From contig JACNJS010000039.1 of the NCBI GenBank assembly GCA_014382445.1, forward strand, positions 1 through 64,000: a DNA stretch of 64,000 nt. Direction: 5' to 3'. Position 1 is the stretch's first letter, and every line of letters begins with the position of its first letter. The translations under genes and the position numbers were made by a program. The notes beneath the pieces are model-generated. The model searched no databases. It saw only the letters and a list, made by a program, of their open reading frames with translations, and was not told the DNA's origin. Below, piece after piece: positions 1 through 64,000 of the stretch. The DNA comes from Bacteroidota bacterium (GTDB lineage Bacteria; Bacteroidota; Bacteroidia; Bacteroidales; F082).

Positions 1-2
1 CT

Positions 3-635
3 ATGTCAGTATTAGTTGGAAAAAAAGCCCCATTATTCGAAGCCAATGCCGTTGTTAACGGTGGTGAATTTGTAGAGAAATTTTCGCTCGAACAATTTAT
101 TGGAAAGAAGCATGTAATTTTCTTTTTCTATCCTTTAGATTTTACTTTCGTTTGCCCAACAGAAATAATCGCCTTCCAGGAAAAGATGGATGAATTTGAC
201 AAGCGAAATGTTGCCGTTGTGGGATGTTCGGTTGATTCACAGTTCTCTCACTGGGCGTGGTTAAATACCGAAAAAAATGATGGTGGTATTAAAGGAGTTA
301 GTTACCCTTTGGTATCCGATCTTTCTAAAACGATTTCTGAGAATTATGATGTACTCGCCGGATCGTATGATTATAATGACGATGGCGAAAGTGTTTTCAG
401 CGGTGAGCCCGTAGCATATAGAGGTTTATTTTTAATCGACAAACAAGGTGTTGTACGTCACCAGGTAGTTAACGATTTACCTCTGGGCCGCAGCATTAAT
501 GAAGCCTTACGTATTGTGGATGCTCTCCAGTTTTTTGAAGAAAATGGTGAAGTGTGCCCTGCCGACTGGAAACCGGGAGATGATGCAATGGTTGCCAGTG
601 CCGCCGGTGTTGCAAAATACCTGAGCGATCATTAA
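3..635 (+). CDS. Typical 2-Cys peroxiredoxin (AhpC/Prx family)
   Basis: Thiol peroxidase that reduces hydrogen peroxide and organic peroxides in the cytoplasm using a redox-active cysteine pair. The peroxidatic cysteine is C51 in FVCPTE, and the resolving cysteine is C185 in GEVCPADW. The conserved arginine of the active site lies in YRGLFLID near residue 140. At 210 residues it is full length for typical 2-Cys enzymes. The ATG lies 3 bases from the window edge, so its promoter and any upstream operon partner are not visible. Its stop overlaps the stop of the convergent aminotransferase gene by 4 bases. AhpC is the closest family name, but the reductase partner cannot be judged here. Confidence 0.95.
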   Translation: MSVLVGKKAPLFEANAVVNGGEFVEKFSLEQFIGKKHVIFFFYPLDFTFVCPTEIIAFQEKMDEFDKRNVAVVGCSVDSQFSHWAWLNTEKNDGGIKGVSYPLVSDLSKTISENYDVLAGSYDYNDDGESVFSGEPVAYRGLFLIDKQGVVRHQVVNDLPLGRSINEALRIVDALQFFEENGEVCPADWKPGDDAMVASAAGVAKYLSDH

Positions 636-2104
636 AGCTCAAACCACTCATCAATTTTATTCTGAATATTCTGCGTGGCTTTTTTGTACGTAAATTCGTT
701 TGTATGTTGGTTATAATCGTAATCTTTTCCCCATACAACATGGTTTTCAACAATATCATTAAGCGAGGATATTATAAAGTCAAGTTCAGCATCGGTCATG
801 GTAGGATGAAGCGAAACCCTTACAAAACCAGGCTTAATTGATAAATCGCCGCTGTTTATTCGTTCAACAATACGATGCGATTCTTCAGGCGTAACGTTAA
901 GCAAAAAATGCCCGTAAGTTCCGGCACATGCACATCCACCCCTTACCTGAATTCCATATCTGTCGTTCAGTAATTTCACAATCAGATTAAAATGTATATT
1001 CAGAAACCAAAATGAGAATACCCCAAGACGATCAGTAATATTTTCTGCCAATATATGTATGCCATTTATTTTTGAAAAGCCATTAAATGCTCTTTTCACT
1101 AATTCTTCTTCGCGTTGGGCAATTAATCCGGTATCCATCTGTTCTTTTACTTTAATCGCCATCGCGGTTCTTATCGCCTGAAGGAAACCAGGTGTACCAC
1201 CATCTTCACGCAGCTCAATATCATCAAAGTATTTATGTCCACCCCAGGGATCAGTCCATTCAACAGTTCCTCCACCCGGATTATCCGGAACCTCTTTATT
1301 ATATATGTTTTTGCTAAAAACCAGTACACCTGAACTTCCGGGTCCACCCAAAAATTTATGGGGAGAAAAGAAGATGGCATCTAAGCTTTGCAACGGGTTG
1401 GCCGGGTGCATATTAATATCCACATAGGGTGCCGATCCGGCAAAATCTACCATTGCCAAACCTCCATTCCTGTGCATAATTTCGGCCATTTCATAATAAG
1501 GAGGAATAACTCCTGTTACATTTGAACCACCAGTAAATGACCCTATTTTTAATTTATGATCCTTATGTATTTCCAACTGTCGTATAAGCTCATCTTTACT
1601 TACTTTGTTTTCAGCATCAGGCTCCAAAACAACAACCTTAGCCACAGTTTCAAGCCAAGAAGTATGATTAGAGTGATGCTCCATATGGGTTATAAATACA
1701 ACCGGCACTTCTTCTCTGGGAACGCATTGTTTTTCAACTGTAAACATAGCGCAGTTTCGCAAACCCATTATCCGCTGTAGTTTGTTAATAACCGCAGTCA
1801 TTCCGGAACCGGCAGTTATAATAACATCATTTTTATTTGCACCTGCATGTTCTTTAATTTTTTTAAGAGCTGCATGATATGCATTGGTCATCATGGTGCC
1901 GGTTTCAGTGGTTTCGGTATGCGTGTTGCCTATGTAGGGACCAATAATATTTGTCATTTTTTCCTCGATAGGCCTATAGAGACGACCGCTGGCTATCCAG
2001 TCGGCATAAATCATTTTCTTAATTCCATATGGTGTTTCAAACTCCATGTCATCACCAATTATGTTCTTTCTGAATCTCGAAAAATGTTCTTCCAGTTTAT
2101 TCAT
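632..2104 (-). CDS. PLP-dependent class V aminotransferase (cysteine desulfurase-like)
   Basis: Cytoplasmic PLP enzyme of fold type I, class V, related to cysteine desulfurases and selenocysteine lyases. The probable PLP lysine is in SPHKFLGGPG near residue 250, preceded by an acidic AMVDFAG motif. A cysteine-rich GGCACAG segment near residue 390 sits where the catalytic cysteine loop lies in desulfurases. At 490 residues it is longer than IscS/SufS (about 400), and no Fe-S cluster genes are adjacent. It is therefore probably a stand-alone member of uncertain substrate rather than the housekeeping desulfurase. The ATG at 2104 gives the full N-terminus. The 3' end overlaps the peroxiredoxin stop. 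Confidence 0.85.
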   Translation of the reverse strand: MNKLEEHFSRFRKNIIGDDMEFETPYGIKKMIYADWIASGRLYRPIEEKMTNIIGPYIGNTHTETTETGTMMTNAYHAALKKIKEHAGANKNDVIITAGSGMTAVINKLQRIMGLRNCAMFTVEKQCVPREEVPVVFITHMEHHSNHTSWLETVAKVVVLEPDAENKVSKDELIRQLEIHKDHKLKIGSFTGGSNVTGVIPPYYEMAEIMHRNGGLAMVDFAGSAPYVDINMHPANPLQSLDAIFFSPHKFLGGPGSSGVLVFSKNIYNKEVPDNPGGGTVEWTDPWGGHKYFDDIELREDGGTPGFLQAIRTAMAIKVKEQMDTGLIAQREEELVKRAFNGFSKINGIHILAENITDRLGVFSFWFLNIHFNLIVKLLNDRYGIQVRGGCACAGTYGHFLLNVTPEESHRIVERINSGDLSIKPGFVRVSLHPTMTDAELDFIISSLNDIVENHVVWGKDYDYNQHTNEFTYKKATQNIQNKIDEWFEL

Positions 2105-2383
2105 AGTCGATTTGGTTTTTTATGCTACTCACTTGTATGAAGCGAAATTATGAATAATTGATAAATCAGTATCCGTATTTTAACTCAACTGTTGATATTG
2201 ATCATCAAAATAACAAATATTCAATAAGTTAATTCCTGATTTACTTACTAAAAAACATCCCTTGTATTTCATTTCCGAGTTTGACAATTCAATTTCAAGG
2301 TTCTTTGGTTAGAACTTTCTGGAATAATGAATCAGATGTAATCTTTTTTGTTGTATATTTCTCAGTTCAAAAATACTAATATT

Positions 2384-3094
2384 ATGCTTAACAACTTGAT
2401 CCTCGACAATGTACTGTTTCTTGACATTGAAACTGTTTCTCAGGTGCCTGATTTTAATGATCTTGACGATAAATTCAAACTTTTGTGGGAAAAAAAAGCA
2501 GAGTTATTAAAACGGAATAAACCTGATACCACGGCTGATAAACTTTACGCGAGCGCAGGTATTTATGCTGAATTCGGAAAGATTGTTTGCATCTCATGTG
2601 GTTATACAAATGGAAAAGAGTTTAGGATAAAATCCTACTACGGTGATGATGAAAAAATATTATTAGAAGAATTTGCGGAGCTTCTTGATAAGCACTATAA
2701 TAATAATTACAATCTTCTATGTGCCCATAATGGGAAGGAATTTGATTTTCCATATATTGCACGCCGTATGCTTGTTAAAGGCATTAAACTGCCAGATATA
2801 TTAAATCTTGCAGGTAAGAAACCATGGGAAGTTAAGCATTTAGATACAATGGAGCTATGGAAATTTGGTGATTACAAGCATTATACTTCGCTCGAACTAT
2901 TAGCTGCATTATTTAATATTCCAACACCAAAAGATGATATTGATGGATCAATGGTTGGTCATGTTTATTGGGTTGAGAAGGATCTGGACCGTATTGTAAC
3001 CTATTGCCAAAAAGATGTTGTTACAATTGCTCAGCTTTTAAGAAAATATCTTGGCTTAAAATTAATTTCAGATGAAAATATTGTTGCTATTTAG
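2384..3094 (+). CDS. Predicted 3'-5' exonuclease, PolB-exonuclease-like
   Basis: Stand-alone DEDD-type 3'-5' exonuclease resembling the proofreading domain of B-family DNA polymerases. Motif Exo I is LDIET near residue 14, Exo II is HNGKEFDFPYI in the middle, and Exo III is YCQKDVV near the C-terminus. Together they supply the four metal-binding acidic residues. I start it at the ATG at 2384 (236 residues) because the longer reading begins at a TTG and adds 12 residues with no domain value. It lies alone, divergent from the aminotransferase and 115 bases before dnaB. A role in DNA repair or nucleotide turnover is inferred; the substrate is unknown. Confidence 0.85.
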   Translation: MLNNLILDNVLFLDIETVSQVPDFNDLDDKFKLLWEKKAELLKRNKPDTTADKLYASAGIYAEFGKIVCISCGYTNGKEFRIKSYYGDDEKILLEEFAELLDKHYNNNYNLLCAHNGKEFDFPYIARRMLVKGIKLPDILNLAGKKPWEVKHLDTMELWKFGDYKHYTSLELLAALFNIPTPKDDIDGSMVGHVYWVEKDLDRIVTYCQKDVVTIAQLLRKYLGLKLISDENIVAI

Positions 3095-3196
3095 TAAATA
3101 AATATGTTAGAATTTGAGTTAAATATCATGTGTTAAAAGTTTTATATAAAGTCAAAAATAGTTATTAACACTTTATTAACTGTCTTCCAATATTTG

Positions 3197-3204
3197 TAAT
3201 TTTG
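3197..3204 (+). promoter_or_regulatory. TAnnTTTG -7 element just before dnaB
   Basis: TAATTTTG matches the Bacteroidota -7 consensus and ends 5 bases before the dnaB ATG. No TTG sits at the usual -33 spacing. If it is used, transcription would start at or next to the ATG, giving a leaderless or nearly leaderless mRNA. Confidence 0.4.
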
Positions 3205-3209
3205 GTCAC

Positions 3210-4721
3210 ATGGAAGATGCCAAAAAAGATACTCGAAAAGCAAGCTTATCTAAAAGCGTAAATATTTCTGCTCAGCAGATGGCCGAGCATGGCAAGGTTC
3301 AACCTCAGGCTATTGACCTCGAGGAGGCTGTGCTAGGGGCTATGATGCTTGAAAAGGATGCTGTAAGTGCTGTTATCGACATTCTTTCTCCGGCTGTTTT
3401 TTATAAGGATAGTCATAAAAAAATAATGGGGGCTATTGCAAGATTATTTACAAAATCGGAGCCTGTTGATATACTTACAGTAACCAACGAACTGAAAAGC
3501 ACAGGAGAGCTTGAAATGGTGGGCGGTCCTTATTACATTACCATGCTTACCAGTCGTATTGCATCTTCTGCAAATGTTGAGTATCATGCAAGGATAATCC
3601 TACAAAAGCATATTCAACGCGAATTAATACGAATATCTTCTGAAATAATTAAAAACGCTTTTGAAGATACAACAGATGTTTTTGATTTGCTTGATAAAGC
3701 AGAGCGTAACCTGTTTGCAGTTTCTGAGTCGAACCTGAGACGAAATTTTGAAGACATGCCTTCATTAATAAAGCAGGCAATTATAGATATTGAGAGTGCC
3801 AGGAATTCACCTGAACATATGCGGGGAGTACCATCGGGATATATTGATCTTGATAGAATTACTTCAGGATGGCAAAAGTCGGACCTTATTATACTTGCCG
3901 CCCGCCCTTCAATGGGTAAAACGGCTTTCGCCTTAAATATGGCGCGAAATGTAGCTGTTGATTTCAAAAAACCTATTGCGTTCTTTTCATTGGAAATGTC
4001 ATCTGTTCAGCTTGTTACAAGGTTAATATCAAGTGAAACAGAATTAAAATCTGATAAACTTAAAAGGGGTGATCTTGCAGGTCATGAATGGCAACAATTA
4101 ACGGATAAAGTTTCGAATTTGGTTGATGCTAAAATGTTTATTGACGACACTCCTGCTCTCTCGGTTTTTGAATTAAGGGCAAAATGCCGTAGATTAAAGC
4201 AACAGCATGATATACAAATGGTATTTATTGATTATCTGCAGTTAATGAGTGGAGGAATTGATAATAAAGGTAACCGTGAACAAGAGATTAGCCAGATATC
4301 AAGATCGCTCAAAGCCTTGGCAAAAGAACTTGACGTACCAATTCTTGCATTATCACAATTAAGTCGTGCTGTTGAAACCAGACCTGGTCAGGCTAAGCGA
4401 CCAATTTTATCTGACTTGCGCGAGTCGGGCGCGATTGAACAGGATGCCGACCTTGTACTGTTTATTTACAGAGCAGAATATTATAAAATAGATGTATTCG
4501 AAGATGGATCACCAACTCAGGGTGTATCGGAAATTATTATTGCCAAGCATCGTAACGGCGCTGTTGGCGATTTGAAACTTCGGTTTATAGCCGACTTTGC
4601 CAGATTTGACGACTACTCAAAGAGCGGGCAAGGTTATACAGCTGAGGATGTTAGTGCCGGAATAAAAAACTTCTCATCAAAAATGAATTCCATGACTGAA
4701 GATGAGCAAGATCCATTTTAG
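3210..4721 (+). CDS. dnaB: Replicative DNA helicase DnaB
   Basis: Hexameric ATP-dependent helicase that unwinds DNA at the replication fork and interacts with primase. The N-terminal DnaB domain (about residues 30-135, starting QAIDLEEAVLGAMM) is followed by a linker and a RecA-like C-terminal domain. Walker A (ARPSMGKTAF) is near residue 235, Walker B (VFIDYLQLM) near 337, and the arginine-finger region (SDLRESGAIEQDADL) near 405. The length of 503 residues is normal and there is no intein. It is followed after 36 bases by a secreted protein gene with no evident functional link. Confidence 0.97.
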   Translation: MEDAKKDTRKASLSKSVNISAQQMAEHGKVQPQAIDLEEAVLGAMMLEKDAVSAVIDILSPAVFYKDSHKKIMGAIARLFTKSEPVDILTVTNELKSTGELEMVGGPYYITMLTSRIASSANVEYHARIILQKHIQRELIRISSEIIKNAFEDTTDVFDLLDKAERNLFAVSESNLRRNFEDMPSLIKQAIIDIESARNSPEHMRGVPSGYIDLDRITSGWQKSDLIILAARPSMGKTAFALNMARNVAVDFKKPIAFFSLEMSSVQLVTRLISSETELKSDKLKRGDLAGHEWQQLTDKVSNLVDAKMFIDDTPALSVFELRAKCRRLKQQHDIQMVFIDYLQLMSGGIDNKGNREQEISQISRSLKALAKELDVPILALSQLSRAVETRPGQAKRPILSDLRESGAIEQDADLVLFIYRAEYYKIDVFEDGSPTQGVSEIIIAKHRNGAVGDLKLRFIADFARFDDYSKSGQGYTAEDVSAGIKNFSSKMNSMTEDEQDPF

Positions 4722-4757
4722 TTTATCCATTTAAAATAAATTATAAAACTTTTAAGT

Positions 4758-5603
4758 ATGAAATCTAAAATTCAAATTACAATATGGACATTGATAAGTC
4801 TGCTACTATTAAACATTTCAAGTACATATGCCCAAAAAAGTATAGAGTTAAAGTATAATCTTAACGCTGGCGACAAATACATGTTTGTTACAGATATTGA
4901 ACAGGATATTACTTTTGAAGCTATGGGAAATACAACTACTTTAGAGCAGTTGATGTCTTTTCAAATGACTTCACTTGTAAATAAAATTGAAGTAGATGAA
5001 ATCTTTATGGAATTTATCTTTGATAGGATTAAAATGAACCAGAAGATATTTGGAATGGAATTAAACTACGATTCAGATGATTCATCAACATTTACATCTG
5101 GAATGGGAGCCAAAATAGGAGAGGAGTTTAACAAAATTATTGGTGCATCAGTAAAAGTAGTTATGGATGATAACGGTAATATTAAAGATATGGATTTAAG
5201 CAGTATAACCGATAACAGCGATTTAACAAATAATTTAAGTTCGGGAAATACATATGCAGTTTATCCTGAAGGAAAAGTGAAGGTTGGTGAAAGTTGGGCA
5301 ACAGATATCAAGCCGCTTGAAAACAGCGAGATGAAGGTGCATATGAACTATACATTATTAAAAATAGCACGCAATCATGCTACTATTGGGGTTGATGGAA
5401 CTTTAACTGCTAATGAAGTTGCCGGAAAGGAAATTAGTTTAAACGGAACAACTTCAGGTGAGATGATAGTTGATAGAAAAACCGGCATTCTTATTAGCTC
5501 AAGTATTGATATGGAAATTGACATGGAAATGGAAGAGGGTGGTAATAAAATTCCGGCAACAATTATGAGCACTGCTGTAACAACCGTTAAAAAGGTAGAA
5601 TAA
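4758..5603 (+). CDS. Secreted DUF6263-like protein
   Basis: A 281-residue exported protein of unknown function. Residues 1-25 form a signal peptide (hydrophobic ISLLLLNIS, then TYAQ before the cleavage site). The mature part is rich in beta strands and acidic residues. It has the layout I associate with DUF6263 proteins of Bacteroidota: an early LKYNLNAGDKYMF segment, a central YPEGKVKVGESW segment, and a final strand after a DRKTG turn. There is no lipobox, so it is probably periplasmic. It is co-directional with dnaB 36 bases upstream and convergent with the TonB receptor. Confidence 0.6.
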   Translation: MKSKIQITIWTLISLLLLNISSTYAQKSIELKYNLNAGDKYMFVTDIEQDITFEAMGNTTTLEQLMSFQMTSLVNKIEVDEIFMEFIFDRIKMNQKIFGMELNYDSDDSSTFTSGMGAKIGEEFNKIIGASVKVVMDDNGNIKDMDLSSITDNSDLTNNLSSGNTYAVYPEGKVKVGESWATDIKPLENSEMKVHMNYTLLKIARNHATIGVDGTLTANEVAGKEISLNGTTSGEMIVDRKTGILISSSIDMEIDMEMEEGGNKIPATIMSTAVTTVKKVE

Positions 5604-5617
5604 TCTGAGGTTGATAT

Positions 5618-8119
5618 CTAAAGGTTTAGAATATATTGAAGGGATATGTTTCGCATTGGCTCAGCTTTTAGCGGCCTTAATGAATACATCTTGTTTAGCA
5701 TGTTAGTTGAAATTAAAGAAATTTTATGCCTTATACCTATTTTATATCCAATTCGGCCATCAATAACTACATTACCATTATTATGTGTTTCATAATATTT
5801 TCGGTATAAAATTGGCTGGGTAGTGCCTCCCGAAGCAACGGTAGCATCCTCAAAATCAAAAATTGCTTTATCAAGATTCTCCATTTTACTGAAATATTTA
5901 AGACTAAACCCAGCAGAAAACCTAAAGTAATTTAACTCAATGTCCAATTTAAGCGTATGCAGAAACCGATATTTTAATATGTTCCGGCTGGGGTTAACAC
6001 TAGTAGTTTTGTATGAGAAATCCTTACTGCCACCCGGGTTGTAATCCTTGGCAAACACATAGCTAGGTTGTAAAGTAACAGGGAGTATATAGGTATATCC
6101 AAACAAAGTGTTGAACGTAAAATTATCCGTAACTTTTGCTTGCCCTGTAAGTGATATATCGATACCTGTAACTTTTGATTTTCCGGTGTTAACAAATTTG
6201 AACCCCGCAATTGCAAATGAATAAGTTGAATCCCAAAATCCAAAAAGATATTCAATAGTGTTACTATACTCCTGATAAAATAATGCAACATCAAAATAGC
6301 CATAATAATTTACAAACTTAAAACCTTGCTTCACACCAATTTCAGAATTCCAGCTTGTTTCGGGGATGAGCTCCGGATTATCAAACACACCAAAACTACC
6401 AACGGTTGTTTTAATGTACCTTTCAGTGATAGTAGGAAAGCGATAACCCTGACCCACTGAAGCCCTTAGATATGTTTCCTGACCTAATTTAAGCGATGCT
6501 CCAACTCTAATAATAGGTTTGCTATCGCGGATTGTATCGTTAATCTGATAGTTTTCAAGTCGTGCACCAGCAGATATATTCAATATAGTTCCAAACTTTT
6601 TTTCAACTTCCATAAATACTGACGTGTTCCATAAATAATTTGAGGGTGATCCCGAAGCTTCATAGAGGTGTGCATACGAATAGGTATATTGATTAGTAGC
6701 ACCAATTATAAAATCGAGATTGCCCAAATTTTTAAAACTTTTACCAAATTGATAGTTATTGTAAACAAAAAGTGATTGAGTTGATTGATTGTTATTTGCG
6801 TCATTATTAGAAAACATGATTCTTGAAGTAAACTCATGCTTAATACCCATTCCGGAATAAAAATTTACAAACGGATCCAAATAGAATGTAGTGTTGTTTG
6901 ATAATAGCACCGCCCCTGGATATGCTCTGTAGAAATTAGATGTATCATCTAACCATGCAAAAACAGTACTCGACTTATGATACATAATATTTCCGTTCAC
7001 CCCGAAATCCAGTCCTTTAATTTTTTTGGAACGATGCCTCAGGTTAAAATTTAACCGTGCTTTACGGTTTGCCATTTCATCATCAGTAATTGGCACAGTA
7101 TCAACAACAAAAGGACCCGTAACGGGTGCACCTAAATAGCTGCTGTTTGCCGAAAACATTCCACCAATAACAAGGTCGGTTTGCCCATTTCCAAGTTGTT
7201 GTGAATGTAGAAAACTGGCTCCAGTGTTATAATTTATACCATTCCACCATTTTAATGCAGGCGATCGTGGTGATGAGTTAAAACCTCCAAAAATTTTAAT
7301 TTTTGTTTCTGGCTGAATACCTGGATAATTAGTTCGAATATAGATGGCACCGCTTAACGCAGATGCACCGGAAAGTACTGAAGAAGCTCCCTTTACTACT
7401 TCAATTTGTTTTATGTTCTCCACAGGTATCAGCGACCAGTTTGTTTTACCGGCATCTCCTGAAGTTACTGGCAGGTTGTCGATAAAAACAGCTACTTTAC
7501 TGCCTACACCAAAGGTAAACCCACTGCCCCCTCTTATTTGGGGCTCTTCATCAAGGATGGTCAAGCCAGGAACCATGTTGAGAATTGTTTCGACAGACTC
7601 TGTGTTTCTGACCTCAATAAGTCGGGAACTCATGATTTCAATAGAAACCGTCTGGTTTTCAACACTCTTATCGAATTTGCCTGCCCGCACAATAATCTCA
7701 TCAAAATCGGTACTAAAAGGAATCATCTCCATGTTAATATGAGTTGTGCTATCTGATGATACGTTAATTTGAAATGATTGTGTCTTCATTCCTGTATACG
7801 ATACAGAAAAAACATAAGTTCCGGGAGGTACCGTTAGCGAAAAGTAACCGTTAAAATCACTAACTGTTCCCAGGGACATATCTTTTTTAAGATAGACATT
7901 TGCCCCAATAAGGGACCCAGATGTTTCTTTATCAGTGATTCGACCTGAGAAAATCCCATTATTTTGACTTGTGGCATTACTTAAGAAACTAATACATAGT
8001 AACACAAACAAAAATTTGTGTACATGGATTAACCTGGATATTTTGAGACCTTTGTAGTACCCCTCTTTCTGCCCGTCCGCCAGTCGGGTGTTATACCGGG
8101 TGAATGCATAGAATCTCAT
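5618..8119 (-). CDS. TonB-dependent outer membrane receptor with carboxypeptidase-D-like domain
   Basis: Outer membrane active transporter, ligand unknown. After a hydrophobic signal segment (about residues 35-48) comes a carboxypeptidase-regulatory-like beta domain (52-130, GRITDKETSGSLIGANVYL). A plug domain follows (about 150-265, with GLTILDEEPQIRGGSG and VIEVVKG-type signatures) and then a 22-strand-type barrel to the C-terminus. No SusD partner is adjacent, so a metal, siderophore, cobalamin or peptide ligand is as likely as a glycan. The 5' end is suspicious. The only in-frame ATG lies inside a dispersed repeat and gives a 34-residue n-region, while an ATG at 8025 in another frame would sit ideally before the signal peptide. 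Confidence 0.88.
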   Translation of the reverse strand: MRFYAFTRYNTRLADGQKEGYYKGLKISRLIHVHKFLFVLLCISFLSNATSQNNGIFSGRITDKETSGSLIGANVYLKKDMSLGTVSDFNGYFSLTVPPGTYVFSVSYTGMKTQSFQINVSSDSTTHINMEMIPFSTDFDEIIVRAGKFDKSVENQTVSIEIMSSRLIEVRNTESVETILNMVPGLTILDEEPQIRGGSGFTFGVGSKVAVFIDNLPVTSGDAGKTNWSLIPVENIKQIEVVKGASSVLSGASALSGAIYIRTNYPGIQPETKIKIFGGFNSSPRSPALKWWNGINYNTGASFLHSQQLGNGQTDLVIGGMFSANSSYLGAPVTGPFVVDTVPITDDEMANRKARLNFNLRHRSKKIKGLDFGVNGNIMYHKSSTVFAWLDDTSNFYRAYPGAVLLSNNTTFYLDPFVNFYSGMGIKHEFTSRIMFSNNDANNNQSTQSLFVYNNYQFGKSFKNLGNLDFIIGATNQYTYSYAHLYEASGSPSNYLWNTSVFMEVEKKFGTILNISAGARLENYQINDTIRDSKPIIRVGASLKLGQETYLRASVGQGYRFPTITERYIKTTVGSFGVFDNPELIPETSWNSEIGVKQGFKFVNYYGYFDVALFYQEYSNTIEYLFGFWDSTYSFAIAGFKFVNTGKSKVTGIDISLTGQAKVTDNFTFNTLFGYTYILPVTLQPSYVFAKDYNPGGSKDFSYKTTSVNPSRNILKYRFLHTLKLDIELNYFRFSAGFSLKYFSKMENLDKAIFDFEDATVASGGTTQPILYRKYYETHNNGNVVIDGRIGYKIGIRHKISLISTNMLNKMYSLRPLKAEPMRNISLQYILNL

Positions 8120-8210
8120 AATGTGTATGTTTTCAGGCTGATTAGATTCGTCGCTTTGTCCAGAATGACAACATTCTCTTGGTTTTGCAAAGGCCTCATT
8201 TTGCTATTCA
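8113..8210. repeat. Dispersed repeat, partial copy
   Basis: This stretch aligns along its length with 61605-61703. Shared blocks include ATCTCATAA, CAGAATGACAA, ATTCT, TGGTTTTG and CTCATT/TTCATT, with one internal deletion of about 6-10 bases. The matching right-hand copy has a second, inverted arm that is hard to see here. The start codon of the annotated TonB receptor frame (8117-8119) falls inside this copy. Confidence 0.65.
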
Positions 8211-8266
8211 TATTAGTTGGGAATATATGGCTGTGATTTCAACTGTGAACCTGAAATTAATATATG

Positions 8267-9199
8267 CTAATTAATCAGCACTTTTTTCGTAAATGTTTTT
8301 CTCGGGTTAACGGCTATAACTATGTATAAACCAGATTGAAATTCACTTATGTTAATTGAATTGTTTTCTCCTGCATTGATTTGTTTCGTTAGAATTATAC
8401 GTCCGTTAACATCAATTAGTTTAAACTCGTAAAGTTCATTATTGTTACTTTCAATTATAAAATCTAAATTATTGTTCACAATCCTTACTTTGAATTGATT
8501 TTCAGATAATTCAGCTACAGAATTTTCGTTATAGATAAATTCCAAATCATCGAAAAGAGCTGTGCTTCCAATTACCGCCTGAGTTCCGTTACCGGATGTT
8601 AATACCGAAAGATAATATTCGGGATTGTTATTTGAGGAGTATATAAATGGTGCCGAAAACCTTGTCCATTGAGTTATTTCTTCAGAAGGTAATTCATAAT
8701 ATGCCATTGCAATATGGTTTGTTTCGTCACCTGGTAATTGGGCGTATCCAGTGTGTAAAAGAAATTTTACTGTTCCAAAGTCGCTTCCCGAGGGGTTACA
8801 TTTAAACCAACCAGCAACACTATCAGGTCTTTCAGTTAATGTGCTATGCCACCGTTCGTCATATAGATCCGTAAAAACGTAGCTGGAATCTGCCGGCAAT
8901 TGAGTATGAACCCGCCCATTAGTTATCATTCCGGTGGCTATTACTAAACTGCCTACATTGAACAAGCCTAATGAGTAAGCGCCTGAGTGTGCATCATTGC
9001 TTTGCTCCCAAACAACCGGTGCTAAATTATTATAAAATATATCATCAGATGTTTTAATCGAACTCCAGTTTGTAGGCTCATCAACAACTGTTCCTGCATC
9101 CTCCCACTCTTCAAATCCCGGATTTTGAATTTGTTGTTGGCAAAATAAACTGTTTACTACTATTAAGGTTGTAAATAATGCTAAAGTAGTTGCTTTCAT
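8267..9199 (-). CDS. Secreted protein with T9SS type A sorting domain (PCMD-like)
   Basis: Cell-surface or extracellular protein exported by Sec and then by the type IX secretion system. I start it at the ATG at 9199, where a good signal peptide begins (MKATTLALFTTLIVV, cleavage after FCQ); the longer frame adds 12 residues with no signal. The mature N-terminus has the NPGFEEWED opening seen in putative carbohydrate-metabolism (PCMD-like) beta-sandwich domains. The last 75 residues (YEFKLIDVNGRII through GLYIVIAV to KKVLIN) form a type A C-terminal sorting domain. Total length is 310 residues. Substrate unknown. Confidence 0.8.
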   Translation of the reverse strand: MKATTLALFTTLIVVNSLFCQQQIQNPGFEEWEDAGTVVDEPTNWSSIKTSDDIFYNNLAPVVWEQSNDAHSGAYSLGLFNVGSLVIATGMITNGRVHTQLPADSSYVFTDLYDERWHSTLTERPDSVAGWFKCNPSGSDFGTVKFLLHTGYAQLPGDETNHIAMAYYELPSEEITQWTRFSAPFIYSSNNNPEYYLSVLTSGNGTQAVIGSTALFDDLEFIYNENSVAELSENQFKVRIVNNNLDFIIESNNNELYEFKLIDVNGRIILTKQINAGENNSINISEFQSGLYIVIAVNPRKTFTKKVLIN

Positions 9200-9391
9200 A
9201 TGCGCTGTATTATATTTTGGTTGTAAATGTAACAAAAAAACGAGAAAAGCGATTTTGCAAAAAAACTACTGGTATTTAATTCTTGGTTGATAATCATCCA
9301 ACGATCAACAAATCAGGTATTGGTGAGGAATGCAGATTGCTTACTAAATAAACTAATTTCTGCAAGCAACGCTCTGAATTTCCAAAGATGA

Positions 9392-10915
9392 TTACTTATT
9401 TCCACCAAAATTAAACGTTGCCGAAAGGTAAATGTTTAAACCAAAATAGTAAACATCCATTTTGTTTTCAAGGGGTCCTTGAAGCACTCTTCGATCTGCA
9501 GAACTGTATTCAACCGGGTTAGAAAAATTTGCGATTTGTTTTTGATTTTTGTCAAAGCCAAACGAAAGTTCGCCTCCTGCAACCAATAGATATTTATGCA
9601 AAAAATAAAACTGAACCCCCCCGTTATAATGATAGATATTTATGTCGGCTGTATTAACTTTGTTATATTTGGAATACTCCTTATAATCAGCATTGTTTAT
9701 ATTATTGAAATCGGTTCTGAAACCAGTTAAAAACATAAGGTTTTTATTTAATTGCCACCTGTACCCAACAGCAACATTTAAAACAGGTTTAGCAACATCG
9801 GCAATGGATAGCCAATCTTTGTTTTGGAGACTATTATAAATTATGTTCGATGTAATATTATCATTTATGGGTGCATCAATCAATTTATAAGGACTAATAC
9901 CCGAGAAATACTCCATAGTGAAATAGAGCCTGTTTTCAGCTTTATTTACTTCATATATAAACCCAAATGAAACCGAAAAAGGAAATTTGACTCTTGTGGT
10001 TATTTCACCCTGAGTTTGTCCGTTTACAATAACATATCCGGGCATAAACTCGTTATTGTTGGGATTTGTAACATTAGTCAATCTCTGCTCACGATATGCT
10101 TCCTTTCCAACAGAAAACAATGATAATGATTGTGATGTAAAATTTAAACCGAATCTCCATTTTTCAACCACGTATGAAAACCCTAGTTTGGCAATCAATC
10201 TGTAATCCACAAATTTAAATGATTCAATATATGATCCTTCCGTAACGGGTGCTGGGTTAGGAATCCCATCAACCCATAAAGTATCAGTAGGTGAAAAAGC
10301 TATGGCAGATGTTGATGTTTTGTATGCTATATGAGTGGTTGAAAGAAAAATGCTTGAGCCTATTTTAAATCTTTCTGATACATCATATGAACCTGCCAAA
10401 CCAAACCAGTTATCAGAATATTCCAGAAAATAGGTGAAAGCAACATTGTAATTTTCGGGGCCTGGACTACTACTTAGTACATCTATATTCCTCGAATCGT
10501 AATAATTAATATCAAAACGGTCTTTCATTCGCGTTATCGCCGAAAATGCAAAAGCGAATTTACTGTCCTTAGGTCGATAACTGTAAGATAAAAATTGAGG
10601 CTGAACGTTAAAACTAACATTGGAAATGTTTATGCCTGCGCCAAGTGCATTTTTAAAATAATAAACACCCCATGTGAATAATGAAGCCGCAAATGAAAGG
10701 TTTGAGCCGTTTTTTATTTCGGAAATTGTGGAGGGATTAAAATAAATTGATGTATTTCCACCATCACCTGCAACTACGGCACCTGATAGCAACGATGATT
10801 GTGAATTGAAATTAAGCGCCCAGTAATGATTCATTAACTGGCCATTTGAAACTGTACTGGTTATAACTCCAACTAATAATATTAATATTTTCAAATATTT
10901 TGAATACGCTTTCAT
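9392..10915 (-). CDS. Outer membrane beta-barrel protein, OmpP1/FadL-like
   Basis: A 507-residue predicted outer membrane barrel. Residues 1-25 are a signal peptide ending VSNGQ. The mature start (LSGAVVAGDGGNTSIYFNPS) resembles the FadL/TodX opening, in which an Asn-Pro motif plugs the pore. The rest alternates aromatic-rich strands and polar loops typical of a 14-strand transporter. It ends in GGNK rather than an aromatic residue. Its start lies 25 bases after the stop of the upstream dihydroorotate-dehydrogenase-like gene, so the two are probably co-transcribed. A hydrophobic substrate is suggested by the family, not shown. Confidence 0.7.
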   Translation of the reverse strand: MKAYSKYLKILILLVGVITSTVSNGQLMNHYWALNFNSQSSLLSGAVVAGDGGNTSIYFNPSTISEIKNGSNLSFAASLFTWGVYYFKNALGAGINISNVSFNVQPQFLSYSYRPKDSKFAFAFSAITRMKDRFDINYYDSRNIDVLSSSPGPENYNVAFTYFLEYSDNWFGLAGSYDVSERFKIGSSIFLSTTHIAYKTSTSAIAFSPTDTLWVDGIPNPAPVTEGSYIESFKFVDYRLIAKLGFSYVVEKWRFGLNFTSQSLSLFSVGKEAYREQRLTNVTNPNNNEFMPGYVIVNGQTQGEITTRVKFPFSVSFGFIYEVNKAENRLYFTMEYFSGISPYKLIDAPINDNITSNIIYNSLQNKDWLSIADVAKPVLNVAVGYRWQLNKNLMFLTGFRTDFNNINNADYKEYSKYNKVNTADINIYHYNGGVQFYFLHKYLLVAGGELSFGFDKNQKQIANFSNPVEYSSADRRVLQGPLENKMDVYYFGLNIYLSATFNFGGNK

Positions 10916-10940
10916 CTTTAAAAATTAATGAACAAATCAG

Positions 10941-11927
10941 TTATTCAATACCTGAAAAATATTTCATGAATTGAACCCGTTCATAAGCCGCAGGGTTATT
11001 TGATTGTTTAAAGCTCATTTTACCTCTAAACTGTTCAATTGTATCAAAATTCTTTTCAGACATCCAATTGTTAATTTCTCTAAGCATTATCGGTATTTCT
11101 TTAAATCCTTTCTTGTAAAGAACCGAAGCAATTTGAACGGTTGTTGCTCCAGCCAGGAGCTGTTTAATAACAGCTTTTCCATCATGTACCCCTGTTGACG
11201 CAGCAATATCGCATTTTATATTTGCGCTTAGCATTGCCACCCACCTTAGCGATTGAGCCAAATCGGATGGAGTACTGAAAATATTTGAAGATTTTATCTC
11301 AAAATTGTTAATGTCGATATCGGGAGAGAAAAAGCGGTTAAACAAAACCAGACTTTTAATGCTTGTCCATGATAGCATTTCCATTGTTTTTGCCAACCCC
11401 GAAAAATAATAACTTAATTTTAAAGCAACCGGTATATTCACTATGTTAGTTACTTTTTCTACAATGTCGAAATAAACTTTTTCGTTGTCCTTACTACTTT
11501 TATTTGGGTCGGATGGCAGAACAAAAACATTCAGTTCAAGGCCATCGGCACCTGCGTCTTCAATTTTTTTTGCAAAATTCACCCACTCATTATCGGTCAT
11601 GCAATTTATTGAAGCTATAATAGGGATATCAACGCTTGCTTTACATGCTTTAATCAAGTTCAGATAGTTGGCAACATCATTCTCTGAACTATAATTTTGG
11701 ATATAATCTAACGCTTCTGGATAATAGTTGCTAAAATCGCCTTGTTCGAAAGTGCGATTTGCAGTCATATTTAGCTGTTCTTCAAACAATGACTTCAATA
11801 CAACTGCGCCAGCGCCTTCTTTTGCAATTTCAATAATATTTTCAACCGAGTTTGTTAATCCCGAACTCCCTACAATTATCGGGTTTTTAAGTTTTAAACC
11901 CATGTAATTTGTTTCCAGACTTGCCAT
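10941..11927 (-). CDS. Dihydroorotate-dehydrogenase-like flavoprotein
   Basis: A 328-residue TIM-barrel protein with the overall layout of class 1 dihydroorotate dehydrogenases. It has LKNPIIVGSSGLT at the N-terminus, GAGAVVLKSLFEEQ, PIIASINCMT, and a C-terminal phosphate-binding segment (ASTGVHDGKAVIKQLLAGA). The usual catalytic region NLSCPN is replaced by LNVFVLPSD, so the class 1 catalytic cysteine is absent. It is probably a paralogous FMN oxidoreductase rather than the pyrimidine-pathway enzyme. It is upstream of, and probably co-transcribed with, the FadL-like gene, which does not suggest pyrimidine synthesis. Confidence 0.8.
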   Translation of the reverse strand: MASLETNYMGLKLKNPIIVGSSGLTNSVENIIEIAKEGAGAVVLKSLFEEQLNMTANRTFEQGDFSNYYPEALDYIQNYSSENDVANYLNLIKACKASVDIPIIASINCMTDNEWVNFAKKIEDAGADGLELNVFVLPSDPNKSSKDNEKVYFDIVEKVTNIVNIPVALKLSYYFSGLAKTMEMLSWTSIKSLVLFNRFFSPDIDINNFEIKSSNIFSTPSDLAQSLRWVAMLSANIKCDIAASTGVHDGKAVIKQLLAGATTVQIASVLYKKGFKEIPIMLREINNWMSEKNFDTIEQFRGKMSFKQSNNPAAYERVQFMKYFSGIE

Positions 11928-12095
11928 TTATCTTGATTTTTTATTATTTATCAATTAGTATGCTGTAAAATTAAAAACTTATGTTTAATAATAATTACAG
12001 AATGAGAATTAAATACTAATTAAAATATGTTATTTGAAAAGTAACAATAATCTTAATTTAGAAATATACAGTATAAATGTTACGATCGGTGTACG

Positions 12096-12103
12096 TATAT
12101 TTG
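12096..12103 (+). promoter_or_regulatory. TAnnTTTG -7 element for the GT9 gene
   Basis: TATATTTG matches the -7 consensus and would place the transcript start near 12108, about 30 bases before the GTG at 12139. This argues against the upstream TTG start at 12034. No clear -33 TTG was found. Confidence 0.5.
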
Positions 12104-12138
12104 CAAAAAAAGTACATGTTGATATTAAAATTGCTTTA

Positions 12139-13134
12139 GTGAAAAAAATTCTCATCATACAAACTGCGTCACTCGGAGATGTTATTCTTAGCACACCTCT
12201 TATCGAAAAACTCCACCATTTTTACCCTAAAGCTAAAATCGATTTTCTTTTAAAATATGGCTATGAGGGAGTATTACGAAGGCATCCTTACTTGCACCAT
12301 GTGATTGTTTGGGATAAAACCGAAAAAAAATATCATCATTTAAAGGAATTGATTGAAATAATCAGAAATAACAAATATGATCTTGTTGTAAATGTACATC
12401 GCTTTGCATCTTCGGGTTTGATAACAGCACTTTCGGGGGCAAGTATAAAAGTGGGCTACTGCAAAAATCCACTTTCATTTTTCTTTACAAAAAGAGTGGT
12501 GCATAAAATTGGTACTTTGGTAAGTAATCCGCATGAATCAGAACGCAACCTGAAATTAATTGAAGATATTACTGATAGCAGTTTTTTCCCGGTAAAGCTA
12601 TATCCATCACAACATGATATGGCAATGGTTTCACAATACAAAACAAAAATATATATCACAGTTTCTCCGGCGTCGTTGTGGTTCACAAAACAATTTCCTG
12701 AAATAAAATGGGTAGAATTTTTGACATCTCTGGATGAAGATATTGTTGTTTACATGCTTGGCTCGCCAACAGAAAAAGCATTGTGTGATCGCCTAATTAG
12801 TAGCTCAAATCACCAGAATAATTTAAATCTGGCAGGGAAACTAACATTTTTAGAGTCTACTGCTCTAATGAAAGATGCGGTAATGAATTATGTAAATGAT
12901 TCAGCACCAATGCATATGGCATCTGCAATTAATGCATCTGTTGCAGCAATATATTGTTCAACAGTGCCTGAATTTGGGTTTGGTCCTTTATCAGATAATT
13001 CACATATCATCCAAACAAATGAACAACTTAATTGCAGGCCTTGTGGATTACATGGCTTAAAAAGATGTCCGAAAAAACATTTCAATTGTGCCTTGACTAT
13101 TAAAAATGAACAATTAACCAAATTAGTAACATGA
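12139..13134 (+). CDS. Glycosyltransferase family 9 (heptosyltransferase-like)
   Basis: Predicted GT-B fold transferase that adds heptose or another sugar to the lipopolysaccharide inner core at the cytoplasmic face. The N-terminal motif ASLGDVILSTP (residues 10-20) and the C-terminal NYVNDSAPMHMASAI motif are the GT9 hallmarks for acceptor and nucleotide-sugar binding. A cysteine-rich tail (CRPCGLHGLKRCP) is common in this family. I prefer the GTG at 12139 (331 residues), because the longer frame starts at a TTG that lies upstream of the promoter-like element. The Sua5/TsaC gene follows after 54 bases in the same direction. Confidence 0.88.
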   Translation: MKKILIIQTASLGDVILSTPLIEKLHHFYPKAKIDFLLKYGYEGVLRRHPYLHHVIVWDKTEKKYHHLKELIEIIRNNKYDLVVNVHRFASSGLITALSGASIKVGYCKNPLSFFFTKRVVHKIGTLVSNPHESERNLKLIEDITDSSFFPVKLYPSQHDMAMVSQYKTKIYITVSPASLWFTKQFPEIKWVEFLTSLDEDIVVYMLGSPTEKALCDRLISSSNHQNNLNLAGKLTFLESTALMKDAVMNYVNDSAPMHMASAINASVAAIYCSTVPEFGFGPLSDNSHIIQTNEQLNCRPCGLHGLKRCPKKHFNCALTIKNEQLTKLVT

Positions 13135-13188
13135 ACAATTTGCCGGATTTACTTGTATAGTACTGTGCAATTTTTAACGATTGACAAA

Positions 13189-13758
13189 ATGAATTTAGAA
13201 GAAGAAATAATTAAATCGGTTGAACTATTAAAGAAAGGAAAGATGCTACTATACCCTACCGACACAATATGGGGTATAGGTTGTGATGCTACAAATTCGA
13301 AAGCAATTCAGCGAATTTATAAGTTAAAGGGAAGAAACGAAAATAAAGGAATGATAGTTCTTTTGGATTCACCAGATAAGCTTAAAGATTATATAAAAAA
13401 TGTACCCCCGATAGCTTACGACCTTATCGAGAATTCGAAATCCCCACTTACAATTGTTTATTCTGGAGCAAAAAATCTGTCGAAAAACATAATTGCACAA
13501 GATGGTTCGATTGCTATCAGAGTAGTTAAAGGAGAGTATTGTGCTGAAGTTATTAGTAGATTTGGGAAACCAATTGTTTCAACTTCAGCTAATTTTTCAT
13601 ACCAACCAGCAGCGCTTTCTTTTGATCAAATCGACAATGGGATAATCGATGGTGTTGATCATGTTGTATCTGTTTTTAGAGACCGTGTAGGTCATGTTAA
13701 ACCTTCCACCATAATTAAATTCGAAGAGGACGGTACTTTTTTAATAATAAGAGATTAG
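13189..13758 (+). CDS. Threonylcarbamoyl-AMP synthase, Sua5/YciO/YrdC family
   Basis: Makes threonylcarbamoyl-AMP from threonine, bicarbonate and ATP for the t6A modification at position 37 of ANN-decoding tRNAs. The YrdC fold is visible in LLYPTDTIWGIGCDA (residues 20-34), the Lys/Arg pair in KLKGRNENKG, and STSANFS near residue 134. At 189 residues it has only the catalytic domain and lacks the C-terminal Sua5 extension, so it is the short TsaC-like form. The ATG at 13189 is chosen over a TTG at 13153. It probably shares a transcript with the GT9 gene. Confidence 0.9.
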   Translation: MNLEEEIIKSVELLKKGKMLLYPTDTIWGIGCDATNSKAIQRIYKLKGRNENKGMIVLLDSPDKLKDYIKNVPPIAYDLIENSKSPLTIVYSGAKNLSKNIIAQDGSIAIRVVKGEYCAEVISRFGKPIVSTSANFSYQPAALSFDQIDNGIIDGVDHVVSVFRDRVGHVKPSTIIKFEEDGTFLIIRD

Positions 13759-13875
13759 TAATATTTAGCCGAAAATATTGTTGAGTTATTTAATCGGTAA
13801 AATAATTTTTAAAACAACTATCGTAAAATTTGCACATAACTGCTTCTTCTTCATTGAAAAAAATATTGTAAAGTA

Positions 13876-13905
13876 TTGACAAATAAAAATATTGTATTAT
13901 ATTTG
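13876..13905 (+). promoter_or_regulatory. Full Bacteroidota promoter (TTG-N19-TATATTTG)
   Basis: TTG at 13876-13878, 19 bases, then TATATTTG at 13898-13905 is a full match to the -33/-7 consensus. No coding frame begins downstream on this strand before 17479. The predicted start near 13910 leads directly into a terminator hairpin. Confidence 0.65.
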
Positions 13906-13909
13906 CATT

Positions 13910-13976
13910 GCTTGTTTTGTTTGTTTTTCATAATTGGGCCCACCCAATGGACCGCCTGGTCTCGGGTGGGTTTTTT
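13910..13976 (+). ncRNA. Candidate small RNA of about 65 nt
   Basis: A transcript from the promoter at 13876-13905 would be about 65 nt. It starts T/G-rich and ends in a GC-rich hairpin and a T run. It holds no credible reading frame. A 6-bp hairpin (ATTGGG 13933-13938 with CCCAAT 13943-13948) competes with the left arm of the terminator, so two exclusive folds are possible. It lies in the 315-base gap between the Sua5/TsaC and RNase Z genes; the rest of the gap is AT-rich with nothing evident. I recognise no known RNA family. Confidence 0.45.
13939..13976 (+). terminator. Intrinsic terminator
   Basis: CCCACCC (13939-13945) pairs with GGGTGGG (13964-13970). An inner GACC/GGTC stem (13950-13953 with 13958-13961) closes a 4-base loop. 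Six Ts follow at 13971-13976. It works only in the + direction, so it ends either the candidate small RNA or read-through from the Sua5/TsaC gene. Confidence 0.75.
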
Positions 13977-14073
13977 ATTAAAGTCTTTTAAACCCTAATC
14001 GGAGCTTAGTTTTCACTTTTTAAAATTTGCATTTTGGAGTACGTGCTTCTGCAAACATTTTTTTTCTTCAAGC

Positions 14074-15000
14074 TTAAGAAATAAGATATTTTTCCCCTTC
14101 TTTGCTAATAAAAGTGCTATTGAAAATCATCAACGCTTGTTCAAGAAGTGTACTAAGATTATTATTTCGGGCTGAAAAATGACCTAAAATTAATTTTCCG
14201 GCATTTGATTTTTGTGCAATTGTTGCAGCATCATCCGCTGTAGAATGAAATTTTTCAGTGGCCATATCCTGCAAACTATTTTCAAATGTGGCTTCATGAT
14301 AAAGTAAAGTTACATCTTTTATATGCTCAATTATAGATTCATCATATTTTGTATCAGAGCAATAGGCATATGATAATAGTTTTGGTGCGGGGTGTGTAAT
14401 CTCTTTATTTGGTATTATGCTCCCTCCTGAATCTATATAATCCATACCATTTTTAATATTTAGAATATCCTTAATTGAAGGTTTAAACTCATCAACAAAA
14501 CATTTCTTAATGCTGAGTTGTATGGGTTTCTCCTTAAACATAAATCCCCATGTAGGCACCCTGTGATTTAGCGGAAATGCAAAAACCGACAAGTGGTTAT
14601 CTTCAAAAATTGGCAACTTATTTTTGTTTTTTAATTCATAAAAAATTAGTTTGTATTTAAGCTTGATAGATACCACCTTTATTAATTTTTCAAGTGTATT
14701 CTCCAGTGCACAGGGTCCGTAAATGTGCAGAGGTCTTTCCCGTCCCAGGAGATGGTAGGTTGATATTAATCCTATTAATCCAAAAAAATGATCTCCATGA
14801 AGATGACTGATAAATATATTATCAATTTTATGATATTTAATTTTGTATTTAATCAATTGCATTTGGGTTCCTTCTCCACAATCGATCAAAAAATATTTGT
14901 TTCTGTATATAATCAGCTGACTTGCGTGGTTATGATTTTGAGTGGGTATAGCCGAACCATTACCCAATATAGTTACCGAAAATCTTGAAGGATTATTCAT
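14074..15000 (-). CDS. rnz: Ribonuclease Z
   Basis: Zinc-dependent endonuclease that removes 3' trailers from tRNA precursors. The metallo-beta-lactamase signature SHLHGDH lies near residues 63-69. The N-terminal TILGNGSAIPT motif and the C-terminal LYHEATF and HSTADDAA segments supply further metal ligands (Asp and His), and GHFSARN is the final histidine motif. At 308 residues it is the short RNase Z form. The start ATG at 15000 sits next to a TAnnTTTG-like element on the same strand. It is transcribed leftward, downstream of rpsA but separated by a terminator. Confidence 0.95.
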   Translation of the reverse strand: MNNPSRFSVTILGNGSAIPTQNHNHASQLIIYRNKYFLIDCGEGTQMQLIKYKIKYHKIDNIFISHLHGDHFFGLIGLISTYHLLGRERPLHIYGPCALENTLEKLIKVVSIKLKYKLIFYELKNKNKLPIFEDNHLSVFAFPLNHRVPTWGFMFKEKPIQLSIKKCFVDEFKPSIKDILNIKNGMDYIDSGGSIIPNKEITHPAPKLLSYAYCSDTKYDESIIEHIKDVTLLYHEATFENSLQDMATEKFHSTADDAATIAQKSNAGKLILGHFSARNNNLSTLLEQALMIFNSTFISKEGEKYLIS

Positions 15001-15005
15001 GATTT

Positions 15006-15013
15006 CAAAGATA
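15006..15013 (-). promoter_or_regulatory. TAnnTTTG -7 element just before rnz
   Basis: On the minus strand TATCTTTG ends 5 bases before the rnz ATG. No -33 TTG is present at normal spacing. If real, the mRNA would have almost no leader, as also suspected for dnaB and cca. Confidence 0.4.
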
Positions 15014-15066
15014 CATAAATTGATTCATTGTTTGCTAACCCGATTGTTAGAAGTAAAAAAAATCAT

Positions 15067-15098
15067 AAAAAAAGATCCTCCCATTTCGGAAGGATCTT
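15067..15098 (-). terminator. Intrinsic terminator of rpsA
   Basis: AAGATCCT (15072-15079) pairs with AGGATCTT (15091-15098) around an 11-12 base loop. Reading leftward, the hairpin is followed by a run of Ts (the A run at 15067-15073). It lies about 30 bases after the rpsA stop and separates rpsA from rnz. Confidence 0.8.
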
Positions 15099-15127
15099 TA
15101 ATATGTAATAGTTAAGTTTTTGACTCC

Positions 15128-17203
15128 TTATTTCTTTTTTCCTGATTTTTCTTCTTTTGCTAAGTCAATTCTCAGGTTTGCAAGAATATCAAGGTCTCCG
15201 AAAGTGGTTTTTTCAACTTTTTCGTTAACCTTGCTAATAGCACGTTTCGATTTTTGACCTTCAGCAACAGCTTTTTTATTATCTTTAGCTTTGGCAGCTT
15301 TTGGATCTTCTTCGAACAGACGGGTGTGTGACAGGATTATCTTCTTATTTTCTTTAGAAAACTCAATCACCTTGAAATCGGTTGTTTCTTCAGCTTTCAC
15401 ATTTGATCCGTCTTCTTTTTTCAAATGACGCATTGGGGCAAAACCTTCAACACCGTAGGTTAAAGACACTAATGCTCCCTTATCGTGAAGGTTAATTACT
15501 GTTCCTTGATGAACTGAATCAACAGTAAATACTGTCTCAAAAACATCCCATGGGTTCTCTTCAAGTTGTTTGTGTCCAAGACTTAAACGACGATTTTCTT
15601 CATCAACATCAAGAACAACAACTTCAATTTCATCACCTATTTTGGTGAATTCTGCAGGATGCTTAATTTTTTTTGACCAGCTTAGATCACTGATATGTAT
15701 CAAACCGTCAACACCCTCCTCAATTTCAACAAAAATTCCAAAGTTTGTGAAGTTTCTAACGGTTGCCTTGTGTTTAGAATTTACTTTATACTTATCGCGG
15801 ATTGCATTCCAGGGGTCAGGTGCAAGCTGTTTCATGCCAAGTGACATCCTTCTCTCTTCACGATCGAGGGTAAGTATTACAGCCTCAATTTCATCACCAA
15901 CCGAAAGGAAATCCTGGGCTGTGCGCAGATGTTGTGACCACGACATTTCACTAACATGAGTAAGCCCTTCAACGCCAGGTGCTATTTCAATAAATGCGCC
16001 ATAATCGGCAAGAACAACAACTTTCCCTTTTACTTTATCGCCAATTTTTAAGTCAGCACTTAATGAATCCCACGGGTGAGGGGTAAGTTGTTTTAAACCA
16101 AGTGCAATACGTTTTTTATTCTCGTCAAAGTCAAGTATTACAACTTTTAATTTTTGATCAAGTTCAACAACCTCTTCAGGATGCTTGATGCGACCCCATG
16201 ACAGGTCGGTAATATGGATTAAACCGTCAACACCACCAAGGTCGATAAATACACCGTATGTGGTAATGTTTTTGGCAATGCCTTCAAGCACTTGCCCTTT
16301 TTCAAGTTTGGCAATAATTTCCGCTCTTTGTTGTTCAAGCTCATCTTCAATAAGAGCTTTATGCGAAACAACAACGTTTTTGTATTCATGATTGATTTTT
16401 ACCACCTTAAATTCCATGGTTTTGTCAACATAAATATCGTAGTCTCTAATAGGTTTAACGTCAATTTGTGAACCAGGTAAAAATGCTTCAATTCCAAATA
16501 CATCAACAATAAGTCCACCTTTTGTACGACATTTAACATAACCGTTGATAATCTCATCTTTGTCAAAAACTTCGTTGATTCTGTCCCATGATTTTAATGT
16601 ACGGGCTTTTTTATGTGAAAGTATCATCTGACCGCTAGAGTCTTCCTGATTTTCAACATAAATATCAACTTTATCTCCTATTTTAATATCTGGGTTATAT
16701 CTGAACTCATTAAATGGAACAATTCCGTCAGATTTGTAACCAATGTTTATAACAACCTCACGGTTACTTATTCCAACAATAGTTCCATCAATTACTTCAT
16801 GCTCAACTATTGAGCTTAAAGAATTTGTATAAATATCTTCAAGTTTGGTTCTTTCAGAAACTGAATAACTATCCTGCTTTTTTCCAAGAGCGTCCCAGTC
16901 AAATTCTACGGGTACATCTGCTTCAGCCTCTATTTCTTCTTCTTCCTGCTTCACAACTATTTCTTCTTCCATTTCTTCTGCTGACTTAGCGAATGGTGCT
17001 TCGATGGTTTCTTCGAGGATTACTTCATCAATTACCTCACCTTCAGTAACAATTTCTTCTGAAACTACTTCTTGAGGAATTAATTCTTCAGCTTCTTCAT
17101 GTGTATTCTCAACTACTTCAGGAGTTGCGTTTTCTGTGTTAGTTTGAGCTGTTACCTCCTTGGATTCAGCAGGTTCGGGTGTGTCTTTTTCTAATTCTGA
17201 CAT
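15128..17203 (-). CDS. rpsA: 30S ribosomal protein S1
   Basis: RNA-binding ribosomal protein that helps load mRNA on the 30S subunit. About six S1 (OB-fold) repeats run from residue 130 to 640. They are marked by recurring GVDGLIHISDLSW-type strands and by GLKQLTPHPW, GMKQLAPDPW and GHKQLEENPW linkers. The first ~110 residues form a Glu/Val-rich acidic extension (for example VVSEEIVTEGEVIDEV), and the tail is Lys-rich. At 691 residues it is longer than the E. coli protein (557) because of that extension. A promoter at 17336-17364 implies a 125-base leader, a possible site for autoregulation. Confidence 0.96.
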   Translation of the reverse strand: MSELEKDTPEPAESKEVTAQTNTENATPEVVENTHEEAEELIPQEVVSEEIVTEGEVIDEVILEETIEAPFAKSAEEMEEEIVVKQEEEEIEAEADVPVEFDWDALGKKQDSYSVSERTKLEDIYTNSLSSIVEHEVIDGTIVGISNREVVINIGYKSDGIVPFNEFRYNPDIKIGDKVDIYVENQEDSSGQMILSHKKARTLKSWDRINEVFDKDEIINGYVKCRTKGGLIVDVFGIEAFLPGSQIDVKPIRDYDIYVDKTMEFKVVKINHEYKNVVVSHKALIEDELEQQRAEIIAKLEKGQVLEGIAKNITTYGVFIDLGGVDGLIHITDLSWGRIKHPEEVVELDQKLKVVILDFDENKKRIALGLKQLTPHPWDSLSADLKIGDKVKGKVVVLADYGAFIEIAPGVEGLTHVSEMSWSQHLRTAQDFLSVGDEIEAVILTLDREERRMSLGMKQLAPDPWNAIRDKYKVNSKHKATVRNFTNFGIFVEIEEGVDGLIHISDLSWSKKIKHPAEFTKIGDEIEVVVLDVDEENRRLSLGHKQLEENPWDVFETVFTVDSVHQGTVINLHDKGALVSLTYGVEGFAPMRHLKKEDGSNVKAEETTDFKVIEFSKENKKIILSHTRLFEEDPKAAKAKDNKKAVAEGQKSKRAISKVNEKVEKTTFGDLDILANLRIDLAKEEKSGKKK

Positions 17204-17335
17204 TAAAAATTAAATGTGTTTCTCAATCAACCGTCCGGTACTTGTGACTAGAAACCGATTATACATAAATTTAGTAATTTTAAGAATTTGGTAATAACAA
17301 AATACCAAAATTCCAGACACCTTAAAATCGGGGTG

Positions 17336-17364
17336 CAAAAGTACTGATATTTATTTAATTACAA
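17336..17364 (-). promoter_or_regulatory. rpsA promoter (TTG-N18-TACTTTTG)
   Basis: On the minus strand TTG (17364-17362), 18 bases, then TACTTTTG (17343-17336) is a near-perfect consensus promoter directed at rpsA. It lies back to back with the ychF promoter in a 275-base shared region. Confidence 0.65.
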
Positions 17365-17384
17365 AAATTAATTCATTACTAATT

Positions 17385-17411
17385 TTGCGGAAAAATTTTG
17401 TGCTATCTTTG
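17385..17411 (+). promoter_or_regulatory. ychF promoter (TTG-N16-TATCTTTG)
   Basis: TATCTTTG at 17404-17411 matches the -7 consensus. A TTG at 17385-17387 is 16 bases upstream, shorter than usual. The transcript would start near 17416, about 60 bases before ychF. Confidence 0.55.
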
Positions 17412-17478
17412 CAGCATAAATGTCAACAACTATTTGTTGGTAATCATCAGATACACAAACTTTTAAATTAAGTACCTT

Positions 17479-18573
17479 ATGTCGTTAAACTGCGGGATAA
17501 TTGGCCTTACCAATACCGGAAAAACAACTATCTTTAATTGCATGTCGAATACAAAAGTTCAAAGTTCTAACTATGCTTTTAGCGCTACAAAATCGAATAT
17601 AGGTATTGTTAATGTACCTGACCCAAGATTATACAGGCTTGATGATATTGTACATTCAGAAAAAGTTATCCCTGCTATGATTGAGATTGTAGATGTTCCT
17701 GGATTAGCAAAAGGTGCCAGCGAAGGTGAGGGAGTTGGTAATAAATTTCTGGCCGATATTCAGCAAACCGATGCGTTAATTCATGTTCTCCGGTGTTTTG
17801 ATGATGATCAACTACCTCATATTGAAGGTTCGGTTGATCCTGTAAGAGATTTAGATATTGTTGACTTTGAGTTACAGGTAAGAGACCTTGATTTAGTTGT
17901 TAGGAAAATTCAGAGATTGGAAAAACTAGTTAAGTCGGGGGATAAAGATGCCAAAAAAGGTATAGAAGTTCTCACTAAATATAAGGAACATCTCGAAAAT
18001 TTTGGGAACGCACGTACTGCACCAATTGCCAGTGGTGATGAAATGTTTATAAAGGATATGCAATTACTTACGGATAAAACAGTACTTTATGTGTGTAATG
18101 TTGATGATACTTCAGCCACCAATGGAAATAACTATGTAAGAAGTGTAATTGATCATTTAGGTAGTGAGGATAATGTTATTGTAGTAGCCGGGAAACTCGA
18201 AGCTGAAATATCTGAATTGGAAGATGAAAACGACAGGAAGGAATTTCTTGAAGATTCTGGTTTAGTGGAACCTGGTGTGAACAGGTTAGTTCGCGCTGCT
18301 TATGATGCTCTGAATCTTCATTCATTTTTTACTGCCGGTCCGAAGGAAGTAAGAGCCTGGACAATAAAGAAGGGAATGAAAGCACCGGACGCATCAGGTG
18401 TTATACATAGCGATCTTCAACGCGGGTTTATACGTGCCGAAGTTATTAAATATGACGACTATATTTCATATGGTTCAGAGCAGGCTGTTAAGGATGCTGG
18501 TAAGTTTCATGTTGAAGGAAAAAATTACGTGGTTGAAGACGGTGATGTGATGCATATTAGGTTTAATGTTTAG
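17479..18573 (+). CDS. ychF: Redox-regulated ATPase YchF
   Basis: Obg-family P-loop protein that binds ATP in preference to GTP and associates with ribosomes in stress and translation control. The G1 loop is GLTNTGKTTIF (residues 9-19). Switch and DxxG region IVDVPGLAKGASEGEGVG is near 71-88, a helical coiled region follows (about 125-200), and the C-terminal TGS-like domain runs from about residue 280 (FFTAGPKEVRAW). The length of 364 residues is standard. It is divergent from rpsA, which fits a translation-linked function. Confidence 0.96.
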   Translation: MSLNCGIIGLTNTGKTTIFNCMSNTKVQSSNYAFSATKSNIGIVNVPDPRLYRLDDIVHSEKVIPAMIEIVDVPGLAKGASEGEGVGNKFLADIQQTDALIHVLRCFDDDQLPHIEGSVDPVRDLDIVDFELQVRDLDLVVRKIQRLEKLVKSGDKDAKKGIEVLTKYKEHLENFGNARTAPIASGDEMFIKDMQLLTDKTVLYVCNVDDTSATNGNNYVRSVIDHLGSEDNVIVVAGKLEAEISELEDENDRKEFLEDSGLVEPGVNRLVRAAYDALNLHSFFTAGPKEVRAWTIKKGMKAPDASGVIHSDLQRGFIRAEVIKYDDYISYGSEQAVKDAGKFHVEGKNYVVEDGDVMHIRFNV

Positions 18574-18637
18574 TTAAAACATATATATCTGCATTATCAT
18601 CTGTCGGCCTGCATAACCCCTTACATAAACAGATTTA

Positions 18638-19450
18638 TTAGTTCCAAATCAAATAGATGGGAGCAAGTTTGTATTTATCGTATTTTACGAGATCATTAGT
18701 CCTAATAACATGTGAAAGTTCTTCAACATATGCTTCACGTCGTTCCGAATAGTCAATCAGGTAATTAACAAGTATATAAGGGTCGTCGGTAATAATACGT
18801 TCTGATCTAAAATCAGAATAAGGACCGGTTGATAATGTTGTGAAATAACCGTCGATGGCTTGCTCCAGATTATTGAACTTTCTCAAATATACTTTTTTAC
18901 CTGCCCGGGTTGATGAGGCCATAATTCTTTCCTGATCAGGATTAAACGACCAAAGACCGAATGGGTTATTAGCCTCAATGAAAAATCGCGAAGTACCCCA
19001 GGCACTTTCAATAGCTGCCTGAGCAAGCACAATGCTAACCGGAAATGTATGAAGCCTTCTTTTCAATATCTCGATACTGGATGCATTATATTTTTCTTTT
19101 AAATTCTCAATAAACGATGTTTCTTCATGCGACAATTCAGCCTTTTCAGAAATTGAGTTTACTTTTTGAAGTACAATTTTAAGTTCTTTTTTAGCAACCA
19201 AAATAGCTGGTAACATCATATCGAAGAACTTTTTTTTCTTTTCATCAATTGGCAGGTTACCAAGCGAAACAGTACTTGTGTATACATATGGTATCACTAA
19301 CGAATCATTAATCGGAATTATATCGCTTGCCGAATTTATTGGCTTTTCAATAATTTTTATGGTTTCGCCTGATTTGCGGCCAACTGAGACAAAAAGAAAA
19401 GTACACAGCAAAATAATTAATATATTTAAGCCATTTTGTTTAAATCTCAT
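18638..19450 (-). CDS. Bax-like glucosaminidase domain protein
   Basis: Predicted cell-envelope peptidoglycan hydrolase of the glucosaminidase/Bax family. A membrane anchor or signal segment occupies residues 8-24 (NILIILLCTFLFVSVG). The catalytic domain covers roughly 140-265, with SIVLAQAAIESAWGTSRF carrying the family glutamate and NNPFGLWSF following. The ATG at 19450 (270 residues) is chosen because the longer frame starts inside the promoter at 19469-19498. It is convergent with ychF. The exact bond cleaved is not clear from sequence. Confidence 0.85.
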   Translation of the reverse strand: MRFKQNGLNILIILLCTFLFVSVGRKSGETIKIIEKPINSASDIIPINDSLVIPYVYTSTVSLGNLPIDEKKKKFFDMMLPAILVAKKELKIVLQKVNSISEKAELSHEETSFIENLKEKYNASSIEILKRRLHTFPVSIVLAQAAIESAWGTSRFFIEANNPFGLWSFNPDQERIMASSTRAGKKVYLRKFNNLEQAIDGYFTTLSTGPYSDFRSERIITDDPYILVNYLIDYSERREAYVEELSHVIRTNDLVKYDKYKLAPIYLIWN

Positions 19451-19468
19451 TTTAATTATTTTTTGGGT

Positions 19469-19498
19469 CAAAAATATAATTTTAAACGATACGCTCAA
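19469..19498 (-). promoter_or_regulatory. Promoter of the glucosaminidase gene (TTG-N19-TATTTTTG)
   Basis: On the minus strand TTG (19498-19496), 19 bases, then TATTTTTG (19476-19469) matches the consensus exactly. The inferred start lies about 12-14 bases before the ATG at 19450 and fixes that start choice. Confidence 0.65.
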
Positions 19499-19521
19499 AT
19501 TTAGGCAAATTATTATTTTGT

Positions 19522-19529
19522 TACATTTG
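19522..19529 (+). promoter_or_regulatory. TAnnTTTG -7 element for the acyltransferase/kinase pair
   Basis: TACATTTG matches the -7 consensus, 22 bases before the ATG at 19552, and is divergent from the glucosaminidase promoter. No good -33 TTG is present. Confidence 0.5.
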
Positions 19530-19551
19530 TGTTTTAAAAAATCAATTATGA

Positions 19552-20100
19552 ATGAAAGCAGTATCTGATTTATTACTCAATTTAATGGGTTGGGAAATCA
19601 ATAGCGAAATACCCGACGATATTAAAAAAGCTGTAATAATAGTTGCACCACACACAAGTTATATGGATTTCTTTATTGGTAAACTAGGTTTTTGGCATAT
19701 GGAAGTTGAGTCGAAACTGCTTATTAAAAGTGAAGCTTTTAAATGGCCATATGCCGGTTTATTAAAAAAGCTGGGAGGATTACCGGTAAATCGTAACCAA
19801 TCAACCAAGTTAACAGATACTGTAGCTAGTATGTTCAACGAGCATGATTCATTGTTTATATCAATTACTCCGGAAGGAACCCGCAAGCTTGTAAAAGAGT
19901 GGAAACGAGGATTCTACTACATTGCACTGGCAGCAAAGGTGCCAATTATTTTAGGAGTTTTAGATTATAAAACAAAAAAAGGTGGGATGAAGAAGTTGTT
20001 CTATCCCACTGGCGATTATCAAAAAGATATTGTGGAAATAAAAGCCTACTATAAAGGCCACGAAGGTAAAAACCCAAAAAAATCGATGATTATTGATTAA
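19552..20100 (+). CDS. PlsC-family acyltransferase (1-acylglycerol-3-phosphate acyltransferase-like)
   Basis: Predicted membrane-associated acyltransferase acting on a glycerophospholipid or related lipid. The catalytic block PHTSYMDFF (residues 33-41) supplies the His-x4-Asp pair. The substrate-binding blocks are GGLPVNR near 78-84 and TPEGTRK near 103-109. At 182 residues it is a short member without clear transmembrane helices. A very short frame (ATG at 19548) overlaps its start out of frame and is probably incidental. The sensor kinase gene begins 32 bases downstream, so the two may share a transcript. Confidence 0.88.
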   Translation: MKAVSDLLLNLMGWEINSEIPDDIKKAVIIVAPHTSYMDFFIGKLGFWHMEVESKLLIKSEAFKWPYAGLLKKLGGLPVNRNQSTKLTDTVASMFNEHDSLFISITPEGTRKLVKEWKRGFYYIALAAKVPIILGVLDYKTKKGGMKKLFYPTGDYQKDIVEIKAYYKGHEGKNPKKSMIID

Positions 20101-20132
20101 CAGACAACCAATTATGGATAACAAATTACTAA

Positions 20133-22910
20133 ATGAAAAAGATTAAAATTAGTATTAGAAGAAGCTCATTTTTCATATTAATAGCGACAGCTACTTTTAC
20201 TCTTTTCTCTATAAGTGTTCTTTGGGTTTTTACTGAAATAATAAAGTCGAAGGAAATAATTGCCGAAATAAAAGAAACATATGAATCTGAGCAGCGTGAA
20301 TTTTTGAAGAGCGAAGTAAAAAAAGTAGTTTCTCTTATTAATTTCTCCCGAAAATATGGCAATCACAAATCCACCGTTGAATTACAAGAGAAAATATTGG
20401 ATTATGTTAGTACTATCAGGCTAATCCATGGTGGATATATTTTCATTAATACGTATGATGGCCGTGCATTAATTTTTGATGGCGTTAAGATTATCGGCAA
20501 AAAAGATGTTAACAACATGACTGATCCCGATGGTTTGAAATTATTTGATATTGAACTCAATCTTGTAAATAATCCTGAGGGTGGTTTTTTTAAATATAAA
20601 TTTAAAAGACTCGACTCATTTACTCCTGTACCAAAATTGTCGTATGTATATGGTTATAATGACTGGGAATGGATTATTGGTGCTGGAATTTATCTTGATG
20701 ATTTAGGAATCTTTATTCAAGAAAGTAAAAATCAGCACATAGAAATTTTATTAAAAAAAATACTTTATATAATCCTTTTATTTATAGGGCTACTGGGTAT
20801 TGTGTTAGCTGTTGCAATGTTTCTTTCAGGTTTCATCAAACGAGAATTTTCAGTTTTCATGTCATTTTTAACACAAAGACCTGACGATATTTCTATTATT
20901 GATCGCGAAAAGCTACATGTTGAAGAGTTTAAAGAGTTGGCCCATTCGGCAAACATAATGATAAAGCAGAGAAGATTCGCCGAAAAGCTTCTCAAAAAAG
21001 AACGTGATAAAGCTCACAAATATCTAAATGTAGCAGATGTAATAATATTGGCGTTAGATAGAGATGGGATTGTTACCCTGATTAATAAAAAAGGTTACCT
21101 TACACTTGGATACAGGGAGGAAGATATTGTGGGCAAAAACTGGTTTAACAACTTTGTGCCAGTAAGTGATAAACATAAATTATATACAAACTTTTTATAT
21201 GTAATATCGGGTGATGGCAAATTGAGCTTTAAAAATGAAGAAAACAAAATTATTACCAAGGCAGGAAAAGAACGGATAATATCATGGCAAAATACATTGC
21301 TTTATGATGATGAGGGTAATATTGCGGGCAGCCTTAGCTCCGGTAATGATATAACGAAAAGCAGGTTTGTAGAATCATCATATTTTGAAAGCGAAGAGAA
21401 ATACAAGTTGCTTTTTGAGAGAACCAGTGATCCTGTTCTTATTATAGGACGCAATGATACCTTTATTGACTGTAACAATGCTGCAGTAAAAATATTGGGG
21501 TTTAAAGATAAAAATGAACTTTTTGAAACGCATCCCGGGAAAATATCGCCCATTAAACAACCTGATGGCCAATTGTCAATTATAAAAGCGGGCGACATGA
21601 TTGATAAAGCTCGTAGGGAAGGCTATAACAGGTTTGAATGGCTACATGTTAACAAAAGGAAAAAACCATTTTATGTTGACGTATCACTTACATTAATCCC
21701 CATATCAGGAAGTGAATATCTTTATGTTGTATGGAGAGATATATCTAAAAGGAAGAAGCAAGACCAGGAGCTTATAATCGCTAAAGAAAAGGCCGAGCAA
21801 AGTGATAATATTAAAACATCTTTCCTTCATAATATGCAACATGAAATAAGGACTCCGCTTAATAGTTTGATGGGTTTTGCTCAGCTTCTAAAAAAACAAA
21901 ACCTCAATGCAGAAGAAGCAGAAGAATATTACGAGTCCATTATAAGTTCTGGTAATCAACTCCACAAAATAATTGATGAAATTATCGATTTCTCCAGATT
22001 ACAATCGGGCTATATACTAATATCAAATGAACCTGTAGAGCTTAAAAAACTTTTGACTGAGATTTTTAAAGAATATTATTCAAACACCAGCAAACCAATA
22101 AAATTCACAATAAATACTTGTCCCTCAGATAAGAATACTATAATTGAAACAGATTTACCAAGGCTTAAACAAATTATACTCCATCTGCTAAGCAACGCTT
22201 TTAAATTCACAGAAAAAGGAAATGTTGATCTTAAATACAGTATTTCGGGTAAGGATATTACGTTTACTGTGACCGATACTGGCGTTGGAATTGAAAAAAA
22301 GCACTTTGAATCTATTTTTGATAGATTTACCAGATTAACTCATGATAACCCGGAAAAACTGTATGGTGGAAGTGGACTGGGGTTAAGCATTTCAAAAGCT
22401 ATAGTTGGGTTCCTTGGTGGGAGAATATGGGTTGAATCAGAAATTGGCAGAGGTTCACGTTTCTCATTTACTATCCCTTATAAACCCTTAGTAGTAAATT
22501 CCATGATCAAAAAAGATTGCCTGAAAGGCAAAAGTATTTCAGTTGTAACAAATCACAATGACAAGTTTATAAGAATATCAAATTCCGTGGAAGGAAGTGG
22601 TGCTAAACTAACTCAAATAAAAAACGGTATGGAGGCAGTTGAATCTTGCCAGAAAGACTACAAAACCGATTTAATGATAATTGACTTCGATCTATCAGGA
22701 ATGAAAGGAATGACAATTACAAAAGCCATTAAGGCATTCAAAAATGAATTACCTATTATTGCATTAATAACATACGACTTTAAAACGCCTACTAAAGAAG
22801 ATGCTCTGGTTTCGGGATGTGATGATTATATAACACTATCTCAAAAGGGAAATGATATAAAACTCACACTGTCTCTTTATCTTAATAACGATATACTAGC
22901 TTATTCATAA
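20133..22910 (+). CDS. Hybrid sensor histidine kinase: Cache, two PAS, HisKA, HATPase, degenerate receiver
   Basis: A 925-residue membrane sensor kinase. TM1 (about 12-34) and TM2 (about 207-232) flank a periplasmic Cache domain (HGGYIFINTYDGRAL, YNDWEWIIGAGIYLDD). Two PAS domains follow at about 295-410 and 425-545, then HisKA with HNMQHEIRTPLNSL (His near 570). The ATPase domain has an N-box LLSNAFKFTE near 685, DTGVGI near 713 and GGSGLGLS near 745. The last ~130 residues form a receiver-like domain. It keeps an Asp in LMIIDFDLSGM and a Thr in IALITY, but lacks the N-terminal acidic pair (VVTNHN) and the conserved Lys. No response regulator is adjacent. Confidence 0.93.
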   Translation: MKKIKISIRRSSFFILIATATFTLFSISVLWVFTEIIKSKEIIAEIKETYESEQREFLKSEVKKVVSLINFSRKYGNHKSTVELQEKILDYVSTIRLIHGGYIFINTYDGRALIFDGVKIIGKKDVNNMTDPDGLKLFDIELNLVNNPEGGFFKYKFKRLDSFTPVPKLSYVYGYNDWEWIIGAGIYLDDLGIFIQESKNQHIEILLKKILYIILLFIGLLGIVLAVAMFLSGFIKREFSVFMSFLTQRPDDISIIDREKLHVEEFKELAHSANIMIKQRRFAEKLLKKERDKAHKYLNVADVIILALDRDGIVTLINKKGYLTLGYREEDIVGKNWFNNFVPVSDKHKLYTNFLYVISGDGKLSFKNEENKIITKAGKERIISWQNTLLYDDEGNIAGSLSSGNDITKSRFVESSYFESEEKYKLLFERTSDPVLIIGRNDTFIDCNNAAVKILGFKDKNELFETHPGKISPIKQPDGQLSIIKAGDMIDKARREGYNRFEWLHVNKRKKPFYVDVSLTLIPISGSEYLYVVWRDISKRKKQDQELIIAKEKAEQSDNIKTSFLHNMQHEIRTPLNSLMGFAQLLKKQNLNAEEAEEYYESIISSGNQLHKIIDEIIDFSRLQSGYILISNEPVELKKLLTEIFKEYYSNTSKPIKFTINTCPSDKNTIIETDLPRLKQIILHLLSNAFKFTEKGNVDLKYSISGKDITFTVTDTGVGIEKKHFESIFDRFTRLTHDNPEKLYGGSGLGLSISKAIVGFLGGRIWVESEIGRGSRFSFTIPYKPLVVNSMIKKDCLKGKSISVVTNHNDKFIRISNSVEGSGAKLTQIKNGMEAVESCQKDYKTDLMIIDFDLSGMKGMTITKAIKAFKNELPIIALITYDFKTPTKEDALVSGCDDYITLSQKGNDIKLTLSLYLNNDILAYS

Positions 22911-22918
22911 ATGCGGAG

Positions 22919-23851
22919 CTAAAAAAACAACCAATGAAAAACAAATTGATCTTCTTTGTTGTATTCTATTGTAGGAAAAGGAGCTTTAACAAAGCTAAGA
23001 GCTTTAAAAGCAAAGCGTAATAATGACGAATTAGTATTGATACGGGTCCAGTCAATATCTAACGAAAAGTAATAATGTCGAGTACGATTATAATGTGGTA
23101 ACTCATTTCCATTCCATTCAGTTGGATTTGAAAATGATCCTAACATTCCCGTACCACCGTACCCAACCGATAAATCTATCCATTGCGGAAATTTTGTTTC
23201 ATTTTTAATAAATGATCTTATGTTTGCCGATATCCAGAAAGTTTGTCCATTATAATCTTTCAACATGCGCTGCATCTCAGTTTCTCCTAACAAATCAGGG
23301 CGATACTTAGCAAGCTGAGTGGGGTGATATGAAAATTTTAGCCTTATGCGCTGCTCTTTCCACAACACTTGCTGCGTTGTAAAAAAGGCAGCACTGGCAG
23401 TATTTGCAATCAAATCCCCTGATGATGCTCCCCAATCAGCTGAAAATGAATCGAGAATCTCAATTACTGTCAATGCCGACCAACCCATAAATCCTGCATA
23501 CAACGCTGCTTTATTATTGTTAACACCAGCCCATCGCAAAGACCAAAATGCATAATTACTCATAACATATGTGGAAACTAAATGTCCGCCCTTGTCGGCC
23601 TGAAGCCATGCTTTATTATCATTGTACCAGTGAAATGATGATAATGCATTATCTTTATACCACCCAAAGTAAAGTACGCCCAGTGTAGCTGTATAAAGTC
23701 CTGCTCCTGTATAAATTACAGTATTGAGTTTTTGCTTGTTAATTGAATCAGAATTGCGTTGAAGTTCCTGTGAACTAACGGATGGCAAGCATGAAAACAA
23801 TAATGCAATTACGGACACAATAGTCAGAATATCATTCCTTACATATTTCAT
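22919..23851 (-). CDS. DUF2279 family secreted protein
   Basis: A 310-residue exported protein of unknown function. Residues 1-27 are a signal peptide (SVIALLFSCLPSVSSQ). The DUF2279 hallmarks are ADKGGHL near residue 85, and IEILDSFSADWGASSGDLIAN near 132-152. The second half looks beta-rich, with alternating aromatic residues (PQWIDLSVGYGGTGML) consistent with outer-membrane association. Its ATG follows the phosphomannomutase stop by one base, so it is the last gene of the leftward GNAT-mltG-phosphomannomutase operon. It is convergent with the sensor kinase, 8 bases away. Confidence 0.8.
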   Translation of the reverse strand: MKYVRNDILTIVSVIALLFSCLPSVSSQELQRNSDSINKQKLNTVIYTGAGLYTATLGVLYFGWYKDNALSSFHWYNDNKAWLQADKGGHLVSTYVMSNYAFWSLRWAGVNNNKAALYAGFMGWSALTVIEILDSFSADWGASSGDLIANTASAAFFTTQQVLWKEQRIRLKFSYHPTQLAKYRPDLLGETEMQRMLKDYNGQTFWISANIRSFIKNETKFPQWIDLSVGYGGTGMLGSFSNPTEWNGNELPHYNRTRHYYFSLDIDWTRINTNSSLLRFAFKALSFVKAPFPTIEYNKEDQFVFHWLFF

Positions 23852-23852
23852 T

Positions 23853-25196
23853 TTAGGAATATTTTTCGAGAATTTTGTAAACTAAAGCTGTTTTTTCGCT
23901 AAGCATTTCTTCACTTTTCGCCTCAGCTAAAAACCGCAGAAATGGCTCAGTATTTGAAGGTCGAATGTTGAACCACCAATCGTTAAACTCGAGCCTGTAA
24001 CCATCGAAATCAAAAAACTCAACCGGTGGTTCATTATTTTTAAAATAAGCCAACACTTCGTCCATTGCTTTTTGTTTTTCAGCAACAACAAAGTTTACTT
24101 CGCCGGTATTTGCATATGACGAAATCCTGCTGATCAATCCTGAAAAAGTTATGCCCCTGGTCTTAAATTTCTTTATTATGTTTAGCACAATCAATGCTGC
24201 CATCAGGCCGCTATCGGAATAATAAAAATCTCTAAAATAGTAGTGCCCTGCTAACTCACCTCCATATACTCCATCAACCTCTTTAAGTCGGGTTGCAGCA
24301 AATGCTCTTCCAACTTTCCAAATTACCAGTTCAGCGTTAAATCTTTTCAAATATTCTCCAACAGCTTTTGAAGTACGTATATCCTGAACGACTTTCCCTT
24401 TTTCATTTCTTTCTTCAAAAAAATAATGCCCAAGTAAGGCAATTATCAAATCGGGAGAAATAAACATTCCATTTTCATCAATAAACATAACTCTATCAGC
24501 ATCTCCATCAAATATCACTCCTACATCACTGCAGTTTTTTTTTACAATATTTTTAATTTGTTGCTGATTTTCCGGTGCCAGCGGATTGGGTTCATGACCT
24601 GGAAAAGAGCCATCCATGACTTCGTTAATATAATCAGGTTTAATACCAAAAAGTTCCTTTGCGAATAATGCCGCCATTCCGTTAGAACAATCAATGGAAA
24701 TTTTAAGTTCAGAATAATCCTGTTTGTATTTGTTTAAAAATTTAACATAATCGTCGATATAATCGAACTTTGAAATATAGCCTTTACTTTTTTTAATAAC
24801 CGGTGTGTTGCTTTCAACTAAACTTTCGAGAATATTAAGTCCATTATCATAACCTATAGGCTGAACATTTTTCGCTGAAAATTTTAAACCATTATAACCA
24901 CTTGAATTATGGGAGGCAGTAATCATTACTGAAGCTTCAAAATTAAACTTTCCTGTTCCCCAGTAAACCATAGGTGTAGTGGTGAGACCGGCATCATATA
25001 CATCAGCACCTGCATCGGTCATTCCATCTGTTAAGGCACAAAAAAACCCATCAGAAGATAGCCTAATGTCCCTTCCGACAAGTATCTTATTAACATCAAA
25101 AACCTTAGGTATAAAGTATCCAATCTTGTAAGCAATCTCAGCATTAATTTCACTATTCCACAATCCCCTGATATCGTATGCTTTAAATGCCTTCAT
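23853..25196 (-). CDS. Phosphomannomutase/phosphoglucomutase
   Basis: Alpha-D-phosphohexomutase that interconverts hexose 6- and 1-phosphates for nucleotide-sugar and surface-polysaccharide synthesis. The N-terminus FKAYDIRG, the phosphoserine loop TASHNSSGYNG (Ser near 95), the metal loop FDGDADR near 235, the sugar loop GGELAGHYYF near 318, and RPSNTEPFLR near 415 cover all four domains. At 447 residues it has normal length. Its ATG overlaps the mltG stop in TAATG, which suggests translational coupling. Mannose and glucose specificity cannot be separated by eye. Confidence 0.93.
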   Translation of the reverse strand: MKAFKAYDIRGLWNSEINAEIAYKIGYFIPKVFDVNKILVGRDIRLSSDGFFCALTDGMTDAGADVYDAGLTTTPMVYWGTGKFNFEASVMITASHNSSGYNGLKFSAKNVQPIGYDNGLNILESLVESNTPVIKKSKGYISKFDYIDDYVKFLNKYKQDYSELKISIDCSNGMAALFAKELFGIKPDYINEVMDGSFPGHEPNPLAPENQQQIKNIVKKNCSDVGVIFDGDADRVMFIDENGMFISPDLIIALLGHYFFEERNEKGKVVQDIRTSKAVGEYLKRFNAELVIWKVGRAFAATRLKEVDGVYGGELAGHYYFRDFYYSDSGLMAALIVLNIIKKFKTRGITFSGLISRISSYANTGEVNFVVAEKQKAMDEVLAYFKNNEPPVEFFDFDGYRLEFNDWWFNIRPSNTEPFLRFLAEAKSEEMLSEKTALVYKILEKYS

Positions 25197-26278
25197 TATT
25201 TATATATGCGCATGTTATCGAGAGCTTTCTGGTATTTTCGTGCATTTAGTGTGTGTTCTGTATTTGTTCGGGCAAACTCGTGGTAACCCGACAGATCATC
25301 TTTAGCGCAAAAGAAAAGATACCCTTCATTTTGAGGGTTAAGTACGGCATCAATTGAAGAAATTGATGGGATACAAATTGGCCCCGGAGGCAATCCGCCA
25401 TGTTTATAAGTGTTATAAGGTGAATCCAGCTCCTTGTGAACATTTAGCACACGTTTAATAGAGTAATCATCAAGTGCAAAAATTAAAGTAGGATCAGCTT
25501 GCAGGCGCCATCCAATATCAAGCCTGTTTATATAAACGCCTGCAATAAGGGTTTTCTCATCGTTTTTATTTGTTTCTTTTTCAATTATGGATGCAAGAGT
25601 TATAACTTCAGGAATGGTCATATTCAACTTCTCGGCTTTGGTGGTTCGATCAGTATTCCAAAAGCCAAGGTATTCTTCGTACATCCTTTTTAAAAATCCT
25701 TTAGCAGATGTGTTCCAATAAAATTCGTAGGTGTTGGGTATAAAAATTGTGGAGATAATTTCAGGATTCAAACTCATTTTATTCAATTCCTCTACATTTG
25801 TAAATTCGGTTAATAATGAAAGCGAATCAGCTTCAATTTGCTTACTAATTCGGCCTGCCAATTGATAAATATCTCTAACATTATTAAATATTACCTTAAC
25901 CGGCATTTGGTTGCCCGATCGCAATAATTTAATAACTTCTTTATTGGTCATATTATTTTTTAGAATATAATGCCCGGGCTTAACCAAATCGGGGTATTTC
26001 TTTTTTTGTGCCCACCAAATAAAATTGTTACGGTGAATTATAAGTCCTTTTTCGAACAATAATTGTTTTACATCGTCAAAATTTGATTGTGTGGGTATAA
26101 AAATCGATACATTTTTTCCGTCAGCCGTCCATACATTTGGTTTGTAAATTACCTGATACAACAAATATCCCCCTGCACCTCCTGTAAGTATTATTACAAT
26201 AATAAACCAAATTAAAAATTTCAGATACGGTTTTTTCTTCCTTTTGTTAATAACATATTTTGTATGATAATATGACAT
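25196..26278 (-). CDS. mltG: Endolytic peptidoglycan transglycosylase MltG (YceG family)
   Basis: Inner-membrane lytic transglycosylase that cuts nascent glycan strands and helps end chain elongation. A basic N-terminus (NKRKKKPY) precedes one transmembrane helix (about 18-42). A LysM-like region follows, and the YceG catalytic domain covers about 150-350 with ASIIEKETNK (catalytic Glu near 228), INRL, LQADPTLIFAL and the C-terminal GLPPGPICIPSISSIDAVL motif. The length of 360 residues is typical. It lies 25 bases after the GNAT gene and is coupled to the phosphomannomutase start. Confidence 0.95.
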   Translation of the reverse strand: MSYYHTKYVINKRKKKPYLKFLIWFIIVIILTGGAGGYLLYQVIYKPNVWTADGKNVSIFIPTQSNFDDVKQLLFEKGLIIHRNNFIWWAQKKKYPDLVKPGHYILKNNMTNKEVIKLLRSGNQMPVKVIFNNVRDIYQLAGRISKQIEADSLSLLTEFTNVEELNKMSLNPEIISTIFIPNTYEFYWNTSAKGFLKRMYEEYLGFWNTDRTTKAEKLNMTIPEVITLASIIEKETNKNDEKTLIAGVYINRLDIGWRLQADPTLIFALDDYSIKRVLNVHKELDSPYNTYKHGGLPPGPICIPSISSIDAVLNPQNEGYLFFCAKDDLSGYHEFARTNTEHTLNARKYQKALDNMRIYK

Positions 26279-26303
26279 GGCTTTGGTTGGTTTAATTTAT
26301 AAT

Positions 26304-26837
26304 TTAATGTATATCAGGGGTTATTAACTGAAAAAAATGTTCATCAACCCATCTGTTATTTTTCATATTCCAGTCTTTTTTAATACCTGCTTCGGTAAAT
26401 CCTCTGCTCTTAAAAAGATCAAAACTTTCAACATTATCTTGCCCAATATTGCAATATATTTGATGGAGATTCAAGAGAGTGAACATATATTTAATAAGTA
26501 TATCCAAAGCAGTTCCCGCATATCCTTTTTTCCTTTTTTTTTCAATAATGGTGATACCTATTCCTGCCCTTTTGTTATGAGCATCAAAATCAAAAATGTC
26601 TATTGTACCTATAGTCTGTGTTTTTCCTTCTTCCGTACAATCAATCATTAGCCTTAATTGTTTTACCGAATAAATATCCTTATCAAAAAGTAACACGTAC
26701 TGCTCAATATCGAACCTGGAAAATGGGTTATGTGTATTGCTTATATTCCATAAACTGGGATTATTCTCCAGATTCAATAAAAATTCAACATCTTCGGGTT
26801 CCGGTGGCCTTAATTGTATATTGTCCTTTTTCAGCAT
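26304..26837 (-). CDS. GNAT family N-acetyltransferase
   Basis: Acetyl-CoA-dependent acyltransferase of the RimJ/RimL-like GNAT subgroup. The start LRPPEPEDVEFLLNLENN resembles that family's first strand and helix. The acetyl-CoA loop region is IEKKRKKGYAGTALDILIKY near residue 107-126, and the C-terminal FKSRGFTEAGIKKDW is a typical last strand. I use the ATG at 26837 (177 residues); the longer frame adds 16 residues before the conserved start. It is the first gene of the leftward operon with mltG. The acceptor could be a protein N-terminus or a polyamine-type amine. Confidence 0.85.
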   Translation of the reverse strand: MLKKDNIQLRPPEPEDVEFLLNLENNPSLWNISNTHNPFSRFDIEQYVLLFDKDIYSVKQLRLMIDCTEEGKTQTIGTIDIFDFDAHNKRAGIGITIIEKKRKKGYAGTALDILIKYMFTLLNLHQIYCNIGQDNVESFDLFKSRGFTEAGIKKDWNMKNNRWVDEHFFQLITPDIH

Positions 26838-27029
26838 TAGTTTAACTACATTGGAAAAATCGGATAAATTTAGAAAAATTTTCAAGAGGTTAAATAATTA
26901 CTTTGAATTTTTATACTTTAGTCCAACAAATGATTCTTAGCGAACCAAGTACCTGTTAATTTGCTAATTTATATTTATTCTAAATTGACCTATAATTATT
27001 GCAAAATAACATATTATTCAATCAATGCA

Positions 27030-27059
27030 TTGTCATATTAAAGATAATCGTTATGTTTG
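27030..27059 (+). promoter_or_regulatory. Promoter of the C25 peptidase gene (TTG-N19-TATGTTTG)
   Basis: TTG at 27030-27032, 19 bases, then TATGTTTG at 27052-27059 is a full consensus match. The transcript would start near 27064 and carry a leader of about 130 bases. The rest of the 357-base gap 26838-27194 is AT-rich with no gene or stable hairpin that I can see. Confidence 0.65.
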
Positions 27060-27194
27060 GCGTCGCTTGCAGCAACTTTTTTACCAAAGTGCTTGTCAAG
27101 TGTTAGATATAAGCCAAAACTTAATTAGGGGTAAGCTATTATTTTTTCGTTTGAAGAACAATGGATTATTTTATTATCAACTAAATAACTTAAT

Positions 27195-30100
27195 ATGAAA
27201 AAACGAATTACTTTTTTCCTGAGAGCATTATGGATAGCTCTCTTGGTTTTCAATATTACCGGTTTAACTGCTCAAAGCAGCAAAGTTACATATGAAAACA
27301 ACTGGGGTAAACAGGGTATTAGTCTTAAAACTCAAGGCGAAAACGGACTTGTTATCAACTCATCTATTAATGCATACAGCGTTAGTGAAACTATGGTTGA
27401 TAATAATCCAATGCAAACAATTACTACTGGCGGTGTCTATCTCCAAAATAATGAGGGAGCACCAAATATTCCTTCTTTTAGTAATTATATAGCTGTTCCT
27501 CAAGGAGCTACAGTTAGCGCTAAGGTGGTTCGTAAACAAACTACTCAAGTTGAAAACATTATAATTGCACCAGCACCAATTATCCCAAAAGATAATGAAA
27601 ATGGTCCACTTGTGTTTAACAAAGATCCAAAAATTTATTCTAAAAACCAGTTCTATCCAAATGATATTGTTAAAATATCAAGTCCCTCAAAAATAAGGGG
27701 AATGGATGTGGTTATTGTAGGCATAAGTCCATTTCAATATAACCCGGTAACCAATCAGATGATAATACATCGCGATATTGAAATTGAAATTACTTTTGAA
27801 GGTGGTAACGGTCAGTTTGGAGAAGACAGGCTCAGAAGCCGTTGGTGGGACCCAATTATGCGCGATGCTATTCTTAACCAGTCATCCATAGAAGAAGTAA
27901 ATACTTCTATGCGTGGAACTAATGAAACGGGTTTTGAATACGTTATAATTGTGCCTGATGACGCAACATTTATTTCATGGGCCGATTCGTTGAAGAATTT
28001 CAGAATCAGACAAGGCATTACAACCAATGTTTTTACTACAACTGAAGTTGGCGGTAACACAGTATCTGCCATCGAAGGATGGGTTAACAACGCTTATAAC
28101 ACTTGGGATATCCCTCCCGCAGCAGTTCTTCTAATGGCCGATTACGGGACTTCGGGAAATACAATTATCTCACCAATTTACAACAATTATTGTGTAAGTG
28201 ATAATATTTTTGGTGATGTTGATGGCGATCATATGCCCGAAGTTATATTTGCAAGAATGACCGCTCAAAACGAAGGTCACCTCGAAACCTTTGTTACTAA
28301 AGTACTTAACTACGAGCGAACTCCTCCGGTTAATCCCGATTTTTATAATAATCCTATCACCGCTTTGGGCTGGCAAACCGAAAGGTGGTTTCAGATATGC
28401 TCTGAAACTGTAGGTGGTTTCCTTAAAAATGTTCATGGTAAAGATCCTGTAAGGATTAATGCAATCTATGGAGGAAATCCGGCAGTTGATCCCTGGTCAA
28501 CAGCAACAAATACAGCTACTGTACTAAATTATTTTGGACCTAACGGGTTGGGATATATCCCTGCAACACCTGCCGAACTTGGTGGATGGAGTGGCGGAAA
28601 TGCAACTGAAGTAAACAATGCAATCAATAGCGGAGCATTTATCCTTCAACATCGCGATCATGGCGGCACAACCGGGTGGGGCGAACCGGATTATTCAAAC
28701 AATAACATTAACGGTTTGACCAACACCGATCTTACTTTTATTTTTTCAATTAACTGCCTTACAGGCATGTACAATAGCCCAAGTGAATGTTTTGCTGAGA
28801 AATTTCACAGGTATAAATATAACGGACAAAATTCAGGTGCATTAGGGATAATTGCTGCTTCCGAAGTGTCATATTCATTTGTGAATGATACTTATGTTTG
28901 GGGCTTATATGATAACATGTGGCCAGAATTTATGCCAGATTACGGAACAACTCCCGACTCAAGAGGTATTCTTCCTGCATTTGGAAATGCCGCCGGAAAA
29001 TATTTTCTACAACAATCATCATGGCCTTACAATACCAATAATAAAGAAGTAACTTATAACCTTTTTCACCACCATGGTGATGCATTTTCGGTTGTTTATT
29101 CTGAAGTACCTCAATATTTAACAGTTAGTCATGAGGTCGGGCTTATTGCCGGTGAAACAAGTTTTGAAGTTAGTGCTGATGCAGACTCATTTATTGCATT
29201 AACGGTTAACAATGAAATTATCGGAACAGCTGTTGGAACCGGATCTCCGGTTTCAATTTCAATAGTTGCACAAATGCCTCCTGATCAAATACTTGTAACA
29301 GTTACGAAACAAAACTATTATCGTTATGAATCATTTGTGGATGTAATTCCTCCCGATGGACCATACGTAATATACAATGATTTTATTATTAACGATGTAA
29401 ACGGCAATAGCAATGGGATTATGGAATGTGGTGAATCTACGTTAACTACAATTACGATGAAAAATATTGGTGTTGAAGAGGGTGTGGATATTTCTGTAAA
29501 TATTGCAACATCCGATCCATACATTGTATTAACTGATGACATCGAAGATTATGGCAATGTTCCTGCAGGAGCAACTTCCGCAATACCTGATGGCTTCGCA
29601 TGGGAAGTAGCTAACAATATTCCCGATATGCATAATGTTGTTTTCGCCATTGAGGCGACAGACGGCACCGATATTTGGACGTCCACAATGAGTGTAACAG
29701 GTCACGCACCGCTACTCAGTATAGGGCAGATGAATATTGATGATTCTGAACATGGTAATGGAAATGGCAACCTCGATCCCGGTGAAACGATTGACCTTAT
29801 AATCGATAATTATAATGACGGTTCTTATGTTGCTTTAAGCTCCTTCGGATCGTTAATCACTACGAGCCCTTTTATTACACTAAATAGCAGTGAATTCGAT
29901 ATTGGAGATATTGAAAGTGATACAATGGCTACGGCAACATTTAATATTACTGTTGCTGATGGAACCCCACTGGGCTCATTAATTGAATTTATTTATCACC
30001 TTGAATCGGGTGGATATGAGGCTGAAACTATATTCTCAAAACCTGCCGGATTGATAATTGAAGACTGGGAAACCGGAGATATGAGTCAATTTGAATGGCA

Positions 30101-31520
30101 AACAGGTGGTAATAATAACTGGTTTGTTTCAACAAGCAATCCTTACGAAGGAACTTACTGCAACCAGTCAGGGCCAATAACCGACCAACAATCAACCTGG
30201 ATGACGCTGATTTATGATGTGTATACTGCCGACAGTATATCATTTTATGCAATGGTTAGCTCCGAGCAGGCATACGACTTCTTTAGATTTTATATAGATG
30301 GAGTCCTGAAAGTAAATTGGTCGGGGGAAATGCCATGGCAACGTGTATCATTTCCGGTAAGCGCAGGGACCCGCACCTTCAGATGGCAATATAGTAAAGA
30401 CTATTCGGTGACTAACGGTGAAGACTGTGCAAGAGTTGATTATATAGTTCTGCCATTACCACCAATAACCTCTGCTTTTGCAGGTATGGATGCTAATTTC
30501 TGTGAAACTGATGAAATACAATGCCAGGGTATTGTAAGCTATTGCGACTCAACATTATGGATAACATCCGGAACCGGAATTTTTGATGATGATCATATAC
30601 TAACCCCTATTTATATGCCAAGTGCAGAGGATATTGAAGCAGGAGCAGTTATGTTAACACTAACAGGATATGGGCCGGAGAATACAGTTAGCGATGATGT
30701 TAATTTTACTATCGGAAAAGCACCTAGTTCGTATTCTGGTGAAACAGGATCTGTTTGTAGCAATGAATCATATTTTATTGCCGATGCAATGGCAGAAAAT
30801 TACAATTCGCTGGAGTGGACAACGCTTGGTGACGGTACGTTTGATGATGCAGGAATCGTTAATCCAAATTACTCACCTGGACCAACTGATATTGAAAACG
30901 GTGTAACATCGCTTATTCTTACGGTTATTGGAGCAGAGGCATGTGAACCTATTAGTGATCAGCTTGAATTAATAGTTCATTCTGCAACAACAGCTTTCGC
31001 AGGAATTGATGCCGATATTTGCTCAATGCTTACTTACACTATTAATGATGCATCTGCCTTAAACTACGAAGAAATATTATGGACATCAACGGGTGACGGG
31101 ACATTTGATGATGCAAATTCTGAAAACCCAACCTATATACCTGGTGAAAATGATAAAATTATTAAGGAGGTTACACTTACTCTAACTGCCACCAGTGGCA
31201 ATATATGCCCAACAGTTATTGATGATATGCTACTTACTTTGTATTGTACAGATATTTCAGACTTAAGCAGCCAGGGAAGGATATCGTTGTATCCTAATCC
31301 CAATAATGGCAAATTTACGCTTAAGCTGGAAAATATTGCAAATGAAAATGCAGATATCAGGATTTTTAACTCATTGGGTAAAGTTGTATATGAGAAATCA
31401 AATGTTCAATTGAGTAATAATTTTATTAACGATATCGATTTGGATGTGCTGCCAGGCAGCTACACTATTAAAATTGAAGGGATTATCACCAATATCAACA
31501 GTAAATTTATTATCAAATAG
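27195..31520 (+). CDS. Gingipain-like C25 cysteine peptidase with T9SS type A sorting domain
   Basis: Large secreted protease (1441 residues). Residues 1-27 are a signal peptide ending GLTAQ. An N-terminal propeptide region (about 30-215) carries VPQGATVSAKVVRK-type strands. The C25 domain follows, with a catalytic His in ILQHRDHGGTTGWG near 486 and a catalytic Cys in SINCLTGMYNSP near 521. Beta-sandwich domains follow (about 640-1085). Next come three tandem modules of about 86 residues (starts near 1092, 1178 and 1265), each with a cysteine and a G(D/T)GTFDD-like turn. The last 80 residues (ISLYPNPNNGKFTLKL to the end) are a type A sorting signal for surface delivery. It is monocistronic, with its own promoter. 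Confidence 0.93.
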   Translation: MKKRITFFLRALWIALLVFNITGLTAQSSKVTYENNWGKQGISLKTQGENGLVINSSINAYSVSETMVDNNPMQTITTGGVYLQNNEGAPNIPSFSNYIAVPQGATVSAKVVRKQTTQVENIIIAPAPIIPKDNENGPLVFNKDPKIYSKNQFYPNDIVKISSPSKIRGMDVVIVGISPFQYNPVTNQMIIHRDIEIEITFEGGNGQFGEDRLRSRWWDPIMRDAILNQSSIEEVNTSMRGTNETGFEYVIIVPDDATFISWADSLKNFRIRQGITTNVFTTTEVGGNTVSAIEGWVNNAYNTWDIPPAAVLLMADYGTSGNTIISPIYNNYCVSDNIFGDVDGDHMPEVIFARMTAQNEGHLETFVTKVLNYERTPPVNPDFYNNPITALGWQTERWFQICSETVGGFLKNVHGKDPVRINAIYGGNPAVDPWSTATNTATVLNYFGPNGLGYIPATPAELGGWSGGNATEVNNAINSGAFILQHRDHGGTTGWGEPDYSNNNINGLTNTDLTFIFSINCLTGMYNSPSECFAEKFHRYKYNGQNSGALGIIAASEVSYSFVNDTYVWGLYDNMWPEFMPDYGTTPDSRGILPAFGNAAGKYFLQQSSWPYNTNNKEVTYNLFHHHGDAFSVVYSEVPQYLTVSHEVGLIAGETSFEVSADADSFIALTVNNEIIGTAVGTGSPVSISIVAQMPPDQILVTVTKQNYYRYESFVDVIPPDGPYVIYNDFIINDVNGNSNGIMECGESTLTTITMKNIGVEEGVDISVNIATSDPYIVLTDDIEDYGNVPAGATSAIPDGFAWEVANNIPDMHNVVFAIEATDGTDIWTSTMSVTGHAPLLSIGQMNIDDSEHGNGNGNLDPGETIDLIIDNYNDGSYVALSSFGSLITTSPFITLNSSEFDIGDIESDTMATATFNITVADGTPLGSLIEFIYHLESGGYEAETIFSKPAGLIIEDWETGDMSQFEWQTGGNNNWFVSTSNPYEGTYCNQSGPITDQQSTWMTLIYDVYTADSISFYAMVSSEQAYDFFRFYIDGVLKVNWSGEMPWQRVSFPVSAGTRTFRWQYSKDYSVTNGEDCARVDYIVLPLPPITSAFAGMDANFCETDEIQCQGIVSYCDSTLWITSGTGIFDDDHILTPIYMPSAEDIEAGAVMLTLTGYGPENTVSDDVNFTIGKAPSSYSGETGSVCSNESYFIADAMAENYNSLEWTTLGDGTFDDAGIVNPNYSPGPTDIENGVTSLILTVIGAEACEPISDQLELIVHSATTAFAGIDADICSMLTYTINDASALNYEEILWTSTGDGTFDDANSENPTYIPGENDKIIKEVTLTLTATSGNICPTVIDDMLLTLYCTDISDLSSQGRISLYPNPNNGKFTLKLENIANENADIRIFNSLGKVVYEKSNVQLSNNFINDIDLDVLPGSYTIKIEGIITNINSKFIIK

Positions 31521-31531
31521 ATATATTTTAA

Positions 31532-31563
31532 GACCCGCTAAGTCGACTTGGACTTAGCGGGTC
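31532..31563. terminator. Strong 13-bp hairpin after the C25 gene
   Basis: GACCCGCTAAGTC (31532-31544) pairs perfectly with GACTTAGCGGGTC (31551-31563) around a 6-base loop, 11 bases after the stop codon. No T run follows on either strand. It may act as an mRNA 3'-end stabiliser or a Rho-independent-like terminator without a U tract. Confidence 0.5.
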
Positions 31564-31617
31564 GAAAAAATCTTTACAATCACTCTGAATTTATCAGCTT
31601 TGTAGGCTTATCTTTTC

Positions 31618-31702
31618 AACCCGCTGAAAGATTTCCTCTTTTTTACTTGTTGTATAATTTTAGTGATACGCGTTAGAGGAAATTCCATTCAGCGGGTTTT
31701 TT
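31618..31702 (+). terminator. Long two-part inverted repeat ending in a T run
   Basis: AACCCGCTGAA (31618-31628) pairs with TTCAGCGGGTT (31688-31698). An inner ATTTCCTC (31631-31638) pairs with GAGGAAAT (31676-31683) around a 37-base loop. A T run follows (31697-31702). It shares the ACCCGCT core with the hairpin at 31532-31563 and lies just before the argS promoter. Confidence 0.55.
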
Positions 31703-31705
31703 GTC

Positions 31706-31713
31706 TACTTTTG
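31706..31713 (+). promoter_or_regulatory. TAnnTTTG -7 element for argS
   Basis: TACTTTTG matches the -7 consensus, 24 bases before the argS ATG and directly after the inverted repeat. No clear -33 TTG was found at normal spacing. Confidence 0.5.
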
Positions 31714-31737
31714 CACCTTAAAATATTTTTATTTTTG

Positions 31738-33525
31738 ATGATTGAGCAAATACTGATTAACACCATACACAAAGCCATAAAAGAGCTTTACGGACAAGAA
31801 ATTCCGTGTAACATTGCCCAGGTTCAAAAAACCAGGGAAGAGTTTGAGGGCGACTATACAATTGTTGTTTTTCCGTTACTTAAAACATCGAAGAAGGGAG
31901 TTGAACAAACTGCCGAAGAACTTGGCAAATATATGGTTGCTAATTTGATCGAAGTAACCGGCTACAATATTATTAAAGGTTTTTTAAACCTTTCAATTTC
32001 TAATGTCTATTGGTTAGATTTTTTCAATGAAAATGTTGGCAAAAGTAATTTTGGTAGTCATAATCAAAAAGATACTGACCCTGTAGTTGTTGAGTTTTCT
32101 TCACCAAATACTAATAAACCGCTTCACCTTGGGCATATTAGAAATAATTTAATAGGATGGTCGGTTGCGGAGATACTGAATAACAATGGTCAAAAAGTTG
32201 CCAGAGTTAATCTCGTTAACGACAGAGGTATACACATTTGCAAATCGATGGTTGCCTGGCAAAAATGGGGCAACAATAACAATCCTGAAAATTCAAACAT
32301 AAAAGGGGATAGACTCGTCGGTGATTATTATGTTCTTTTCGACAAAAAAAACAAGGAGGAAATTACTTCACTTATGGCGGATGGCTTTACTAAAGACGAG
32401 GCGTCAAATAGTACATCTTTAATGTTGGAGTCAAAGCAAATGCTGAAGGATTGGGAAGATGGAATAGAGGAGGTAAGGGAACTTTGGAAAAAAATGAACA
32501 ACTGGGTTTATAAAGGTATGGACGCTACTTACGCACGAATGGGTATAAGCTTCGACAAAGTGTATTATGAATCAGAAACATATCTGCTGGGTAAAAAACT
32601 CGTAGAAGAAGGGCTTCGCTCAGGTGTATTTTTTCAAAAAGATGATGGTTCTGTTTGGTGTGATTTATCAGAAGATGGTCTTGATGAAAAGCTACTCATA
32701 CGAGCTGATGGTACATCGGTATACATGACCCAGGACATTGGAACTGCTCAATTACGCTACGATGATTATCATCCTTCCGAATTAATATATGTAGTTGGTA
32801 ACGAACAGAATTATCATTTTGATGTTCTTAAGCTTATACTGAAAAAATTAGGAAAAAGTTGGGCTGATCACATTCGTCATTTAAATTATGGTATGGTTGA
32901 GCTTCCTTTCGGCAAAATGAAATCGAGGGAAGGAACTGTTGTTGATGCTGACGATCTGATAGATGAAATGTATTTAACAGCAAAAAAAACATCAGAAGAA
33001 TTGGGAAAATTTGATGACTTTAGTAATGATGAAGCAACCGAACTTTTTAATATGCTTAGTATGGGAGCTTTAAAATATTTTATTCTTAAGGTAGATCCCA
33101 AAAAAACCATGGTTTTTAACCCTGTCGAATCAATCGACTTTAACGGCAACACAGGGCCTTTTATTCAATACACTCACGCACGAATAAGGTCAATCATCAG
33201 AAAATCAAATCAGCTTAAAATTAATTACAACTTAAAGTTTAACATCGATTATAAATTTGAGAGAAAGGAAATATCATTATTAAAATTATTGCATAATTAT
33301 CCTGAAATCACAAAACAGGCTGCTTACAGTCACAGTCCTGCCCTTATAGCAAACTATGCATATGAGCTCGCTAAGGAATACAATCAGTACTATCATGAAG
33401 TTGTAATTCTTAAGGAAGTTGATGAAAACAAAAGAAACTTCAGGATTTTACTTTCGGAATTTACAGGTAACAATATAAAATCATCAATGGCATTGCTAGG
33501 AATACAGGTTCCTGAAAGAATGTAA
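31738..33525 (+). CDS. argS: Arginyl-tRNA synthetase
   Basis: Class I aminoacyl-tRNA synthetase that charges tRNA-Arg. The N-terminal Add-1 domain (residues 1-115) precedes the HIGH motif as HLGH (about 131-134) in SSPNTNKPLHLGH. The KMSK region appears as FGKMKSREGTVV near 393-404. The C-terminal DALR anticodon-binding helical domain ends in ALLGIQVPERM, typical of the family. The ATG at 31738 gives 595 residues; a longer frame begins inside the upstream hairpin and is rejected. It is followed by the RlmD-like gene in the same direction after 82 bases. Confidence 0.97.
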   Translation: MIEQILINTIHKAIKELYGQEIPCNIAQVQKTREEFEGDYTIVVFPLLKTSKKGVEQTAEELGKYMVANLIEVTGYNIIKGFLNLSISNVYWLDFFNENVGKSNFGSHNQKDTDPVVVEFSSPNTNKPLHLGHIRNNLIGWSVAEILNNNGQKVARVNLVNDRGIHICKSMVAWQKWGNNNNPENSNIKGDRLVGDYYVLFDKKNKEEITSLMADGFTKDEASNSTSLMLESKQMLKDWEDGIEEVRELWKKMNNWVYKGMDATYARMGISFDKVYYESETYLLGKKLVEEGLRSGVFFQKDDGSVWCDLSEDGLDEKLLIRADGTSVYMTQDIGTAQLRYDDYHPSELIYVVGNEQNYHFDVLKLILKKLGKSWADHIRHLNYGMVELPFGKMKSREGTVVDADDLIDEMYLTAKKTSEELGKFDDFSNDEATELFNMLSMGALKYFILKVDPKKTMVFNPVESIDFNGNTGPFIQYTHARIRSIIRKSNQLKINYNLKFNIDYKFERKEISLLKLLHNYPEITKQAAYSHSPALIANYAYELAKEYNQYYHEVVILKEVDENKRNFRILLSEFTGNNIKSSMALLGIQVPERM

Positions 33526-33607
33526 ATGAATCTTTATCCATTCAACCTTCAAATTAAAAGTCACAACTTATAAAGTATAACTATTAACTCTTATCACTAA
33601 CTCCCAA

Positions 33608-35038
33608 ATGGCACGAAAAAAAACACCACTTCCGTTTCACGAAAACGTCGAAATAACCGATGCCGCAGCCGAGGGCAAATGTATAGCCCGAATAAATGAA
33701 AAAGTAGTATTTGTACCAATGGCTGCACCGGGCGATATTGTTGATATTCAGATTGTAAAAAAACGAAAATCGTATCTCGAAGGAAAAATAACTAAATTTC
33801 ATACATATTCCAGTCAACGAAGAGATCCTATTTGCTCTCATTTCGGATTATGTGGAGGATGTAAGTGGCAGCATATAAGTTATGAAAACCAGCTGATCAA
33901 CAAACAAAAACAAGTTAAGGATAATTTCGATCGGATAGCAAAAGTAGAAATAGGGAAATTTTTTCCAATTATTGGGGTTGAAAACGAATATTATTATAGG
34001 AATAAACTGGAGTTCACATTTTCTGATCGCAGATGGCTCACTAATTTGGATACTCCAAAAGAAAAAGGTGGTCATCAGAACACCAATGGTTTAGGATTTC
34101 ATTTACCGGGAATGTTTGATAAAATTCTAGACATTGATCACTGCTATCTGCAGAAAGAACCATCAAATGACATACGGCTGGCGATTAAGGAATACGCATT
34201 GGAGAAAGGTCTTGAATTTTATAACGTTAGAAACCATGAAGGTTTTTTGCGTAATTTAATAATACGGACTTCATCAACAAGTGAACTTTTGGTAATATTG
34301 ATATTCCGATACGACGATATTGACATAGCAGAAATATTGCAAAATATTAGCGATAAATTTCCGGTGATTACTTCACTAATGTATGTTGTTAACGAGAAAA
34401 ATAACGACACTATTTGGGATCTCGAAATAAAACTGTTTAAGGGAAAACCATATCTGTTTGAAGAAATGCAATCCCCGGTAAGTAATAATGATGCCCTTAA
34501 GTTCAAGGTAGGGCCTGTTTCATTCTATCAAACCAATTCATTACAAGCATTCAAATTATACAAAGCAGCCTTCGATTTTGCCGATTTTAAGGGTGATGAG
34601 CTTGTTTATGATCTGTATACAGGGACGGGTACGATTGCTGCATTTATTGCAAATTCAGTTAAGAAAGTTGTTGGTATTGAGTATATTGAACAAGCTATTG
34701 AAGATGCAAAAGAGAATGCATCATTAAATAATATTAATAACATAGAGTTTTTTGTTGGTGATATGGCGAAAATACTCACTCCCGAATTTATAAACGAGAA
34801 TGGCAAACCGGATGTTATTATAACCGACCCGCCGCGGGCTGGCATGCATGAGAAAGTAGTAAAGCAGATATTACTTGCCGAGCCCAAAAAAATAGTTTAT
34901 GTAAGTTGTAACCCTGCAACACAAGCACGGGATATCGCTTTATTATCAGAAAAATATGATGTAGTAAAAACGCAGCCTGTTGATATGTTCCCGCAAACAC
35001 ACCATGTTGAAAATGTAGCTTTGCTGATTAAGCGATAA
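33608..35038 (+). CDS. 23S rRNA (uracil-5-)-methyltransferase, RlmD/RumA-like
   Basis: SAM-dependent RNA m5U methyltransferase with an iron-sulfur cluster. An N-terminal TRAM domain (about 1-65) is followed by a cluster-binding motif ICSHFGLCGGCKW near 74-86; the fourth Cys of the cluster is probably C178 in DHCYLQ. The SAM-binding region is YDLYTGTGTIAAF near 335-347. The catalytic Cys lies in YVSCNPATQARD near 430, after TDPPRAGMHEKV. At 476 residues it fits the RlmD/RlmCD type. Which uridine is methylated, or whether it acts on tRNA, is not resolved. It is convergent with aroK, 3 bases apart. Confidence 0.9.
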   Translation: MARKKTPLPFHENVEITDAAAEGKCIARINEKVVFVPMAAPGDIVDIQIVKKRKSYLEGKITKFHTYSSQRRDPICSHFGLCGGCKWQHISYENQLINKQKQVKDNFDRIAKVEIGKFFPIIGVENEYYYRNKLEFTFSDRRWLTNLDTPKEKGGHQNTNGLGFHLPGMFDKILDIDHCYLQKEPSNDIRLAIKEYALEKGLEFYNVRNHEGFLRNLIIRTSSTSELLVILIFRYDDIDIAEILQNISDKFPVITSLMYVVNEKNNDTIWDLEIKLFKGKPYLFEEMQSPVSNNDALKFKVGPVSFYQTNSLQAFKLYKAAFDFADFKGDELVYDLYTGTGTIAAFIANSVKKVVGIEYIEQAIEDAKENASLNNINNIEFFVGDMAKILTPEFINENGKPDVIITDPPRAGMHEKVVKQILLAEPKKIVYVSCNPATQARDIALLSEKYDVVKTQPVDMFPQTHHVENVALLIKR

Positions 35039-35041
35039 ACC

Positions 35042-35554
35042 TTAAAACTTATAAGCAATTATCTCATCATGTAAAGAGTCAATATTAATTGAAAGTGCAG
35101 GAACAGTAATCATTGCTTGTTTGTAGCATGGAAGCCGTTCACTGATTTTATGATGTATGAAGTCCATAAGTTCTTTTTCGGATTTGTTGACAACAAGAGG
35201 TCGCTTTTGTTTTGAATTTATTAACCGATTATATATCGCCAGTTCATTCATTTCAAGATACACGCTAACTCCATTTTGATTAATTTGATGCATAGAGTTC
35301 AAATAGCAAGGCATTCCTCCTCCGGTTGAGATGACACAATTATTAAGTTTAAATGTCGAAATTAATATATCATGTTCCAGTTTTCTGAAAAGCGTTTCGC
35401 CATATTTATTGAAAAAAGTATCAATATCTAATTTGTATTTTTTTTCAAAAACGGTATCAGTATCTATAAATTGCCAACCTAATTTCAATGCAAGATTCCT
35501 TCCGGCAGTACTTTTACCCACACCCATGAAACCTAATAAATAAATTCGTCTCAT
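35042..35554 (-). CDS. aroK: Shikimate kinase
   Basis: Phosphorylates shikimate at the 3-hydroxyl in the chorismate pathway. The P-loop LLGFMGVGKSTAGR is at residues 5-18, the shikimate-binding DTDTVFEKK is near 31-39, and GGGMPC near 78-83 is the second substrate loop. The LID region KRPLVV follows near 118. The length of 170 residues is typical. It starts 4 bases after the coaE stop and is the last gene of the leftward operon from the T9SS type B gene. Confidence 0.95.
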   Translation of the reverse strand: MRRIYLLGFMGVGKSTAGRNLALKLGWQFIDTDTVFEKKYKLDIDTFFNKYGETLFRKLEHDILISTFKLNNCVISTGGGMPCYLNSMHQINQNGVSVYLEMNELAIYNRLINSKQKRPLVVNKSEKELMDFIHHKISERLPCYKQAMITVPALSINIDSLHDEIIAYKF

Positions 35555-35558
35555 CTAT

Positions 35559-36149
35559 TTAAGATTTCCAGGTGAGTAATTTGTTGTGAATTAAATTCAC
35601 CTGAGGGATCAAAAAACTATTACCATCATTGTAAATAACAAATTGCGACATATCGCATTTAATTTCATCACTTAACTGATTGGCCATTCGGGCTTTAATC
35701 TGGACTTCGGAAATATTATCGCGTTCCATCACACGCTTAATTCTTATATCGGGTGGGGCTGACACATTAATTATTACATCAAAATTCTTTTGAAGGTTGA
35801 GCTCAAAAATAATTGCAGCTTCGTGAATGGTGTATATGTCATTTTTGTGCTTATTGCACCAATTGTTATACTTATAAAGAACCAAAGGGTGGATTATTTC
35901 ATTAACCGCAATTAATGCCAGTTTATCGTTAAAAATTATTGATGCCAGTTTTTTTGTATCAATTTCACCGGTTGGATTTAGGATGGTATCTGATAACTCC
36001 GACATCAGTCTATCTTTAACCTCCTTGTGGTAATAAAGCATCCTAGCTTCAATATCAGCATTAAAAACAGGTATCCCAAATACACTAAATATTTTTGCAA
36101 CTGTACTTTTTCCACTACCAATATTTCCGGTTAAAGCTACTTTGATCAT
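35559..36149 (-). CDS. coaE: Dephospho-CoA kinase
   Basis: Last enzyme of coenzyme A synthesis, phosphorylating the 3'-hydroxyl of dephospho-CoA. The P-loop LTGNIGSGKSTVAK is at residues 6-19. The CoA-binding segment VFNADIEARML follows near 29-39, and IIHPLVLYK near 84-92 and a P-P-D-I-R-I-KRV motif near 130 match the family. It is 196 residues long. It lies within the conserved DUF1573-yajC-ybbR-coaE order, 10 bases after ybbR. Confidence 0.95.
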   Translation of the reverse strand: MIKVALTGNIGSGKSTVAKIFSVFGIPVFNADIEARMLYYHKEVKDRLMSELSDTILNPTGEIDTKKLASIIFNDKLALIAVNEIIHPLVLYKYNNWCNKHKNDIYTIHEAAIIFELNLQKNFDVIINVSAPPDIRIKRVMERDNISEVQIKARMANQLSDEIKCDMSQFVIYNDGNSFLIPQVNLIHNKLLTWKS

Positions 36150-36159
36150 TGCGCATTAT

Positions 36160-37155
36160 CTACTTAATTATCAAGAATTCAACATCGGATGGAACTATCC
36201 GAACATTTCGTACAAAGTCGGGTTGTTTCGACAATTTTAGAGGAAGTTTATTGGCCTGCATAATATCTATGTTATTGATTACAGGATGGATATTGAACTG
36301 ATGAGCCTTAACTTCATTAAAATCAATTTGAGCTACTCTATAATAAACTTTAACCTGTGATGGAAATGTTTTAATCTTATATTCCAAATTATTCAAATTA
36401 ATTGGTATGGTTATTTCTGACTCGGTAAACTTCTCTACTTTGAAATGCAATGAAACTTCATACTCCTCAAAACTAAGTAAAGCCGGGTCAGGATTCGTTA
36501 TCTCAACTTTTTTCACCATGTCGGTCATTACATTTTCCAATATAAGTTTCTTTGTGTGGATAGTTGATAAGGTATCTAAAATATTTTGGGAACCGTAAAC
36601 CATTATAACGTTCGGATCGGTTCTAACATCGTTATACAAATCGTACTGATTCATGAAGTTTATAGTATAGTCAGGCAATACCTGAACTAGTTTTTCACTA
36701 GTTTTTTCCATGTCAAAAGTAAGTGTTGCTTTTGAAAACTTAATATCCTTTTCACTAACCCCAATTATTTCAGCAAGTTTCTTTGTTAGTTCCTGTGTAG
36801 AAATGGAATATCTAATACCTCCCTTATTCTCAATTGTGTATGAATCAAGATTAATGTTAAGGTTTTCCATATCGTCAAAAAGGCTCATCTTTAATATTGC
36901 GAACCCTCTGGCTGTTAGATTCAGGTTAAGAGTGGAATCAATCACTTTTGTAAGACGCGAATCGGGAGGAGCATTGTTGTAAGTTACCCTAAAATCATAA
37001 TTAACAGAATATACGTCGGATAGCTTTATAAGTAACCAAAACAATGTTGCAATAAGAATACAAATTAGAAAAATTAACCTGTTACTTCTAAATTGGAAAA
37101 AAGGTTTGTTTTTGTCCTGTTCCTTAACAGTATTGTATGTATTTGAACTGTTCAT
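36160..37155 (-). CDS. YbbR-like domain protein
   Basis: Membrane-anchored protein of the YbbR/CdaR type. A cytoplasmic N-terminus is followed by one transmembrane helix (FLICILIATLFWLLIKL, about residues 26-44). Extracytoplasmic YbbR-like beta domains follow (for example NAPPDSRLTKV, and PINLNNLEYKIKTFPSQVKV near residue 260). In Firmicutes relatives regulate diadenylate cyclase; no cyclase gene is adjacent here, so that role is not inferred. The ATG at 37155 (331 residues) is preferred to a start 14 codons upstream. It lies between yajC and coaE, as commonly seen in Bacteroidota. Confidence 0.85.
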   Translation of the reverse strand: MNSSNTYNTVKEQDKNKPFFQFRSNRLIFLICILIATLFWLLIKLSDVYSVNYDFRVTYNNAPPDSRLTKVIDSTLNLNLTARGFAILKMSLFDDMENLNINLDSYTIENKGGIRYSISTQELTKKLAEIIGVSEKDIKFSKATLTFDMEKTSEKLVQVLPDYTINFMNQYDLYNDVRTDPNVIMVYGSQNILDTLSTIHTKKLILENVMTDMVKKVEITNPDPALLSFEEYEVSLHFKVEKFTESEITIPINLNNLEYKIKTFPSQVKVYYRVAQIDFNEVKAHQFNIHPVINNIDIMQANKLPLKLSKQPDFVRNVRIVPSDVEFLIIK

Positions 37156-37271
37156 AAAAATACCGAAGCAATTTATAAATTCGTAATTAAAACACAATTG
37201 TAACTATACTTAGGAATTTAACTTTTGCTACATTTTAGTGTATTAAAAAACTAAAAACTTTAATTTGCCGA

Positions 37272-37592
37272 TTATTGTTTCTTTCCAATATCAGTACTAT
37301 CCATAACAACTGCGCTTTTTTCAACAGTTAATTTAACCTGATTTGCAACTTCCATAGTTATAGTAGTTTCTTTAATTTCAGAAACTTTACCATGAATTCC
37401 TCCTAATGTAACAACCGAGTCTCCTTTTTTTAATGCCTCCCTAAATTTCTTCTGATCTTTATTCTTCTTTGTTTGAGGTCGTATGAAGAAAAAGTAGAAA
37501 ACAATCAAAATCAGAAACAGGGGTAACATCGACATCCAGCCACCATCATCTGTTGATTCGGTCGCTTGCAGTAATATAAATAACATATCCAT
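37272..37592 (-). CDS. yajC: Preprotein translocase subunit YajC
   Basis: Small inner-membrane partner of SecDF in the Sec translocon. One transmembrane helix (about residues 20-38, MLPLFLILIVFYFFF) is followed by the hallmark IRPQTKKNKDQKKF. A C-terminal SH3-like domain follows, with KKGDSVVTLGGIHGKV. The length of 106 residues is typical. It lies 22 bases after the DUF1573 gene in the same operon. SecDF is not in the window. Confidence 0.96.
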   Translation of the reverse strand: MDMLFILLQATESTDDGGWMSMLPLFLILIVFYFFFIRPQTKKNKDQKKFREALKKGDSVVTLGGIHGKVSEIKETTITMEVANQVKLTVEKSAVVMDSTDIGKKQ

Positions 37593-37614
37593 TTTATAAT
37601 GTATTTGGTTAAAA

Positions 37615-38088
37615 TTAGTTTCTTTCGGGTAGTATCACCTTTGCTTTAATTCGCAAAGTAGTGGAGTTTGGCTCTGTATTTGCAAGTACCGTGACACTTT
37701 TATTTTGAACGCCTTTTCTATTATGGCTGTCAAATGCAACTTCAATAACACCTTCATCTCCAGGTGCTATAGGCTCTGTAGGATAACTACCAACAGTACA
37801 CCCACAACTTGAGCTTACCCTGGTAATTACCAGATCGGAACCTCCAATATTTGCAAATTTAAAAGCAAATATAACACGTTCACCTTGTATCATATTTCCA
37901 AAATCATGCACTGTTTCGTCAAATTTCATTTTTGGAGCTGTTCCCTTTTCACCAACTGCTATTGCTGATTTTGTGTTTTTAACAACATCAGTTGATATAA
38001 CTTCTTTATTATTGTTCTCACACGATTGTAAAATTAAACCAACCGTAACTAATAATATTAGGGCAATATTCTTCATAAGATTAATCAT
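37615..38088 (-). CDS. DUF1573 lipoprotein
   Basis: A 157-residue lipoprotein. The signal sequence ends in a lipobox (LILQSCEN, Cys near residue 23). The single DUF1573 domain contains HDFGNMIQGERVIFAFKFANIG, a stretch broken here by its glycine turns, and a cysteine pair in SSSCGCTVGSYP. It folds as an Ig-like beta sandwich, with function unknown. The ATG at 38088 overlaps the T9SS gene stop in TAATG; an alternative ATG at 38076 is also plausible. It is part of the operon with yajC. Confidence 0.85.
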   Translation of the reverse strand: MINLMKNIALILLVTVGLILQSCENNNKEVISTDVVKNTKSAIAVGEKGTAPKMKFDETVHDFGNMIQGERVIFAFKFANIGGSDLVITRVSSSCGCTVGSYPTEPIAPGDEGVIEVAFDSHNRKGVQNKSVTVLANTEPNSTTLRIKAKVILPERN

Positions 38089-39260
38089 TATTTTCCGCGT
38101 ATTATTGTAACCGAACCTTTAAAAACATCGGTGCTTTTTACACCATTACACGTAAGCACAAAATAATAAACCCCATCAGGCAAATTATCACCATTCCATT
38201 GGTTATCATAGTTATGGGCTTCAAACACCGTTCGGCCCATAACATTAAATACAACTAAATGTGAACTGACATAAAACTTACTTAATGATTCATCAACAAT
38301 TCTTTTGTCAGGGTCATCGGTAATTACAAATGTTTCATTAACATTATCGCCGGTTCCAGGAGTAAAAACATTTGGAATAAACAATTTAACAGGCTTTACA
38401 TCAACTGTTTTGGTGTAAATAGTGTCGCATCCCTGTTGATTGTAAACGGTAAGTACTACATAAAACTGGCCAACCTCACCGTAGGTATAAGTTGGTGTTA
38501 ATAGTTCACTCGTATTATTAGGATCATCTATTGTATCGCTAAACCACCAAAAGTGATTTGTTATGGGAATGCTGTCTTCCGATAAATTTATAAATGAATA
38601 AGTGATAAACGGATTTTGAAGATATGCAGTATCGGGGTCTGCATCAATCTCAACTTCAGGATTACTATATGCTTCAGTCCAAACAGTATCAGTTTTAGGA
38701 CATCCGTATTTATCCCTTACGGTAATCATATAATACAGGTGGGCTTTAAGGTCAACAACAAGTGATGAATCACCGGGAGCAACGTGGAGTGGTAACACAT
38801 CCCAGAAATAATGATATTCATTGGGAGGAAACTCGCCGGTTGCAATAGCCCTGACTTTCGCCGTGTTACCATTTTGGTTATCACCATTTGTGCATGTTAG
38901 CTGTAACTGATCAAATTCAATATTAATTTGCTGATGAACGCTCACACTAAAAGGGTCACTTACACATGTATCAAGTGTGAGGGTGTCAATTACTATTACC
39001 CTAAAGACTGTAGAATCCATAATACTTGTGCCATAAACTGATTCGTTACCAACTGAAACATAATTGTTTCCTGATTTTTTCTGCCAGTCAAAAACAAGAT
39101 TAGGTTCTTCAAATACACTCAATTCAAAGTAAATATCAGGACAAACCGGTAGTGGTGTATCAATTGAAATATCACAGATTATTTGTGCCCTTGTAACATT
39201 GACAGGTGCAAAAATTAAACTAAATAATACTGTAAAGAGTCCTGCTATTTTACCAATCAT
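38088..39260 (-). CDS. Secreted protein with PKD domain and T9SS type B (gliding-motility) sorting domain
   Basis: A 390-residue exported protein. Residues 1-25 are a signal peptide (LFTVLFSLIFAPVNVTRAQ). A middle PKD-like domain has the LTPTYTYGEVGQFYVVLTVY strand pair, near residues 255-275. The last 90 residues, starting IPNVFTPGTGDNVNETF and ending in WNGDNLPDGVYYFVL and GSVTIIRGK, are the gliding-motility-associated type B sorting signal. It heads the operon that contains DUF1573 and yajC; synteny with nusB at this place in relatives is from memory. Probable function is surface adhesion or display. Confidence 0.88.
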   Translation of the reverse strand: MIGKIAGLFTVLFSLIFAPVNVTRAQIICDISIDTPLPVCPDIYFELSVFEEPNLVFDWQKKSGNNYVSVGNESVYGTSIMDSTVFRVIVIDTLTLDTCVSDPFSVSVHQQINIEFDQLQLTCTNGDNQNGNTAKVRAIATGEFPPNEYHYFWDVLPLHVAPGDSSLVVDLKAHLYYMITVRDKYGCPKTDTVWTEAYSNPEVEIDADPDTAYLQNPFITYSFINLSEDSIPITNHFWWFSDTIDDPNNTSELLTPTYTYGEVGQFYVVLTVYNQQGCDTIYTKTVDVKPVKLFIPNVFTPGTGDNVNETFVITDDPDKRIVDESLSKFYVSSHLVVFNVMGRTVFEAHNYDNQWNGDNLPDGVYYFVLTCNGVKSTDVFKGSVTIIRGK

Positions 39261-39306
39261 CCGTTTTGTGTTAGTTATGCCCTTATGTAATAATTTTTAT
39301 GAACCG

Positions 39307-39314
39307 CAAAATTA
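39307..39314 (-). promoter_or_regulatory. TAnnTTTG -7 element of the T9SS-B/yajC operon
   Basis: On the minus strand TAATTTTG lies about 45 bases before the ATG at 39260. CTG, rather than TTG, sits at the N19 spacing (39336-39334). Confidence 0.5.
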
Positions 39315-39339
39315 AAAATAAATCTAAACAGTGCAGTAC

Positions 39340-39711
39340 TTAAAACAAACCATGATCAAGCATTACAAGCGTACAATTTTCAACAATTTCAATTCCTTTA
39401 TTTTTTGCAATTGAAACTAATTCTGGATTTTCGGTTCCCGGATTGAAAATAATACGTGATGGATTCAAACTTAATATATAATCATAATATTCGGGTTGTT
39501 TTGAAAGTCTGATATAAATAGTAACCGTGTGAATATTCTCAATATCCGGTTTCCCGGTAATAATATCAACTGTCTCAACTTTCGACTTTCGAAGTCCGAT
39601 TGATTTCACCGGATGCCCATAAACAAGTAGCTTTCTTATTGCTTTATTTGAATACCGTTCAGGCTTTGTGCTACCACCTATAACCAGTGTTTTCTTCTTT
39701 ATAAATTTCAA
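39340..39711 (-). CDS. CoA-binding protein (YccU-like)
   Basis: A 123-residue Rossmann-fold protein of the CoA-binding family. The N-terminal LVIGGSTKPERYSNKAIRKL forms the nucleotide-binding strand and helix. HPVKSIGLRK and TVTIYIRLS follow, and the C-terminal PGTENPELVSIAKNKGI closes the fold, as in YccU/YneT-type proteins. The usual VGAS motif reads VIGGS. It probably binds CoA or a related cofactor, and enzymatic activity is not suggested. It lies alone, between the T9SS type B operon and clpB, on the minus strand. Confidence 0.85.
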   Translation of the reverse strand: MKFIKKKTLVIGGSTKPERYSNKAIRKLLVYGHPVKSIGLRKSKVETVDIITGKPDIENIHTVTIYIRLSKQPEYYDYILSLNPSRIIFNPGTENPELVSIAKNKGIEIVENCTLVMLDHGLF

Positions 39712-39752
39712 CTTTAGTTACTCTCTTAATTATTAGGTACTCTTCAAACTTC

Positions 39753-39760
39753 CAAAAATA
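39753..39760 (-). promoter_or_regulatory. TAnnTTTG -7 element for the CoA-binding gene
   Basis: On the minus strand TATTTTTG lies 42 bases before the ATG at 39711. No consensus -33 TTG was found. The rest of the gap before clpB shows no CIRCE element or hairpin. Confidence 0.45.
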
Positions 39761-39974
39761 CTCTTATACAAACGAATTGTTGGCTGTTTTATTTTTATTT
39801 TTAACATTATAATGGAGAATGTTTATTAAATAAGATGTGCGATTATTTACAAATGTCATAACATTCTAAAAATCAGGACATATTGACAGTTTGTTTTAAA
39901 ATATCGTGACAAATTTTCTTTTTTATGATAGTGTTTTTTATATGGTAAGTCTTTTGATATAACCTTAACTAAAA

Positions 39975-42575
39975 ATGAACAATATGAACTTAAATCAATT
40001 CACCATAAAATCGCAAGAGGCAATTCAAAAAGCACAGGAAATCGCATCTTCATATAATAATCAGGCCATTGAAAGCATTCATTTGCTTAAGGCAATTTTC
40101 ACAGTCGATGAAAATGTTGCACCTTTTTTGCTAAAAAAGTTAAACGTTAATTTTACAGTTCTTTCACTTGCAGTAGATAAAATAATCGAATCCTTACCAA
40201 AAGTTAGCGGTGGTGACGAATACTTTTCTAACGAAGCAAAGGATGTAATTCAGAAGTCAAAGCAATATCTTAAAGAGTTTAAGGATGAATTCATATCTAT
40301 TGAGCATCTGCTTTTGGCTTTACTGGAAGTAAAGAGCACTGCTGCCAATCTACTGAAAGATAATGATATTAATAAAAATGATCTTATTGAAGCTATTAAG
40401 GACTTAAGGAAAGGAGCAACCGCAACTAACCAAAGTGCCGAAGACCAGTACAATGCATTAAGCAAATATGCTCGTAATTTAAACGATCTGGCAAGCACAG
40501 GCAAACTCGACCCGGTAATTGGGCGCGATGAGGAAATTAGAAGAGTACTTCAGATATTGTCGAGAAGAACTAAAAATAATCCAATACTTATTGGTGAACC
40601 AGGAGTAGGTAAAACTGCAATTGCCGAAGGACTTGCACATAGGATCATTAACGGTGACGTTCCGGAAAATCTGAAATCAAATCTGGTTTTCTCGTTAGAT
40701 ATGGGAGCATTAATTGCCGGAGCTAAATACAAGGGTGAGTTTGAAGAAAGGTTGAAAGCTGTGGTTAAGGAAGTTGTGGCAGCTGATGGAGAAATAATTT
40801 TATTTATCGATGAAATACACACTTTAGTTGGTGCCGGAAAAGGTGAGGGAGCAATGGATGCAGCAAACATCCTCAAACCAGCGCTTGCAAGAGGTGAGCT
40901 AAAAGCTATCGGAGCAACAACACTTAAGGAGTATCAAAAATTCTTTGAAAAGGACAAAGCTTTAGAACGAAGGTTTCAACAAGTATTAATTGATGAACCT
41001 GATACAATGTCTGCAATATCAATTTTGCGTGGGCTTAAAGAAAGATACGAAACACATCACAAAGTACGGATTAAAGATGAGGCGATTATTTCAGCAGTTG
41101 AATTATCACAGCGTTATATCACTGATAGGTTTTTGCCCGATAAAGCCATCGACCTCATTGATGAAGCTGCATCAAAATTAAAACTCGAAATAAATTCACT
41201 TCCCGAAGAGCTTGAAATAGTTGAACGTAAAGTTCGCCAACTTGAAATAGAAAGGGAAGCTATTAAAAGAGAAAAGGATAAGGTAAAGATGCAGGCTATA
41301 AAGGAAAACCTGGCCAATTTAAACGAAGAGAGAACGAGCCTTAGGGCTGCATGGAAGGCGGAAAAAGAACTTGTAGACAATATACAACAGAAAAAACAGG
41401 AGCAGGAGAACTGTAAAGTTAAAGCTGAACAGGCGGAACGCGATGGAGATTTTGGAAAGGTTGCTGAAATACGATACGGTAAATTACTGGATATTCAGGC
41501 AGAAATTGATGCTTATAAAGCTCAACTTGAAGAACTTCAGGGCGACAGCCCAATGATAAACGAAGAGGTTGGCGCTGAAGATATTGCAGATGTTGTATCA
41601 AAATGGACAGGAATACCCGTGAGCAGGATGCTACAAAGCGAACGTGTAAAACTTCTTAGTCTTGAGACGGAATTGCACACAAGAGTAATTGGACAGGATG
41701 ATGCAATCGCAGCTATTTCGGATGCCATACGCAGAAGCAGAGCTGGCTTACAGGATGAAAAACGACCTATTGGATCGTTTATTTTTATTGGCACTACTGG
41801 TGTTGGTAAAACCGAATTGGCCAAAGCATTAGCCGATTTCCTGTTTAGCAACGAAAATGCAATGGTTCGTATCGATATGTCGGAATACCAGGAACGTCAC
41901 TCTGTGTCACGTCTTATTGGCGCCCCTCCAGGATATGTTGGATATGATGAAAGTGGTCAGCTAACTGAGGCAGTAAGGCGTAAGCCATATTCGGTTGTTT
42001 TACTTGACGAAATTGAAAAAGCGCACCCCGACGTATTTAATATATTATTGCAAGTACTTGATGACGGAAGACTTACCGATAATAAAGGAAGAGTTGTTGA
42101 TTTTAAAAATACTATAATTATTATGACATCTAATATTGGTTCGCACATAATACAGGAAAATTTTACCGGAATAACCGAGCAAAATCAGGAAGAAAAATTT
42201 GAAAAGACTAAAAATGAGGTGTTGGACCTTCTCAAGAAAACCATACGTCCTGAGTTTTTGAACAGAGTAGATGAGATAATAATGTTTAAACCGTTAACCA
42301 GGGATGAAACTCACGATATTGTTGGTCTTCAATTTGCTGGTGTTAAAAAAATGCTGCAAAAAAACGACATCGAAATTAGTATAAGTGACGAAGCAATAAC
42401 CAAATTAGCCGATATAGGATATGATCCTTTATTTGGTGCCCGGCCATTAAAAAGAGTAATTCAGCGTGAAGTGCTCAATCAGCTTTCTAAAATGATACTA
42501 TCCGGTAAACTTGTGCCTAATGAGAAAATTCTGGTAGATGTAGAAAATGGCGAGTTTGTTTTTAAAAACCAATAG
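39975..42575 (+). CDS. clpB: ATP-dependent chaperone ClpB
   Basis: Hexameric AAA+ disaggregase that works with DnaK to recover aggregated proteins. The Clp N-domain (about 1-150) is followed by NBD1 with Walker A GEPGVGKT near 208 and [16 protein letters not shown] coiled-coil middle domain covers about 410-530. NBD2 has Walker A GTTGVGKT near 604, [15 protein letters not shown] and a C-terminal D2-small domain with FGARPLKR. At 866 residues it is full length, and the M-domain distinguishes it from ClpA/ClpC. The ATG at 39984 is an alternative start. Heat-shock control sites are not evident upstream. Confidence 0.97.
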
Positions 42576-42583
42576 GTTTTGAA

Positions 42584-43684
42584 TTACTCAATAATTGCAG
42601 AAATGGGATAATGGTCAGATTCTTTCAGACTATGACGCGTAAACCCATGTGTACTAAATCTTTTTCCGGTTAATATATAATCAATCCTTAAAAAGGGGAG
42701 GGGTCCGGCATATGTGCGCCCGACACCTATTCCTTTTTTCACAAATGTATCAGTCATATATTTTTCAAGTTGGCTATATACCCATGATGAAGGAGTGTCG
42801 TTAAAATCACCGCAAAGGATTATATCGTACTTTGTTAAATTAATTTTATTGATCAAATACTTAAGCTGCTTTTCTCGCAAATTAAAGGCCTGTGCTAATT
42901 TCCGGTATATTTCTAAATAATGATTTTTTAAGATTTCACTATTATCAGCTTCCGGTTTAACAACGAAATCGAGGTCTCCGGGTACTAATTTAATACTTGC
43001 AAGGTGTATATTAAAAATCCTCACAGTATCCTCATTTAATACTACATCTGTATAAATACCAAAAGTACGTGAACCTTTAAATTTTAGCCTTCCTTTGTTT
43101 ATTGCGTTGTATTTTGAGAATGTAACTAGACCTGAAAGTTGGTTATGTTTTGGATTAAAATAGCTTTCGTAATAATAGGAATGAGAACTCAAAGTATCCC
43201 TTATTTCTTTTAGTGGCTCGTATAAACTGTTGTTTGAAGAATGATATTCCTGAATGCATACAATATCAGCGTCTTGCTTTAAAAGAAATTTGATTATCCT
43301 GCTTTTTGTTACAATTGCGGAGTTATTATTATTTTTTTCTCCAAAATTTTGCACATTGTACGATAGCACTTTAATTTCACCGGCTTGTTTGTTAACTGAG
43401 TTTAATAATGTTATCTGGAAATTGTTAAAAATATTATTGAATCCAATAAGGATAAAAATAAATGATAAAACCGCAAACTTACTTTTTGCGATTACCCAAG
43501 AGATTAAAAAGGCAAGGTTCACAATAATGATTATTGGGTAGATTAGTCCTAAAGCCTGAATCCAGGTGTTTTGCGAAGGAGGAATAATTTCTGCAAGGTT
43601 TGATAAAATCAACACAATACCTGCTACAAGGTTTATTGCAAACAATGTGTTTTTCAATATGTTGAAATGCAGATTATATTTCAA
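42584..43684 (-). CDS. Membrane-anchored endonuclease/exonuclease/phosphatase family protein
   Basis: A 366-residue protein. Three hydrophobic helices fill the first ~90 residues. The EEP catalytic fold then covers about 100-366, with SYNVQNFGEKN, VCIQEYHS (metal Glu), ILCGDFNDTPSSW and the final SDHYPISA motif. The substrate may be a nucleic acid or phospholipid head group. It is the last gene of the leftward mutL-rhomboid-rhomboid group, a linkage I recall from other Bacteroidota. It converges with clpB, 8 bases apart. Confidence 0.85.
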   Translation of the reverse strand: MKYNLHFNILKNTLFAINLVAGIVLILSNLAEIIPPSQNTWIQALGLIYPIIIIVNLAFLISWVIAKSKFAVLSFIFILIGFNNIFNNFQITLLNSVNKQAGEIKVLSYNVQNFGEKNNNNSAIVTKSRIIKFLLKQDADIVCIQEYHSSNNSLYEPLKEIRDTLSSHSYYYESYFNPKHNQLSGLVTFSKYNAINKGRLKFKGSRTFGIYTDVVLNEDTVRIFNIHLASIKLVPGDLDFVVKPEADNSEILKNHYLEIYRKLAQAFNLREKQLKYLINKINLTKYDIILCGDFNDTPSSWVYSQLEKYMTDTFVKKGIGVGRTYAGPLPFLRIDYILTGKRFSTHGFTRHSLKESDHYPISAIIE

Positions 43685-43751
43685 GTTCCTATGAATAGCG
43701 ATATTAAAGATTGTAAAAGGTTATTCCGGCCGACTACTTCAAAATTAATTA

Positions 43752-44675
43752 TTATTTTTTATTACTTGTCTTAAAAAGTAATTCTTTTTCTTTACTGGAA
43801 AGACTACTATATCCTGATTTCGATATTTTGTCGAGTATATGGTCAATTTCTTCCTGAGTAGCTGAGCGCCTATTATTATATTCATCATCACTTAATGGTC
43901 TGCCACTTTTTGGTCGTGAAGTAGTGAACTTTGTTTCTTTTTTCTTCCATGTAAATTTTGGTAATTGAAACATATAAAATATCTTGTAGATATCGTTTCC
44001 TTTTCTTAATGAAAAGGCATAAATAAATCCCCAAAAAGCACCACCAAGATGGGCAATATGTCCACCAGGATTATCTGTTTGTATGCTAAGAAGATCGATG
44101 GCGATAAAAGCAATGGCAAGGTATTTCAATTTAAACTTTCCAAAAAGAAAAAGATGGACAGTATAATCAGGGACATAAGTGGCAATTGCAATAATTATGG
44201 CTAATACCGATGCCGATGCTCCCATGGCAATGGCATAACTTGATATTGAGGTAAATACAGGAAATAAATTAAAGGATAAAATAAAAAATAAGGCTCCGGA
44301 TACACCGCCAAAAATGTAAGTCCAAAACAGTTTTACCTGGCTTAGGTATTCCTGAAAGATCATACCCCCAAAATATAACATCACCATATTAAATAACAAA
44401 TGGAAAAACCCTTCCTGCAAAAACATGTACGTGAATATTGTCCATGGTTTTGAAGATAGTACACTTAAATCGGCAGGAAGTGCAAGTACTTTTGCAAGCG
44501 GACTCAATATGTTGCTGTCAGTTAAGTTTAAAAGCAATGCAAAAAGTCCGATAAGATTAACGATTAAGTAGATAATAGTATTTATGAGTATGAGCCTCGA
44601 AAGTACGTTATGGCTAAAGAATATCTTTTTTAGTAATTCCCCTGTATTTCGTTGTGGTTGATTAACTGAGAACAT
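43752..44675 (-). CDS. Rhomboid family intramembrane protease with C-terminal cytoplasmic tail
   Basis: A 307-residue membrane protein with six predicted helices. The catalytic serine motif is GASASVLAI near residue 158, and the catalytic His lies in GHIAHLGGAFWGF near 212-225. FHLLFNMVMLYFGG near 92-105 is the conserved loop/helix. The last ~75 residues (RPLSDDEYNNRRSATQEEI onward) are a charged soluble tail of the DUF6576 type. It follows a second rhomboid gene by 35 bases, so the pair may act in tandem. Substrates are unknown. Confidence 0.85.
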   Translation of the reverse strand: MFSVNQPQRNTGELLKKIFFSHNVLSRLILINTIIYLIVNLIGLFALLLNLTDSNILSPLAKVLALPADLSVLSSKPWTIFTYMFLQEGFFHLLFNMVMLYFGGMIFQEYLSQVKLFWTYIFGGVSGALFFILSFNLFPVFTSISSYAIAMGASASVLAIIIAIATYVPDYTVHLFLFGKFKLKYLAIAFIAIDLLSIQTDNPGGHIAHLGGAFWGFIYAFSLRKGNDIYKIFYMFQLPKFTWKKKETKFTTSRPKSGRPLSDDEYNNRRSATQEEIDHILDKISKSGYSSLSSKEKELLFKTSNKK

Positions 44676-44710
44676 CTTGAATTATGGATTTTGTATTTAA
44701 AGTTGATGAG

Positions 44711-45460
44711 TTAATAGTTGTTAAGTTTCCCCTTTTTTTTCCAGAACATAATTAAAAAGAAACCAAAAATCATGCCTCCCAAATGAGCAAAGTGAGCCAC
44801 GTTATCAGCCGGGTTATTCGAGAATCCCATATAGAGCTCAATTGCACCATATATCATTACAAAATATTTGGCTTTTACAGGAATGGCAAAATAAACATAA
44901 ATGAGTGAGTTTGGGAACATCATTCCGAAAGCAAGCAATATTCCGAAAACGGCGCCTGACGCACCAACTGTTGGAGTATTAATAATTAAGTTAAGAGCTC
45001 CCATGTCAAGGTTTTCATAGTTCATGCCCCTGCTTAGCACATCAGCCCCCTGCTGTATTACAATGGCAATTTGCTCTGGCGACAGATCTGCTTCTACCGA
45101 ACTTATACGTAACCAGGCAACAATAATTTGTACAATTCCGGCTCCGATACCTGTAATTAAATAGTAGTTTAAAAATCGCCTAGGACCCCATACATTTTCG
45201 AGTACATTACCGAACATCCAAAGTGCAAACATATTAAACAGTATATGTGCAAATCCTCCATGCATAAACATGTACGATACTAACTGCCACATTCCAAAAT
45301 CGTGAGAGAGAGGATAATGCAATCCTAAATATTTAACGAGATTAATATGAAGAGTACTATCCAAAGCAATTGTAGCCAGGAAAAATAATCCGTTTATTAT
45401 TAGTAGGTTTTTAACCACCATCGGTAACATAGTAAATCCTGAAGGGCGATATTGCTGCAT
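44711..45460 (-). CDS. Rhomboid family intramembrane serine protease
   Basis: Six-helix serine protease that cleaves within membrane helices. The catalytic serine is in GASGAVFGILLAFG near residue 168, and the catalytic His is in HFAHLGGMIFGF near 227-238. The loop HGGFAHILFNMFALWMFG near 67-84 is conserved. It is 249 residues with no soluble tail. It is upstream of and adjacent to the second rhomboid gene, and 90 bases downstream of mutL. Confidence 0.92.
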   Translation of the reverse strand: MQQYRPSGFTMLPMVVKNLLIINGLFFLATIALDSTLHINLVKYLGLHYPLSHDFGMWQLVSYMFMHGGFAHILFNMFALWMFGNVLENVWGPRRFLNYYLITGIGAGIVQIIVAWLRISSVEADLSPEQIAIVIQQGADVLSRGMNYENLDMGALNLIINTPTVGASGAVFGILLAFGMMFPNSLIYVYFAIPVKAKYFVMIYGAIELYMGFSNNPADNVAHFAHLGGMIFGFFLIMFWKKKGKLNNY

Positions 45461-45550
45461 TTTATGTTATTAGTTAAATGTTAAAAGCTATTGTTATTTG
45501 TGAATAGTTATTTATGTGAGTTATTTTAACAATGTTTATGGTTCATCATC

Positions 45551-47389
45551 TTATTTATTAGATTTAATTAGTTCTTCTAATTTCCCTATGTCAACAATTG
45601 TTAAAGTTTTTTTTCCATCCGGCGAAACTCTTGGTACATTGCACATAAATAAACTATCAAAAATCTCCTGCATTTCTTTTTCGTCCAGTTTAGTACCTGG
45701 TTTTATTGCCAGATTACTTGCCATTGAGCGCGCTAAATTAATGTTTTTGTCATAATTCAAATCGCTTAAATTTGCTTTATGATTTTCAATGATTTTTTCA
45801 ATAATACCTGTAACCGAGCTTTCTTTAATGTCCGTGGGAATACCTACTATCACAAAACTGTTTGTACCCAGTTCTTCTAACCCAAAACCTATTTTTACTA
45901 ATTCGGTTTTAAGAGATTTTACAATTTCGGCATCGCCTGGCGACATATGGATTTCTTGCGGAAAAAGCTGTTGCTGTGAAGGTTGTGAGTTACTTTTTAA
46001 CTTGTCAAGTATATCTTCATAAATTATTCTTTCATGCGCTAAATGCTGATCAATGAGCATCATGCCCGATTTAACATTACAAACAATGAATTTATTATGC
46101 ACCTGAAGGAATTTGTTGCTTTCAAATTCAGATTCAGGATCAACTGCCTTGTTCATTATTTCCTGATTTCCTGATTTAGTCGAATCTTGCTCACCATGTT
46201 TATCATAAAGTGCTTCCCAATTTTTCACGCTGGGTTTTTTAAAAGACGTTGCATCACCTGCGAAATCAGACTTTTGTTTAGTAAAAGGGTTGTATTCCGG
46301 ATCGAGGTTTATCGATGGTTGCTTTAAATCGGCTGAAGGTTTGGTTTGAAATGCAGCTTCGATATCAGGAATAACATCAAAATCAAGAGTTGGCGTAAGA
46401 GCATGTTTTCCAATGGTCTGCTTTACTGCCGATTGTAAAATTGCATATACATAGCGTGCATCCTGAAAGTTCACTTCAGTTTTTGTAGGATGAATATTGA
46501 TGTCGATATACTTTGGGTCGATTTCGATATTTATGAAATACGAGGGAAATGAATCTACAGGAATTAACTCAGTATATGCATTATTTACAGCATGATGAAG
46601 ATAAGGATGTTTGATAAATCTATTGTTTACAAAAAAGTATTGTTCACCTCTCGTTTTCTTGGCGAACTCGGGTTTACCTATAAATCCTGAAATATTAACT
46701 GTTTCAGTTTTTTGTTTCACTGTTAGCAGCCTTTCGTTATAAACATTTCCAAATAGTGAAACTATTCTTGATTTCATGCTGCCAGGCATAAGTTTGAAAA
46801 CAAGTTTATCGTTGTTGTAATAACTAAAACCAATATTGTTGTTCACAGTTGATATTCGTGTGAACTCTTCAATAATATGCCTTAATTCAACCGTGTTCGA
46901 CTTTAAAAAATTTCGCCGAGCTGGAACATTGTAAAACAAACTTTTAACCGATATACTTGTTCCTTCTGAACATTGGCATGGTTCCTGACTAATAACTTTC
47001 GATCCCTCAATTTTAACACATGTGCCAACGTCGTCACCCACGGGTTTCGATTTAAGCTCAACCTGAGAAATAGCAGCAATTGAAGCCATAGCCTCACCTC
47101 TGAACCCCATAGTTTTAATGGCAAATAGATCGTCGGCTTTACTTATTTTAGATGTAGCATGACGTTCAAAACACATTCGGGAGTCAATCGCCGACATTCC
47201 ACAACCGTTGTCAGTAACTTGTATGAGCGTTTTTCCGGCATCCTTTATAGCAAGAGTAATTTGAGTAGCACCTGAATCAACAGCATTTTCCAACAGCTCT
47301 TTAGCAGCCGAAGCAGGTCGTTGAATTACTTCGCCCGCTGCAATTTGGTTTGCCACCGAATCAGGAAGTAATTTTATTATGTTTGACAT
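45551..47389 (-). CDS. mutL: DNA mismatch repair protein MutL
   Basis: GHKL ATPase that couples MutS mismatch recognition to strand removal. The N-terminal ATPase domain (1-330) has ELLENAVDSGAT (N-box near 31-42), DNGCGM near 60-65, and GFRGEAMASI near 94-103. A variable linker (about 340-430) leads to the C-terminal dimerisation domain ending in LTIVDIGKLEELI. The QxLFPQ segment (QLFPQEIH) is present. I see no DQHAxExxxxE-type metal motif: it reads LIDQHLAHERIIYE, so Glu-based nicking activity may be retained but needs checking. Length 612 residues. Confidence 0.96.
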   Translation of the reverse strand: MSNIIKLLPDSVANQIAAGEVIQRPASAAKELLENAVDSGATQITLAIKDAGKTLIQVTDNGCGMSAIDSRMCFERHATSKISKADDLFAIKTMGFRGEAMASIAAISQVELKSKPVGDDVGTCVKIEGSKVISQEPCQCSEGTSISVKSLFYNVPARRNFLKSNTVELRHIIEEFTRISTVNNNIGFSYYNNDKLVFKLMPGSMKSRIVSLFGNVYNERLLTVKQKTETVNISGFIGKPEFAKKTRGEQYFFVNNRFIKHPYLHHAVNNAYTELIPVDSFPSYFINIEIDPKYIDINIHPTKTEVNFQDARYVYAILQSAVKQTIGKHALTPTLDFDVIPDIEAAFQTKPSADLKQPSINLDPEYNPFTKQKSDFAGDATSFKKPSVKNWEALYDKHGEQDSTKSGNQEIMNKAVDPESEFESNKFLQVHNKFIVCNVKSGMMLIDQHLAHERIIYEDILDKLKSNSQPSQQQLFPQEIHMSPGDAEIVKSLKTELVKIGFGLEELGTNSFVIVGIPTDIKESSVTGIIEKIIENHKANLSDLNYDKNINLARSMASNLAIKPGTKLDEKEMQEIFDSLFMCNVPRVSPDGKKTLTIVDIGKLEELIKSNK

Positions 47390-47507
47390 GAATGCATAAC
47401 TATTTATTAATTTTGTTTCTGTCTTGTTGATTCTTGTGTGGATGTGAGAATGAATAAATGCGATTGCTTAAATTCTCCCCCTCTCCCATTCTCTCATTCA
47501 ATCATTC

Positions 47508-47822
47508 TCAATTAGTAACACCAAATGCACTAAGCATTTTTTCGATAATATCTGTAAAAAGAATAAAATATATACTTCCTCCAATAAATGTTGCGTAAAT
47601 CAAGTACGTTACAATTCTTGAAAGAATAGGTTTTTCATCAACTATATTTCCCCTGGTCCAACGTTTCGACATTCGAAGCCTAAACTCTTCGTTATGAGAA
47701 AGACTATTATCAAATCCCATTGCAGCTTTCTTTTTTTCCAGCTCTTCCTTTTTAGGGTCGTAGTAGCGTGGTGAATACTTGAACGATTTTGGTTTAGGTG
47801 TTCTAAATGAAACTATCCTCAT
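47508..47822 (-). CDS. Small membrane protein of unknown function, mutL neighbour
   Basis: A 104-residue protein. The N-terminal half is basic and polar (FKYSPRYYDPKKEELEKKK), and one transmembrane helix lies near the C-terminus (about 72-90, LIYATFIGGSIYFIL). Similar small proteins next to mutL occur in other Bacteroidota, from memory. No domain function is known to me. A 9-base inverted repeat (47444-47452 with 47502-47510) overlaps its stop codon. It has its own promoter-like sequence. Confidence 0.65.
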   Translation of the reverse strand: MRIVSFRTPKPKSFKYSPRYYDPKKEELEKKKAAMGFDNSLSHNEEFRLRMSKRWTRGNIVDEKPILSRIVTYLIYATFIGGSIYFILFTDIIEKMLSAFGVTN

Positions 47823-47845
47823 GATTTACAATCTTTATTAATCTG

Positions 47846-47878
47846 CAAAATTAGATCATTTTATAAAATTGGTATCAA
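47846..47878 (-). promoter_or_regulatory. Promoter-like sequence of the small membrane protein gene
   Basis: On the minus strand TTG (47878-47876), 22 bases, then TAATTTTG (47853-47846) is a consensus -7 with a slightly long spacer. The start would be near 47841, about 20 bases before the ATG. Confidence 0.5.
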
Positions 47879-47915
47879 TCAGGTTAACTTTGTATTGTTA
47901 AAATTGTTTAATACG

Positions 47916-49304
47916 CTATATACTACTACTTTTAACAACGATCAATTTTTCCCGGGTCATTTCATTTATGGAATAGGGTATACCTCCGGTGCCAATTCCC
48001 GAACCATCTCTTCCTCCAAATGGCATCCAGTCGACTCTAAAAGCAGTATGATCATTAACCATCACGGCCGAAGCAACTAATTTTTTAACAGCACCTAAAG
48101 CAATATCAATGTTTTTAGTAAATATTGCAGCCTGAAATGCCATAGGTAAAGCATTAGCAAGGTTAATAGCTTCATCAATGTTTTTGTATGAGTAGATGCA
48201 AACCAAAGGCCCAAAAATTTCTTGGGTTGATACCTTAGCATCACCTGGAGGATTTAAAATTACAGTTGGTTCGTAACAGCTGTTGGAAATACGCTTACCT
48301 CCGCATAATAATTTTCCACCACTATCAATGGCCTCATTAACCCAACTCTCAACACGGTCAACCTCATGCGGAAGAATCAATGGTCCCACTTCAGTTTTCG
48401 GATCAAGAGGATCGCCAACTTTAAGTTTTGACGCCATATTGGCAAATTTTCCAGAAACTTCGTCAACAATATTTTCATGAATAAATACTCTTTGAACTGA
48501 TACACAAACCTGCCCTGCATGATAGAAGCCGCCTTTTAATATTGCCGGTAACATATCTTCTATATCTGCATCCGGCTCAACAATCACAGGTGCAGCTCCT
48601 CCGTGCTCAAGTGCACATTGTGTTCCCGGCGACAGTTTTGATCGTAAATACCACCCTACTTTTGCAGAGCCTATAAATGACAAATAATTAATTCTGCTAT
48701 CAGTAACTAGTTTTTCGGCATTTTCATTATTACAGATTAGAGCCTGACACCAGCCTTCAGGTAATCCTGCTTCAACTAATATGTTCATAAATTCCAGACA
48801 TGAAAGTGGAGTAGTAAGAGCAGGTTTTACTATTACCGGCGCACCTGCTGCAATAGCTGTAACCGTTTGGTGAATTATTAAATTTAAAGGGTGGTTAAAT
48901 GCACTAATTGAAGCAACAACCCCAATGGGCTCACGAATAGTAAATGCAAGCCTGTTAACCGATGATTTAGTTTGACCCATGGGAATTTGCTCACCCGATA
49001 GTTGGCCAATGTGTGCAATCGCAAGTTTTACTCCGTTAATAGCCCTGTCGACTTCTATTTTTGAGTCAATGTATGGTTTGCCACCTTCTTCAGTAGCAAT
49101 TTGGGTAAGATGTTCGCTGCGCTCTTTCATTATCTCCACAACACGCTCCAGTATTTCAATTCGGTGCCATGCGGGAAGCCAAAATGATTTATTTGTAAAG
49201 AGGCCATAAGCTTTTTGTAGGGCATTTTCTACATCATGCTCGCCCATTAAAGGAATTTCTTTAATAAGCTTAAAATCGTACGGGGAAATTACTTCTAACA
49301 TCAT
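47916..49304 (-). CDS. Aldehyde dehydrogenase family protein
   Basis: NAD(P)-dependent oxidation of an aldehyde to the acid is expected. The catalytic Cys lies in GQVCVSVQR near residue 275, and the general-base Glu in CALEHGGAAPVIV near 240. The nucleotide-binding NHPLNLIIHQ and GSAKVGWYLRSK segments match the family. The E-H-G-G-A-A-P form differs from the usual E-L-G-G-x-x-P. It is 462 residues, slightly short. It lies divergent from fabI, alone on its strand. The substrate is unknown; succinate semialdehyde-type specificity is one option. Confidence 0.9.
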   Translation of the reverse strand: MMLEVISPYDFKLIKEIPLMGEHDVENALQKAYGLFTNKSFWLPAWHRIEILERVVEIMKERSEHLTQIATEEGGKPYIDSKIEVDRAINGVKLAIAHIGQLSGEQIPMGQTKSSVNRLAFTIREPIGVVASISAFNHPLNLIIHQTVTAIAAGAPVIVKPALTTPLSCLEFMNILVEAGLPEGWCQALICNNENAEKLVTDSRINYLSFIGSAKVGWYLRSKLSPGTQCALEHGGAAPVIVEPDADIEDMLPAILKGGFYHAGQVCVSVQRVFIHENIVDEVSGKFANMASKLKVGDPLDPKTEVGPLILPHEVDRVESWVNEAIDSGGKLLCGGKRISNSCYEPTVILNPPGDAKVSTQEIFGPLVCIYSYKNIDEAINLANALPMAFQAAIFTKNIDIALGAVKKLVASAVMVNDHTAFRVDWMPFGGRDGSGIGTGGIPYSINEMTREKLIVVKSSSI

Positions 49305-49481
49305 CTCTAATTTTGAATTTTGTTTCTAATTATTGCAAAGAGTTTGGAATTACTAAAATACGAATTTAATTACTTTTGCGAAGGATAAAAAATTGAATCC
49401 CCGTTGATTTTTTTGCCACAATGTCTCAACGAAATAATTAGTCAAAGAAACCCTAAGGAATACGAAATTCCAAATACTTCC

Positions 49482-49489
49482 TATATTTG
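49482..49489 (+). promoter_or_regulatory. TAnnTTTG -7 element for fabI
   Basis: TATATTTG matches the -7 consensus. The start would lie near 49494, about 40 bases before the ATG at 49534. No TTG is seen at N19. Confidence 0.5.
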
Positions 49490-49533
49490 CCGCTTGGAAT
49501 CATTCTAAATAAAAAATAATTAATTAATTCTGA

Positions 49534-50382
49534 ATGTCATATAATTTGTTAAAAGGAAAAAGAGGGATCATTTTTGGTGCACTCGATAATAAATCAATTG
49601 CCTGGAAAGTTGCTGAAAAAGCATTTGAAGAGGGTGCTTCAATAACATTGAGTAACACTGCGACTGCAATTCGTTTTGGGCAAATTGATGAGTTAGCAGA
49701 AAATTGTAATGCTGAAATTATTATTGCGGATGCCACAAAAACAGAAGATCTGAGTCATGTTTTTGAACGCTCAATGGAAGTGCTTGGTGGTAAAATCGAC
49801 TTTGTACTACACTCAATCGGCATGTCGTTAAATGTTAGAAAAAAGAGGGTTTACAGTGACCTTGATTATAATTTCTTAAATAAAACCCTAGATATTTCGG
49901 CAGTTTCATTTCATAAAATGTTACAAGTGGCATATAAAATGGATGCCATCAATGAATGGGGTTCAGTTGTAGCACTTTCATATATTGCTGCTCAGCGTGC
50001 ACTTTATGGTTATAACGATATGGCTGATGCGAAAGCTTTGCTGGAATCGATAGCCAGAAGTTTTGGTTACATTTATGGCCGTGAGCGAAAAATAAGGATC
50101 AATACTATTTCGCAATCGCCAACATTAACAACTGCGGGGTCAGGTGTGAAAGGTGTTGGCAGTTTGCTTGATTTTACAGAAAGGATGTCGCCTCTGGGTA
50201 ATGCCGATGCCCAGGAATGTGCGAATTATTGTGTTACGTTATTTTCTGATCTGACAAGAAAAGTTACCATGCAAAATTTGTATCACGACGGAGGTTTTTC
50301 AAATATGGGAATGAGTTTGCGTGCAATGCATGTTTACGATAAAAATCTTGAAAATATTATTGATGATGAGAAGAAGGATTAA
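49534..50382 (+). CDS. fabI: Enoyl-ACP reductase FabI
   Basis: Final reduction step of fatty acid elongation, NADH-dependent. The Rossmann start GKRGIIFGALDNKSIAW lies at residues 8-24. The FabI catalytic triad spacing is exact: Y150 (LSYIAAQ), Y160 (ALYGYNDM) and K167 (ADAKALL). SQSPTLTTAGSGVKG near 195 is the substrate loop. The length of 282 residues is normal. It is immediately upstream of the tRNA-Met gene, on the same strand, and is the last core gene before the accessory scar. Confidence 0.95.
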   Translation: MSYNLLKGKRGIIFGALDNKSIAWKVAEKAFEEGASITLSNTATAIRFGQIDELAENCNAEIIIADATKTEDLSHVFERSMEVLGGKIDFVLHSIGMSLNVRKKRVYSDLDYNFLNKTLDISAVSFHKMLQVAYKMDAINEWGSVVALSYIAAQRALYGYNDMADAKALLESIARSFGYIYGRERKIRINTISQSPTLTTAGSGVKGVGSLLDFTERMSPLGNADAQECANYCVTLFSDLTRKVTMQNLYHDGGFSNMGMSLRAMHVYDKNLENIIDDEKKD

Positions 50383-50462
50383 CTGATTCCTGTCATTAAC
50401 TATTTTTTTCGAAACATCAACTGTTTAATAATTGTTTTTTATACTTTTGCAGCCTTAAAAAC

Positions 50463-50536
50463 GGCGAGGTAGCTCAGTTGGTTAGAGCGTCGGATTCATA
50501 ACCCGGAGGTCCCGAGTTCAATTCTCGGTCTCGCTA
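50463..50536 (+). tRNA. tRNA-Met (CAT)
   Basis: A cloverleaf folds with acceptor GGCGAGG against TCTCGCT (50529-50535, G-U pairs at both ends) and discriminator A50536. The D-arm is GCTC...GAGC. The anticodon loop TTCATAA reads CAT, and the T-arm CCGAG/CTCGG encloses TTCAATT. CCA is not encoded. The anticodon stem has an A-C mismatch next to the loop. An elongator tRNA-Met is likely, since the initiator GGG/CCC anticodon-stem pairs are absent. A lysidine-modified tRNA-Ile2 cannot be excluded. Confidence 0.92.
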
Positions 50537-50541
50537 CAAAA

Positions 50542-50610
50542 AGTGTTAAAAGGCTAATAATCAGACAAATAACACTAATAAAAAAGTAGTTTTGCGACAC
50601 GCTGCGACAC
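50542..50610 (+). repeat. Inverted and direct repeats between tRNA and integrase start
   Basis: AGTGTTA (50542-50548) is inverted as TAACACT (50570-50576). A direct repeat TGCGACAC occurs at 50593-50600 and 50603-50610, 10 bases apart. This lies between the tRNA 3' end and the integrase start, where attachment-core and arm-type integrase sites are expected. No second copy of the tRNA 3' end was seen in the window. Confidence 0.4.
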
Positions 50611-50673
50611 AAATGATTAAGAATGCAAGATTAGAGGCATTGTGTTTTCCTTGGGGAAGGAGAAACAAAAGCC

Positions 50674-51021
50674 ATGAAATATAGACTTGCAAAAATGTTT
50701 GATAACGATAATCAACTAAATCAAAGATGGTTTGTTTATTATTTTTTCATGCATCCAGAAACGGGAAAAATGCAACGTTTTCGGATATTTATTAGTGCTA
50801 AGTTACTTACCAAAGTAGCCAGAAGAAGAAAAGGTGAAGAAATAATTACAGCAATCAACACCAAATTAAAAAGGGGTTGGAATCCATTTACTTCTGAACA
50901 ACTAAAATTAACCACAGTAAGTGAAGCACTTGATCATGTAATGAAGATCAAATCGGCAACAATTTGCAAGCGTTCAATATGGACTTACAATTCTGTGATT
51001 AGGCACTTATATACCTATTAA
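50674..51021 (+). pseudogene. Truncated tyrosine recombinase/integrase (N-terminal part)
   Basis: The first ~110 residues resemble the N-terminus of Bacteroidota tyrosine integrases. The arm-binding segment reads RWFVYYFFMHPETGKMQRF, then RGWNPFT near residue 70. A SAM-like core-binding helix begins (VSEALDHVMKI, KRSIWTYNSVIRHL) and then breaks. A full enzyme would run to about 400 residues with a catalytic Arg-His-Arg-Tyr set, none of which is present. The break is near 51005-51012, where a minus-strand frame also ends. It lies 137 bases after the tRNA-Met, the usual integration point. It is not expected to be active. Confidence 0.75.
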
Positions 51022-51208
51022 CATCATCCTGAAACACAAGCTTCTTTCCCGAGTCTTCCATAAACTCATTATAATCCGCTCCCTGGTCAGAAATAAATTC
51101 ATCAAGCTCTACCTTTGACTTAATGAATTTAGCCCTGTTACGGATAAGCTCATTCTTCTTTTGAAAATTTTGGATCTGGTCATCCAATACTTTCTTCACA
51201 TCCTCCAC
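50999..51208 (-). CDS. Short helical ORF, possibly a truncated gene fragment
   Basis: A 69-residue frame from a GTG at 51208. It is highly charged and probably helical (IQNFQKKNELIRNRAKFIKSK; the run is split by a Gln- and Asn-rich turn). I do not recognise it. The same frame continues upstream without an ATG to the TAG stop of the lipoprotein gene at 51248-51250. Its C-terminus overlaps the end of the integrase fragment, so the same rearrangement may have cut it. It could be a chance frame. Confidence 0.3.
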   Translation of the reverse strand: MEDVKKVLDDQIQNFQKKNELIRNRAKFIKSKVELDEFISDQGADYNEFMEDSGKKLVFQDDVNRYISA

Positions 51209-51247
51209 GCTCGGAAGTTGAGTTTTACCGTTTCCACGTTCTTCAAT

Positions 51248-52576
51248 CTATTTAAGTACTCCAACCGGTTGTATTTCTACAAAAGCCTGGCCGGTAACTG
51301 GTTGGCCGCTTAGTATTCCTTCAACCGATCCCAATCCTTCATACTTAATCTTTGTTGAATCAATAATGATCTCCTGATCATCTCTCACCATGTTGATGGT
51401 AAGGTCTGCTGAATAATCCGTTGACGTGAGTTGAATGCGGTGCTGCATAGCGTATTTAAGTCCTGATTTCGGGCTTACCCAATCCGTACCTGGCACATGG
51501 TAGATATTAATCTCGTTGATTGCCCACGAATGCACGGCCTTGCGGGCAGTGTTGAGAGTCCTGTCGCTGTCATTACGGAACAATGTTGCGATTGGGAGGG
51601 AACCTGTTGCGCTATTTATCTCGATAACCATAATCGCAGCATTCTCTTCAGGGAGCTGAATCGCGTAGAAGTCCCACGATGCGTTACTAAAGACCTCGCT
51701 CGCCTGTTGATCGTAACTCTGGACAACATAATCCATCCACATCAATCCGTCCGATCCATTGCTTAATGAAATTGTGTCGTCAAGCTTTATCGAAAATTGT
51801 TCAACGTCCATCAATGGCAGTGAATAGTAGTATGAACCCTGGCAGGACATCGGATCACCGGTTGCTTCAAGATAGTTTGAAACTGACCTTGCCGGCGACT
51901 CCATAATCTGTGCCCTCTGCTCCTCACTTAAATACTGCGGGAAGAACGATGCCGGCCCATACCCTTGATTTACTACTCCGAGCCTGTCGCGTAGTTGCAC
52001 CTCAGCATGGAGCCTTACACCATTAAAATCAGGAATATCGGCGGTCAGGATGTACTCCGCATCAGCTGCGCCCATATTTCCCGAGATAAGACTCATCGTT
52101 ATCAGTGGTATTGTTGTTATAGGCGAGTTCAATGTTACATCCCATGGATTGGATGTCACAATCATCAGTGAATCAATGTCCAGCGTCACGAAACCCCGCC
52201 ATTCATACTTACCAAGGGAATCGTTGCCGAATGCAACGATGGCAGGAACCACCGGTGCTCGAAAACCATGATATGACATTTCAATACGCTGCACCGCGAT
52301 AAAGAATACACCGATATCATCAGGCGCATCATTATCCACCAGGTTCCCAAAAAAGAACCAGCCGTCAAGATCGTACTCAAAATGTTCAGACGATAAGTAT
52401 TCGGAAAGTTGCTGTGCACTCTGTGTCTGTGGTAGAGCATAGTCTTGTGTAAAAAATGCGCACCCTGCAGCCGGTGGCGGGAAAACTTGTTTGTCCGGAT
52501 TCTTATTGCAACCGCAGTAAAACCAAAAAATTGAAATAAAAACGGCCGTACCTAAGACTGCATTAATTTTTTTCAT
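51248..52576 (-). CDS. Lipoprotein with AttH/CrtC-type lipocalin-like domains
   Basis: A secreted lipoprotein of 442 residues from the ATG at 52576; upstream ATGs add 8-12 residues. The lipobox-like FYCGC gives a Cys near residue 23. The first domain opens with LDGWFFFGNLVD, resembling the EWWYxTGxL start of AttH/hydroxyneurosporene synthase-like proteins. The last ~90 residues (WVSPKSGLKYAMQH, DDQEIIIDS, KYEGLGSVEG, TGQAFVEIQPVG) match the lipocalin end motifs. The function is unknown. Base composition is more GC-rich than the neighbours by eye (up to about 50% in lines I counted), consistent with transfer. It lies between the integrase scar and DUF2007. Confidence 0.7.
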   Translation of the reverse strand: MKKINAVLGTAVFISIFWFYCGCNKNPDKQVFPPPAAGCAFFTQDYALPQTQSAQQLSEYLSSEHFEYDLDGWFFFGNLVDNDAPDDIGVFFIAVQRIEMSYHGFRAPVVPAIVAFGNDSLGKYEWRGFVTLDIDSLMIVTSNPWDVTLNSPITTIPLITMSLISGNMGAADAEYILTADIPDFNGVRLHAEVQLRDRLGVVNQGYGPASFFPQYLSEEQRAQIMESPARSVSNYLEATGDPMSCQGSYYYSLPLMDVEQFSIKLDDTISLSNGSDGLMWMDYVVQSYDQQASEVFSNASWDFYAIQLPEENAAIMVIEINSATGSLPIATLFRNDSDRTLNTARKAVHSWAINEINIYHVPGTDWVSPKSGLKYAMQHRIQLTSTDYSADLTINMVRDDQEIIIDSTKIKYEGLGSVEGILSGQPVTGQAFVEIQPVGVLK

Positions 52577-52643
52577 TTTTCTGAACATTTGTAGTTTTTC
52601 TTTGCTTTTCATAGCTTCTCATTTTAATACCATAAGTCCATAA

Positions 52644-52673
52644 TGTGTATACACACGTTAATAGCGTTAATAT
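52644..52673. promoter_or_regulatory. Palindrome and direct repeat upstream of the lipoprotein gene
   Basis: TGTGTATACACA (52644-52655) is a perfect 12-base palindrome, followed by two 9-base repeats of CGTTAATA(g/t) at 52656-52673. They lie about 70-100 bases upstream of the lipoprotein ATG, a suitable place for an operator. The rest of the 272-base gap to DUF2007 shows nothing else. Confidence 0.3.
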
Positions 52674-52848
52674 CTCTTGATATTCGACTGATAAGGACAG
52701 GTTATTATTTTTTGTTATGTCATCGGTTTGATGAGTTAACATCAAATTTATAAATTAATTCATTCAACTAGCAAAACGAACAAAAAAAAGGACGAAAACT
52801 CATTAATCTTAATCCATGATCTGCTGCTCAATTTATGTTAACTTATCT

Positions 52849-53106
52849 TCATTCTTCATCATTCAAACCCCTAAAATAAGCATCCACAATTTCCTGTGCC
52901 TTCGGTGAATCACTATTAGAAATCATAACCTTAACACCTTCAGAAAACGCGGGATCGTAGGCATATGAGCTTAGAACATTATTTTTAAGAAATGACCTGA
53001 TTTTTGAATCTTCAAGAAGACTTTTAATTAATTCAGCCTCCCATAAATTGCCTGAGAATATCTCAATTATTTTATCCGTTTTGTTATTTGATGAGTTTGT
53101 AGTCAT
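52849..53106 (-). CDS. DUF2007 family small protein
   Basis: An 85-residue cytoplasmic protein. The DUF2007 pattern is seen in KIIEIFSGNLWEAELIKSLL (strand then helix), a mid segment with an exposed loop, then EGVKVMISNSDSPKAQEIV. The fold is ferredoxin-like and is described as putative signal-transducing. It is alone on its strand, with a full consensus promoter. It may be the first original core gene right of the accessory scar. Confidence 0.85.
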   Translation of the reverse strand: MTTNSSNNKTDKIIEIFSGNLWEAELIKSLLEDSKIRSFLKNNVLSSYAYDPAFSEGVKVMISNSDSPKAQEIVDAYFRGLNDEE

Positions 53107-53137
53107 TAGTAAATTAAGAATTTAGATAGCAAGATTA

Positions 53138-53167
53138 CAAAAATAGTGAATTTAAGTTTTTGTTCAA
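53138..53167 (-). promoter_or_regulatory. DUF2007 gene promoter (TTG-N19-TATTTTTG)
   Basis: On the minus strand TTG (53167-53165), 19 bases, then TATTTTTG (53145-53138) is an exact consensus match. The transcript would start near 53133, about 27 bases before the ATG at 53106. Confidence 0.65.
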
Positions 53168-53203
53168 AATCCTTATTTATAAACAATCTAAAAATAAATA
53201 GCT

Positions 53204-53437
53204 ATGAACTTAATTTACAAAGGTTTAGCAATAGTTGCCTTACCAGCAATTTTATTATTATTCAGTTATATCGGTGGGAGTCCGGGTGGTAAAACTGGCT
53301 CAATTGGAGAAGAATGGAATACCGATGTTTATAATTTTTATTTTTACTTTTGCATTTTGCAAGTCACTAAAAAACTAGCACAAATACAAGCCCGATATTA
53401 TGTCGAACATTCTAAAAGCAATTATACCTCCATCTAG
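53204..53437 (+). pseudogene. Probable 5' remnant of a secreted GGSPGGKTGS-type protein
   Basis: The first ~40 residues have a signal-like hydrophobic segment (LAIVALPAILLLFSYIGG) followed by GGSPGGKTGSIGEE. As I recall, this is the opening of secreted Bacteroidota proteins in which a CxxCH motif follows soon after. Here no cysteine pair follows. The frame instead runs through AT-rich, promoter-like DNA and overlaps nrfH by 38 bases out of frame. The real part may be only 53204 to about 53320. It could also be an unrelated short gene. Confidence 0.35.
53345..53352 (+). promoter_or_regulatory. TAnnTTTG -7 element for nrfHA
   Basis: TACTTTTG matches the -7 consensus, and the start would lie near 53357, about 43 bases before nrfH. 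No TTG occurs at N19. A nearby ATG-like triplet at 53325-53327 is not a match. No FNR-type site was recognised. Confidence 0.45.
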
Positions 53438-53981
53438 TTGGCAGTTTCCTGTAGCCATTATGGCCGGAGTGCTTTTTGGTTTGAGCGTGTATGTGCTGTA
53501 TATTTCTAATTCATTTTCTTACTTATCAAATGACCCAAAAACGTGCATCAATTGCCATGTGATGAATCATGAATATGCTTCATGGTTTCATAGTGCCCAC
53601 CGGGAAAAAGCCAGTTGTAACGATTGTCATGTGCCTCATAATAACATCTTTAATACTTATTTATTTAAAGCAAAGGATGGTTTGCGACATGCAACCATGT
53701 TTACATTAAGGCAAGAACCTCAGGTAATTAGAATTAAGGAAGAGGGTGCCAATGTGGTACAAAACAATTGTATACGTTGCCATAATGATGTGATTACAGA
53801 TCGTCGCTTGTTAGCGGCGACCAAAAGTTTTGATCATTTCAGAACAGAAGGTCGCAAGTGCTGGGATTGTCATCGTGAAGTACCGCATGGAAGGTTAAAC
53901 AGCCTTTCAGCGTCACACAATGCACTTATCCCCCAAACCAGAAAACCAATTCCTGATTGGATTAAAAATATTGTAAAGTAA
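53400..53981 (+). CDS. nrfH: Cytochrome c nitrite reductase small subunit NrfH
   Basis: Membrane-anchored tetraheme cytochrome c that passes electrons from the quinol pool to NrfA. One N-terminal transmembrane helix (about 17-36) is followed by four CxxCH sites at C49, C73, C124 and C154. The length of 193 residues fits NrfH/NapC-family proteins. The nrfA gene begins 21 bases after the stop, and the pair forms the NrfHA complex for ammonium-producing nitrite respiration. Confidence 0.95.
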   Translation: MSNILKAIIPPSSWQFPVAIMAGVLFGLSVYVLYISNSFSYLSNDPKTCINCHVMNHEYASWFHSAHREKASCNDCHVPHNNIFNTYLFKAKDGLRHATMFTLRQEPQVIRIKEEGANVVQNNCIRCHNDVITDRRLLAATKSFDHFRTEGRKCWDCHREVPHGRLNSLSASHNALIPQTRKPIPDWIKNIVK

Positions 53982-54002
53982 AATTTCGTAAAAATATATG
54001 TT

Positions 54003-55514
54003 ATGAGTAAGCAAAGAAAACCAATAGTAAATTGGATAGTATTTTTGGCCACAATCTTAGTGGTGTTTTTTCTGGGTTTATTAGCGTCATCTATTGTTGA
54101 GAGGCGTGCTGAAGATCCTGTCGCTTTGGGACCTCAAGTCTCGATTGCTCCACTTGAATCAAGAAATGAGTTATGGGGAAAGAATTACCCAACCGAATAT
54201 GAATCATGGTTAAAAACTGATGAAGGTGATTTTCTCTCAAAATACAATGGAAATGAAATGATTGATATGTTGGAAATAGATCCTCGTTTAGTTGTTCTGT
54301 GGGCAGGATATGGTTTTGCCAAAGATTATAATCAAGGAAGAGGACATGCATATGCTATTGAAGACTTGAGAAATACACTCCGAACAGGTGGCCCCACTGG
54401 TCCTGATGATGGACCAATGCCATCAACTTGCTGGACTTGTAAATCACCTGACGTGCCAAGAATTATGAACGAAAGTGGTGTAACAGATTATTATACTGGA
54501 AAATGGTCGAAGTTTGGATCGGAGATTGTAAACCCAATTGGCTGTGCTGATTGTCACAATAACAAAACTATGGAACTTCAAATAACCCGTCCTGCTTTAG
54601 TAGAAGCTTTTGACCGTAATGGTCGAAAAATTACCGACGCTTCTCATAATGAAATGCGTTCTTTAGTTTGTGCTCAGTGCCATGTGGAATACTATTTCGA
54701 TAAAAACCGACCCGGTAGTGAAGGCGCGAATTACTTAACTTTTCCTTTGGATAATGGTATTACTGTTGAAGCTATGGAAGCTTATTATGATGAGATCGGT
54801 TTTAGCGATTGGACTCATTCCTTAAGTAGGGCGCCGATGTTAAAAGCGCAACATCCGGGATGGGAAGTATTTACAATGGGAATTCATGCAGAAAGAGGTG
54901 TAAGTTGTGCTGATTGCCATATGCCATATATGAGTGAAGGGGGACGAAAATATACCGATCACCATATTCAATCTCCTTTGAATAACATCGAAAATTCTTG
55001 TATGGTATGTCATAAAGAAAAAACTGAAACCTTGATGAAAAATGTGTATGCCCATCAAGATAGGATTATTGAAAATCGAGATGAACTAGAGAAATTAATT
55101 GTTAGAATGCATGTCGAGGCAAAAACAGCTTGGGATTCAGGCGCCAGCGAAGAGCAAATGAAAGATATTCTTATGGATATCCGTCACGCGCAGTGGCGTT
55201 GGGATTATGCTGCAGCATCTCACGGTGGCTCTTTCCATGCTCCTGTCGAAATTTCAAGGGTAATTGCAGGTGCTATTTCCATTGCTCAGGAAGGAAGAAT
55301 CAAACTTGCAAAAATTTTAATGACTCTAGGGCATTCGGCTGAAGTTGCATATCCTGATATTGAAACAAAAGCTAAAGCTCAGAAATTCATCGGATTACCT
55401 ATGGATAATTTAATTAAAGAAAAAGAAGAATTTAGAAAGAATCTTGCACCTAAATGGGATCAGGAAGCTAAAGAAAGAGAATCTAAATTAAAGATTACCT
55501 GGGTGAATAATTAA
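54003..55514 (+). CDS. nrfA: Ammonia-forming cytochrome c nitrite reductase NrfA
   Basis: Periplasmic pentaheme enzyme that reduces nitrite to ammonium with six electrons. The catalytic heme is bound by CWTCK at C143-K147, the lysine-ligated form that defines classical NrfA. Four CxxCH sites follow at C181, C223, C302 and C333. Residues 9-31 form an N-terminal signal or anchor helix. The conserved H-x-Q-x-P-style segment HHIQSPLNN is near residue 320. The length of 503 residues is standard. It is co-transcribed with nrfH; cytochrome-c maturation genes are not in the window. Confidence 0.97.
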   Translation: MSKQRKPIVNWIVFLATILVVFFLGLLASSIVERRAEDPVALGPQVSIAPLESRNELWGKNYPTEYESWLKTDEGDFLSKYNGNEMIDMLEIDPRLVVLWAGYGFAKDYNQGRGHAYAIEDLRNTLRTGGPTGPDDGPMPSTCWTCKSPDVPRIMNESGVTDYYTGKWSKFGSEIVNPIGCADCHNNKTMELQITRPALVEAFDRNGRKITDASHNEMRSLVCAQCHVEYYFDKNRPGSEGANYLTFPLDNGITVEAMEAYYDEIGFSDWTHSLSRAPMLKAQHPGWEVFTMGIHAERGVSCADCHMPYMSEGGRKYTDHHIQSPLNNIENSCMVCHKEKTETLMKNVYAHQDRIIENRDELEKLIVRMHVEAKTAWDSGASEEQMKDILMDIRHAQWRWDYAAASHGGSFHAPVEISRVIAGAISIAQEGRIKLAKILMTLGHSAEVAYPDIETKAKAQKFIGLPMDNLIKEKEEFRKNLAPKWDQEAKERESKLKITWVNN

Positions 55515-55526
55515 TGCATAGTTTTT

Positions 55527-55534
55527 TAACTTTG
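55527..55534 (+). promoter_or_regulatory. TAnnTTTG -7 element for the zinc-ribbon gene
   Basis: TAACTTTG matches the -7 consensus, 16 bases before the ATG at 55551, right after the nrfA stop. No -33 TTG is found. Confidence 0.45.
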
Positions 55535-55550
55535 AAGAAAAATAGATACG

Positions 55551-55904
55551 ATGGATAATTCTTGCCTCGAGTGCGGTGAACCTCTGATAGGTAGAGTAGA
55601 TAAAAAGTTCTGTAACGATCAGTGCAGAAACAACTATCACAATAAAGAAAACAGAGAGGATTCGGCTCTGATAAGAAATGTTAACATCATACTTAAGAAA
55701 AACAGAAATATATTAAAGCAATTAAATCCGGTTGGCAAAGCAAAAGTTAAAAAACAGGAATTGGTTACACTGGGTTTTAATTTTAAATATTTTACCAACA
55801 TTTACAAAACAAAAGAGGGTCGCAACTATTATTTTGTTTACGAACATGGGTATATTGATATTGGCAACGATTATTTTGCATTAGTTATAAATGTTGATAT
55901 TTAG
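55551..55904 (+). CDS. Small zinc-ribbon protein of unknown function
   Basis: A 117-residue protein. The N-terminal 30 residues carry two Cys pairs (CLECGEPL and FCNDQCRNNYH), a small zinc ribbon like those of DUF2116-type proteins. A Lys-rich helical segment follows (about 40-70), then a beta-rich C-terminus (NYYFVYEHGYIDIG). A role in nucleic acid or protein binding is possible but not shown. It lies 36 bases after nrfA with its own promoter-like sequence. Confidence 0.7.
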   Translation: MDNSCLECGEPLIGRVDKKFCNDQCRNNYHNKENREDSALIRNVNIILKKNRNILKQLNPVGKAKVKKQELVTLGFNFKYFTNIYKTKEGRNYYFVYEHGYIDIGNDYFALVINVDI

Positions 55905-55981
55905 TAGTTCTTCGTCCTGAACCCATTCCGGATAATGCCACAGTTTTAGTACCTCTTTATCACTTATTTCCACAATCTTTA

Positions 55982-55989
55982 TATTTTTG
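55982..55989 (+). promoter_or_regulatory. TAnnTTTG -7 element just before cca
   Basis: TATTTTTG ends 4 bases before the cca ATG. No -33 TTG is present at normal spacing. If used, the mRNA would start at or next to the ATG. Confidence 0.4.
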
Positions 55990-55993
55990 CTGT

Positions 55994-57451
55994 ATGTTAA
56001 ACTTTGCTGATAGTTTACAAAACAATATTTTCCGTACAATTTCAAATGTTTGTGCTGGTATGAATGTTCGTGCATTTGTAATTGGTGGATGGGTTCGCGA
56101 TTTGATTATATCACGATCGTCGAAAGATGTTGACATTGTTGTAATTGGAAGTGGTATTATTGCAGCTAAGCAAGTCGCTAAAGCCTTGGGCTCAGGTACT
56201 AATGTTAAGTATTTTAAAAACTTTGGAACTGCAATGATTCGACAAAACGATTGGATTATTGAATTTGTTGGCGCTCGAAAGGAATCATATAGAAAGGATT
56301 CCAGAAAACCAATTGTTGAAAATGGGACATTATCTGATGATCAAAATCGTCGTGATTTTACAATTAATGCTTTATCACTAAGTCTTCAAAAAGATAACTT
56401 TGGTGATCTGCTCGACCCTTTCGATGGTGTTGAAGATATTAAGAATAAAATAATACGTACGCCACTCGACCCCGATCTTACATTCTCAGACGATCCTTTA
56501 CGTATGATGAGAGCTATAAGATTTGCAACCCAACTGAATTTCAGTATTGAAGAAAATACATTTAATGCTATTTCAAGAAATAAAAATCGAATCAAAATTG
56601 TATCACCCGAAAGAGTAATTGATGAAATAAACCTTATAATGATGACCTCAGAGCCATCTCTTGGTATAAAACTGATGGATGAAACAGGTTTATTGAAAAT
56701 TATTTTCCCAAAGCTTGCTGAATTAAAAGGGGTGGAAGTAATTAATCATCAGGCACATAAAGATAATTTTTATCATACATTACAGGTTCTTGATAATCTT
56801 GCACTTAAATCTGACGATCTATGGTTGCGGTGGGGTGCTTTACTACATGATATTGCAAAACCGGTTACAAAACGATATGATCCTGAAACGGGATGGACCT
56901 TTCATGGGCATGAATTTATAGGCTCCAAGATGGTCCCCGGGATTTTTAAAAGTTTAAAACTGCCATTAAATGATAAAATGCGCTATGTGCAAAAGCTGGT
57001 TCAGCTGCATTTACGTCCCATAGTGTTAGCTCAGGATATTGTAACTGATTCTGCAATAAGGCGATTACTGTTTGATGCCGGTGATGATATTGACGATTTG
57101 ATGATGCTTTGTGATGCCGATATTACTTCGAAAAACGAAGCTAAAGTGAAACAGTTTTTACGTAACTTTAACCTTGTAAGAAAAAAGCTCAAAGAAGTAG
57201 AAGAAAAAGACAATCTCAGAAACTGGCAACCACCGGTTAGCGGTGAAGTAATAATGGAAACTTTTGGATTAAATCCTTCAAAAACTGTAGGAGATATTAA
57301 AATTGCTATTCGCGAAGCAATTCTTGATGGTGTAATAGGAAATAATTTTAATGAAGCTTACGATTTTATGCTTGAAATTGGAAAAAAGAGAAAAATGGGT
57401 GTAGTAACAAAAGTTGATGATCCTGGTGACAAATTTATACCTGAAGCTTGA
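55994..57451 (+). CDS. cca: CCA tRNA nucleotidyltransferase with HD domain
   Basis: Adds or repairs the CCA end of tRNAs, which matches the absence of encoded CCA in the tRNA-Met here. The class II nucleotidyltransferase core has GGWVRDLI near residue 31-38, VDIVVIGSG, and RRDFTINALS near 121-130. RAIRFATQLNF follows near 175. The C-terminal half holds an HD hydrolase domain (LLHDIAKPVTKRYD near 293, HGHEFIG). Length is 485 residues. Poly(A) polymerase function is an alternative for the fold, but a single copy and the motif set favour CCA addition. Confidence 0.93.
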   Translation: MLNFADSLQNNIFRTISNVCAGMNVRAFVIGGWVRDLIISRSSKDVDIVVIGSGIIAAKQVAKALGSGTNVKYFKNFGTAMIRQNDWIIEFVGARKESYRKDSRKPIVENGTLSDDQNRRDFTINALSLSLQKDNFGDLLDPFDGVEDIKNKIIRTPLDPDLTFSDDPLRMMRAIRFATQLNFSIEENTFNAISRNKNRIKIVSPERVIDEINLIMMTSEPSLGIKLMDETGLLKIIFPKLAELKGVEVINHQAHKDNFYHTLQVLDNLALKSDDLWLRWGALLHDIAKPVTKRYDPETGWTFHGHEFIGSKMVPGIFKSLKLPLNDKMRYVQKLVQLHLRPIVLAQDIVTDSAIRRLLFDAGDDIDDLMMLCDADITSKNEAKVKQFLRNFNLVRKKLKEVEEKDNLRNWQPPVSGEVIMETFGLNPSKTVGDIKIAIREAILDGVIGNNFNEAYDFMLEIGKKRKMGVVTKVDDPGDKFIPEA

Positions 57452-57459
57452 TACTTATT

Positions 57460-57477
57460 AAACCTTTAAGGTTTTTT
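57460..57477 (+). terminator. Weak hairpin and T run after cca
   Basis: AACC (57461-57464) can pair with GGTT (57470-57473) around TTTAA, followed by a T run to 57477. The stem is short, so it is a weak terminator candidate. It may instead be a fragment of a dispersed repeat. Confidence 0.35.
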
Positions 57478-57511
57478 ATCAATCTGAGAGGTTGAACAAC
57501 CATAACCAATA

Positions 57512-58429
57512 ATGACCACCTCACCAAAATTCACCGGAAAGCTCGTAGTTATTGAAGGCCCAACAGCTTCCGGAAAAACAGGGATTGCAATTGCAATTGC
57601 CAAACACTTTAATGCGGAAATAATTTCGGCAGATTCACGACAGTTTTACAAGGAAATTCCCATTGGCACCGCTGCCCCTACAATGGCAGAACAAAAGGAT
57701 GTATTACATTACTTTGTGGGTACATTATCGATTACCGACGATTACAATGTGTCGAAATTTGAACACTATGTATTGAATCTTTTAAATACAAAGTTGATTG
57801 AAGAACAGCTCGTTATAATGGTTGGAGGTTCAGGCTTATATATTGACGCTGTTTGCAAGGGTATTGATCATCTTCCTGATATTGATGAGTCGATGCGAAA
57901 TAGCGTTACTGAGCTTTATGAAAAGCAAGGACTAATTACTCTTCAGGAAAAATTACATGAGTTCGACCGGGTTTATTATGAGCAGGTGGATCTTAATAAT
58001 CCATCGCGGTTGATGCGGGCCATCGAAGTTTGTTTGCAAACAGGAATTCCTTATTCTCGGTTAAGAAAAAATAAACCCCAGTCAAGAAGTTTTGACATTG
58101 TTAAAATCGGAATAAAAATTCCACGCACTGTTTTAATTGAAAGAATAAATAGACGTGTTGATGAAATGATTAATAATGGTTTGGTCGAGGAAGCAAAATC
58201 TGTTTATAAGTTTAAAAACCATAATTCGTTAAACACAGTCGGGTACAAAGAACTGTTCGCTTTTTTCGATGATAAACTAACATTTGAACAAGCAATCGAA
58301 AAAATTAAAACAAACACACGCAGATATGCAAAACGCCAAATGACCTGGTTTAGAAAGGACAAAGAAATCCAATGGTTTGATTATGATGATATTGAGGGGA
58401 TAGTTGAGTTTGTTAAAGGGAAGTTTTGA
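57512..58429 (+). CDS. miaA: tRNA dimethylallyltransferase
   Basis: Transfers a dimethylallyl group to A37 of UNN-decoding tRNAs. The P-loop GPTASGKTGIAI lies at residues 16-27, and the substrate-binding SADSRQFYKEIPIGTAAP follows near 42-59. GGSGLYIDAVCKG near 110-122 and the C-terminal TRRYAKRQMTWFRKD near 270-285 are diagnostic. The length of 305 residues is standard. It follows cca by 60 bases, so two tRNA maturation genes sit together. Confidence 0.97.
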   Translation: MTTSPKFTGKLVVIEGPTASGKTGIAIAIAKHFNAEIISADSRQFYKEIPIGTAAPTMAEQKDVLHYFVGTLSITDDYNVSKFEHYVLNLLNTKLIEEQLVIMVGGSGLYIDAVCKGIDHLPDIDESMRNSVTELYEKQGLITLQEKLHEFDRVYYEQVDLNNPSRLMRAIEVCLQTGIPYSRLRKNKPQSRSFDIVKIGIKIPRTVLIERINRRVDEMINNGLVEEAKSVYKFKNHNSLNTVGYKELFAFFDDKLTFEQAIEKIKTNTRRYAKRQMTWFRKDKEIQWFDYDDIEGIVEFVKGKF

Positions 58430-58435
58430 GTTCAC

Positions 58436-58472
58436 GGGTTATCAGGTTGTCGGGTTATCGGGTTGTCGGGTT
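58436..58472 (+). repeat. Tandem octamer repeat GGGTTRTC
   Basis: Four and a half copies of an 8-base unit run in order: gggttatc, aggttgtc, gggttatc, gggttgtc, ggg. They begin 6 bases after the miaA stop. The unit alternates A and T-G forms, giving a 16-base higher-order period. The copies are too short and have no spacers, so this is not a CRISPR array. Confidence 0.8.
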
Positions 58473-58519
58473 TTTAACCAAACTTACCCATCCTTTGGCA
58501 TTGGATTTGCATTTTGTTG

Positions 58520-58527
58520 TAATTTTG
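58520..58527 (+). promoter_or_regulatory. TAnnTTTG -7 element for the large T9SS type B gene
   Basis: TAATTTTG matches the -7 consensus, 19 bases before the ATG at 58547. TTG triplets occur 16 and 22 bases upstream, neither at the ideal spacing. Confidence 0.5.
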
Positions 58528-58546
58528 AATCTCGCAAAAAACTCTT

Positions 58547-61165
58547 ATGAGGAAAATTACGGTTACTTTAATTACTTTTTTTCTTTTTTTTTCGGCTGCA
58601 ATGGCAACACACCAGCGAGCAGCTGAAATAACATATAAGTATTTGTATGGCCTAACATACGAGTTTACTATAACTATGTATACAAAAACCTCTAGCCCTG
58701 CTGATGATTCAAGGATTTATATGCCAATTTCATGGGGTGACGGCACCGGCGATGAACTTGATAGAATTTATTTTCAGCCAATCCCAAATGTTTATGATAT
58801 AACTTTAAATATTTATAAAGGGAGTCACACTTTTCCTGGCCCGGCAAATTATACTATAGCCGTTGAAGATCCAAACAGAAATTTTGGTGTGTTAAATATA
58901 CCTAATTCTGTAAATGTTCCTATATTTATCGAAACGGAATTGCTGATTAATCCGTTTCTTGGTTATAACAGTTCGGTTGAGTTGTTAAATCCTCCCATTG
59001 ATCAGGGGTGTGTTGGCAAAACCTTTATTCATAATGCAGCTGCCTACGATCCTGACGGAGATAGCCTGTCGTACAGATTAGTAGTTTGTAAGGGAGCCGG
59101 AGGGTATGATATTCCGGGATATACTTTTCCCATGACATCAGACTACTTCATGATTGATTCCATTACGGGTGATTTAATTTGGGAAACTCCCGTTCTGCAA
59201 GGTGAGTATAATGTTGCATTTCTTATCGAGGAATGGCGGTTTGGAGTAAAAATATCATCGGTAAGGCGTGATATGCAAATTAATATTGTAGCGTGTGACC
59301 ACGATCCACCGGATATTTACACTATTGATGACACATGTGTTATGGCTGGCGATTTTCTGCAGTTTGAAGTAGTGGCTATCGATCATGATCAAACTAATGT
59401 TGAACTAACAGCATTTGGTGGTCCTTTTGAGCAAAGCCAAAATCCGGCATATATCGACCCCGACCCGGCAACGGGCAACGACACCGTATCAACAATATTT
59501 AACTGGCCTACTTTATGCAGCCATGTAAGGCTCGAACCATATACTGCATTGTTTAAGGCAAGGGATAATGGATTCCCTGTTAACCTTGTGGATTTCAAAA
59601 CAGTTTTTATTAGTGTTGTTGCACCGGCTCCTGATAATTTGGTAGCAGAACCATTAGGTACTGGAATAAATCTGAGCTGGGAGAAAAGCAGCTGTAATAA
59701 TGCAATCGGTTATCAAATTTATCGAAGAAGCGGCCCATCGGGCTGGGAGCCCGGATACTGTGAAACAGGTGTGCCTGTTTATACAGGTTTTAGACTTATA
59801 GAAGAAATTGGCGATATAAACACAATTAATTTTCGCGACGACAACAACGGTGAAGGCCTGGTTCATGGAATCGATTATTGCTACAGAGTTATAGCCGTAT
59901 TTTTTGATGGTGCCATAAGTTACGCATCAAATGAAGCATGTGCTTATCTTAAACGAGATGTTCCTATAATTACACATGTTAGTAACGATAGCCTTGATTT
60001 GAGCAGTGGCAATATTAGGGTAATCTGGTCGAAACCAATTGAATTGGATACAATCCAGTATCCCGGTCCATATAAATATTTGCTTTATCGAAATGATGGC
60101 CTTGTTTGGTCAAACCCTGAACTCATTGACGAATTTTATAGTTTAAATGATACAATATATCTGGATAATGAGGTTAATCTTAACACTCATTTAGGTCCTT
60201 ATAGTTATCGCGTAGATATTGAAAGTTTAACGGTAGGCTTTATTGGCAGCTCACAAAAGGCATCCTCAGTTTTTATAGAAACGGAGCCAACAGATCATGA
60301 AATTTTACTTCAGTGGCACCCGAAAGTTCCATGGGAAAATGAATATTCAGTTATTTACAGAAAAGATCCCGGGCTAATAAATTATGATTCAGTAGGTACA
60401 TCAAACAATAATTTCTATAGAGACAAAGGACTAACTAATTATGTTGAATACTGTTATTATGTAAAAACCATTGGTCATTATTCATTGCCCGGATTGATAG
60501 ATCCGCTAATAAATTTTTCACAAATAACCTGCGAAACGCCTGTTGATAATGTACCACCCTGCAAGCCGGTATTAAGTGTATATACTGATTGTGAACAAAT
60601 TACCAATGAGTTAGGCATGTATCTGCCCTATGATTCATGTAGCTATGATGCTGTTAAATTTTACATTTTTTATACTCCTCCGGGAGTTGATTATATCGAA
60701 CTTATTGATTCGGTAGATTACGTTCCAAACGACACGACTTATTATCTACATGAAGACATTAATTCGGTTGTAGGTTGCTATCACGTAAGTGCTATTGATT
60801 CGATCGGAAATATTAGCGAAATTAGTAATGTTGAATGTGTTGGTTACGATGAGTGCCCGGTTTATGAATTACCAAATGTGTTTACCCCAAATGGTGATGA
60901 TAAAAATCCACTGTTCGTACCGATGGGTTCACGATCGGCCAACCCAAAAGCAAATGTTAAAAGGGTCGATATGACCATTTTTAACAGATGGGGTAAAACT
61001 ATGTATACTACCACTGATCCTGAAATAAATTGGGATGGTAAAAACCAAAATAATAATGAGAACTGTATTAACGGGGTGTATTACTATGTTTGTGATGTGT
61101 ATATTATTACACTTGAAGGAGAGGTTAAAATTACCATGAAAGGATCGGTTACTTTGATTAGATAA
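58547..61165 (+). CDS. Large surface protein with T9SS type B (gliding-motility) sorting domain
   Basis: An 872-residue exported protein. Residues 1-20 are a signal peptide (TLITFFLFFSAAMA). The N-terminal half has cadherin/Ig-like beta repeats with DPDGDSLSYRL near 170. Fibronectin type III-like domains follow (LVAEPLGTGINLSW near 362, and further modules at about 480 and 580-760). The last ~90 residues (ELPNVFTPNGDDKNPLF, IFNRWGKTMY, then GVYYYVCDV and MKGSVTLIR) are a type B sorting signal. It is a probable adhesin or surface-display protein with no enzyme motif. Confidence 0.9.
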   Translation: MRKITVTLITFFLFFSAAMATHQRAAEITYKYLYGLTYEFTITMYTKTSSPADDSRIYMPISWGDGTGDELDRIYFQPIPNVYDITLNIYKGSHTFPGPANYTIAVEDPNRNFGVLNIPNSVNVPIFIETELLINPFLGYNSSVELLNPPIDQGCVGKTFIHNAAAYDPDGDSLSYRLVVCKGAGGYDIPGYTFPMTSDYFMIDSITGDLIWETPVLQGEYNVAFLIEEWRFGVKISSVRRDMQINIVACDHDPPDIYTIDDTCVMAGDFLQFEVVAIDHDQTNVELTAFGGPFEQSQNPAYIDPDPATGNDTVSTIFNWPTLCSHVRLEPYTALFKARDNGFPVNLVDFKTVFISVVAPAPDNLVAEPLGTGINLSWEKSSCNNAIGYQIYRRSGPSGWEPGYCETGVPVYTGFRLIEEIGDINTINFRDDNNGEGLVHGIDYCYRVIAVFFDGAISYASNEACAYLKRDVPIITHVSNDSLDLSSGNIRVIWSKPIELDTIQYPGPYKYLLYRNDGLVWSNPELIDEFYSLNDTIYLDNEVNLNTHLGPYSYRVDIESLTVGFIGSSQKASSVFIETEPTDHEILLQWHPKVPWENEYSVIYRKDPGLINYDSVGTSNNNFYRDKGLTNYVEYCYYVKTIGHYSLPGLIDPLINFSQITCETPVDNVPPCKPVLSVYTDCEQITNELGMYLPYDSCSYDAVKFYIFYTPPGVDYIELIDSVDYVPNDTTYYLHEDINSVVGCYHVSAIDSIGNISEISNVECVGYDECPVYELPNVFTPNGDDKNPLFVPMGSRSANPKANVKRVDMTIFNRWGKTMYTTTDPEINWDGKNQNNNENCINGVYYYVCDVYIITLEGEVKITMKGSVTLIR

Positions 61166-61231
61166 TTCACAATTAACAGTTATAAGTTTATAATTTTATG
61201 AAAGCTGTAGTTTATCACAAGTTATTTGATG

Positions 61232-61239
61232 TATTTTTG
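61232..61239 (+). promoter_or_regulatory. TAnnTTTG -7 element for the FtsB/DivIC-like gene
   Basis: TATTTTTG matches the -7 consensus, 19 bases before the ATG at 61259. No TTG is seen at N19. Confidence 0.45.
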
Positions 61240-61258
61240 AATACTCAATTGATAGCCG

Positions 61259-61549
61259 ATGTTTTTCAGGAAATATATTAATAATAAGTATTTTTATACA
61301 GGACTGTTGTTTTTAGTTTGGTGGGTTTTTTTCGATCAGGAAAGCCTGATAGTTCAGTATAATCTTTCAAGAGTAAAAACAGGCCTTGAAAATCAGAAAG
61401 AATTCTATAATAATGAAATCAAAAAAGACGAAGCCGCAATTAATACTCTGCAAAACGACACCGTTTTTTTGGAGAAATATGCCCGCGAAAAATACTTCAT
61501 GAAAAAAGACGATGAGGATGTTTTTGTGGTTGTGCGTGATGATGATTAG
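61259..61549 (+). CDS. FtsB/DivIC-family septum formation initiator protein
   Basis: A 96-residue bitopic membrane protein of the cell division FtsB/DivIC family. One transmembrane helix (about residues 12-28, FYTGLLFLVWWVFF) is followed by a coiled coil (about 35-65, GLENQKEFYNNEIKK). The C-terminal EKYAREKYFMKKDDEDVF matches the family's final motif. The layout fits a partner of FtsL and FtsQ at the divisome. It is a single gene with no other division genes near it. Confidence 0.88.
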   Translation: MFFRKYINNKYFYTGLLFLVWWVFFDQESLIVQYNLSRVKTGLENQKEFYNNEIKKDEAAINTLQNDTVFLEKYAREKYFMKKDDEDVFVVVRDDD

Positions 61550-61571
61550 AGACAACTGCAAACCCCATTTT

Positions 61572-61703
61572 GTCACGCTGAACCCCTATCAATCGGGGCG
61601 AAGTATCTCATAACATGTTTATATTTAAACTGATGAGATTCTTCATCCCGACACATCGGGATTCAGAATGACAATATTCTAATGGTTTTGAAAAGGCTTC
61701 ATT
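61572..61703. repeat. Dispersed long inverted repeat (39-base arms) with trailing conserved block
   Basis: The left arm (61572-61610, GTCACGCTGAAC...AGTATCTCA) is an imperfect inverse of the right arm (61634-61672, TGAGATTCT...AGAATGAC). Each arm carries its own small stem (CCCC/GGGG and CCCGA/TCGGG). Bases 61605-61703 also align with 8113-8210. Similar elements are widespread in Bacteroidota genomes, from memory. It has no coding capacity and lies between convergent genes. Confidence 0.8.
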
Positions 61704-61716
61704 ATTATATCGTTAA

Positions 61717-64000
61717 TTAATGATCATTTTTTGGAGTATTCCTTAAATAGTAGATTATTTCCCCCCCTTCTACTATATCATTATGTTTTAAGTTATTCCC
61801 AATAAGCTCTTTGCCATTAACCTCTATTTTTTCTAAGTAAACATTCTCCTTGCTTTGATTTACTGTGTTAATAGTGACAATATTACCATTGTCGAGATAT
61901 ATTGTTGCTTCTTTCACCATCGGGCTTCCGATTGCATATTCAAGGGAGCCTGGAATTACAGGATAAAATCCCAAAGCACTAAATACATACCATGCACTCA
62001 TCTGTCCTGCATCATCATTACCGCATAACCCGCCTTCGGTATTACCATACATAGTTTCCATTATCATTCTTACACATGCTTGTGTTTTCCATGGTTGATT
62101 TGTCCAGTTATACAAATAGGGTATGTGATGGCCGGGTTCATTACCATGAACATAATTGCCAATTATGCCATCACGAGTAATATCCTCGTTTTTTTCAATG
62201 TGGTTATCGTCAATTTCAGTAGTAAAAATCTTGTCTAGATTATTAGGGAAACTATCTTTCCCACCCATCATTGCTATCATGTTATCTAATTCATGTGGCA
62301 CATATAATCCGTAATTCCATGCATTGCCTTCGATAAAACCCTGTCCATGAGTATCGATAGGATCAAAATCTGCCCGCCAGTTGCCGTTTGCCAATTTAGG
62401 GCGCATATATCCAATATCAGGATCATAAACATTTACATAATTTTTCGACCTTTTTAAGTACTCGTCATACACCTGTTTATTACCTGCTTTCATAGCTATT
62501 TGTGCAATACACCAGTCATCATAAGCATACTCGAGCGTTTTTGATACTGACGAAAGGCTTATGTCTTCAGGTACATACCCCAACGACATATAACTTTCAA
62601 GACCATCGTAATAAGATAAAGTAGAAGTGCTTGCACATGCAATTAATGCTCTTTCCAAATCTATATCAGTTGTGTTTTTTACGATAGCATCTGCAATAAC
62701 CGAAACGGAATGATAACCAACCATGCACCAATTTTCATTGGCGTAATGGCTCCAAACCGGTAACATATTGTGCACACTTTGATCGTAATGTGCTAACATG
62801 GATAATATCATATCGTTATTCCGTTGGGGTTGTGTTATGTTGAATAATGGGTGCAGCGCCCTGTAAGTATCCCAAAGTGAAAAAATTGTATAATTAGTGA
62901 ATCCATCACTTAGGTGGATGTTCTGATCTAAACCCCGATATTGACCATCCACATCTTCGTAGATTATTGGGCTTAGCATAGTATGGTAAAGTGCTGTATA
63001 GTAGGTTTCTTTTTGTTCATTAGTTTCGGTTTCAACAATAATTTTAGATAGCTCATTGTTCCATTTCTGTTGAGTCTCCTTCTTGACCTGATCAAAATCC
63101 CAGTGCGGTATTTCCATTTGTAGATTTTTCAACGCACCGTTTGAACTAACAGAAGAAAGAGCAAATTTTATTTTTATTTTTTCATTTTCAGATGTTTTGA
63201 AATCGAAGTAAGCGCGAATATTCCTGCCCGCCATTTCCGGGAAGTTATGAGATTCATCAAATTTTCTGTAAAAACCATTATACTTTACATCATTATGTTT
63301 TTTATGCCCGTAATTATAGTAAGGTTTGGAAAACTGCATGGCAAAAAACACTTTTCTGGTTCTTGCCCAGCCTGTGGTTTGTCGGTAACCCGTTACCAAT
63401 GAGTCATTTTCTATCCTGATAAATGTCCAAACGTTTTTGTCATCATAATTATAAATACCATAAATTAAATCCAATATAATATGGGCACTATCTGATTTTG
63501 GGAATGTATATTGATGAAAACCAACTCTGTCAGAAGCCGTTAATTCTACTATTATATTATAATCGTCGAGATGAACCTTGTAATATCCAGGTTCGGCTTG
63601 TTCATTATCATGAGAAAATTTAGAATGATAGCCGCTACGTGGTTTTTGTGCATTACCAGGTTCTAATTGCAATGGTCCTATTGTTGGCATTACAAGAAAA
63701 TCACCCAGATCGGAGTGACCTGTTCCACTGAAATGAGTATGACCAAATCCAAATATAGTACTGTCATTATATTGATATCCTGAGCAATATCTGTAAACAT
63801 CAGGGTTGTAACTACCATCTTTAAACATGGGCTGTTGATTTGTTTCAGGACTCAACTGCACCATTCCAAAAGGTGTAGTGGCCCCGGGAAATGTATGTCC
63901 CATGTTTTTAGTACCTATGAATGGATTAACATAGCTTATCAGATTTTGGTATTCAACGTTTGTTTCATGAGCTACCTGATTCTCATTTTGCTCGTTCCAA
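61717..64000 (-). CDS. GH92 family alpha-mannosidase, 5' end beyond the window
   Basis: Calcium-dependent exo-alpha-mannosidase that releases mannose from yeast-type or N-glycans, in the periplasm or at the surface. The frame stays open to the right edge, at least 760 residues. It includes YVNPFIGTKN and then GHTFPGATTPFGMVQLSP, the GH92 N-terminal signature. The C-terminal (alpha/alpha)6 domain has GNEPGHHIPYLYNW near the active site and CGNDDAGQMSAWYVF. The signal peptide lies outside the window. It is probably in a glycan-use locus that continues to the right. The linkage cut (alpha-1,2 or other) is not determined. Confidence 0.93.
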   Translation of the reverse strand, partial: WNEQNENQVAHETNVEYQNLISYVNPFIGTKNMGHTFPGATTPFGMVQLSPETNQQPMFKDGSYNPDVYRYCSGYQYNDSTIFGFGHTHFSGTGHSDLGDFLVMPTIGPLQLEPGNAQKPRSGYHSKFSHDNEQAEPGYYKVHLDDYNIIVELTASDRVGFHQYTFPKSDSAHIILDLIYGIYNYDDKNVWTFIRIENDSLVTGYRQTTGWARTRKVFFAMQFSKPYYNYGHKKHNDVKYNGFYRKFDESHNFPEMAGRNIRAYFDFKTSENEKIKIKFALSSVSSNGALKNLQMEIPHWDFDQVKKETQQKWNNELSKIIVETETNEQKETYYTALYHTMLSPIIYEDVDGQYRGLDQNIHLSDGFTNYTIFSLWDTYRALHPLFNITQPQRNNDMILSMLAHYDQSVHNMLPVWSHYANENWCMVGYHSVSVIADAIVKNTTDIDLERALIACASTSTLSYYDGLESYMSLGYVPEDISLSSVSKTLEYAYDDWCIAQIAMKAGNKQVYDEYLKRSKNYVNVYDPDIGYMRPKLANGNWRADFDPIDTHGQGFIEGNAWNYGLYVPHELDNMIAMMGGKDSFPNNLDKIFTTEIDDNHIEKNEDITRDGIIGNYVHGNEPGHHIPYLYNWTNQPWKTQACVRMIMETMYGNTEGGLCGNDDAGQMSAWYVFSALGFYPVIPGSLEYAIGSPMVKEATIYLDNGNIVTINTVNQSKENVYLEKIEVNGKELIGNNLKHNDIVEGGEIIYYLRNTPKNDH

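Follow-up and report, generated by a model that had tools for sequence, protein, structure and literature searches.

The sequence directly behind a tRNA-Met gene of a Bacteroidota bacterium is very probably the left attachment site (attL) of a decayed prophage, a scar left when the element was truncated by deletion or replacement. The locus lies in a window of 64,000 nucleotides (the whole stretch of DNA analysed; contig JACNJS010000039.1, positions 1 to 64,000), and its features are collected in Table 1. In the proposed course of events, a temperate phage with a tyrosine integrase of 371 aa would have recombined the 15-bp core of its attP with the 3' end of tRNA-Met, which would have restored the tRNA and put the integrase gene 136 nt downstream; a later deletion, or replacement by other mobile DNA, would have fused the integrase at about codon 115 to unrelated sequence, and with it the catalytic domain, the remainder of the element, and the right attachment site (attR) would have been lost. 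With neither attR nor a catalytic domain left, the remnant cannot excise on its own. The lost element was probably a phage, mainly judging from contig C308 of the related genome G003 (see below), and we infer the order of events at the scar. The type of scar is an ordinary one, common in genomes, and it is well supported here.

Table 1 Features of the tRNA-Met locus, with positions in the window
Feature	Position	Strand	Basis or remark
tRNA-Met (CAT), complete; integration target	50463-50537	+	ARAGORN
15-bp attachment core (tRNA 3' end)	50523-50537	+	same 15 bp near the G003 integrase
Inverted repeat AGTGTTA...TAACACT in att arm, function uncertain	50542-50548 / 50570-50576		
Two direct GCGACA repeats, 10 bp apart; candidate arm-type integrase sites	50594-50599 and 50604-50609	+	
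Tyrosine integrase stump, residues 1-115 of about 371, without catalytic domain	50674-51021	+	homology to relatives
Joint: integrase similarity ends, minus-strand fragment begins	51004-51035, ~51018		estimated from alignments
Fragment, C-terminal end cut; probably of a family of small proteins, in some cases encoded close to tyrosine recombinases	51002-51247	-	profile match
Lipocalin_9-like gene, apparently intact; in altered block	51248/51251-52612	-	
DUF2007 gene; in altered block	52849-53106	-	
5' remnant of Reeler/Por_Secre_tail gene	53204-53311	+	first right-hand part similar to the element-free relative

A truncated integrase behind tRNA-Met

The first-pass annotation had read the ORF, which has 115 codons, as the N-terminus of a tyrosine integrase that starts 137 bases past the tRNA 3' end and breaks off after ~110 residues, without catalytic residues. 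Its position directly behind tRNA-Met stands, the spacing being 136 nt as measured, and its identity was borne out by homology: it is 55% identical to intact integrases of 371 aa over the part retained. This identity rests on relatives, because no library model matches the stump convincingly: Pfam gave two sub-threshold matches to unrelated families (E 0.02 and 0.05), PHROGs no match at E <= 0.1, NCBIfam no match at E <= 1, and tblastn against phage records no match at E <= 1e-5. Searched against 41 genomes (its own and 40 relatives), the stump found itself and matches in five others, two of them strong and from the same genus (G004, E = 3.9e-42; G003, E = 1.2e-38), with the 55% identity extending over 113-115 residues in each. 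The two integrase genes sit in frames open for 375 and 382 codons; each encodes a protein of 371 aa, in which a SAM-like core-binding domain starts at about residues 86-93 and a Phage_integrase domain covers about residues 194-355. The alignment of all three sequences has no gaps up to residue 115, the point at which the window frame runs into a stop.

What the stump keeps is the N-terminal part and 20-30 residues of the SAM-like core-binding domain; most of that domain and the whole catalytic domain with its nucleophilic tyrosine (residues 194-355 in the relatives) are missing, since the frame ends at residue 115. Judged by its sequence, it is a remnant and not a working arm-binding tyrosine integrase, and annotators are warned that this ORF should not be entered as a functional integrase.

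The predicted tRNA-Met is 97-100% identical to the integrase-free tRNAs of G002, G004 (contig C168), and G005, and would still work. A simple consensus scan of 50538-51287 found no plus-strand terminator-like site, and the usual terminator behind this tRNA therefore seems to be gone; on G004:C168 a hairpin-and-T stretch directly follows tRNA-Met (by eye). In another member of the family (G009:C1), the DNA behind tRNA-Met (1070309-1070384) carries 7.3 tandem copies of a 111-bp unit, 99% alike (L111, 9534-10337), the unit holding the last ~34 nt of the tRNA together with a hairpin-and-T stretch; we take these repeats to resemble the tyrT/rtT repeats of E. coli.

Relatives and the choice of target

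Comparison with relatives, which had been proposed as a check at first reading, yielded three informative arrangements: a full integrase behind the tRNA (G004:C111), an attP-like form (G003:C308), and the tRNA without an element (G004:C168 and G005; also G002, the contig of which ends 247 bp after the tRNA). On G004:C111 (locus L042), tRNA-Met occupies 74-148 and the integrase 284-1399, with 135 nt between them. On G003:C308 (locus L043), a copy of the final 15 tRNA bases, preceded by non-tRNA DNA, stands 123 nt before the integrase; genes of phage type (HTH regulator, P22_AR_N, HNH) are found on the same contig, and the arrangement is read as the attP of an unintegrated phage. Of the five other ORFs of L042, the four scanned (all but the one at its end) have no match in Pfam or PHROGs, so that the phage nature of this tRNA-linked copy is not directly visible.

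Wider relatives of the integrase were sought in viral contigs, in a set of 84,980 species genomes (best 80 of 82 matches), and in 393 genomes of the order, 28 of which gave a match to the integrase profile. The ten closest loci found, each counted once, are L042, L043, L118, L119, L123, L124, L125, L201, L202, and L203. Use of the tRNA as an integration site, on which the first reading depended, is seen in this set: tRNA-Met lies directly upstream in seven of the ten, two of which, L123 and L125, are not independent because they agree at 295 of 300 positions, counted from the tRNA. No tRNA-Met precedes the integrase in the attP-like L043, in L118, or in L119 (its sequence starts at the match). 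The tRNAs of L124, L201, and L203 differ clearly from that of the window and are taken by us to be initiator tRNAs. The more distant relatives examined have tRNA-Ala, -Leu, -Ser, or -His upstream, and some have no nearby tRNA. Against phage records, the intact L042 integrase matched 37 records, all below 60% identity (about 25-28% among the matches listed). A group of Bacteroidota integrases uses the tRNA-Met site marked by this locus, which also yields candidate core and arm sequences for these enzymes.

As a separate observation, the HxxR box, part of the catalytic pentad, of the relatives L118-L234 was read from an alignment of 124 rows, in which some loci are doubled or split in two rows: 43 rows read YxxK, 40 read YxxR, and 41 hold no letters. 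The integrases of the tRNA-Met group (nine loci, L125 left out) all read YxxK, a lysine replacing the second arginine.

Putative arm sites

Repeats that might be arm sites had been noticed between tRNA and ORF, and the GCGACA pair is indeed present there. Pairs of G[ACG]GACA or GAAACA, 9-12 bp apart, were found in six of nine upstream regions (window, L042, L123, L124, L201, L118), and pairs of the stricter G[AC]GACA in five of the nine; L043, L202, and L203 have no such pair, and L119 (without upstream DNA) and L125 (near-duplicate) were left out of the count. In 2000 shuffles the mean was 0.02 regions with a pair and the maximum 1, a figure that overstates the case, since the motif was chosen after the sequences had been seen. 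The distance from the tRNA end to the first repeat is 53-57 bases in five of the six pair-bearing regions, those with a tRNA. This near-constant position speaks for the arm-site reading, and the repeats fit as candidate sites.

The inverted repeat closer to the tRNA (50542-50576) is weak when taken alone, being reached by 17 of 300 shuffles; of eight regions, L043 and L202 show it clearly, L124 lacks it, and the others have a weak form.

The far end of the element

A search for a repeat of the tRNA 3' end marking the far attachment site had also been proposed, and it found none. A prophage with two sites would carry a direct repeat of the core at its far end; the single copy found is that in the tRNA itself, both in the whole genome (G000; <=1 mismatch) and in the window with the rest of its 154-kb contig C75 (<=2 mismatches), and no attR was recovered from either search. 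The genome is 96% complete, in 97 contigs, and attR may be in the ~4% that is absent, or may differ from the core by more than one base. Among the relatives, no second copy of the tRNA 3' end was seen in the examined stretches of G308, G157, G130, G155, L123, and L124, and none yielded an entire element flanked by two att sites.

Within G000 the integrase profile has one match at E <= 1e-30 (five of seven candidates scored), and one of eight places with PF00589 resembles the intact integrase (24% identity, E 2e-6). A C-terminal recombinase fragment (G000:C80:94964-95080, L008) was considered as the missing half and rejected: it shares DNA with a recombinase frame upstream, as if both belonged to one frameshifted integrase, and tblastn detects no similarity between it and the intact integrase at E <= 1.

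What adjoins the stump

The minus-strand frame that had been described as cut at the same point as the integrase proved to be open and gene-like in codon use, scoring above all 103 open off-frame chunks. It lies beyond the stop of the lipocalin-like gene and in phase with it; that gene ends where its G001 homologue ends, and is therefore not truncated, the cut affecting only the frame behind it. For the same reason, the frame was rejected as a C-terminal extension of the lipocalin.

No relatives of the frame were found in the 40 related genomes or in viral contigs, and phage records gave just two matches (E = 0.6). Among 395 genomes of the class there were two weak matches, both in one other genome and both to ORFs of 135 aa adjoining a tyrosine recombinase; this homologue in turn has no relative in viral contigs or plasmids. 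A family search with an alignment that included the window row found the small protein in 14 of 393 genomes, its own included, as open frames of 120-184 codons. A profile built from 19 of the 21 family loci, with the window row left out, matched the frame as the sole one among 513 frames of the window (E = 1.2e-4), an assignment of moderate weight given the short alignment of 37 residues. A recombinase lies in the sampled flanks of six of the 21 family loci, in one by a weak match. With moderate confidence, we regard the frame as the cut end of a gene of another mobile element.

The stump and this fragment are part of a larger altered block, from 50538 to ~53167, which spans ~2.6 kb in the window versus ~0.4 kb on G004:C168 and contains the att arm, the stump, the minus-strand fragment, the Lipocalin_9-like gene (present in two of 31 genomes, its own and G001), and the DUF2007 gene. 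On the element-free contig (L109), tRNA-Met lies at 3061-3135, followed 433 bp on by a Reeler/Por_Secre_tail ORF at 3569 and by an ORF of 117 aa at 4792. Similarity to the Reeler gene spans 53168-53311 in the window; the counterpart of the 117-aa ORF lies at 55551-55904, and the gene order from there is as in G004 up to 60811, apart from ~10 kb that G004 has in addition after the 117-aa ORF. No phage match was found for the three gene-like ORFs scanned in 51002-53167 (Pfam; PHROGs for the fragment only). Further to the right, at 53204-55514, the Reeler/Por_Secre_tail gene is cut after ~35 codons and directly followed by an NrfH/NrfA-like cytochrome pair (names by eye), so that the locus has been changed once more, right of the scar.

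Loss of the rest of the element, as first proposed, is upheld by these data; that a single deletion caused it has become uncertain, since the fragment probably belongs to another mobile-element family, and replacement or a second insertion is possible. A scar formed in two steps, with the prophage broken by a second mobile element that brought the minus-strand gene, perhaps together with those for the lipocalin and DUF2007 proteins, is a serious possibility that we hold tentatively. It draws on the match of the fragment to a profile built without it, on the recombinases near some loci of its family, and on the presence in the block of genes that are absent between tRNA and Reeler gene on G004:C168. 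However, as a homologue occurs in G001, of the same genus, the lipocalin gene may be ordinary chromosomal DNA, and the fragment is itself cut at the joint, so that one deletion between neighbouring elements fits equally well.

Contiguity of the assembly

A false join at ~51018, with the end of a prophage assembled onto unrelated chromosomal DNA and the real genome carrying either an intact prophage or an empty site, appears improbable. Contigs of relatives do break at or close to this tRNA: G001:C267 and G003:C175 stop inside the gene, and only 73 bp of G004:C111 precede it. The window contig itself stems from an assembly in 97 pieces. Moreover, 50538-51260 matched at length, among 173 genomes of the family, only its own genome (two others matched over 31-32 bases), and the stump is not visibly faster evolving than its intact relatives: it shares 63 of 115 residues with each of them, versus 67 of 115 shared between the two. 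Against a false join, the joint lies inside the 154-kb contig, the right side of which keeps the gene order found behind the same tRNA on G004:C168, and no other part of the stump's integrase was found in G000 (profile search and PF00589 places). On the left, a fabI-like gene (name by eye) adjoins the tRNA as it does in G005 and G002, a point weakened by the arrangement elsewhere: the two are ~7 kb apart in G001, G003, and G007, and on different contigs in G004.

Selection on the short frame

A true junction in a decayed prophage thus remains the preferred reading. The stump scores weakly in codon use, with 7.5% of gene chunks below it and 5% of open off-frame chunks above it, and third positions account for 66 of 135 and 63 of 142 differences from the two intact genes, versus 76 of 145 between these. 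The sequence fits a rather recent truncation and shows no sign of selection on the short ORF. The scar reading, for which the first-pass annotation had named the same short ORF under selection in relatives as the contrary observation, survived: this ORF occurs in none of the 40 relatives.

Two further stumps were observed beside tRNA genes. In G155, from another family of the order, an integrase stump corresponding to residues 1-162 of the 371 of the model lies beside tRNA-Met (L234, 8097-8696 and 8789-8865, both on the minus strand) and abuts a convergent gene that, judged by eye, encodes a PLP-type enzyme. In G031, a stump of about residues 3-111 (L013, 1471-2022, minus strand) lies beside tRNA-His (1980-2055, minus strand), with IS3-like transposase ORFs at 17-1182 (by eye).

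That the window stump has been kept as an arm-DNA-binding fragment, which would occupy attP/attL arm sites and hinder related phages at tRNA-Met, is hardly credible. In favour of this reading, no stop interrupts the 115 codons, the candidate arm sites persist along with the N-terminal part, N-terminal stumps occur beside two other tRNAs (tRNA-Met in G155, tRNA-His in G031), and, a small point, similarity in G031 ends at about residue 111, near residue 115 of the window stump. Against it, the short ORF is in none of the 40 relatives, its third-position bias is inherited from the full gene and no stronger than between intact genes, and it scores weakly in codon use; in addition, the stump of G155 stops at a different place (about residue 162), and the IS3-like transposase ORFs near the G031 stump (by eye) are a plain cause of decay. 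If it were true, an expressed N-terminal domain would act as a resident inhibitor, and the stumps of the three lineages, two of which break off near the same residue, would be selected leftovers, not debris. Decay at integration hot spots explains the stumps of G155 and G031.

Comparison with known elements

A limited search of the open-access literature, which is no proof of absence, found no paper on tRNA-Met prophages of Bacteroidetes with an attL, and none on truncated integrases or fragments at tRNA genes. Defective prophages and remnants of genomic islands with truncated integrases beside tRNA genes are known. The window resembles these in having an integrase fragment by a tRNA and in the loss of the far end, and differs from them in nothing of kind; the fragment retained here is the N-terminal third of the integrase.

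The window integrase was also set beside phages and other elements that use tRNA 3' ends and have arm-binding tyrosine integrases. An example is the Bacteroides element NBU1, which integrates in tRNA-Leu (PMC8138268). The window is like such elements in that the integrase gene lies behind the tRNA and points away from it, and in that the core is the tRNA 3' end, with candidate arm sites between core and gene; it differs in keeping the left end only and in its target, which is tRNA-Met where NBU1 uses tRNA-Leu.
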